Assembly (NCBI GenBank): GCA_016840855.1
Contig: JAEORO010000214.1
Location: forward strand, 1-37,689
Origin: Candidatus Thorarchaeota archaeon
Lineage (GTDB): Archaea > Asgardarchaeota > Thorarchaeia > Thorarchaeales > Thorarchaeaceae
Direction: 5' to 3'
Length of the DNA stretch: 37,689 bases
Shown here: positions 1 through 37,689 of the stretch, piece by piece
Layout: every line of letters begins with the position of its first letter
Numbering within the stretch: the first letter of the stretch is position 1
The notes under the pieces: generated by a model
Database searches by the model: none
What the model was told of the DNA's origin: nothing
The model's input: the letters and a program-made list of their open reading frames with translations, nothing else
Program-made: the position numbers and the translations under genes

Positions 1-2
1 CC

Positions 3-314
3 CGTGATGTTGCTAATGAGCTTGCAGACGCTGGTTTAGACCGCATTCAGATCTCTCTTAACGCACAAGATCCTGAAACATATTTTCGGTTGTGCAAACC
101 CAAATTTGGAAGAGGCGCTTTTGAATCTATTCTTGATTTCGTTGAAGAATGTAAGCCATTATTTAAAGTCGAGCTGTCCGCTGTAGACATTCCCGGTATA
201 GATATCGAAGCTTGCCGAGGGATTGCTGAACGATTAGGCGTTGGTTTCAGGGTACGTGTTTTTAAGGGTCCTGAGGGAGCACTTGAAGGCATTCTAAGGA
301 CTCTTGCATCCTAA
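3..314 (+). CDS. Radical SAM protein, C-terminal fragment (TatD-associated radical SAM-like), truncated by window edge
   Basis: Frame 3 is open from the window start: RDVANELADAGLDRIQISLNAQDPETYFRLCKPKFGRGAFESILDFVEECKPLFKVELSAVDIPGIDIEACRGIAERLGVGFRVRVFKGPEG; the SLNAxDxETY and AVDxPGxDxEACRxIAExLGxxFRVR patterns recall TatD-linked radical SAM proteins. Confidence 0.65.
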   Translation, partial: RDVANELADAGLDRIQISLNAQDPETYFRLCKPKFGRGAFESILDFVEECKPLFKVELSAVDIPGIDIEACRGIAERLGVGFRVRVFKGPEGALEGILRTLAS

Positions 315-360
315 TCAGGGAGTGAACAACTATATCTGCAAGATAGAACTGCTTCTATCC

Positions 361-1200
361 ATGACTCTCCGAAACCTTGTCGATGGAATATTTGTTGACA
401 CAGATGGTACCAATGGCGGAAATTATGGGGCTATTGTTCTAGAAGATGAGGTTGTCATGATTGATGCAGGAATGATTCACACTAAAAGCCGCGAAGTAAA
501 GGACTTTTTGATAAAAGAAACCGGTCTACCAATTCTAAAAATCGTATTTACACATTCTCACAGCGATCATGTATTCGGTGCTCAAGCTTTCGAACCAGTG
601 AGTCTTATTGCATCTGCGCCAACTAGGAAACGTTGTGAAGAGAACCTGAAGGGAGATTGGAAAGTTGAAAACCTGAAGAAGAACTATGCTGATGTGAAAG
701 ATGAGCGACCCGATTTATGGCATGCACTTCAGGATCTTTCAATACGTTTACCTGATGTAGTTTTCAAGACCTACATTTTCCTTGGTAATAATGAAGAGAT
801 CTCCGTAAAACTTCTGGGGGGTCACACAGCAGGTTCTGCTACAATTATTTCACACCCACACAATGTAATTTTCATTGGAGATTTGATGTTCAGCGGCCAG
901 TTTCCTTATGGAGGAGACCCTACTTGTGATCCTGACAGATGGATTATGGCTTTGGAAGAGATTCTCAATCTTGGCATTGAAACCATTATCCCAGGACATG
1001 GTCCTGTGTGTGGTTTAACTGAATTGGAGGAATATATGCAGGCTCTTATCGATTTGCGAGCAAATGTTGAAGATGCCACAAGCTCTAGTATGACAGTTCA
1101 GGAGTTCATGAATGAAGGCATGATTCCTCAAGAGATTCAAAACGGAGCTGAACGATTTGCTGAACGTACTTTGAATCATTGGTTTCAATTCTATGGATGA
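361..1200 (+). CDS. MBL-fold metallo-hydrolase
   Basis: THSHSDHVFG (HxHxDH), GGHTAGS, FIGDLMFSG and PGHGPV motifs; ATG at 361 preferred over the track start at 304, which overlaps the upstream gene. Confidence 0.88.
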   Translation: MTLRNLVDGIFVDTDGTNGGNYGAIVLEDEVVMIDAGMIHTKSREVKDFLIKETGLPILKIVFTHSHSDHVFGAQAFEPVSLIASAPTRKRCEENLKGDWKVENLKKNYADVKDERPDLWHALQDLSIRLPDVVFKTYIFLGNNEEISVKLLGGHTAGSATIISHPHNVIFIGDLMFSGQFPYGGDPTCDPDRWIMALEEILNLGIETIIPGHGPVCGLTELEEYMQALIDLRANVEDATSSSMTVQEFMNEGMIPQEIQNGAERFAERTLNHWFQFYG

Positions 1201-3123
1201 TTGATTTGTATGAATCTTTGGGAGTCTGTGCGGATAAAGGATCTTGAACTAGACAGCCGCTTGATAATGCTTGCAACACACCTTGGCTACTGTGATGAGG
1301 ACGGGATGGTCACTGATCGCCTTGTGGATTTCTACAGCGAACGTGCAAAACACCAGCCTGGCTTGATAATTGTTGGAGGCTGCTATTCTGAGCATCTGGG
1401 AATGAGCACACCAACCATGATCGGCATAAGCAAGGATGAGCACTTAGAGGGTTTACAAAGACTCACAGACGCCATTCATTCGTATGATGTTCCAGTTGCT
1501 GCACAACTTTATCATGCAGGACGATATGCACATTCTATCATATTGGGTGAAAAAGCTGTTTCTTCGTCAGAGGTAAAGTGTCGGTTAACAAGAGAAACAC
1601 CCCGTGCATTAACGCTGGCAGAGATTAATAGGACAATAGAGAATTTTGGTAACGCTGCAAGAAGAGCAAAACATGCAGGATTTGATGCGGTGGAGATCAT
1701 CGGTTCAGCTGGTTATCTCATCAATCAATTTCTAGCAAAAGCGACCAATAAAAGGAACGATGAGTATGGAGGCGACTTCGGTTCTAGATCAAAATTCCCT
1801 CTAGAGATTGTTGCACAAGTGAGAAAGGTTGTTGGATCTAAGTTTCCCATACTATACCGAATGAGTGGAGAAGACTTTGTCTCGGAAGGTCTTACTCTTG
1901 AGGATAACAAGATACTTGCTCCTAAACTTGTCAAGGCAGGCGTAGATTGCTTGAACATAACTGGAGGTTGGCACGAAACTAGAGTTCCTCAGATAACCAT
2001 GAATGTTCCTAGAGGTGGGTACACATACTTGGCAGAAGGGATTGCCAGTGTTGTAGATGTCCCAGTAGTTGCATGCAATCGTATCAACAGTGTGAGGCTT
2101 GCAGAGCGCATTCTGTTAAGAGGTAAAGTCCAGCTTATTGGCATGTCAAGAGGGTTACTTGCAGATCCTGCTCTGCCAACCAAAGCACGTAATGGACTGC
2201 ATTCAGATATACTTCCATGTATTGCATGCAATCAAGGCTGTCTTGACAAAGTCTTCATGATTGAACCTGTTACATGTACACTTAACCCACTTGCAGGAAA
2301 TGAGACGGAACGAAAGCTGGGTCCTTCCGGAATTGGACGGATTGCTATTATTGGAGGCGGAGCTGCAGGGCTGGAGAGTGCTCGTGTGCTTCGATTAAGA
2401 GGTTTTGATGTAACTCTCTTTGAACAAAGCAATCGACTTGGAGGACTACTCAATCTTGCAGCCAAAGTTCCTGGGAGGGGTGAGTTTGCTGCTTATGTGA
2501 TTTATATGGAGCGCGAACTCAAGAAACTTGGTGTTGAGATCAGACTTAATGAACAAGCAACAGTGGGTAAACTCGTCGATTTAGAGTTTGATTGTATCAT
2601 TGTTGCTGCTGGTACTATTGCCGGAGCACCACCAATTGATGGTGTGGAGATGGCTCATGTGACATCTGCATATGATGCCATATCATTTGGTCTGGACAAC
2701 CTAAGCACCGTTTCGATAATAGGAGGAAGTGCCTTAGGTTGCTATGTAGGGCTATATCTTGCATCAAGAGCAAATTCAGTGCATATTTTTGAGTCTGATG
2801 AAGCTCTAGGAGTTGATCTCAGTAGAACAACAAGATGGGTCATTTTGAAGGGTCTCAAAGAAAAAGGAATTCACACTCATCTCAACACCCAGGTGACAGA
2901 GATAGACACCGATTATATTTCATTACTCACTGAAGGTCGATACAGAAAGATGGACACAACAACAGTGGTTCTAGCCACGCGGCCACAACCAAATGACCGT
3001 ATATTGAAACGCCTCTCAAAAACGGGCATTCGCACAGAAGTGGTCGGTTCAGTAAAAGAATCGATGAACCTCCTTGATGTCATACATGATGCTTATGATT
3101 TGGCAAACTCTCTTCAACTCTAA
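1201..3123 (+). CDS. NADH:flavin oxidoreductase / 2,4-dienoyl-CoA reductase-like (OYE TIM barrel + Fe-S cluster + pyridine nucleotide-disulfide oxidoreductase domain)
   Basis: N-terminal OYE motifs (AAQLYHAGRYAH, GYLINQFLAKATNKRNDEYGG), CIACNQGCLDK...CTLNP cluster motif, GGGAAGLESARVLRLRGFDVTLFE Rossmann motif. Start TTG 1201 or ATG 1210. Confidence 0.9.
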   Translation: MICMNLWESVRIKDLELDSRLIMLATHLGYCDEDGMVTDRLVDFYSERAKHQPGLIIVGGCYSEHLGMSTPTMIGISKDEHLEGLQRLTDAIHSYDVPVAAQLYHAGRYAHSIILGEKAVSSSEVKCRLTRETPRALTLAEINRTIENFGNAARRAKHAGFDAVEIIGSAGYLINQFLAKATNKRNDEYGGDFGSRSKFPLEIVAQVRKVVGSKFPILYRMSGEDFVSEGLTLEDNKILAPKLVKAGVDCLNITGGWHETRVPQITMNVPRGGYTYLAEGIASVVDVPVVACNRINSVRLAERILLRGKVQLIGMSRGLLADPALPTKARNGLHSDILPCIACNQGCLDKVFMIEPVTCTLNPLAGNETERKLGPSGIGRIAIIGGGAAGLESARVLRLRGFDVTLFEQSNRLGGLLNLAAKVPGRGEFAAYVIYMERELKKLGVEIRLNEQATVGKLVDLEFDCIIVAAGTIAGAPPIDGVEMAHVTSAYDAISFGLDNLSTVSIIGGSALGCYVGLYLASRANSVHIFESDEALGVDLSRTTRWVILKGLKEKGIHTHLNTQVTEIDTDYISLLTEGRYRKMDTTTVVLATRPQPNDRILKRLSKTGIRTEVVGSVKESMNLLDVIHDAYDLANSLQL

Positions 3124-3208
3124 TACATTTCCCTGCCTAAGCGGATATTCTTAAATTGATACAAGCGAAGTCGCACACCAATCTAGATGACTTGGAGACA
3201 AACACACA

Positions 3209-4381
3209 TTGGCTTTCGATGATAACTCTAGTAGTATTATAACATATCCAACGTTTGCTGAATTAAATGACATTCTTTTACTCCACTTTGAAATCGTAAC
3301 AAGTGTCCTTGAGTTCGGCATGCCAACGTTTATTGTTCGTTGGCCTGCTGGTGTCGTTGAAACCAATGAAAAGCAAGATCAGGTCTTCAAAGAGCTAACC
3401 AATTTGACAAAGCCTCTCAAAGTCTGGCCGCTTGTAAGATGGAAGGACAAACAAGAAGGTGAGTACTTCATTAGGTTTGTTCCAATTCAAAAACCAGGTC
3501 CAAGCAACAAGAGGATTAACTATGCCCTATTTATTGCCACTCTAGCAACTATAGCAATTGGAGGCCTTCTTCAAGCCACAAGTCAGGTATTCTTAACTCT
3601 TTTCTACCCTGGTGGCTGGACATATCTCGATATTGCATATGTTACGATTACGTTCATGTTAGCACTCATGGGGATAATCTTCACTCATGAGATGGGGCAC
3701 TATCTCATGTGCAAACGAAAAGGGATTGAGGCATCTCTTCCATATTTCATTCCTGGTCTTCCCCAGATCGGAGGCACCTTTGGAGCATTCATTTCGCAAA
3801 AGAGTCCACCAAACAATAGAGAAGATCTTATCGACATGGGTTTGGCAGGTCCTCTAGCTGGCTTTGCAGTCACTCTGGTTGTACTGTTCGTTGGATACCT
3901 GATGTCTGTGCCGGTTACTGCGCAGGAGCTAATCGCTATTGATGAAACTTTTCCAGGCATGTCTGGGGAACTTGCCACACCTCTTCTTTTCACACTGATT
4001 GGTTATATCTTTACAGACTTCGTCCCTACGGGTGGAACATTGTATATGCATCCCATTGCTTTTGCGGCTTGGGTGGGTATGCTGGTGACAGCCTTGAATC
4101 TGTTTCCAATTGCACAGTTAGACGGTGGCCATGCATTGCGAGCTATAGTTGGTCCCAGATGGCACAAACAGATTGGTTGGGTTGCGCTATTGATAATGTT
4201 GCTCACAGGGTACTATTTGATGGCAATCTTAATACTTGCACTATCATCTGGCGGGGATCATCCTGGTCCGTTGAATGACACAGTAAAGATATCAAATGGT
4301 AGAATTATTGCGTTCATAGCTGCAATGATAATCCTCGTCTTGTGTATTCCACCTCTATGGCAAATGATGGGTCTTTTTTAG
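3209..4381 (+). CDS. Site-2 protease family (M50) intramembrane metalloprotease
   Basis: HEMGH (HExxH) in a TM segment, GGTFGAFI, and LDGGHALRA (third metal ligand motif); several hydrophobic segments; TTG start. Confidence 0.88.
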   Translation: MAFDDNSSSIITYPTFAELNDILLLHFEIVTSVLEFGMPTFIVRWPAGVVETNEKQDQVFKELTNLTKPLKVWPLVRWKDKQEGEYFIRFVPIQKPGPSNKRINYALFIATLATIAIGGLLQATSQVFLTLFYPGGWTYLDIAYVTITFMLALMGIIFTHEMGHYLMCKRKGIEASLPYFIPGLPQIGGTFGAFISQKSPPNNREDLIDMGLAGPLAGFAVTLVVLFVGYLMSVPVTAQELIAIDETFPGMSGELATPLLFTLIGYIFTDFVPTGGTLYMHPIAFAAWVGMLVTALNLFPIAQLDGGHALRAIVGPRWHKQIGWVALLIMLLTGYYLMAILILALSSGGDHPGPLNDTVKISNGRIIAFIAAMIILVLCIPPLWQMMGLF

Positions 4382-4421
4382 GTCAGAAAGTATGTCCTTG
4401 AAAAATCCGTAAAATTAACAT

Positions 4422-5555
4422 GTGCTAGTGCATGCAAAAACGCCGGTTATTATAATGGGCGCTGGACGATTTGTTACTCCCGTCGTAATGTTCATTCTAG
4501 GAATGATTGTAATACTTCAATTGATTTCCACAATTACTGAAGGAATGCCCTCGACTCCTTTGATCCCCGATGTTTTATCAAACAGTTTGGGAACTGATAT
4601 TGTTACGATAATGGTCATCGCCTTCCCAATTCTCTTTCTAGAGTACTACATATTTGCAGTTCCTATCGCAGTAATTCTCTTAATTGCTACTAAGATAATA
4701 AAATCGACTAGATATGAACTAAACATCATGAACATCGGTAGGGATTTTGGAGGTGCGCAAATAGTTCGTCGAGCAGCAGCTCCTGCGCTTTTTGCTGTTG
4801 CATCTGCTGAACTATTTCGTACTCCTCTAAGACTCTACCTCTTCGGTCCTAACTTTGATCCTGCTGTTGAACTTGTTCCAGAGCTTGTACCATTGTTTCC
4901 TGTAGTTGTATCCCTTATGAGTTCACTACTTGCAGTCCCGATAGCACTACTCTTGTTTATGCCCACATGGGTTCTAAATGACGCTGGTGTAGTCACTCAC
5001 TTGAAGTCTGATAGACTGAATTTGCGACAATGTCCAGACACCCAAGGCGTTGGTCGATGGATTGCTAATATGCTTGGAGGATACGCACTCTTAGCTTTCC
5101 CAATAACCATGTTTCTGAATCATTTCTATGAACCTTTGATTCTTCCATGGCTAGAAGGAACAATTTTTTCAAATGAACAGATTTTCTATCAGTTAACAAC
5201 AGGGACTCTCTGGACAATAGGTCTTCCATTCTTTGTCATGACATTTATTCTTCCAGTGATTATATTCAATGAAGCAATGCAAAAGCGATCGACTGTTCGA
5301 ATTTTAAAACTTGCAACGCGATTAGGTGCAAAAATGGTTCGGAAAGAAAGAATTCAGGAAATCAAGCGACTTAGTTCTGTCTATGACGAAGAAAAGGCTG
5401 CAACAGTGGAACTGTACGCTGAAGCTGCAAACAAAGAGATAGTTTCTACGCAGAAGAGTATCAAGTCGAAAAGTAAAACAGCTATCACGTCATCAGATAA
5501 GAAGAGGACAACTATCACGAAGAAAAAGGAGAAGTTCAAGAAGTCAAAGAAATAG
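4422..5555 (+). CDS. Polytopic membrane protein of unknown function with Lys/Ser/Thr-rich cytoplasmic-like C-terminal tail
   Basis: Long ORF, multiple hydrophobic helices, very basic C-terminus (KSIKSKSKTAITSSDKKRTTITKKKEKFKKSKK); GTG start. Confidence 0.75.
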   Translation: MLVHAKTPVIIMGAGRFVTPVVMFILGMIVILQLISTITEGMPSTPLIPDVLSNSLGTDIVTIMVIAFPILFLEYYIFAVPIAVILLIATKIIKSTRYELNIMNIGRDFGGAQIVRRAAAPALFAVASAELFRTPLRLYLFGPNFDPAVELVPELVPLFPVVVSLMSSLLAVPIALLLFMPTWVLNDAGVVTHLKSDRLNLRQCPDTQGVGRWIANMLGGYALLAFPITMFLNHFYEPLILPWLEGTIFSNEQIFYQLTTGTLWTIGLPFFVMTFILPVIIFNEAMQKRSTVRILKLATRLGAKMVRKERIQEIKRLSSVYDEEKAATVELYAEAANKEIVSTQKSIKSKSKTAITSSDKKRTTITKKKEKFKKSKK

Positions 5556-5579
5556 GAGTTATCAAGGAGTTTGCTTCTC

Positions 5580-5750
5580 TCAATGTTTTGCAGTCCTTTC
5601 TTGAGTTTCATATTTATCTAGCGACTGTCTTACTGCTTCTCTCACAAAGGCTGGAAATGATTTCCATGAGTCTTTGACATCTAATCTTTCAAAGCGGTCT
5701 TGGAGCGCCTTTGGAATTCGTACCATTGTGTCTACCATTGTGCAACTCAT
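5580..5750 (-). CDS. Small ribbon-helix-helix (CopG/Arc-like) DNA-binding protein, 56 aa (absent from ORF track)
   Basis: My translation of the minus strand: MSCTMVDTMVRIPKALQDRFERLDVKDSWKSFPAFVREAVRQSLDKYETQERTAKH*; the VRIPKALxxRFExL...S.xxFVREAVRxSLxKYE pattern is typical of RHH proteins. Confidence 0.78.
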   Translation of the reverse strand: MSCTMVDTMVRIPKALQDRFERLDVKDSWKSFPAFVREAVRQSLDKYETQERTAKH

Positions 5751-5798
5751 CCTGACGCTTGTCTTTTGCTTCTTAAATAGACAAGTATATAACCATTC

Positions 5799-5825
5799 GT
5801 ATACGGGATGTATACAGAGGTATAC
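5799..5825. promoter_or_regulatory. Putative RHH operator: three GTATAC palindromes
   Basis: GTATAC at 5799-5804, 5810-5815 and 5820-5825 (spacing 11 and 10 bp), next to TATATAA at about 5786, in the divergent intergenic region. Confidence 0.6.
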
Positions 5826-5831
5826 ATAGGC

Positions 5832-6128
5832 ATGGTAAGTGAAGGCAGCCCCGCTGTTATGAAGGAAATAACTCCAGAATATCCCCCAAAACGTAGGTTT
5901 TCACGCGGATTTAAGAATCAAAATGAAACTAAACCGCACGAACCTGTCATAAAGGGATGTTTCAACTGTTGTCATCATCTGAGTAAGTTGTACTATTGGA
6001 AACAAAGCCCGTGCGATACATGCCTTCGATCGCCTGCTTATTACTACCGTCTATCAACTCGAGACCTCACCGATTACTGGCAATCCATATCGTCAAGTTG
6101 GACCTCACGGAGGAATATGCTCTATTGA
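5832..6128 (+). CDS. Small Cys-rich (zinc-ribbon-like) protein
   Basis: ORF MVSEGSPAV...KGCFNCCHHLSKLYYWKQSPCDTCLRSPAYYYRLSTRDLTDYW with CxxC...CxxC spacing; ATG 5832 sits after the operator. The upstream ATG 5808 lies inside the operator. Confidence 0.45.
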   Translation: MVSEGSPAVMKEITPEYPPKRRFSRGFKNQNETKPHEPVIKGCFNCCHHLSKLYYWKQSPCDTCLRSPAYYYRLSTRDLTDYWQSISSSWTSRRNMLY

Positions 6129-6136
6129 GAGAAAAA

Positions 6137-6283
6137 ATGAAGAGAAGCACAGAGGCTTATCCCAGTTCAGTACTTCAGATCATGAGTGTAGATGACCTTC
6201 TCGTCACACTACTGAAAGTAAGTGCTTTCATGTTCTTTCTCTTCATCTTTCTATTCCTACTTGTCGTGGGTGTCACACCTTAA
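6137..6283 (+). CDS. Small single-TM protein (48 aa)
   Basis: MKRSTEAYPSSVLQIMSVDDLLVTLLKVSAFMFFLFIFLFLLVVGVTP; ATG 9 nt after the preceding ORF stop; strongly hydrophobic C-terminal helix. Confidence 0.4.
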   Translation: MKRSTEAYPSSVLQIMSVDDLLVTLLKVSAFMFFLFIFLFLLVVGVTP

Positions 6284-6349
6284 GATTTCATCTTACACCG
6301 CTTGTATCGATTCCGCATTCGGTCCCAACAGTCTTTGAGCACTAGGAGA

Positions 6350-6390
6350 GCCCGAGGCTTTGGATAATTCTCTCCCGGCCTTCCTCGGGC
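6350..6390. terminator. Stem-loop between convergent genes
   Basis: GCCCGAGG (6350-6357) pairs with CCTCGGGC (6383-6390); 25-nt loop; lies between a + gene ending at 6283 and a - gene ending at 6410. Confidence 0.45.
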
Positions 6391-6409
6391 TTTCCAAACC
6401 TCATCTATT

Positions 6410-7228
6410 TCATCCCTTTCTTTTGATTACTATAAGTAAAATAACAACGACAAGGACTCCTCCTCCAGCAATGAGCAGGATCGTCATATCTGGCGGTTCT
6501 CCATCGCCATTAGTTGTAGTCGTGGTAGTTGTAGTAGTTGGTACCAGCTCTTCAGCAGGTGTGACTATGATGTTGTCAATTGCTGGGCCGGGCATTGAAT
6601 AGAATGAAAACACGTCAGATGATGAGAAAGTCCCAAGAACGAACTCCATTTGGATTGTTCCATTGAATGCTACCGTGAAGTTACCGTCAAGACTTCGAGT
6701 AATGTGAATATGATGCCACCCTGAAACATCTGCTGAATCATATACACTCACAGGTACGATTGAGAAGCTTCCAACGTTTCGTTGATAGAAAATAAAGTCA
6801 TTGTCCCAAGAACCAAAAACACCTGTAACAACCATAATGCCATATTCTGCTGGGGGGCTGTTGATGTCCGTTGGTAACGCTGACACAAATGCAATATAGA
6901 AGTGGTTGTATTCTGTAGCTGCACAATCTACATCAAAGCTCCAATTGCCATAAGCCACATTGCTAGTATGATAAGCTCGACTGGTTTCCTCACCATATAC
7001 ACGCATTGTGTAATCTTCAGCAGTGATATTTGCATCTTCTTGAGTCGCAGGAAGTTCTGTTGAATTCCAGCCATCCACAGTCCATCCATCAAGAATCCCA
7101 TCATTGAAATCATCAGACCATCCGTAAATCTGACTAGCAACAAAGCCAGTGTCAGAACCTACTGTAAGATTTGGCATTGTCAAACACAGAATTACCAGAA
7201 AAACAAGAAAGCCTAACCTTTTCTTCAA
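6410..7228 (-). CDS. Secreted/cell-surface protein: signal peptide, LamG/concanavalin-like region, Thr-rich stalk, C-terminal TM anchor
   Basis: MKKRLGFLVFLVILCLTMPNLTVG signal; WSDDFNDGILDGWTVDGW...; TTTTTTTTT linker; ILLIAGGGVLVVVILLIVIKRKG anchor; TTG start. Confidence 0.75.
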   Translation of the reverse strand: MKKRLGFLVFLVILCLTMPNLTVGSDTGFVASQIYGWSDDFNDGILDGWTVDGWNSTELPATQEDANITAEDYTMRVYGEETSRAYHTSNVAYGNWSFDVDCAATEYNHFYIAFVSALPTDINSPPAEYGIMVVTGVFGSWDNDFIFYQRNVGSFSIVPVSVYDSADVSGWHHIHITRSLDGNFTVAFNGTIQMEFVLGTFSSSDVFSFYSMPGPAIDNIIVTPAEELVPTTTTTTTTTNGDGEPPDMTILLIAGGGVLVVVILLIVIKRKG

Positions 7229-7301
7229 TACGATCTCTCCTCCATCTTTCTACGCGTTATACTACCTATATGAAAAGTGTTTTGGAACTATGAACAGAAT
7301 T

Positions 7302-7334
7302 AAAAAAAAGGATTTCCCCGGAGGAACCGGGGAA
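7302..7334 (-). terminator. Intrinsic-type terminator downstream of tbp
   Basis: Minus strand reads TTCCCCGG-TTCCT-CCGGGGAA (7334-7314, perfect 8-bp stem) then ATCC and TTTTTTTT; 12 nt past the tbp stop. Confidence 0.7.
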
Positions 7335-7345
7335 CATCAGATGAA

Positions 7346-7951
7346 TTACCAGTCTTCTTCTTCGTAGTCTTCGAGACCCCAATCCTCGCCTTCTGGGATT
7401 CTCATGACTCCAAGTTCTAGAAGGCGATCCATCACTTTCTCTGCAGCCTCATCAATCTGTGGTTCGAACTTTGCACCTGTTATGACAAGCTTTCCAGAAC
7501 CGAATAACAGAATGACAACCTTTGGGTCTCGCATTCTGTAGATTAGTCCTGGGAACTGCTCTGGTTCATACAGTGTGTTCTCTAGCTTCATAGCTGCAAG
7601 CTCGAGATTAAGTTCTGCTCCTAGACTAGCACTTGCAACAATATTCTGGACAACAATAATTGGTTTGCCGGTAATTTCAATACCAGCTTCCTTAATGTTT
7701 TTGACTATCTTGTGAACTGCACGCTTTGCTTCCTTCTCGCTCTTTGCCCCGGTGCATACCATCTTTCCTGAGTTGAAAATCAGAGTTGCTGTCTTGGGTT
7801 TCTTAAGACGGTACACTAGACCGGGAAATTGCTCGGGGTCGAACTCGACATTGGGCATAGTAGCCGCAATCTCATCGAGATCAAGTCGCTGATTCAAAAT
7901 TACAGAAGCGACAACGTTTTCTATCTTTGTCTTTGGTTGTGGACGTGGCAT
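7346..7951 (-). CDS. tbp: TATA-box-binding protein (archaeal TBP), two direct repeats and acidic C-terminal tail
   Basis: IENVVASVILNQRLDLDEIAATMPNVEFDPEQFPGLVYRLKKPKTATLIFNSGKMVCTGAKS...VQNIVASASLGAELNLE...YEPEQFPGLIYRMRDPKVVILLFGSGKLVITGAK. Confidence 0.97.
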   Translation of the reverse strand: MPRPQPKTKIENVVASVILNQRLDLDEIAATMPNVEFDPEQFPGLVYRLKKPKTATLIFNSGKMVCTGAKSEKEAKRAVHKIVKNIKEAGIEITGKPIIVVQNIVASASLGAELNLELAAMKLENTLYEPEQFPGLIYRMRDPKVVILLFGSGKLVITGAKFEPQIDEAAEKVMDRLLELGVMRIPEGEDWGLEDYEEEDW

Positions 7952-7977
7952 CTGCTCTAACCTGCCTTTTTTCTTGC

Positions 7978-8016
7978 CTTATATAGTATATAAGGGACTT
8001 TGAGATTCTATATAAG
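7978..8016 (-). promoter_or_regulatory. tbp promoter with a palindromic TATA element plus a second TATA element
   Basis: CTTATATAGTATATAAG (7978-7994) is a perfect 17-bp inverted repeat about 27-43 nt upstream of the tbp start codon; a second TATATAAG at 8009-8016. Confidence 0.65.
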
Positions 8017-8095
8017 AGCCTTTTTAAATGTGAGCAATGGCACATCTATTTTTGTGCGAGCGCTGAATTCTGTTGACCGTTACTGTGCAATCCTG

Positions 8096-8467
8096 TCAAC
8101 AGTCGCTGTCGTTTCTCTTGATAACGATGACTTTGACTTTGACATCTTCTGCAATGTCCCCGAAGGCTTGAAGGAAGTATTTAGATGCGTCTGCCAATCC
8201 CTCCTTCCCTTTGGGCGTCAGATGATATATTATCTGTCTACCCTCTCTGCGACCTTTGATGAAACCTCCCTCTTTTAGTTCCTTCAAGGCGGGATAAATA
8301 GTGCCTGGTGTTGGTTTTGTCCCTCTTCTTGTAGCAATCTTCTCTGCTATCTGTTGGCCATTCATTTCTTCTTTATCAAGCTCCCAAAGGATTTGAAAAG
8401 TAAGGAGTCCTCTCATATCGCAGCACTCAGGGGGACAACATGCTTCACTATCCTTCGGGTCGCTCAT
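8096..8467 (-). CDS. PadR-family transcriptional regulator with Cys-rich N-terminus
   Basis: MSDPKDSEACCPPECCDMRGLLTFQILWELDKEEMNGQQIAEKIATRRGTKPTPGTIYPALKELKEGGFIKGRREGRQIIYHLTPKGKEGL; PadR wHTH pattern (GTIYPALKxLxxxGFI). The internal ATG at 8467 is preferred because the longer track ORF would read through the operator/promoter. Confidence 0.88.
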   Translation of the reverse strand: MSDPKDSEACCPPECCDMRGLLTFQILWELDKEEMNGQQIAEKIATRRGTKPTPGTIYPALKELKEGGFIKGRREGRQIIYHLTPKGKEGLADASKYFLQAFGDIAEDVKVKVIVIKRNDSDC

Positions 8468-8473
8468 GTAAAA

Positions 8474-8527
8474 ATATTGGATGTCCGATACATTTAAATG
8501 TATATATAGGATGTCCAATATTGGACA
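8474..8527. promoter_or_regulatory. Divergent promoter/operator between padR-like gene and the arsM operon
   Basis: Perfect palindrome TGTCCAATATTGGACA (8512-8527); imperfect related site ATTGGATGTCCGAT (about 8476-8489); palindrome ACATTTAAATGT (8490-8501) and TATATATA between them. Confidence 0.7.
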
Positions 8528-8548
8528 CCCAATATAGATGGTGATTGA

Positions 8549-8692
8549 ATGGCTGAAAATAGAACTCATAAAAAAGCAGTTCCGAAATGTGGAATCAATA
8601 ATCAAATGAATTCTAGAAGGTCCTGTCAACTATCAGTGTGTGGTGACTATAAATTATCAGTAGAAAATCCTATGAAACTGGTGATAGCATGA
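8549..8692 (+). CDS. Candidate 47-aa Cys-containing upstream ORF, translationally coupled to arsM
   Basis: MAENRTHKKAVPKCGINNQMNSRRSCQLSVCGDYKLSVENPMKLVIA*; ATGA overlap with the arsM start; same GGTGAT-NNN-ATG context before this ATG and the arsM ATG. Confidence 0.45.
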   Translation: MAENRTHKKAVPKCGINNQMNSRRSCQLSVCGDYKLSVENPMKLVIA

Positions 8693-9519
8693 CGAAAATG
8701 AAGAAAGTAAGTGAAATGAAACCTGATGAGATTAAAGATGCAGTTAGAGATGCCTACTCTCGTGTAGCGAAGGAAACCTGGACTCCGGATGAACAAACAC
8801 CAAATTGTAGTGATGCAAGTTGTGGTCCTGCACCAAGTCAAACATCCTCAAGTTGTTGTGGTCCTCAGCAAGAAGTCAAAGTCACAAGAGTAAATCTTGC
8901 AGAAGCTCTTGGATATGATACTGAAGGTATGCCAACAGGTGCTACTGAATCCTTCGCTGGGTGTGGAAATCCTGTTGCACTTGCTAGTCTCAAAGAAGGC
9001 GAGGTTGTCCTTGATCTTGGTAGTGGTGCTGGCTTGGATATGTTTGTTGCAAGTAAGAAGGTCGGCGAAACTGGAAAGGTAATTGGTGTAGATATGACTC
9101 CCGCAATGATTGAGAAAGCAAAGCAAAATGCTGAAGAATTAGGAATCACGAATGTTGAATTTCGCTTTGGTGATATTGAGGATATGCCAGTTGAGGATAA
9201 TTCTGTTGACGTTGTAATTAGTAATTGTGTCATTAACTTGGCTCCTGATAAAGGCAAGGTGTTTCGTGAAGCTTATCGTGTTTTGAAACCTGGCGGTCGT
9301 GTGATGGTGTCTGATATAGTCCTCTCTAAACCATTGCCACAAGAAATTCGAGATGAAGTTGTGACGTACACTGGCTGCATTGGAGGTGCAATTCTTGATG
9401 AAGAGTATCTTCAACACATGCGTGATTCAGGATTTCATGATGTCCGGATCACTAGCAAGGCTGGACAGAGTCTCTACGGTGCATATAGTGCATACATTGC
9501 TGGATCAAAGCCTGAGTGA
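8689..9519 (+). CDS. arsM: Arsenite S-adenosylmethionine methyltransferase
   Basis: SSCCGP..., TESFAGCGNPVALASLKEGEVVLDLGSGAGLDMFVASKKVGETGKVIGVDMTPAMI, ISNCVINLAPDKGKVFREAYRVLKPGGRVMVSDIV, YTGCIGGA. Confidence 0.95.
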   Translation: MTKMKKVSEMKPDEIKDAVRDAYSRVAKETWTPDEQTPNCSDASCGPAPSQTSSSCCGPQQEVKVTRVNLAEALGYDTEGMPTGATESFAGCGNPVALASLKEGEVVLDLGSGAGLDMFVASKKVGETGKVIGVDMTPAMIEKAKQNAEELGITNVEFRFGDIEDMPVEDNSVDVVISNCVINLAPDKGKVFREAYRVLKPGGRVMVSDIVLSKPLPQEIRDEVVTYTGCIGGAILDEEYLQHMRDSGFHDVRITSKAGQSLYGAYSAYIAGSKPE

Positions 9520-10346
9520 AGGAGAGTTATTTTTTGGATTTTGAGGTTAGTATGGAAACCAGCGGAAATCTTGTCAAAGTGCCTGTCGGTGTCAATGGTC
9601 AAGGTCCTTTCATCTTTGACCTAGACACTGGCGCATCAGCGACAACCCTTTCCAAAAAACTCGCTGAAAAGCTTGGAATCGAAATTCGTAAAAGCAATCG
9701 TTCTGATGCACGTGGTATTGGAGGAGGAGTCCCTACTGAATTCGCAGACGCAACCATCAATCTTGGCGCTCTTGAATTTGAAGTGGATGAGGTCTATGTC
9801 CTAGATCTTGACTCAATGTTACGTTGCGCTGGTGAGCACGGTGGAGTGTTAGGATATACAACTCTGAAGCATTGTACGATGTCACTCAGTTATTCTAAGA
9901 AACGCTTCAAATTGAGCAAAGGTAGTTCCTCATTAAACCTTGAATGGGGAAAGTTCCATTACATCCAAGACACGCACCTTATTGGAATTCCGGTTCATAT
10001 AAACGGAAGCGGCCCCTATGAATTCGTTCTCGATACTGGGGCTGGTAACAGTGTAGTTACGCCAGAACTAGCTAAGAAGCTGGGTCTTGAAGCCAAAGAA
10101 TTCCCTGGTATCGCCCGTGGAATTGGTGGGGATGTTCAACTAAAACTTGCTCCGGTAGAAACATTATCAGTTGGATCAGCACAAATTGAGAATACCCAAT
10201 TAGTCGTTGTAGATCTCTCGCTTGTGTCACCCAAGGGAAAACTGATTGATAATGGTATCATCGGATATGACTTTCTCAGGAATTTTGAAACTATCATCGA
10301 TTATCCCGAACAGCAGTTTTCGTTTATTGACGAGCGCGATTCGTAG
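9516..10346 (+). CDS. Tandem retropepsin-like aspartyl protease (two DTG domains)
   Basis: VPVGVNGQGPFIFDLDTGASATTLSKKLAEKLGI ... ARGIGGG and IPVHINGSGPYEFVLDTGAGNSVVTPELAKKLGL ... ARGIGGD; GTG start overlaps the arsM stop (alternatives TTG 9534 or ATG 9552, the latter preceded by GAGGT). Confidence 0.88.
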   Translation: MKESYFLDFEVSMETSGNLVKVPVGVNGQGPFIFDLDTGASATTLSKKLAEKLGIEIRKSNRSDARGIGGGVPTEFADATINLGALEFEVDEVYVLDLDSMLRCAGEHGGVLGYTTLKHCTMSLSYSKKRFKLSKGSSSLNLEWGKFHYIQDTHLIGIPVHINGSGPYEFVLDTGAGNSVVTPELAKKLGLEAKEFPGIARGIGGDVQLKLAPVETLSVGSAQIENTQLVVVDLSLVSPKGKLIDNGIIGYDFLRNFETIIDYPEQQFSFIDERDS

Positions 10347-10395
10347 ACTTCGGAAGACACATAGGCAGATTTGTCAGAATATTTGAGCGGTTTTA

Positions 10396-11229
10396 ATGAT
10401 GAGTGAGGAAAGCACCTACCAAGGTTATGATGGTACTACAATGCTCTTGAGAATCTGGAAACCAAAGGGAGATCCCAAGGCGATTGTTCTCGGCCTTCAC
10501 GGTTTAGGGTCTCATAGTGGTCGTCTTGCATACTTAGGTGAAAGATTCATTTCGCATGGTTATACCTTCTATGCTCCTGATTTACGAGCCTTTGGTACGT
10601 TTCCAGGCCGCAAGGGTCATGTAGAGAGATTTGATGAATACATTGAAGATATAGAATCATTAGTGGCATACTTGAAACTCCTTCATCAAGACAAGAAGCT
10701 ATTTCTTTTTGGCCATTCTCTTGGAGCTGTTTTTATCATTCATTATGTTGCCAAACATCCAAGTGAAGCTGATGGAATCCTTATTCCAGCACCAGCAGTT
10801 TCAGAGCGGCTAAAAGTGGGTGGAGCTACAAGAGCAATTGCATCCTTCCTTTCCAAGCTCAATGTCAAGATTTACTTTAGTAACGGTCTTGATTATGAAT
10901 TGATATCAAGGAATCCTGAAATTGTAAAAGACAATAGGGAAGATCCACTCCGATTTGATAAAGCGACACCACGATATGCTATAGAGGGACTAAAGGCAAG
11001 TAAAGAAGCATTTGACTTGGCTAGTAGAATCACTACACCGGTTTTAGTTCAGCAATCTGGCGATGATTTAATCTTGGTTCCTGAACGTAACAAGGAGTTC
11101 TTTGATAATATTGCATCTGAGGACAAAACTTGGAAACTCTATCCTGGACTCTATCATGAACCTTACCATGAAGATGGAAGCGAAGAAGTCTTCGCTGATA
11201 TGTTCAAATGGCTTGAAGAACGAAGGTGA
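10396..11229 (+). CDS. Alpha/beta hydrolase, monoacylglycerol-lipase-like
   Basis: LGLHGLGSHSGRLAYLGERF, FLFGHSLGAVF nucleophile elbow, C-terminal QQSGDDLILVPERN / YPGLYHEPYHE. Confidence 0.88.
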   Translation: MMSEESTYQGYDGTTMLLRIWKPKGDPKAIVLGLHGLGSHSGRLAYLGERFISHGYTFYAPDLRAFGTFPGRKGHVERFDEYIEDIESLVAYLKLLHQDKKLFLFGHSLGAVFIIHYVAKHPSEADGILIPAPAVSERLKVGGATRAIASFLSKLNVKIYFSNGLDYELISRNPEIVKDNREDPLRFDKATPRYAIEGLKASKEAFDLASRITTPVLVQQSGDDLILVPERNKEFFDNIASEDKTWKLYPGLYHEPYHEDGSEEVFADMFKWLEERR

Positions 11230-11250
11230 AATTGAAGAGATAAGTTCCTA

Positions 11251-11670
11251 CTAGTTTTTCCCAAATCCTTTCTCCTGCAGGAATTTACCAAATTTCTTAT
11301 CTATTGATTCAATATGCTTAACAAGCCAATTAATCAGGAATGTATTGATTGAATTACTGAGTGCCTCAGTTGCGCCATCCTGTTCAAAATCCTCTACCAA
11401 ACGGTCCAGTGTAAATGTGAATTCCTCATGCTGTTGCTTGTGAGGAACGAGTCCTGGATAATCTAGTTTCTTCATATGTCTCTCTTCAGTTGAGAAATGG
11501 AACTCAGTATAATCTATCAGAAAATCAAGTGTCTTCAGGATTTTTTCCAAACCACGTGCATGCTTAACAGCTTCTGATAAATCTTTGATCCTTAGTATAA
11601 GCATCTTGTGTTGTTCATCTATCAGGTCGATGCCAACAGAGTAACTATCATTCCATTCGATTTCTGTCAT
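11251..11670 (-). CDS. Bacteriohemerythrin-type protein
   Basis: WNDSYSVGIDLIDEQHKML, DYTEFHFSTEERHM, YPGLVPHKQQHEEF, LVKHIESIDKKFG: canonical hemerythrin His/Glu/Asp ligand pattern. Confidence 0.93.
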   Translation of the reverse strand: MTEIEWNDSYSVGIDLIDEQHKMLILRIKDLSEAVKHARGLEKILKTLDFLIDYTEFHFSTEERHMKKLDYPGLVPHKQQHEEFTFTLDRLVEDFEQDGATEALSNSINTFLINWLVKHIESIDKKFGKFLQEKGFGKN

Positions 11671-11764
11671 GATTTGGTTTTCTCAAGTTACTAGTCATAA
11701 GGATTGTTCTATCGCTATAGTTCTGAACTTTAACTATGAAAAGCCTTTTATGCGCGCCGAAGAT

Positions 11765-11784
11765 TCGACGCCGCCAAGCGTCGA
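11765..11784. promoter_or_regulatory. Inverted repeat in divergent promoter region
   Basis: TCGACGC-CGCCAA-GCGTCGA, perfect 7-bp arms, between the hemerythrin gene and the surface protein gene. Confidence 0.35.
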
Positions 11785-11831
11785 GATGACTTAAGATAAG
11801 TCTGTCTCTAATCCATCGAGAGTGACATTGA

Positions 11832-13748
11832 ATGAGCAAAACAAATAGAGTGTTCGCATTCCTTTTCCTGGTTCTCTTTGTGGTTAGTATAGCTACTCCA
11901 GTGGCGTTCCACAAGAACTTCATTCTGGACAAATCCCCAGACAGATTATTTGAACCAGCTTCTACAAATTATATCGTGGATATTACTGTCCGTAATGATG
12001 GGATGGCATTCAATGATGATGACTTTGACTTTCGGGTTAGGAATGGTACAATTGCACTGAACAATGCATTGGTGAGGCTTTACAATGTAACAACAGGTTT
12101 GTTCACTGGCTATGAGGATCAAACAGATGGTAATGGACTTGCACACTTCTCGAATCTGCCGCAAGGTGTCTATCAGTGGAACGTTTCACATCCCTTGGAC
12201 ACAATCACTCCGCAAAAGACTGGGCAAATTACATCTGATGGTCCTGAGGCAAGTGTCCAGATTCTATTTGGCAATATCGACTGGGAGAATGATGATGATG
12301 ACATCAATGCAACTGTACGAGATGTTGAAGGCAGGTTAGCTTACAACCTTAACTTTTCTGTTCATTATGCACTTAACGACTCGATTTGGGCACAGAGTGA
12401 AGTCATAGATGGAAAGGCTGGCTTTGAGGACCTTCCAGAAGGCACCTATACGTGGAAGGTTTCTGTCTTAGGTGGGACTACCTACGATGGCTATTTGCTT
12501 GCAAGTGGAACTGTTCAATCCAATGGGACTCAACTTCTAGAATTCCATAGTGTTGACCAACTGACTGGAAACTCTGATTACCTTGATTTAGAAGTCTTTA
12601 CATACTTTGAAACCAGTATTTCTCCAATTGTAGGTGCAACAATTGAAGTAACATTCAAGAATGGTACTTTCTACGACTCAAAGGTCACACCCGCAAATGG
12701 TACAGTGACCTTCATTGATCTTCCTATTGAATTCATCAATTGGACTATTACTTATATGGGCGAGCCTGTAGGCCTTGGCAATTACTCTTATGATTTAACA
12801 ACGGTTGAAGCGGATGTCAGAAACCCCATCATTACTTTAGCTGATGATCTTGAAGTCCTACTTGGGACAGAAAATGTAACTCTATCTTGGACGATAGAAG
12901 ATGAACATCCCGGCTCAATTCAAGTTTGGGTTAATGGAGTTCTAAATGTAACAACACCTTGGTTAAACACAACCTATGAGTATGTATACAATATCAGTTC
13001 CTCATTTTCGAACTTCATCATTGGCTACTATGAGATTAAATTAAAGGCAATTGATTTGCACTCTAATTATGCAGAAGATATTCTTACCCTTCGATTCTAT
13101 GAGAATGTCACTCCTGTAATTGAAGGTCCTGATCCATTGGAGTTCACTTTTGGTGAAAGAGGCCACTCACTCTCATGGAATGTTACTGATGAATATCCTG
13201 ACAAGTATGTCATTACAAAGGATGGCGAAAATTTCGCAAATGGCACAATCGACCCTGAGGAGCCAGTAATTACAATCAGTCTTGATGGACTTGGAGTTGG
13301 AGTGCATAATTTTACACTTTATGCAAATGATACGAGTGGAAATCTAGCTACCTATAGTGTATTGGTGACTGTGTTGGGTGATGATGTTCTACCAGTGATT
13401 ACGTATACTCCCCCTGATATTCACTATGCTCAAGGTGATAGGAATCAAGTCTACAGTTGGACTGCCACAGATGAATTCATGGACTACTATGTGATTCTTG
13501 TTGATAATGTAGTCGTCGTAACAGATGACTGGACAACAATGAATATTGAATTCGATTTCGGAGGGTTATCTCTGGGTCAGCACAATGTGACTCTACGAGT
13601 TTACGATACCAGTGGTAATATGGCTGAGTCCACGGTGAGGGTATTTGTTTCAGCATCAACAGCTTCAGTATACCTTACGTGGGCTATTCTAATCTCAGTA
13701 GGAGTCATTGCTGTAGTAGCCTTAATCTGGTTCATAAGATATCGTTAG
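11832..13748 (+). CDS. Large cell-surface protein with repeated Ig-like/carboxypeptidase-regulatory-like domains and C-terminal TM anchor
   Basis: N-terminal signal (VFAFLFLVLFVVSIATPVAF), repeated SWTxxDExPxxYxVxxDG ... LGVGxHNFTLxAxDTSGN modules, TM VYLTWAILISVGVIAVVALIWFIRYR; many NxS/T sequons. Confidence 0.8.
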   Translation: MSKTNRVFAFLFLVLFVVSIATPVAFHKNFILDKSPDRLFEPASTNYIVDITVRNDGMAFNDDDFDFRVRNGTIALNNALVRLYNVTTGLFTGYEDQTDGNGLAHFSNLPQGVYQWNVSHPLDTITPQKTGQITSDGPEASVQILFGNIDWENDDDDINATVRDVEGRLAYNLNFSVHYALNDSIWAQSEVIDGKAGFEDLPEGTYTWKVSVLGGTTYDGYLLASGTVQSNGTQLLEFHSVDQLTGNSDYLDLEVFTYFETSISPIVGATIEVTFKNGTFYDSKVTPANGTVTFIDLPIEFINWTITYMGEPVGLGNYSYDLTTVEADVRNPIITLADDLEVLLGTENVTLSWTIEDEHPGSIQVWVNGVLNVTTPWLNTTYEYVYNISSSFSNFIIGYYEIKLKAIDLHSNYAEDILTLRFYENVTPVIEGPDPLEFTFGERGHSLSWNVTDEYPDKYVITKDGENFANGTIDPEEPVITISLDGLGVGVHNFTLYANDTSGNLATYSVLVTVLGDDVLPVITYTPPDIHYAQGDRNQVYSWTATDEFMDYYVILVDNVVVVTDDWTTMNIEFDFGGLSLGQHNVTLRVYDTSGNMAESTVRVFVSASTASVYLTWAILISVGVIAVVALIWFIRYR

Positions 13749-13750
13749 AA

Positions 13751-13783
13751 GGCATGACGGTAACCTATAGCCGTCAGCCTTTT
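13751..13783 (+). terminator. Intrinsic-type terminator
   Basis: GGC-A-TGACGG-(TAACCTATAG)-CCGTCA-GCC followed by TTTTAT, just after the stop of the surface protein gene. Confidence 0.65.
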
Positions 13784-13841
13784 ATCTCTAACAATGAAGG
13801 TCTGCAGAGTAGCAACTCTTTTCGTTGTTCAATGAGTAACT

Positions 13842-15149
13842 ATGGTGAATATTGTGAGCTATATCCACATCGGTGACGTGTTAACAGGGAAATACGAAGG
13901 CAAAACAGTACACCTTCGTGGATGGGTCCATCGTATTCGGAAGCAAAAGAAGATGGTATTTGTCCTTCTACGTGATCCCTCAGGTGTTGTACAGACAGTC
14001 ATTAAGAAATCCGTGGTCAGTGAGAAAGAATATGCCGATGCAGAGAGGATGTTGATTGAATCTCTCGTCACAATGGTGGGTATTGTGAAAGCTGATGCTC
14101 GTGCTGAGGGAGGATATGAAATCCAAGTTGAGAAGTTTGAAGTCTTGCACTTCGCAGAGGAGTTCCCAATTACTGAACACCAAAGTATCGAATTCTTGAA
14201 TGATAATCGTCACTTGTGGATGAGGTCTCGTAAACTCACCAATGTACTCAAGATTCGTGATGAGGTGTTCCGGGCTACAAGAGAATACCTTAGAAACGAG
14301 GGTTTCTTCGAAACCACATGTCCGATGTTTGTGTCAACCATGGGTGAGGAAGGAGCAGAACTTTTCGAAGTTGAATACTTTGGAAAGAAGATGTATATGA
14401 CCCAAACGAGCCAGATGCATCTAGAACCCCAATTGTTCGCAATGGAAAAAGTGTTCATTTTAGCACCTTCTTTCCGAGCCGAGAAATCTCGTACCCGAAA
14501 ACATGTCACTGAATTTTGGCATCTCGAGGTGGAGGAGGCATGGTGCGATCATGAATGCAACTTGAAACGGCAGGAAGGTCTCATTAGTCATATGTGCCAC
14601 TCAGTCGCCCAGAACCGTTCCGCTGAACTCAAAGAATTAGAAATAGACCCAGAGCGGTTACTAGCTGTAAATCCACCTTTTGATAGAATGACCTACGAAC
14701 AAGCTATTAGATTTTGTCAAAAAGCTGGACTTGATATAAAATGGGGAGATGATATTCGCGCTGAAGCAGAGGAATTATTGACAAAAGACAGTGATAATTT
14801 CCTCTTTGTTGAATATTATCCCAAAGAAATCAAATCATTCTATATGAAACATAATCCCGACGACCCTCGGACATACAAAAACAGTGACCTTCTAGCTCCT
14901 CGTGGCTTTGGAGAGGTGATTGGGGGTAGTGAGCGTGAAACCGACGCGCAACGTTTGATTGACAATCTTCTCCGTATTGGAGATGATCCGGAGAAATACA
15001 AATGGTACATTGATATCCGCCGATATGGTAGTGTTCAACACTCTGGATTTGGTGTAGGGATTGATAGAATAATAACGTGGATGTTGAAACTCGACCATAT
15101 TCGTGATAGTATCCCATTTCCAAGGACAGTAAGTCGAATATTCCCATAG
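13842..15149 (+). CDS. asnS: Asparaginyl-tRNA synthetase (class IIb)
   Basis: FRAEKSRTRKHVTEFWHLEVEEAW, RGFGEVIGGSERE, YIDIRRYGSVQHSGFGVGIDRIITWMLKLDHIRDSIPFPRT: AsnRS-type rather than AspRS-type motifs 2 and 3. Confidence 0.85.
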   Translation: MVNIVSYIHIGDVLTGKYEGKTVHLRGWVHRIRKQKKMVFVLLRDPSGVVQTVIKKSVVSEKEYADAERMLIESLVTMVGIVKADARAEGGYEIQVEKFEVLHFAEEFPITEHQSIEFLNDNRHLWMRSRKLTNVLKIRDEVFRATREYLRNEGFFETTCPMFVSTMGEEGAELFEVEYFGKKMYMTQTSQMHLEPQLFAMEKVFILAPSFRAEKSRTRKHVTEFWHLEVEEAWCDHECNLKRQEGLISHMCHSVAQNRSAELKELEIDPERLLAVNPPFDRMTYEQAIRFCQKAGLDIKWGDDIRAEAEELLTKDSDNFLFVEYYPKEIKSFYMKHNPDDPRTYKNSDLLAPRGFGEVIGGSERETDAQRLIDNLLRIGDDPEKYKWYIDIRRYGSVQHSGFGVGIDRIITWMLKLDHIRDSIPFPRTVSRIFP

Positions 15150-15220
15150 CTATGGATTTCTCTTAGAGGCTCAGGTGTATCTTTTCTTTATCGGACACAC
15201 CTACTATTTGTATCTTGGAA

Positions 15221-15592
15221 TTACTGGTTTGTTATGAAGAGATACGTGTAAAGAAGTGCAAATAGTACATGAAGTCCAATAATACTCCATACCATGACAC
15301 TTACTACAGCTGTAAAGTATGCAAATAATTCAGCCACTACCATTAGGATAAATGCAAGATCAAATAGAATGAATATTGCCTGTCTAGTGTCTGAATGTTC
15401 TACATTCCGAACAAGAAATGCAAATACAGCTGCTGCTAGTATCCATGAGGCTGAGTGGCGTCCCATGGTCAGCCCTCCTTCGAGATATGATGCACCTAAT
15501 AGGTCCAGTATCATATCTGGCACAAACATAAGACTAATTCCAAAAAATAAACCCACGATAGTTGTTAGTAAGAAGACTGGTTTTGCTTGCAT
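15221..15592 (-). CDS. Small membrane protein (about 4 TM), unknown function
   Basis: 123 aa with four hydrophobic segments. Confidence 0.6.
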   Translation of the reverse strand: MQAKPVFLLTTIVGLFFGISLMFVPDMILDLLGASYLEGGLTMGRHSASWILAAAVFAFLVRNVEHSDTRQAIFILFDLAFILMVVAELFAYFTAVVSVMVWSIIGLHVLFALLYTYLFITNQ

Positions 15593-15693
15593 CTCAATCT
15601 CCCAGCATATTTGAGCAGAAGCTTGTATTTATTTATTTTTATAATTTGATTATTTGTCTATTCGATTCTTAGCAATATGAATTAACTTGCAGT

Positions 15694-15716
15694 AAAAAAA
15701 AGATCAGTTTCTCTGA
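15694..15716 (-). terminator. Short stem plus T8 terminator
   Basis: Minus strand TCAG-AGAAA-CTGA-TC-TTTTTTTT, downstream of the minus gene ending at 15759. Confidence 0.5.
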
Positions 15717-15758
15717 CGAGCACATTGTAATTATTTGTAGAATAAGGTGTGATTTGAT

Positions 15759-16013
15759 TCAAGAAGTCTCACTCGATTCCTGTTGCTTTTTCTCAATCAG
15801 CTCTGCTTGATGAATCCTGACCATTTGGATTGAATATACTAAACCCAGTCCCCCCACGACAACTCCGATTAGCCAGAGTGGACTAGCAAAAGGATGTGCA
15901 AAGATGAGTGTAAGTGTATATAGTAACAAACTGGCAAAGAATATTCCAAATGATACAAGTACTGCATAGAATGACCATGGCATTTGACTGAAACTCATGC
16001 TTTCCACTCTCAA
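15759..16013 (-). CDS. Small two-TM membrane protein
   Basis: 84 aa with two hydrophobic helices; codirectional with and upstream-adjacent to the ABC cluster. Confidence 0.55.
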   Translation of the reverse strand: MRVESMSFSQMPWSFYAVLVSFGIFFASLLLYTLTLIFAHPFASPLWLIGVVVGGLGLVYSIQMVRIHQAELIEKKQQESSETS

Positions 16014-16062
16014 CTCTCAGGATAACTGCAATAAAGACCTTGTCCAACTCAGAATCTGACAC

Positions 16063-16959
16063 TCACTGGTTAGACTGGAAATTATTATTCTCTTCATCTC
16101 CAGTGCTCAACGGACTTACTAGTAGTCCTTCTGAAGTTGCTTTTAGAACAACTCGTTTCTTGATTCCTGCTAAGCGTCTGATCGTTTCTGGAATCACCAT
16201 TCGCCCCTTCGCATCAATTTCCGTGATGTCACCATAGAGCGTGTGTTTCTGTCCCTCAATGAGACCATCTCTAATTCTCAAGACCCTATCTGCATACTCT
16301 GCAACTCGTGGATTATGGGTGACATTGATGATGGTTGTTCCAAATTCTTCGTTAGTCTTCTTCAGGGCTTCCATGACCATCTCAGTTGTTTCACTATCCA
16401 GCTCTCCTGTAATTTCGTCTCCCAGTAGAAGTTCCGGTTTGTTTGCTAGAGCCACGCAAATTGCACATCTTTGGTTTTCTCCTCCAGACATTTGATTTGG
16501 CTTATGGTGTGCTCTTGGACCCAGTCCCATTGTATCAAGTAACATCTGAGCTCTTTCATTTGCGAGCTTTGTTGGTGCGCCCGCGAGTTTCATAGGTAGA
16601 GTGACATTCTTGAATGCTGTTAGACCAGGTACCAGATTACCAACTTGCCAGATGAAACCGACTTTCTGTCGTCGATAGAGCATGGACCTTCTGTCATCAA
16701 GGATAGAAACGCTGTGACCATCAAAGAGAATCATTCCTGCTGTGGGTTTATCTAGTGCTCCCAACATCTTAAGTAAGGTTGATTTTCCTGACCCACTAGG
16801 TCCAACAATTGATAGGAACTCACCCTCACGCACTTCGAAGTCAACTCCTCTTAAGGCAATGACCTCTTTCTGTCCCCGCCTGTAGACTTTCATTAGGTCT
16901 CTAACAACAACCTTGTATTGCTCCGCGATTTCATCAAGATTTTCTGTCATGATTTTCAC
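16063..16959 (-). CDS. ABC transporter ATPase (MacB/LolD class) with C-terminal AbrB/SpoVT-like domain
   Basis: GPSGSGKST Walker A, MSGGENQR signature, LLLGDEITGELD Walker B; C-terminal GDITEIDAKGRMVIPETIRRLAGIKKRVVLKATSEGLLVSP matches the SpoVT-AbrB pattern. Confidence 0.92.
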   Translation of the reverse strand: MKIMTENLDEIAEQYKVVVRDLMKVYRRGQKEVIALRGVDFEVREGEFLSIVGPSGSGKSTLLKMLGALDKPTAGMILFDGHSVSILDDRRSMLYRRQKVGFIWQVGNLVPGLTAFKNVTLPMKLAGAPTKLANERAQMLLDTMGLGPRAHHKPNQMSGGENQRCAICVALANKPELLLGDEITGELDSETTEMVMEALKKTNEEFGTTIINVTHNPRVAEYADRVLRIRDGLIEGQKHTLYGDITEIDAKGRMVIPETIRRLAGIKKRVVLKATSEGLLVSPLSTGDEENNNFQSNQ

Positions 16960-19826
16960 CCTGTATATTGAATTTCCTCTGCGATATTGAGCTTAAGTGC
17001 TCGAGACACAACAACATATGTTGCCAGGAGAGACACTATCACAGCAGTACCAATTATTCCTATTAGCAATGGCCAAGGTACTACGAGATTTACTGGAAGT
17101 CTTGTCCATAGCTGATTAGTTGATAGTCCCATGTATAATAGTGGTATGTCTTTTAGTAATAATGCAAGTACAGTTCCCAAAGCCCCACCTATTAATGCTG
17201 CCAGCAGTATTCCAATTGATGTATCAGCTAATGTCGCTACAATCATTGATTTAGTTTCAGCTCCTAATGCCCTTAGAACGGAAAACTGCTTTCTCAGATT
17301 TCTGATTCTGACAGCTGTAACAATAATCATCCCGAATGTGAGATAGATAATCGAGAATATGACATTAAGTGTATACGCTCCAAAGATTGACTGTGTGGCT
17401 CTAGAATCAAGAACTTCATCAATCGATTCTTGAGCCGCTTTTATATCATTGAAACTTGATGGTGCAATGTTGTAGATGTCAGTCATTACTTGAGTATAGT
17501 TAGCATCTGGTGTGAGATCGATATAGAATTTCGTCACACGTGTATTATTAATCCAATTATGTAGTAAACTGATATCCATGATTAGAAAATCAGAAATATC
17601 TGGTTCACCTGGGAAGTATGTATTCTGAATATAACCTCCGATACCATTTGTCATAAGATCAACAATTGTGCAGCTAGTTTCATTATACCATGTAGGACTA
17701 AAGACCTGCAAATCAAGCAATGGAGAGTATTGAGGTATAGGCATACGAGTGACTGGATCGATAGTATAATAGCTAACTGGCTTAAATGTGGTAATGATGT
17801 TGATGCCATCATCTGATGAATCGTTTAGCTTTGGTATGGATAATTGAGGTCGGTCATAATATGTGAAATAATCAAGCCAAAAGGCAGTTTCAATCCAAGA
17901 GTTCGGTTGAACTCCAAATACCGAAATTGAACGATTGACATTTTCCCCTCCGCCGTAGGCATATGCATTCCAATACTGAACATAACCCATGACCTGAAGT
18001 ACCGGACTCACTTGAGCAACGCCGCTAACTTCAGTTATATTTTGAATAAGGTTCATAGTGACATTAGTTAGAGTAGGATCAACTTCAACAGTGATATCAG
18101 CTCCAGTTTCAAACAGGAATACATGTTTCATATGCATATCTCCAGTTGTGGCTGAGAGTGAAGCAAAAAGACCTGCTGTGAAAACCATCGCGATAAACAT
18201 TGTTCCAATAGCTTCAGACTTCTTGAACATCCGAGTTGTCCTTGATATGAGACGAGCGCCAACAACTAATGAGGGTCGTTTAATCCTCGATAGCAACCTC
18301 GACTTAATAATTGCAGTTCCTCTTGACAGCAGCCTAGTAAAGGAGTAAAGAAAGATAGCCATCATAGGTATAATGGTCATTGCAAAGAATGTTGATGCCA
18401 TTGTCGATAAACCGCCAAATGCAAACATAAACATCAACATCAATAGGAGATATCCTGAAACTCCCATAACTAGCATATCGATGGCTGGACTCGCCATTTT
18501 TTCTGATTCAGTCAGAATTTCTCCTTCAAGAACATTATGTGCTTCTGTGGGAGTCATAAGGAGAGCTTTGACAGCAGATGGCATAGCCACGATTAAACCT
18601 ACTATGAATGAAAATGAGAAGACAATAATTATAGCTGTGGGCTCAAGTAACAGGGTGAATCCAGATAGTTGGTCAAAACTGAACACCAGAAGTTCTCTTA
18701 CAGAACCAGACAGAATAGCCGCTAAGAGTCCAGTAAAAACTGCACCTAAGCTCCCAATAATTCCAGTAGTGACTGCACTACTTAATACCCAGAGGAATGC
18801 CTGTATTCCTGACGAACCTCTAGTCTTGATAGTACCAACATCTCTACGTTGTTCATCAGTCAGAAGTTTTGAGTTGTATTGTATAAGCATGACTCCCATG
18901 ATTATCGATGGTATCGAGAACGCAATAGCAACTGCTCGCACACTCATGGACCAAATAGCAAATTCATAAACTGCGTTTTGAATTTTGTAAGAATCGTATC
19001 GAATTATACCAAATGGCAAGGTTTCCTGTTCAATCTGTTTCTTTATGTTCTGAAGGATTTCAATCATTGCTTCTGCATCATTTTGGATAATTCCCATTCT
19101 ATCAAACTTGACCCAGATTCTATCTTGAATACCGTAATAGTCATCATGTGGAAGAAACCCAAATGTTGAGTTCAGTGCTTCAGCAGTAGTAATAATTTGT
19201 AGATATGTGACTTCAGGTTGATTCCAGTACTGTTCCATCATGTAAATATTTGAAATGAATGTGCCAACAATTATGAATGACTTCTCTATTTGAATTTCAG
19301 ACCAATTTCCATCTGACCAATCCTCAACAGTTATGGATACTGTATAATTTCCACCTAATTCAAGGCCTTCTGAGAGAAATAGGCTATTCTCCACAAGACA
19401 TGAATCATTATCATAGGATAAAGTTCCGCTATTCAGATTGATTGCATCAGGAAATGTTTCAAATGCGGTACTATTTATTCCCAAGAATCCTCTTCTACTA
19501 TATCTATAATCTTCAGCATACCAGTCATACATGTTCACGAACGTTATAGGTTCTGTAGCAACTACATAATCCTGCGATTCAACTATCTCTCTAATTTCAT
19601 CAAAAGATGTCGAGCTGGGATTAGAGAAGTTTTGAATATAGAATTGATAACCTAATGAAACCTCCATATCAATTGGTACATCCGCAGTCATGTCGTTAAG
19701 GACAGTTGGGGCGGTGGAGTCCATGTAGAATAGAATTCCACCAAGAACTCCACTTGATAATGAAAAAATCAAGAGTGTTGTCAGAACTTCAGGGGCTCGC
19801 GCAGATAAACGTGCGAATAGAAACAA
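16956..19826 (-). CDS. FtsX/MacB-like ABC permease with large extracytoplasmic domains
   Basis: 956 aa; AVRIRNLRKQFSVLRALGAETKSMIVATLADTSIGILLAALIGGALG is FtsX-like; overlaps the ATPase start; TTG start. Confidence 0.87.
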   Translation of the reverse strand: MFLFARLSARAPEVLTTLLIFSLSSGVLGGILFYMDSTAPTVLNDMTADVPIDMEVSLGYQFYIQNFSNPSSTSFDEIREIVESQDYVVATEPITFVNMYDWYAEDYRYSRRGFLGINSTAFETFPDAINLNSGTLSYDNDSCLVENSLFLSEGLELGGNYTVSITVEDWSDGNWSEIQIEKSFIIVGTFISNIYMMEQYWNQPEVTYLQIITTAEALNSTFGFLPHDDYYGIQDRIWVKFDRMGIIQNDAEAMIEILQNIKKQIEQETLPFGIIRYDSYKIQNAVYEFAIWSMSVRAVAIAFSIPSIIMGVMLIQYNSKLLTDEQRRDVGTIKTRGSSGIQAFLWVLSSAVTTGIIGSLGAVFTGLLAAILSGSVRELLVFSFDQLSGFTLLLEPTAIIIVFSFSFIVGLIVAMPSAVKALLMTPTEAHNVLEGEILTESEKMASPAIDMLVMGVSGYLLLMLMFMFAFGGLSTMASTFFAMTIIPMMAIFLYSFTRLLSRGTAIIKSRLLSRIKRPSLVVGARLISRTTRMFKKSEAIGTMFIAMVFTAGLFASLSATTGDMHMKHVFLFETGADITVEVDPTLTNVTMNLIQNITEVSGVAQVSPVLQVMGYVQYWNAYAYGGGENVNRSISVFGVQPNSWIETAFWLDYFTYYDRPQLSIPKLNDSSDDGINIITTFKPVSYYTIDPVTRMPIPQYSPLLDLQVFSPTWYNETSCTIVDLMTNGIGGYIQNTYFPGEPDISDFLIMDISLLHNWINNTRVTKFYIDLTPDANYTQVMTDIYNIAPSSFNDIKAAQESIDEVLDSRATQSIFGAYTLNVIFSIIYLTFGMIIVTAVRIRNLRKQFSVLRALGAETKSMIVATLADTSIGILLAALIGGALGTVLALLLKDIPLLYMGLSTNQLWTRLPVNLVVPWPLLIGIIGTAVIVSLLATYVVVSRALKLNIAEEIQYTG

Positions 19827-22631
19827 CTACACGTCACCTCCATATGGAGCTGCTTCAGCCCATGTTGCATTCAATGTTGATGCAAGATTAATTCGTGACC
19901 CAAGCACAGCTACAATTCCGATGAAAATCACCACTGATACAATGAAAAACGCAAGAACCGATAGAATAGTGCTCCAAGGAATCACTGCAAAAATAGGGAC
20001 AGGGTATATAGTGTACCAAGAAGCCATTCCAGTTGAAGATGAAGCAATGGATGTTGTCAAATACATCGGAGCATAAACCAGTAGGACAATAATGCTGAAC
20101 AACATTAAGACAAGCATCTCTGCTCCTTGAGCTCTTACAATGACTCCAACATCAGCTCCGTTAGATCGCAGGAGTGCAATCTCTCTTCTCCTCTCACGTA
20201 CTCCTTCCAATGCATAAACAGCAAAGGCACCCATAATTGTGCCAACTGTAAGAACTGTCAACATTGTATCAACCGCTCTATCCATATGGTATGATACTTG
20301 GCTTAGATATTCGCCAGTCCTTGTAGTTACCGAATCCCAGGTCCCTTCCCAGAGTACTTGCATTCCTCCATGATTAAGTACATCACGCACAATTTGAGTT
20401 CCATTTGCTCCTTTAACAGTTGAAACACATAGAAATGAATCAGTTTCATTAACAATGTTGATGTGTGTGCTGAGGAAGTCACGATTTACCAATACCCTCT
20501 GCTGACCCACAATCTGATAGTAACTTGGATAAAATGGCGTTGGACCTATTGGTATTGCATCATAGTATATCCAATCATCTCTTGCTGGCATCTCAGGGAT
20601 AGATGTAACAATTCCAAGGATTCTGAAAGAGATCGGTATTGTATCCCCGGAGAGTTGAGTTGCACGCATGATGTCTCCGACCTCAAGATTGAAGTCGTTC
20701 GCAATGTCTGAAGATATTATTGCGCCATCTGGAATTGACGAAAGAGATTCTAACATTCCTCCCATTTCGGATTCATTCAATCTATTACCCAAATAGTGAT
20801 ACCCAATTTTTGAGTACTCAGTAGGATTGACTGCTAGAAACGTATTTCGTCCCTCATATCCGCTAGTCAGATACAAATCAATCTCTGACACTACCGTACT
20901 AGAAGCAACTTGTCCATGATCTGTGACATTTGATATGAAATCGTTCCAGAGATCATATTGCGAACTATCAAGTGCAAATGAAATGTCCGCACCAACACTC
21001 AATCTTGATTGGTATTCAACAGTCACTGGTAACGACGCATCGATGAGAGCACTGTTCCATGAAAGGCATATTGCCAGAACCAGAACCATTGCAGCAGCCC
21101 CGCCAGATGATGCGCCTTTACCAATTCTACGAATGCCTATGGAAGCTGATATTGGCCCAACTATTTTTGTCATATATTTTGATATGATGGTTGAGCCTCT
21201 CCTAAGTAACTTTATTGATAGACTTGCAACTCCAAGAAAGAGTGGGAGTGGAATAATTGGAAGGATCAATCCCAATATTGGATCACTAACGACCGTAGTT
21301 CCTCCAGTAGCTAGAGCGAGTAGAAGCAAACCAGATATCAACACAACTAGTAAATCCCATCTGATGAAGTTGAAACCTTTTACAAGCTTGGCAATTTTTC
21401 CTGTGTTTTCATCAACTGATTTCTTGGTCGAGTAGATCACTCGATACCCACCTAATGTCATCACTGGCAAGATAATCCCAACAAGGACTGAGATTATCAA
21501 TGATTCAATAGAAATCAGAAATGGCTCAGTAATCATCAAATTAAAATTAAAAGTGAAGTATCCGCTGGATGATATTGCTACCCTACTAATTCCTATTCCG
21601 GCGAATATCCCTATGATACAAGAGAGAATAGACAGGATGAATATTTCTCTATTTATAATCTTGTCAAGATCCCCAGTTGCCGCACCTCTTGAGTATAACA
21701 CACTTGACTCGTATCTTCTCTCGTTTACATTATGCCGAATTGCGAGAAATGTGACAAACACAATTAAAACTATAATTCCAGAAGACCTGAAAAGTTGAGC
21801 CATCCTGGCTACCTGAATCCAATACATGTATTGATTAATCGCATCTGCAATATGATTTGACACCCAGTATCTAGACGACCATGGATATTGTGGGTCATAG
21901 TAAGGGTCAAGCTCCCTTATCGCTTGCCCAATCCCGGAAACATATGCTAATGAACCGCCTGCGTTGAAAGGAGTAACTCTAGATCTATCAATATCAATGA
22001 AGACTCTGTGGTTTATTTCTGACATGAGATCTGGATTTACGATTGCGATACTATCATATGACCAATAGTATTGATTGGAAATCTCTGAGTCACCTTGTTT
22101 GTAAACTCCTATGATTTCAACCTCTTGTAAATCATAACCCCAATATGGAGTGAAATTCACAACATCTCCGATATTGAACCCATAATATTTGACGATGCCA
22201 TCTATTACAGCAATTTGCGAGCTATTTGCTCCGGGGAATGCTCCGTCAACGAGTGTGATATAGCCTGGGAATGTATCCATGAACTCTTGAGAAGGTGCTA
22301 TGATGTCCCCAAAAATTAAGTCCTGCCAAGATCCCCACTCGTCAGTATACCAATACTCGATACCTCCCATACTAGTTTGAATTGCCGCAGCCTTTGTGAC
22401 TCCATCGATGTTTTGGATACTGCTGACGTAATTCTGTATGGTTTCTCCTTCTGCAAACATTGCTATTGGTCCAACATCTGCCATATTATTATCCCACTCA
22501 TGGACTGAGTAAGAATCAACATACACTGTGATGCCCATAGCCATTGCAGACGCGAGCAGAAAACAGAGAAGTGTAACACCTTTGCGTCTTACACTATGAA
22601 ATGCCTCATAGCCTGCTGGTACTGCGGCCAT
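19827..22631 (-). CDS. FtsX/MacB-like ABC permease
   Basis: 934 aa; LEGVRERRREIALLRSNGADVGVIVRAQGAEMLVLMLFSIIVLL, YSRGAATGDLDKIINREIFILSILSCIIGIFAGI. Confidence 0.87.
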   Translation of the reverse strand: MAAVPAGYEAFHSVRRKGVTLLCFLLASAMAMGITVYVDSYSVHEWDNNMADVGPIAMFAEGETIQNYVSSIQNIDGVTKAAAIQTSMGGIEYWYTDEWGSWQDLIFGDIIAPSQEFMDTFPGYITLVDGAFPGANSSQIAVIDGIVKYYGFNIGDVVNFTPYWGYDLQEVEIIGVYKQGDSEISNQYYWSYDSIAIVNPDLMSEINHRVFIDIDRSRVTPFNAGGSLAYVSGIGQAIRELDPYYDPQYPWSSRYWVSNHIADAINQYMYWIQVARMAQLFRSSGIIVLIVFVTFLAIRHNVNERRYESSVLYSRGAATGDLDKIINREIFILSILSCIIGIFAGIGISRVAISSSGYFTFNFNLMITEPFLISIESLIISVLVGIILPVMTLGGYRVIYSTKKSVDENTGKIAKLVKGFNFIRWDLLVVLISGLLLLALATGGTTVVSDPILGLILPIIPLPLFLGVASLSIKLLRRGSTIISKYMTKIVGPISASIGIRRIGKGASSGGAAAMVLVLAICLSWNSALIDASLPVTVEYQSRLSVGADISFALDSSQYDLWNDFISNVTDHGQVASSTVVSEIDLYLTSGYEGRNTFLAVNPTEYSKIGYHYLGNRLNESEMGGMLESLSSIPDGAIISSDIANDFNLEVGDIMRATQLSGDTIPISFRILGIVTSIPEMPARDDWIYYDAIPIGPTPFYPSYYQIVGQQRVLVNRDFLSTHINIVNETDSFLCVSTVKGANGTQIVRDVLNHGGMQVLWEGTWDSVTTRTGEYLSQVSYHMDRAVDTMLTVLTVGTIMGAFAVYALEGVRERRREIALLRSNGADVGVIVRAQGAEMLVLMLFSIIVLLVYAPMYLTTSIASSSTGMASWYTIYPVPIFAVIPWSTILSVLAFFIVSVVIFIGIVAVLGSRINLASTLNATWAEAAPYGGDV

Positions 22632-22646
22632 TTTCCTTTTCCTCCC

Positions 22647-23333
22647 TCATGGATTCTCTATCATGCCATCTCTCATTCTGTATACATGATCCATTTTTTC
22701 GCCTACTTCTGGGTCGTGAGTCACCGTGATTAGAGTGCCTCCTTCACCTTTTGTCAGTGAAACTAAAATATCCAGAATCTCTTTTCCAGTGTTATAGTCG
22801 AGGTCTCCTGTAGGTTCATCTGCAAGAACAATGACAGAACTTGTTGTACCAGGCGGTTTAGCCAGAGCTCTCGCAATCGCGACTCGTTGCTGTTCTCCTC
22901 CCGACAGTTCATCCGGACGATGCTCAGCTCTCTCCGTTAAACCAACAAGAGATAGCAAGTGATCAACACGGTCTTTTCTCTCATCTTCTGCAACGCCGCC
23001 GATGAGTAACGGGAGTTCTACATTCTCATATGCAGAAAGAACAGGTAAGAGGTTAAAGAATTGAAACACGTAGCTAATCTTATTCCGTCGGACTCTGGTC
23101 AGCTCCCCCTCATCCATGTTCGTGATATCAACTCCATCTAGGACGACTCTACCGTGCGTTGGTCTGTCGAGTGCGCCTATTAGGTTCAGTAATGTAGTCT
23201 TTCCTGAGCCGCTCGGTCCCATAATACCAATGGCGCTTCCTCTTTTGATTTCGAGTGAAACACCTCTCAAGGCGTGAACTTCAATCTCACCCATGGAATA
23301 TACTCTTGATACTTCATCGAGGTCAACAATCAC
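22647..23333 (-). CDS. ABC transporter ATPase (LolD/MacB class)
   Basis: [50 protein letters not shown]. Confidence 0.95.
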
Positions 23334-23523
23334 ATCATTGTTCAGAACTACCCACTCCGAAGACTTTCTCGCTATAACCAGAGCTGAGTGCGAAGGCTAA
23401 TAAATTACTCCTTTGAAGTACTAAGAATTGTACTATTTTTCACATAATGAGAAATATGCGCACATATAATCAGTAATTAATGATAGGTGCCATTTTCAAT
23501 ATGTGGAATGAGAAACTTTAAGT

Positions 23524-23543
23524 TATTCTATGGATATAGAATA
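23524..23543. promoter_or_regulatory. Inverted repeat upstream of membrane protein gene
   Basis: TATTCTA-TGGATA-TAGAATA perfect 7-bp arms, 37 nt upstream of the TTG at 23581. Confidence 0.35.
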
Positions 23544-23580
23544 GTTAAAGATCGATTGAATTTCAGAGGTGTAGCTTTCA

Positions 23581-24222
23581 TTGTCTGAAGAGATAATGGC
23601 ACGTAAGTACGAATTCTTCAGTTGGCAAGGATTCACTATGGGAGCTATCTTGATGGCCGCATCACTGATTATTCAATCTTTCATCAGCTTTGATGTTGTC
23701 TGGATGGAACGTGCAGTTAGCTATGCCATATACATCATGTTCTCATCGCTCATTGTGGGTATAGCGTCAGGTGGCGTACTAGTCTATCTTTTCCCACCGG
23801 ATCAAGATGTGATTGGAATATCAGGACTTGGTAGTGATGATGTCACTCAGCATCTGTCACTTATTCTCGTTATAATTGCACTAGTACAACCTATCTTCAC
23901 AGGATTCGTGTTCTTTTACGAGTATTTTGCTACTGACCCGTTCATCTTCATCTGGGTTATGCTTGGATTTGCAGCTCCAAGTTTAGGTCTGACTGTTGCT
24001 ATGTTTGAAAGGTCTAGGGCAATAGGAGAAGACCTTAAGGTCTACTTTTCAGTTCATGAAAAACTTGACATGTCAAGCCTAGAGTGGCTGCATGCGATTG
24101 GTCCTCGAACAGCGACATACCGGATGGGTATGCTCGAGAGCGCAGCAAGAAGAGTTGATGGATTGAAAATATCAGGTCACGAGATAATACGAGAGCGCAG
24201 TCACTTCGCTGTCAATCAGTGA
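23581..24222 (+). CDS. Membrane protein (about 4 TM) with soluble C-terminal tail, unknown function
   Basis: 213 aa, four hydrophobic segments. Confidence 0.65.
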   Translation: MSEEIMARKYEFFSWQGFTMGAILMAASLIIQSFISFDVVWMERAVSYAIYIMFSSLIVGIASGGVLVYLFPPDQDVIGISGLGSDDVTQHLSLILVIIALVQPIFTGFVFFYEYFATDPFIFIWVMLGFAAPSLGLTVAMFERSRAIGEDLKVYFSVHEKLDMSSLEWLHAIGPRTATYRMGMLESAARRVDGLKISGHEIIRERSHFAVNQ

Positions 24223-24224
24223 GA

Positions 24225-24539
24225 TTACGGGGCATGTTTTTTTCGCATATGAACCTCTAAACCCAAATCATTCCATGCCACCCAATTGCATTTCAAGCAA
24301 CTAAAGGATACACTTCCAAGACCGAAACGTGGTGGAGCTTTTTCCTCAAGTTGATATATGGTACCACCATATCCGCTTCTCTTTGTTGAACTAATCTTGA
24401 ATCTCTTCTTAAAGCAGTCAGTACATATGCATAGGTTCTTTCGTGTGTCATTAGCAAAGGTGTCTTCAAGACTTTTAGCTGGTTTGATTGGGTCTACTTC
24501 TTTGCCACAACTTTCACAGTAATCTAACGAGGCAACCAC
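24225..24539 (-). CDS. Small zinc-finger protein (two CxxC pairs plus C2H2-like finger)
   Basis: CESCGKEV...CICTDCFKKRFK...FSCLKCNWVAWNDLGLEVHMRKKHAP; GTG start. Confidence 0.72.
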   Translation of the reverse strand: MVASLDYCESCGKEVDPIKPAKSLEDTFANDTRKNLCICTDCFKKRFKISSTKRSGYGGTIYQLEEKAPPRFGLGSVSFSCLKCNWVAWNDLGLEVHMRKKHAP

Positions 24540-24641
24540 CTCTTTTCATGTTCAGGGCATCCGTGTATTAAGAGTCTGGCACTTTGACGACTGATTGTCC
24601 ACTATTTGAATTCTCTGAGTAGCAACTTAACATCTTTGCTC

Positions 24642-25964
24642 TTAAGTAAAACCATGTCCTATTGTATTTTCAAACAGATGAGCAGCTGTAGAAAAGACTT
24701 CTTCAACACCTTCACCAGTGGTACAAGACGTTTCAAGAAATGCGACTGGATGAAGGGCTGCATCATCTCCATAACGTTGAGCTAGCTCTTCTGCAAATCT
24801 GAATCCTTCATCATACCCAACTGGTTCATCTCCCGAGTCCTCACCAGCTTCAGTCCTAAGATCGATTTTGTTTGCCACAATTACGAGTGGTGGCATATCC
24901 TCTGTTGATAGTGTGGCTTCTCTCAGCCAAAAATCAATGCTCTCAAAACTCCATCGATCAGATGCGGAATAAACTATAATCAAAACTTGAGCGTCCCTAT
25001 AGAACTCCTTTCTCTGCACTTTTGCTTTAACAGCAAGATCGAATGACCATACTCTCATTTCAACACGATGACTCTTGCAATCGAAAATACGACCAAAAAT
25101 ATGGTCTGACACAGAACCATCTTCCAGTTTTATTGGAACGATTTCTGCTTTTGCCTTCAGAGTTTCTTTTCCAACACCATCTTCTCCCAACAACAATGTC
25201 TTACATTCAACAATGGGTTTAATCTGATGGGCTGGGACCTCTTGAGTTTCTATTTCTTCGTCCAGTTGCTCTTCTTCTTCGATAGTTTCTGCGATAAGCT
25301 CAATCTCTTCATGTTCAACCTCAATTTCAGCTTCTGGGACTTCTTCTTCAGGTTCTATTATTTCACCAATCCTTGCAAATGATTTTTCGGACGCAACGAT
25401 TTCCTCATTTCCAGCTAGGTTGATACTGATTTCAGCTTTCTTCTCTACAGGTTTCTCCTTTGGTGCGCTTGTCATGAAAGTGTCGCTCAAAGATTCTACT
25501 GCTTGAAGTGCATCAGCTATATCATCAAAGTCTTCAACACTAATCTCGCCTTTCTTGTCAGCACTAACTCCTTGACTCTCAACAAATGTTGCTGCTTGAT
25601 CAGGAGCCTTTCTAAGGAAGCTTCTCTTTTTCTTCTCAGGTTTTTCAGGTTCAACTATTGATTCTGGTTCTTTCATGACTGGTTCTTCAGGAATCACTAC
25701 AGGTTCTGGTGCTTCTTTTTCTTCCAAAACTTCCTCTCTAATGACTCTTCTCGCTTTTGGAAGACCAATACGGTCCAGTACATCTTCAAGCACTCCAGGA
25801 GCCAATCTCTTGCCAAGGTATCGTATATATTTCTGCAGCTCTAGAGCGACATCGTCAAATGATCTCCCTTTCAAAGGAATCTTCTTTTTGACAACCCCCT
25901 TATCACGCACCTCAACATAGGTTGGAGTGAGCGTGAGTGAGATGGTTGTTCCCGGAATTATCAT
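24642..25964 (-). CDS. Ras/Rab-like GTPase-domain protein with long acidic N-terminal extension; degenerate G1/G3 motifs
   Basis: C-terminal TLLLGEDGVGKETL ... FYRDAQVLIIVYSASDRWSFESIDFWLREA ... PPLVIVANKIDLR ... LETSCTTGEGVEEVF; N-terminal MIIPGTTISLTLTPTYVEVRDKGVVKKKIPLKGRSFDDVALELQKYIRYLGKRL, then a Glu/Pro-rich linker. Confidence 0.85.
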   Translation of the reverse strand: MIIPGTTISLTLTPTYVEVRDKGVVKKKIPLKGRSFDDVALELQKYIRYLGKRLAPGVLEDVLDRIGLPKARRVIREEVLEEKEAPEPVVIPEEPVMKEPESIVEPEKPEKKKRSFLRKAPDQAATFVESQGVSADKKGEISVEDFDDIADALQAVESLSDTFMTSAPKEKPVEKKAEISINLAGNEEIVASEKSFARIGEIIEPEEEVPEAEIEVEHEEIELIAETIEEEEQLDEEIETQEVPAHQIKPIVECKTLLLGEDGVGKETLKAKAEIVPIKLEDGSVSDHIFGRIFDCKSHRVEMRVWSFDLAVKAKVQRKEFYRDAQVLIIVYSASDRWSFESIDFWLREATLSTEDMPPLVIVANKIDLRTEAGEDSGDEPVGYDEGFRFAEELAQRYGDDAALHPVAFLETSCTTGEGVEEVFSTAAHLFENTIGHGFT

Positions 25965-26121
25965 AACCGCTCTGTATCTCCTAGCTAAACGTCAACAACT
26001 GACTTTTGTAGTATCTTAACTGTTTCGTGTGCAAGCCATCTGATGGCCATACTTCAATATAATGAATGAGACAGAAAGCCTAAAATCTTAGCTAGTAGCT
26101 AGCTGATTTCAGGTTGATACG

Positions 26122-26682
26122 ATGGTGGATGTGGATTTCAAAGAGTATGTTGATGTGATTAAAGATTGGCCTGCGCCTGGAAACGTTGTGTGCGACATCA
26201 GCAGGCTTCTTGAACACCCGAATATTTTTCATGAAGCTGTTGTCACATTGGCGAAGCCTTTAGTAGAACTTCGACCCAACAAAGTCATAGGAGTCGAACA
26301 ACGAGGTCTAGCACTGGCTAGTGCCATCGCTTACTATCTTGGATGTGGTATAGTCCCTGCTCGTTCTATTGCATATCTTCCTGAAGATTATGAACGACCA
26401 GTTGAGTATCTTCCCACCGATAGATTTGCTGATAGAAGGCTCGCTATAGTATCAGATTCTATTGATACTGGTGATCGCGTCGCAATAATTGACGACTGGT
26501 TGATTCAAGGGACTTCAGTCCTAGCAATATCGAAAGTTGTTGAAAAACTAGGAGCACATATAGTGGGTATTGCTTGTGTGATAAATAACATGAGCGAAAC
26601 ACGCAGGAAACTGCTTGGTCGACCAGAAGTTCATTCCCTAATTGAAAATCTGCAGACCGACATCTTACATCCTACGGATTAG
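26122..26682 (+). CDS. Adenine phosphoribosyltransferase-like PRTase
   Basis: IKDWPAPGNVVCDISRLLEHPNIF, GVEQRGLALASAIAYYLG, RVAIIDDWLIQGTSVLA (PRPP loop, variant). Confidence 0.82.
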   Translation: MVDVDFKEYVDVIKDWPAPGNVVCDISRLLEHPNIFHEAVVTLAKPLVELRPNKVIGVEQRGLALASAIAYYLGCGIVPARSIAYLPEDYERPVEYLPTDRFADRRLAIVSDSIDTGDRVAIIDDWLIQGTSVLAISKVVEKLGAHIVGIACVINNMSETRRKLLGRPEVHSLIENLQTDILHPTD

Positions 26683-26685
26683 AAA

Positions 26686-26723
26686 CAAAAAGAGTGACCG
26701 GAGGCAATCTTTTGCCATCCGGT
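26686..26723 (-). terminator. Intrinsic-type terminator downstream of the acyl-CoA synthetase gene
   Basis: ACCGGAGGCAA-TCTT-TTGCC-A-TCCGGT (stem with single-base bulge, 26697-26723); minus strand continues into TCTTTTTGTTTC. Confidence 0.65.
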
Positions 26724-26734
26724 AACTTTCAATT

Positions 26735-28411
26735 CTACTCCTTTTGATCACGAAGTTCTCTTCGTAGTATTTTTCCAACTTGCGTCTTTGGCAGGTCTTC
26801 TACAAATTCGATGTCCGTTGGAACTTTGTAGACTGCCATCTTTTCTTTGCAAAATGCTCGAATCTCATCGATAGTCGTTGTTTCACCAGGCTCGAGAACA
26901 ACAAATGCTTTGACTGTTTCCCCTCTAGTTTCATCAGGGATACCAATGACCGCGGCTTCGCGTATCTTTGGATGTTCGAAGAGCACTTCCTCTACTTCAT
27001 TAGGCCAGACTTTGTATCCTGATGCGTTTATCAGGTCCTTTTTCCGGTCCACAATATAGGTCCAACCCTCTTCATCCATTTTTGCGATGTCGCCGGTAAA
27101 CAACCATCCATCTTCGAGGACATCATCAGTTTCGTCAGGCCTATTATGATAGCCCATCATTATTTGAGGCCCTTTCACAGCAAGTTCTCCAATCTCTCCT
27201 ACAGGAAGATCTTTCGAGTGGTCCTCCAAGTCTACAATTTTGCAATCTGTACTTGGGAATGGTAGACCTATTGATCCTACCTTTCGAAGGTTCTTGTCCA
27301 ATGGATTCGAATGTGTCACAGGAGATGCCTCGCTCAGACCATATCCTTCTATGATGAGTGAATTCGTAACATCCTCAAACCTTTTTGTTACCTCAGGAGG
27401 TAAAGCCATTGCTCCTGCAATGGATAGCTTGAGTGAAGTGATGTCATATTTTGATGCCTCTGGGTGGCTGTAGATTGATATTGCCAGAGTTGACACGATT
27501 GGGAAAAAGGTAGGTTTCGTCTTATCAATCAATTCTAGCAAATGTTTGATATCTCTCGCGTTTGGTACCAGTACTATTGTCGATCCCCAAGCAATAGCGA
27601 GATTCATAGAGATAGTCTGACCAAAGATATGCTGTAAAGGAAGGGCTGCAACAAATGATTCCTTTCCTCGTTCAGCTATCCAATCCATCCAGGCTGAACA
27701 CTGTTCGCAATTTGCCTTAAGATTATCATGAGTTAACATTGCAGCTTTGGGAATCCCAGTTGTACCACCTGTAAACTGATAGACAGCAATATCTACGCTC
27801 GAGTTAATGTCTACCGGTGGAGCTTCAGGGACTGTGTCAGCTAACCATGTGTTCCATAGATGATCGCCCTCACGAAGTGGAGGAACTTCCTTCATCTCTT
27901 TCTTATACACAATCTTTGGAGCTAGGATTTGTTTAATCTTACTCATCATGTCCCATGCTGCTGTGACTATCACATTCTCAAGTCCAGTTTCATCACGCAC
28001 AGCTTCAACAATCTTATAGAAGAAGTTGAGAACGACAATAGTCTTTGCTCCACTGTCCTGCAAGTAGACACGCAATTCCTTTGGCATTGCTAGTGGATTG
28101 ATTGGTGTAATAATTGCTCCACATTTCAACGCTCCATAATATGCGATGATGAATTGTGGACAATTATTCAACATAATTGCCACACTATCTCCTTTCTTAA
28201 CACCCAGCTTAGTAAATCCATTTGCTGCTCTATCCACGAGCTCACCGAGCTCTCGGTACGTGATTTTCACTCCTTCATAATATAATGCGATATTTTCTGG
28301 ATAGGTCTTGATAGCATGATCAAGACCTGCCCATAGGGGTCCATCAGGTACCGTGATTTCCTTTGGTGTATCACCAACATAATTCTTGTACCAAGGTCTG
28401 TCCAATTTCAC
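26735..28411 (-). CDS. Long-chain acyl-CoA synthetase (AMP-forming)
   Basis: YQFTGGTTGIPKAAMLTHDNL (P-loop), EGYGLSEASPVTHSNP, GWLFTGDIAKMDEEGWTYIVDRKKDLINASGYKVWPNEVEE, PKTQVGKILRRELR. Confidence 0.95.
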   Translation of the reverse strand: MKLDRPWYKNYVGDTPKEITVPDGPLWAGLDHAIKTYPENIALYYEGVKITYRELGELVDRAANGFTKLGVKKGDSVAIMLNNCPQFIIAYYGALKCGAIITPINPLAMPKELRVYLQDSGAKTIVVLNFFYKIVEAVRDETGLENVIVTAAWDMMSKIKQILAPKIVYKKEMKEVPPLREGDHLWNTWLADTVPEAPPVDINSSVDIAVYQFTGGTTGIPKAAMLTHDNLKANCEQCSAWMDWIAERGKESFVAALPLQHIFGQTISMNLAIAWGSTIVLVPNARDIKHLLELIDKTKPTFFPIVSTLAISIYSHPEASKYDITSLKLSIAGAMALPPEVTKRFEDVTNSLIIEGYGLSEASPVTHSNPLDKNLRKVGSIGLPFPSTDCKIVDLEDHSKDLPVGEIGELAVKGPQIMMGYHNRPDETDDVLEDGWLFTGDIAKMDEEGWTYIVDRKKDLINASGYKVWPNEVEEVLFEHPKIREAAVIGIPDETRGETVKAFVVLEPGETTTIDEIRAFCKEKMAVYKVPTDIEFVEDLPKTQVGKILRRELRDQKE

Positions 28412-28491
28412 ATCTCCTCTCTTCTTCGATCAGAAGCGGATTGGCTCGACGTTTGGCGGCACCCATTTATCCTTTCCGATAAAAAATGACA

Positions 28492-29700
28492 TCATCCATT
28501 AGTTTTGAAACCAAGTGCTTCTCGAAGACACACTTGCATTGTGCGTAACACCAATTGCCTAACATCAACTTCCCTCTCTGAAGATTCCGCCATAGCTTCT
28601 GAAACTATGTCTTGGATCATTTTGTCTTTGCTTCCAATATGAAAAAGAAGATCAGTAAATGGACTAGTGAAGATCTTTTGTGCTAGTAATTGATTTCGAA
28701 AATCATCACCAAAATCTGATTGCCAAAGCCGCTGATATTTTGCTAGCGATTGCGCATCGAAGGCACCATTTTCAAGTGCATATGAAATGACATTAGCTGC
28801 ATGACGTGCAGCTTTCATAGCATACGCAATTCCTCCACCTGTGAGTGGACTGACATGACCTGCAGCGTCTCCTAGGATTAAACATCGATTACTAAATGTT
28901 ACATTAATAGGACCCGCAGTCGGTACTAGTGCTCCTTTCGCTCTACTTAGATCTGTAGATTTTGGTAGTAGGTCTAAACTCTTGAGGTACCGTATGAATG
29001 AATCAAATTCATTAGGAAGTCCTTTCGCGTGGGTTCCTACGACTCCAAGGCCCACATTGATTGTGTCTTGTTTAGGGAAGATCCAACCATACCCTGGCTT
29101 TCCACCAAGGTTTGAAAAGAAGTGGTACTTCAAATCATTTGTATACCTTTCAATGATGGTATTTGGTGCTGCAGGAATTTCGCACACTCTACATGCAGTT
29201 ATACTTGAGTTAGGCCACCGATTGTTAAGTTGAGTTTCACGAGCAACCATACTTGTGACACCATCAGAACCAATGACAGCCTTGCCCTTTACTGACGTAC
29301 CGTCTGCAAGCTCAACTGTTACAGCATCATCTCGAAAAACCACATGTTTAGCTCTTGTACCAGTTAGCGGTAATGCACCTAATGCTATTGCCTCTTCAAG
29401 TAAGACATTGTCAAAATCCATACGCAGCGTCAGTGCCATATCGACTCTCCCTTCAAGAGCAATCTGTCTATTAGGAGAATGAAGTACACCAATTCGTGCA
29501 ATGCCTTTCAAGAAATCAGATGCCCTTGGTTTCAAATATTTGAACTCCTCAATGATACTTCGTGAAAATCCTCCTCCACATGGTTTGTCTCTTGGGAATG
29601 TATCTTTATCAACAATACAGATATTGTGTCCTTTTTCTGCGAGAGAGCGAGATGCTGTAGCTCCACCAGGTCCTGCTCCTATCACAACAACATCATACAT
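28492..29700 (-). CDS. Geranylgeranyl reductase family FAD-dependent oxidoreductase
   Basis: MYDVVVIGAGPGGATASRSLAEKGHNICIVDKDTFPRDKPCGGGFS, YGWIFPKQDTINVGLG, LILGDAAGHVSPLTGGGIAYAMKAARHAA. Confidence 0.93.
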   Translation of the reverse strand: MYDVVVIGAGPGGATASRSLAEKGHNICIVDKDTFPRDKPCGGGFSRSIIEEFKYLKPRASDFLKGIARIGVLHSPNRQIALEGRVDMALTLRMDFDNVLLEEAIALGALPLTGTRAKHVVFRDDAVTVELADGTSVKGKAVIGSDGVTSMVARETQLNNRWPNSSITACRVCEIPAAPNTIIERYTNDLKYHFFSNLGGKPGYGWIFPKQDTINVGLGVVGTHAKGLPNEFDSFIRYLKSLDLLPKSTDLSRAKGALVPTAGPINVTFSNRCLILGDAAGHVSPLTGGGIAYAMKAARHAANVISYALENGAFDAQSLAKYQRLWQSDFGDDFRNQLLAQKIFTSPFTDLLFHIGSKDKMIQDIVSEAMAESSEREVDVRQLVLRTMQVCLREALGFKTNG

Positions 29701-29800
29701 ACTTCATACCCACTCGCATGTTTCAGTCTAAATCATACAATCTTAAAAGTTGACCACATCAACCTTATTTACACTTAAAGTTGAAACAAGAGAGAGTATC

Positions 29801-31387
29801 ATGAGTCAGCTTCTTGAAGCACGCAGAAGTCTTCGACGGCGCGTAAACCTAATACCAAAATATGATGTTTTTGTCCATCGTTTCATAACAGCTATATTGA
29901 TTGTAGATATGATACTGATACTCTATGCTATGATCTCAGTTACACTTGGTATGACTCTAGGTGGAGTTGGATTTATTGACTCATTGCCACTTGCCCTGTA
30001 TATTCTACCACTATTTGTATTTCTCCCAATTATGATTCGATCTTATCATCGAGACCGACTTGCCATATGGAATTTCATATTTCTAGTAATATGCACAGTG
30101 TTCTTTGGTATGCTCTCTGTTCTTGTACGAGGTTTCATCCTTTGCTTGGTACTTAATGTTGCCGCGTTATTTCTTGTATTCATTATGGGACGGTTTCGAC
30201 CGAGAGGAACACTTAGAGATGTAGGGAAGAAAGGTGTTGTTTTTCTTATTCTCGCAAACTTATTGGGGCTCGCATTTCCAATTACAACTGTTTTAATGGG
30301 TCAATATCCAATAGCCACAGTAACAGTAGATGCAGTATCTGAAATCCGGTTCAGTGTTCCCTTGGCTGATTTTGACTTTCCATATCAGAATCTTACTCCT
30401 ACACCGCAGTTGCTTTCTGCTATCCAAGTGAATAATTTCTTGGTTGATCTACACATACTTGAAAATGAAGACTCATCTTGGTCAAGACTAAGAACTTGGT
30501 TGGTTGCATTTAATGATACTGAAATATCATATTCAATTACCTTGACTGCAAATCGGGGTATGTTAGCAGGAAATAATCCACACTCATTAGCAACAACTGA
30601 GTTATTAGAAAATGTCTTTGAAAGCCATGGAAATGCTTTGTCACAGCTACTGGACAGCGAGTTGGCAGAAATTACCAATAGACCTGAATTTCTTCTATTT
30701 GATATGACCCTGTCAAGACAAGAATGGCAAGCACTAATGATGCGAACAAGAAACTTAGACCTCATTGGATTTGGAGATTTGATGCGAACATCAATCTATT
30801 CGATCGATAAAACTCGTATCGAGAATGCATCATCGACATTATATGGTGCTGCTATCGCATCGGGTATTTCTTCAGGTTTACTCATTGAAACCTTTGTACT
30901 GGATGACCTTATTGATGGTGACTCATTAACAATGAGTCTCTGTGGAGTTACATCTTCTTCAATTCAAAACTGGGACAGAATATCAGTGTTGTGCAGTCGT
31001 TCACGATTTTCCTTTGAAATGAATGGTGATGTTGGAGAGTATTTGGTGCATTCATATTCGCGTTCAATCAGCAGACTGGAAAACACTTGGAGTATTAGAA
31101 TTGGAGAAACAGGCAACTCTACTGATGTGGTAGGTAGGATTGATAATGTATACGAAGATTTAGGCATATTGGTAAATGATATTGCGCTCGCATCTGGAAA
31201 TGGTGTAGCTCAAATCACTCTAAACTCACTTCCTTCATTCCTAACTGCATTTGGGAATGATTCGCTTTCAACCCTTCGAACATCCATCAATACAGCTCAA
31301 CAAGCAATTGCCACCTATACCTTTAGGATCTATGCATTCCGCGCTGTCTTTATTGCCATTGATTCATTTGATTATATCATGCTTTAG
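29801..31387 (+). CDS. Membrane protein with large extracytoplasmic region, unknown function
   Basis: ATG 29801 (MSQLLEARRSLRRR); N-terminal TM cluster followed by a long soluble region; ends with an 11-bp tail-to-tail overlap with the next gene. Confidence 0.68.
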   Translation: MSQLLEARRSLRRRVNLIPKYDVFVHRFITAILIVDMILILYAMISVTLGMTLGGVGFIDSLPLALYILPLFVFLPIMIRSYHRDRLAIWNFIFLVICTVFFGMLSVLVRGFILCLVLNVAALFLVFIMGRFRPRGTLRDVGKKGVVFLILANLLGLAFPITTVLMGQYPIATVTVDAVSEIRFSVPLADFDFPYQNLTPTPQLLSAIQVNNFLVDLHILENEDSSWSRLRTWLVAFNDTEISYSITLTANRGMLAGNNPHSLATTELLENVFESHGNALSQLLDSELAEITNRPEFLLFDMTLSRQEWQALMMRTRNLDLIGFGDLMRTSIYSIDKTRIENASSTLYGAAIASGISSGLLIETFVLDDLIDGDSLTMSLCGVTSSSIQNWDRISVLCSRSRFSFEMNGDVGEYLVHSYSRSISRLENTWSIRIGETGNSTDVVGRIDNVYEDLGILVNDIALASGNGVAQITLNSLPSFLTAFGNDSLSTLRTSINTAQQAIATYTFRIYAFRAVFIAIDSFDYIML

Positions 31388-32294
31388 GTGGCATGACATA
31401 GACCTCAAAGACTCCAGTCCAGATTTCGCTACTAGACTCAGCTTTTATGAGTAAATCTCCTCCGAAATTTACTCCTACTGGACTGGACTTGCCTTTCTTC
31501 CAGACATCTGAGAAAATCAAAGAGTGCAATTTATTTTGAAAATCCTCAGTGACCCTCTGAATCATACCATCGATATATGCCTCATCAATTCCCTGTGGAG
31601 AGAGATCTGCTGTTGTCCTAAACAGTCGCTCCTCACTAATGGCACCTTCAGTCTTATCAAATCTATAGCCAATTCCTCCTACTAGATAGAACTGACCTTG
31701 TGGAACTCGAGGTTCATCTCCGACGACTATCATTGAACCATCTGCTAGAAGGATATAAGTTGGTGCTGCAACATTAAATGGAATCGAGGCTGCTTCAACA
31801 GATACTTCATCCAGTTTCAGCTCTTTTGTCAAATACTCGTGCAAAGTCCTTACTCTACTATCAAATTGAAATGGGGCAATCTCACCAAGATGCAAGATGT
31901 TGCGTGCTTTCCTCAAAATGACATCCAATATGTGTTGAGCACTTTTTAAGAACTCAATACGTTCCTCCTTTTTCAGAAGGATATCACCAGCTGATATTAC
32001 TACTCTTAGAAAATCAACCGTCTTGAATTTGGAAATAATTGTACGACTCAGATAGGTCGATTCCTCTGTTTCTAGAAAACCTTCTTGGGATGCTACCTCG
32101 GATGGAATTGGTTCACCTAAATGGACTTGTACAACTCTGTTGCCTCTCTTAGATTTGAAAAAGATACCAACATCATAAGATTTCCGAGGAATATCTATTA
32201 ATTGCCGTACAAATGTTCCATCTGGAACAATCTCTTTTGCTTGTGCTTTTGCATAAATTTGTGTATATTTTGCAAAGAGATCCGTTCTTGACAT
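31377..32294 (-). CDS. Conserved-looking soluble protein of unknown function (305 aa)
   Basis: Long ORF with balanced composition and ATG start; no family recognised. Confidence 0.68.
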   Translation of the reverse strand: MSRTDLFAKYTQIYAKAQAKEIVPDGTFVRQLIDIPRKSYDVGIFFKSKRGNRVVQVHLGEPIPSEVASQEGFLETEESTYLSRTIISKFKTVDFLRVVISAGDILLKKEERIEFLKSAQHILDVILRKARNILHLGEIAPFQFDSRVRTLHEYLTKELKLDEVSVEAASIPFNVAAPTYILLADGSMIVVGDEPRVPQGQFYLVGGIGYRFDKTEGAISEERLFRTTADLSPQGIDEAYIDGMIQRVTEDFQNKLHSLIFSDVWKKGKSSPVGVNFGGDLLIKAESSSEIWTGVFEVYVMPPKA

Positions 32295-32370
32295 TTTCTT
32301 ATCTCCCGTAGTAACTTACTATTTCCAATGATGGCTATTATCATTTCGGGTGATTTACTTCGAGAATTAT

Positions 32371-32496
32371 TTATGCTCCATGACAGTTCGTACAAAGCTG
32401 TAATGGAAGTTCACCGCTTATGACGTAATGAATCGCTAGAAATGCAATGAACCCAATAATGATTACTAATAATATTATCTTGATGAATTTGTTCAT
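32371..32496 (-). CDS. 41-aa single-TM peptide with C-terminal CxxCH motif (absent from ORF track)
   Basis: My translation: MNKFIKIILLVIIIGFIAFLAIHYVISGELPLQLCTNCHGA*; basic N-terminus, one TM, C-terminal CTNCH; in-frame stop TAA two codons upstream of the ATG; TTTATAATTT promoter-like element about 70 nt upstream. Confidence 0.6.
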   Translation of the reverse strand: MNKFIKIILLVIIIGFIAFLAIHYVISGELPLQLCTNCHGA

Positions 32497-32618
32497 TTGT
32501 TATAGATATCGTCACTCTCCTATCTATTTTGCTGCGGACAATGAACAAGAATATGAGCGACAAATTATAAAGCAGGCAAGTAAACAAATCGGCTCGTGCT
32601 CTAGGAAAGGTATTCAAC

Positions 32619-32918
32619 ATGTACAGAAAAAAGATTGGTGTTTTACTTGTTATTTTAGGACTTGTGCTTTTCATAGTTTCTCTATTTTACATCCTTCCTA
32701 TACCTGATTTGTACATCTTTTCCTTATTCATGATGTTCATTGGAGTTGTTCTAATAGGCATCGGAGCCGCATTTGCTAGACGTGCTGACAGGTCTCTTGA
32801 TATTCCAAAAGATAATTGCTACTACTGTCAAGGTACCGGCAAGATCAAAAATGGAGATGAATATGAAACATGCCCTCGTTGCGGTGGAACTGGTCTAGCT
32901 CGAGCCGATGACACATGA
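32619..32918 (+). CDS. Two-TM protein with DnaJ-type Cys-rich zinc-finger half (CxxCxGxG x2)
   Basis: MYRKKIGVLLVILGLVLFIVSLFYI...; CYYCQGTGKIKNGDEYETCPRCGGTGLA. Confidence 0.8.
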   Translation: MYRKKIGVLLVILGLVLFIVSLFYILPIPDLYIFSLFMMFIGVVLIGIGAAFARRADRSLDIPKDNCYYCQGTGKIKNGDEYETCPRCGGTGLARADDT

Positions 32919-32962
32919 AGAATGTTACATAACTACTCAAACACTACCTGGAGAATACCATT

Positions 32963-33661
32963 ATGACAACACCAATTATTATCGGTCATAAAGGTGCATC
33001 TGGATACGCTCCAGAAAATACTCTGCTCTCATTTAAGCGTGCTTTAGAGTTAGGCGCAAAGATGATTGAGCTTGATGTTCATGAAACAATCGATGGAGAA
33101 TTGGTTTGTATCCATGATTCTACCGTAGATCGCACCACCAACGGGACTGGTGAAGTTCATACACTAACCTACAAAGAATTGCTTACCCTTGATGCAGGCG
33201 AAGGAGAATCTGTTCCTCTTCTTGCTGATGTTCTAAAATTTGCTTCGGGTCGCATCCAAGTTAATATTGAGCTCAAGGTGATTGGGGTAGAACAGACGTT
33301 GCTTGATATGATAAATCGATTGGAAATGCTTCAAGAAGTCATAATCTCCTCCTTCTATCATGGTACACTTCAAATAATACGAGAACTTAACAATTCAATT
33401 CAAACTGCCATCCTGATTAACACCCGCAAAAAAGACCTTGTTCAGTATACGTTAGACTATCGAGCAAATGCTATCAATCCTCTTTACGAATTAGTCACTC
33501 CTGAACTTGTAGATGAAGCACATCAAGCTATTTTGAAAGTCTATCCTTGGACAGTAAATGATACACAGGTTATGAGGGAGCTCCTTGCATTTGGTATTGA
33601 TGGTTTGATTACTGATTTTCCAGACAAAGCAGTAAGTATTCTGAAGGAGCGTGATTATTGA
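32963..33661 (+). CDS. Glycerophosphodiester phosphodiesterase
   Basis: IIGHKGASGYAPENTLLSFKRALELGAKMIELDVHETIDGELVCIHDSTVDRTTNGTG; C-terminal VYPWTVNDTQVMRELLAFGIDGLITDFPDKA. Confidence 0.95.
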   Translation: MTTPIIIGHKGASGYAPENTLLSFKRALELGAKMIELDVHETIDGELVCIHDSTVDRTTNGTGEVHTLTYKELLTLDAGEGESVPLLADVLKFASGRIQVNIELKVIGVEQTLLDMINRLEMLQEVIISSFYHGTLQIIRELNNSIQTAILINTRKKDLVQYTLDYRANAINPLYELVTPELVDEAHQAILKVYPWTVNDTQVMRELLAFGIDGLITDFPDKAVSILKERDY

Positions 33662-34404
33662 GTGACTCCTTTAACGAATTCAGTAATCAGCGGAAAAGCT
33701 ACTTCCCTCGTTGGATGACAGCTGATTACATGTTCTGCTCCTTCGATGATATGTATCTCCTTCTTCTTAGATGTAATGCTACGATACGCTAGCTGTCCAC
33801 TTGTTGGATCAATGGTTTTATCCTCATCTCCCTGAAGTATGGCTGTCGGTAGTTTAACTTTAATCATCCTTTCTTTCGCTATTTTCTGGAGCTTGAAGAA
33901 CTCATGATATGCAGAGATCGGTTCTTTGTTATACTTGGTTCTCTTTACATCATAGACGAGTTGCGCAGTTTCAACATCAATTTCTCTATACTTTACAATG
34001 TACTTCAACAAGGGTACTAACTTTGGTAGAAAACCAGGTATCTTTAATGCTGGTGCAATAAGAACCAACCCATCAATTCCAGATTCTTCTGATGCCAATA
34101 ATATTGAAAGTAATCCTCCCATGGAAAACCCAACGACGAAGATATATTTGGGATTCCATGAACGAACAACATCGAATCCTGCCTTGGTTGATTGGTACCA
34201 ATCTTGCCACGATGTTGTCTTCAGATCTTCTGGAGTGGTTCCATGTCCTGCTAGCTGCACAGCAAAGGATGCATATCCTTCATTCGATAGATAATTTCCT
34301 AGAGTAGCTAGTTCATCGGCTGATGCACAAAACCCATGTACTAATAGAAATGCAATAGTTGCCTTGTCAGGTCTAATTGTAATACCATTTACTTCTGGAG
34401 CCAA
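33655..34404 (-). CDS. Alpha/beta hydrolase (carboxylesterase/lipase-like)
   Basis: FLLVHGFCASADEL, VVGFSMGGLLSI, LQGDEDKTIDPTSG, EGAEHVIS. Confidence 0.88.
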   Translation of the reverse strand: MAPEVNGITIRPDKATIAFLLVHGFCASADELATLGNYLSNEGYASFAVQLAGHGTTPEDLKTTSWQDWYQSTKAGFDVVRSWNPKYIFVVGFSMGGLLSILLASEESGIDGLVLIAPALKIPGFLPKLVPLLKYIVKYREIDVETAQLVYDVKRTKYNKEPISAYHEFFKLQKIAKERMIKVKLPTAILQGDEDKTIDPTSGQLAYRSITSKKKEIHIIEGAEHVISCHPTREVAFPLITEFVKGVTQ

Positions 34405-34434
34405 TTTCTAGTACATTTCCTTTCTAGTGTATTT

Positions 34435-36372
34435 CTAGATTGACCTCTTAAATTTGAAGCCTTCTCGCAACATTCCTAATCGAATTCCTGCAAGTAGCCA
34501 GCCAATAATTGATAGAATCTCACTACTCACAACAAATGTCACCATGATCGATACCATTAATGCAATCTGCTGAGGTGTGGGAACACCCGCGAATACTATC
34601 ACAACCATAATTACAACTATTGCAGCGACAACAAGGCTTGCCATTGTTGCTATCTTGATTAGTGTGCCTTCAAAGAAATTCCCTTTATCCACTAAATCAT
34701 TTGAAAGATTTAGATTCAATGACATAACTAATACAATGCTAATCGAATAGAGCGCTAGAAGTAAAGCAGCCCCAGTATTAGCTTCGTGAGCTGCACTCAG
34801 GTTGCCTGCAATTGCTGGAATCATGAATGAAAATAGAACACTTGCACCTACTAGCACCCCACCTGTCGAATAGCCTCGACCATAAGAATAGCCAGCAAGT
34901 GACACATTTCTCAAGAGTAGTACCAGCAATGGTAGAGCAATGATAGCAGGTCCTTGCACAGCAGCTGGAATTAGTGGTATCAATGTGATGTTAAACCATC
35001 GATTTGTGGGCCAAAGCGCAAGTGGTCCACTTCCAAAACCACCCAACAAAAATGCAATGATGGCAAATGATGATGCCAGACTAACAACAACTGTTAGAGC
35101 TGCCTGTGAGAAGCCTGTAAGTCCTCTAATCAAAGTTTCAGCGATTAAGAAACATTGAGTGATAATTACTAATATCCATGGGATCAGCACAAGAGGTAGC
35201 AAGACATAGGGGTGGACCATTATGAACACTGCAAGAACTACCATTGGAATCCCTGTAACTATGTCTGTTTTTGCAGTGTACGCAGCTCCCATGAGAAAGA
35301 TTATCCCTGCTGGAGCTGTCACTAGGAAAAAGCCCCATGCACTCACTCCCGCAAAGCGAGCACCAGCCTGACCTGCGGAAACAATTCCAATTAAAGCTAG
35401 AAACAGCATGAACCATTTGATTCCACCTTTGATAATGTCCTCACCAATCGCAGCTGCCTTTAGCTCTCGCGCACCTAGTCGTGGTGCAAGCATTATCCAG
35501 TATAACATCATACTAACTAATCCAAACACAAGAGCTGGATTTGTTTGATATCTAACATTGGTAGCCAGGGTGCTCCAGGGAACCCATACCTCATATCCTC
35601 CTTCGGATGCAATTGGTCCCATGAGTACAGCAGATATGCCTAAGATGAATGTTAAAACTCCTGTAATTGCAAACGCAAATTTTGCTTTCTCAGTACTTCT
35701 TGCATATTCACGAATGGTATCAAATGGTCCCCACCAGAAGAGAAACGCAAACAATTGGCCAAGTAGAAGACTTCCGTATGCTACATAAATGAGAAGAGGG
35801 GATATTGCCTGGCCTACAGCAAGTATCGGAATGAATAATGCGTTAAATGTTCCTGCAAGGATACCAATCCAAGACTTGCTTGAATCAGTATAGACCACTG
35901 CTATTAGTTGCCAAGCAATCACAAAGAAACTTCCCATGAAATAAATTGATGTTAGAAATCCAGGAATGAGTGAGTCACCTATCACAGCGAGGAACTGAGT
36001 TGGGAAGGAATAAGCAAGTACTGCAGCAAGGAGAAATCCTACCCATATGACGTTCACATAACCAGATCCTAGAAAGCTTCCAAGATTTCGAGAACCGAGC
36101 GCTTGTAAAAATAGACAGACCGCCATTAATATCATAAATGCTGTAACATAGATGAAATATTGCGAATCTCCTTCAATCGTCCATACAAATGGTGAAAGTG
36201 TTTGAACTTGCCAATTTAGAGAGGAGATAGGAATCAAGCTTTTCCCGATGAGAAGACCAAATGCCGCAGCAATGATGCCAAATACACTACCAATACTAGC
36301 AAGCTTGCCAATCCTCTCACCTGATCGAAGCGTACTACTCGTTTCCTGTATTGTTGAGCTAATCTCGGCCAT
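34435..36372 (-). CDS. Highly polytopic membrane protein of unknown function
   Basis: About 645 aa with many hydrophobic helices; ATG at 36372 (MAEISSTIQE) preferred over the upstream GTG at 36387. Confidence 0.72.
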   Translation of the reverse strand: MAEISSTIQETSSTLRSGERIGKLASIGSVFGIIAAAFGLLIGKSLIPISSLNWQVQTLSPFVWTIEGDSQYFIYVTAFMILMAVCLFLQALGSRNLGSFLGSGYVNVIWVGFLLAAVLAYSFPTQFLAVIGDSLIPGFLTSIYFMGSFFVIAWQLIAVVYTDSSKSWIGILAGTFNALFIPILAVGQAISPLLIYVAYGSLLLGQLFAFLFWWGPFDTIREYARSTEKAKFAFAITGVLTFILGISAVLMGPIASEGGYEVWVPWSTLATNVRYQTNPALVFGLVSMMLYWIMLAPRLGARELKAAAIGEDIIKGGIKWFMLFLALIGIVSAGQAGARFAGVSAWGFFLVTAPAGIIFLMGAAYTAKTDIVTGIPMVVLAVFIMVHPYVLLPLVLIPWILVIITQCFLIAETLIRGLTGFSQAALTVVVSLASSFAIIAFLLGGFGSGPLALWPTNRWFNITLIPLIPAAVQGPAIIALPLLVLLLRNVSLAGYSYGRGYSTGGVLVGASVLFSFMIPAIAGNLSAAHEANTGAALLLALYSISIVLVMSLNLNLSNDLVDKGNFFEGTLIKIATMASLVVAAIVVIMVVIVFAGVPTPQQIALMVSIMVTFVVSSEILSIIGWLLAGIRLGMLREGFKFKRSI

Positions 36373-36388
36373 AACTGAATTCCTCACT

Positions 36389-36403
36389 TGGTGACGGTCA
36401 CCA
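36389..36403. promoter_or_regulatory. Putative operator palindrome upstream of polytopic membrane protein gene
   Basis: TGGTGAC-G-GTCACCA perfect 7-bp arms, between a TATA-like element (TATAAATG, about 36429) and the start codon at 36372. Confidence 0.5.
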
Positions 36404-36719
36404 TCAGTCGCGTGATACGAAGATGAGGGGTATAAATGCCTACCGATTGACGAAAGACCATCATTTGACTCGCTTGCTCTAAACTAAATACGCTATGATA
36501 GATTAACATAGGGCTCAGTCTCATGTTACATAGTATCTTTTGTTTTTGATCGATCAGAGAGAAGAACAGGACTTTATGCTTACTCCATGGTTATTATCAA
36601 ATCTGTTGTGCAACAATCCATTTTGTTTTATTGCCAAAATAACTCTAGATTTGACAGCGCTTCTCTGTAAGACTTAATACCTGCATAATTAGGCAGTATA
36701 CTATAGGTGGTGAATACTT

Positions 36720-36869
36720 ATGGGATCTGATTTTGAATTATATGTGAAAGGAAATCGGATTGAAATGAACGACTTCGTTGCTAGTTTCATAAGTGATGTC
36801 TTAATGGCTATTCTTTCAAATCTTCGGGACATAGATCTAGAAAAAATCACCCTGGTGGAAATTCAGTAG
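36720..36869 (+). CDS. 49-aa small protein upstream of AOR (absent from ORF track)
   Basis: My translation: MGSDFELYVKGNRIEMNDFVASFISDVLMAILSNLRDIDLEKITLVEIQ*; codirectional, 29 nt before the AOR ATG. Confidence 0.65.
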   Translation: MGSDFELYVKGNRIEMNDFVASFISDVLMAILSNLRDIDLEKITLVEIQ

Positions 36870-36898
36870 CTATAACAGGTTTAGGGATATGAATTACA

Positions 36899-37689
36899 AT
36901 GAATGGATGGACCGGTAAGATACTACGAATCAATCTAACCAAACGAACATCTGCAGCCAAGGAAATAGCACCAGATGTCTATTCAAGTTTTGTAGGAGGA
37001 AAAGGACTTGGGGCCTATCTGTTATATCAAGAGTTGCAACCTGGTTGTAATCCTCTTAGTCCTAGTAATGTCTTACTTTTCATGACTGGTCCACTACAAG
37101 GTCTTCCTGCAGTAATGACTGGTAGATGGACACTTGTCACAAAATCTCCATTGACTGGACTATTTCTTGACTCGCATTGTGGAGGTCCTTTAGGTCGCGA
37201 AATAAAGAACTCAGGTTTTGATGCTATATCAGTTGTGGGGAAATCAAAATCTCCTGTAACAATATTAGTTGAAGATAATGTTGTGAGTTTTCGTGATGCC
37301 AAACACCTCTGGGGAATGGGGACACAAGAATCCACTCGATTACTACATGAAACCTCGCCTAAGGATTCCGCCGTATACGTGATTGGTCCTGCAGGTGAAA
37401 ATTTGGTCTTGACTGCGACAGGGTGTTGCGAACTTGCTCATCAGACTGGCCGTGGCGGATCCGGAGCTGTGTGTGGATCAAAGAATCTCAAAGGAATTGT
37501 TGTCCATGGCAGTAAAAGAGTGAATGCAGCCAATCCTGTAGTTCTAAGTAATGTCCGAAAAGCCATGACCAAGAAATGGAATGATAAGGTAGATTATGAT
37601 TTCAGAGATTATGGTACTGCCTCACTTGTTGAAGTTGCGAATGAACGTGGTCAATTTCCGACGCGGAATTGGCGAAATTCCTACTTCGA
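36899..37689 (+). CDS. Aldehyde ferredoxin oxidoreductase (AOR family), N-terminal part, truncated by window end
   Basis: My translation: MNGWTGKILRINLTKRTSAAKEIAPDVYSSFVGGKGLGAYLLYQEL...NVLLFMTGPLQGLPAVMTGRWTLVTKSPLTGLFLDSHCGGPLGREIKNSGFDAISVVGKS...VIGPAGENLVLTATGCCELAHQTGRGGSGAVCGSKNLKGIVVHG; open to the window end. Confidence 0.95.
   Translation, partial: MNGWTGKILRINLTKRTSAAKEIAPDVYSSFVGGKGLGAYLLYQELQPGCNPLSPSNVLLFMTGPLQGLPAVMTGRWTLVTKSPLTGLFLDSHCGGPLGREIKNSGFDAISVVGKSKSPVTILVEDNVVSFRDAKHLWGMGTQESTRLLHETSPKDSAVYVIGPAGENLVLTATGCCELAHQTGRGGSGAVCGSKNLKGIVVHGSKRVNAANPVVLSNVRKAMTKKWNDKVDYDFRDYGTASLVEVANERGQFPTRNWRNSYF

Follow-up and report, generated by a model that had tools for sequence, protein, structure and literature searches.

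A protein encoded in a Candidatus Thorarchaeota genome (3.36 Mb, 259 contigs) ends in a domain resembling the small GTPases of the Ras superfamily and departs from them at residues used for catalysis, which raises the question of whether the gene is a decaying copy of an ordinary GTPase or encodes a protein maintained for something other than GTP hydrolysis. The window, i.e., the whole stretch of DNA that was analysed (37,689 nucleotides), had been annotated initially as carrying a Rab-like pseudoGTPase on a long acidic scaffold, and the coordinates, strand and motifs given there for the open reading frame are all correct (Table 1). Close orthologues occur in named records (Ca. Thorarchaeota SMTZ1-45, AB_25 and others), and an NCBIfam search returned no match. 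Orthologues outside the closest species (L014-L027) have no ATG at the conserved start, where TTG or CTG is found instead.

The AlphaFold2 (AF2) model, for which 22 family members were used, predicts three confident pieces: residues 1-70, a helix at residues 143-164 and a Ras-like domain at residues 250-436. The first corresponds to the globular N-terminal domain of roughly 65 residues proposed from the sequence; its pLDDT is about 92, and it also folds confidently when modelled alone. The intervening linker is acidic, as anticipated (52 D/E vs. 19 K/R in 176 residues), and the predicted helix within it is an addition to the earlier description. The C-terminal domain matches the Pfam Ras model at 57.4 bits (E=1.7e-15; curated cut-off 21.6), and the Roc and Arf models likewise exceed their cut-offs, so that its Ras homology is far above chance. 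The best Foldseek matches are the Thor-Rab structures 7EZE, 7EZD and 7EZB (E=6.3e-13), followed by Rab and Ras proteins. Both the sequence and the predicted fold thus place the domain in the Ras superfamily. The label “Rab-like” holds for the fold and for the nearest structures only, and the C-terminal prenylation cysteines of Rab proteins are absent (the protein ends in FENTIGHGFT).

Table 1. Position of the pseudoGTPase gene, its domains and motifs, and its two conserved neighbours in the window.
Feature	Coordinates	Strand	Evidence or remark
PseudoGTPase gene, 440 aa, starting with ATG, stop codon 24642-24644	24642..25964	-	Full-length orthologues
N-terminal domain, residues 1-72, three strands and two helices, MIIPGTTISLTL..VEVRDKG..KKKI	25749..25964	-	AF2 model
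Linker, residues 73-248, acidic, mostly disordered	25221..25748	-	pLDDT mostly <50; D/E vs. K/R count
Linker helix, residues 143-164, within DFDDIADALQAVESLSDTFM	25473..25538	-	pLDDT >80; conserved in orthologues and paralogues
Ras/Rab-fold domain, residues 250-436	24657..25217	-	Pfam, Foldseek, family profile
G1/P-loop GEDGVGKE, residues 260-267	25164..25187	-	Lys266 retained, no Ser/Thr at position 17
His288, at the Thr35 position of Switch I	25101..25103	-	Tyr/His in 38/38; loop alignment less certain
G3/switch II replaced by WSFDLA, residues 306-311	25032..25049	-	Family motif W[SLC]FDxA
G4 NKID, intact, residues 365-368	24861..24872	-	N, K and D each 38/38
G5 ETSC, near-canonical, residues 411-414	24723..24734	-	Canonical Ala is Cys or Ser
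Zinc-ribbon/C2H2-like protein, 104 aa, co-directional, downstream	24225..24539	-	Candidate partner
Protein with about four TM segments, 213 aa, conserved C-terminal tail, convergent gene	23581..24222	+	Candidate partner

The G motifs were then counted in 38 orthologues, one per genome, all from Thorarchaeal genomes. Among the signatures of an active GTPase, GxxxxGK[ST] is broken in the window copy, which keeps the Lys and has a Glu in place of the Ser/Thr. Across the family, the Lys and both P-loop glycines (G10 and G15) are invariant (38/38), while the residue that follows the Lys is R8 G7 E5 K5 S4 H3 Q3 A2 L1, i.e., the Mg-binding position is unconstrained, with Ser in four orthologues and Thr in none. 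The Thr of Switch I is replaced by Tyr or His in all 38, in a loop whose alignment is less certain. Nothing remains of DxxGQ: the Asp57 position is occupied by S32 L3 C3, Gly is never found at position 60, and position 61 is always Ala, so that Asp, Gly and Gln each score 0/38. The motifs for base recognition persist, with an intact NKxD and a G5 that mostly reads ETSC or ETSS. The initial annotation had called the domain catalytically dead, a view that the sequence comparison supports well; its further description of the protein as a regulator is conjectural. By the published definition, i.e., a GTPase fold without G motifs (PMC5593906), the protein is a pseudoGTPase as far as its sequence can tell, and its Ras-like domain very probably does not hydrolyse GTP. 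That it still binds nucleotide is somewhat more probable than its opposite; binding without hydrolysis (class ii) is plausible on the one ground that Lys and NKxD are conserved, and binding could have been lost altogether despite both.

In a tree whose outgroup consists only of sixteen GTPases of the same genome, the pseudoGTPases form one group on a long, fully supported branch apart from the other GTPases. In 227 Asgard genomes searched with the GTPase profile, the orthologues scored 228 bits or more, a set of paralogues 142-172 and the best other GTPase 102. Orthologues are present in most genomes of the same Thorarchaeal family, to which the pseudoGTPase family appears, on profile scores, to be confined; elsewhere the GTPase profile matched only lower-scoring GTPases. 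Most simply, the Mg2+-coordinating and catalytic residues would have been lost once, in an ancestor of that Thorarchaeal family.

The paralogues (named members L002, L029, L071, L075, L077, L078, L084 and L090) are monophyletic (support 98/96), in a position compatible both with a sister group of the orthologues and with one nested among them. They share the N-domain, the linker helix and a Ras-like domain with a broken switch II, but differ from the orthologues in that the latter motif is of the WTFE or WTFP type and that the P-loop Lys has become Val or Ile in 7/9. Since the architecture outlived the Lys in these proteins, nucleotide seems dispensable, at least in the paralogue group. This bears on the strongest rival explanation, according to which the window protein belongs to class i and binds no nucleotide, like CENP-M or p190RhoGAP pG1 (precedents in PMC5593906), Lys and NKxD being kept for folding or contacts. 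The paralogues, the loss of all Mg ligands and the replaced Switch-I Thr speak for it, but the invariance of the Lys, both P-loop glycines and NKxD in the orthologues of the window copy is hard to explain without a ligand, and we consider a class i protein rather unlikely. The paralogue genes also have their own surroundings: a leucine-rich-repeat (LRR) gene lies beside the paralogue gene in 8/8 loci with enough flank (L155-L158, L071, L075, L077 and L090), and laminin-G sequence, from a gene for a giant laminin-G protein, lies near it in 7/8 (it was not found in L077, where the flank is short). In L155, an EAP30/Vps36-like gene is located downstream of the paralogue gene.

Relatives of the N-domain proved difficult to find outside the family. 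Foldseek against the PDB gave nothing significant (best E=0.36), nor did Pfam run on each family member or a profile search of the PDB; we do not claim a new fold, because a domain of 72 residues can escape Foldseek. An N-domain profile (A2) matched 42/47 genomes of the same Thorarchaeal family, a few of them solely through paralogues or through short proteins that stand alone; at E 0.01, the remaining Asgard genomes gave no match. Three of the short standalone proteins were used to build a second profile (A3), which has matches in 49/227 genomes. The strong ones (E no higher than 4e-20) are short ORFs of 79-121 residues, thirteen in all and from thirteen genomes of the same Thorarchaeal family; in another twelve Asgard genomes, the matches are weak (E between 7e-4 and 0.01) and were left uncounted. 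Standalone relatives of 76 residues are encoded at L072:1389-1616, L073:1548-1775 and L074:1487-1723; in these three genomes, the gene adjoins, as judged by eye, glycyl-tRNA-synthetase-like and universal-stress-like ORFs.

The genomic context of the orthologues is largely conserved. In the fifteen flanks examined (L091-L106 minus the empty L098), the zinc-finger gene is always the immediate neighbour of the pseudoGTPase gene and shares its strand (15/15), with the TM gene nearby, and both neighbours occur across almost the same set of genomes as the pseudoGTPase. Genes for APT, ABC/FtsX, an acyl-CoA synthetase and a reductase accompany the trio in most flanks, in a somewhat variable order. In G206, the TM-Zn-pseudoGTPase trio is inverted as a block relative to APT, while in G019, TM and Zn lie about 2 kb apart within a trio that is still together. 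Because these genes belong to a long stretch of synteny that is for the most part conserved in its entirety, their linkage may be passive, and we propose only tentatively that the zinc-finger or the TM protein is a partner of the pseudoGTPase. In G022, a 97%-complete Thorarchaeal genome, the pseudoGTPase orthologue, Zn and TM had no match, perhaps owing to a binning gap, and neither had APT at E 1e-20 in a search without positive control. This co-loss was weighed as a sign that the genes are functionally linked and then set aside, given that the APT search was likewise empty and that an empty answer without positive control shows little.

A regulatory role is another alternative, in which the protein would not be a static scaffold but a partner of an active Thorarchaeal GTPase, either as a dimer or as a competitor for effectors or GAPs; this overlaps the question of class i or ii. 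Many intact Rab-like GTPases coexist with it in the same cell. When the sixteen other Ras-like GTPases of the genome were aligned by the family profile, all had the P-loop GxxxxGKT and 15/16 had WD at switch II; for the sixteenth (L119, contig C15), the script pattern found no WDxx match. There is also pseudoenzyme precedent (PMC10211241), and Rnd proteins act on p190RhoGAP. No intact GTPase was seen in the conserved neighbourhood, however, and we regard such a role as unlikely. Two otherwise intact GTPases of the set (L110, contig C183; L112, contig C1) read WDLGSQ at switch II, i.e., Gly is replaced by Ser. Moreover, one protein (L007:1411-3537, contig C83) joins a BBS7/BBS2-like FG-GAP beta-propeller to an intact Rab-like GTPase (Pfam Beta-prop_BBS7 E=1.8e-13, BBS2_Mid E=1.4e-11, Ras E=1.7e-46); the stretch between them had no Pfam match and appears ear-like by eye.

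At face value, the rebuilt switch II might also be read as that of a divergent but active GTPase of class iii, comparable to the RGK proteins, which retain hydrolysis despite non-canonical motifs (PMC5593906). In the new motif W[SLC]FDxA, Phe and Asp are fixed (38/38), and this Asp (Asp309), two residues off the Asp57 position, would restore Mg2+ binding and slow hydrolysis. Set against the simultaneous loss of Ser/Thr17, Thr35, Gly60 and Gln61, this appears quite improbable. Finally, selection on the gene can be gauged from close pairs: a script-based estimate of dN/dS, which failed for several pairs, lies at about 0.02-0.06 in the N-domain and 0.05-0.09 in the GTPase domain, values that are rough because dS is near saturation. 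Purifying selection is, by this measure, strong. The degenerate motifs of the window copy might suggest an ordinary Rab-like GTPase gene that has decayed in this genome alone or become a pseudogene, but the orthologues are full-length, carry the same new motif throughout and are under that selection. The initial annotation had named orthologues with intact G1/G3 as refuting its view, and this check did not refute it: none of the 38 has the Asp or Gly of DxxG, and after the P-loop Lys only four have Ser and none has Thr. The decayed-copy explanation is refuted by motif conservation, and its probability is negligible.

The reading that we regard as the probable one is a Thorarchaea-specific pseudoGTPase scaffold that neither hydrolyses GTP nor cycles. 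A Ras/Rab-like domain would have lost its Mg2+-coordinating and catalytic residues and strong purifying selection would then have preserved it as a module for binding other proteins. For the window copy, the most likely state is Rnd-like (class ii), with guanine nucleotide bound but not hydrolysed, which would mean that the protein does not cycle, and its rebuilt switch II (W[SLC]FDxA...R..FY) may offer partners an unchanging surface. Further partners may dock on the N-domain and the linker helix, both conserved, and the acidic, disordered linker may act as a tether, which together would amount to a scaffold or adaptor role; the zinc-finger and four-TM neighbours would be the first candidate partners, from which a membrane location would follow. 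In its fullest form, the proposal is of an archaeal scaffold, independent of eukaryotes, in which a small, apparently new N-domain and a docking-helix tether are joined to a dead Rab-like head. The scaffold would anchor a membrane complex with the four-TM and zinc-finger partners, and a sister branch, having dispensed with the P-loop Lys, would be paired with an LRR protein and giant surface proteins. As a whole, this is possible but doubtful.

Among known systems, Thor-Rab of Ca. Thorarchaeota SMTZ1-45 (7EZB, 7EZD and 7EZE; PMC10933270) shares the Ras/Rab fold and the lineage and is the nearest solved structure, but it has GKT and WDLAGQ motifs and is a single domain without N-domain or acidic linker; its phosphate release reaches a level like that of Rab11B (PMC10933270). 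Eukaryotic pseudoGTPases comprise the Rnd family in class ii, and CENP-M, fungal dynein LIC and p190RhoGAP pG1/pG2 in class i (PMC5593906). They likewise have a Ras-like fold without G motifs and a conserved binding module (PMC5593906), but their domain architecture differs and the losses were presumably independent, the Thorarchaeal protein being archaeal and its nucleotide binding putative. With its Mg and catalytic residues missing and its Lys and NKxD untouched, the latter has the appearance of a “dead” GTPase maintained as a scaffold. Proteins of this kind have to date been described mainly from eukaryotes, and we found no archaeal or Asgard pseudoGTPase in the open-licence papers searched.

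The debate on how eukaryotic trafficking originated turns to a large extent on the small GTPases of Asgard archaea, which are usually tallied by their fold and taken to be switches. The present family is a warning against counting every Ras-like domain as an enzyme. With members that have the P-loop Lys and members that lack it, it offers clean candidates for studying the role of the nucleotide in a pseudoGTPase. A dead Ras-like domain under selection across a whole family suggests that archaea, too, came to use the Ras fold for purposes other than switching.
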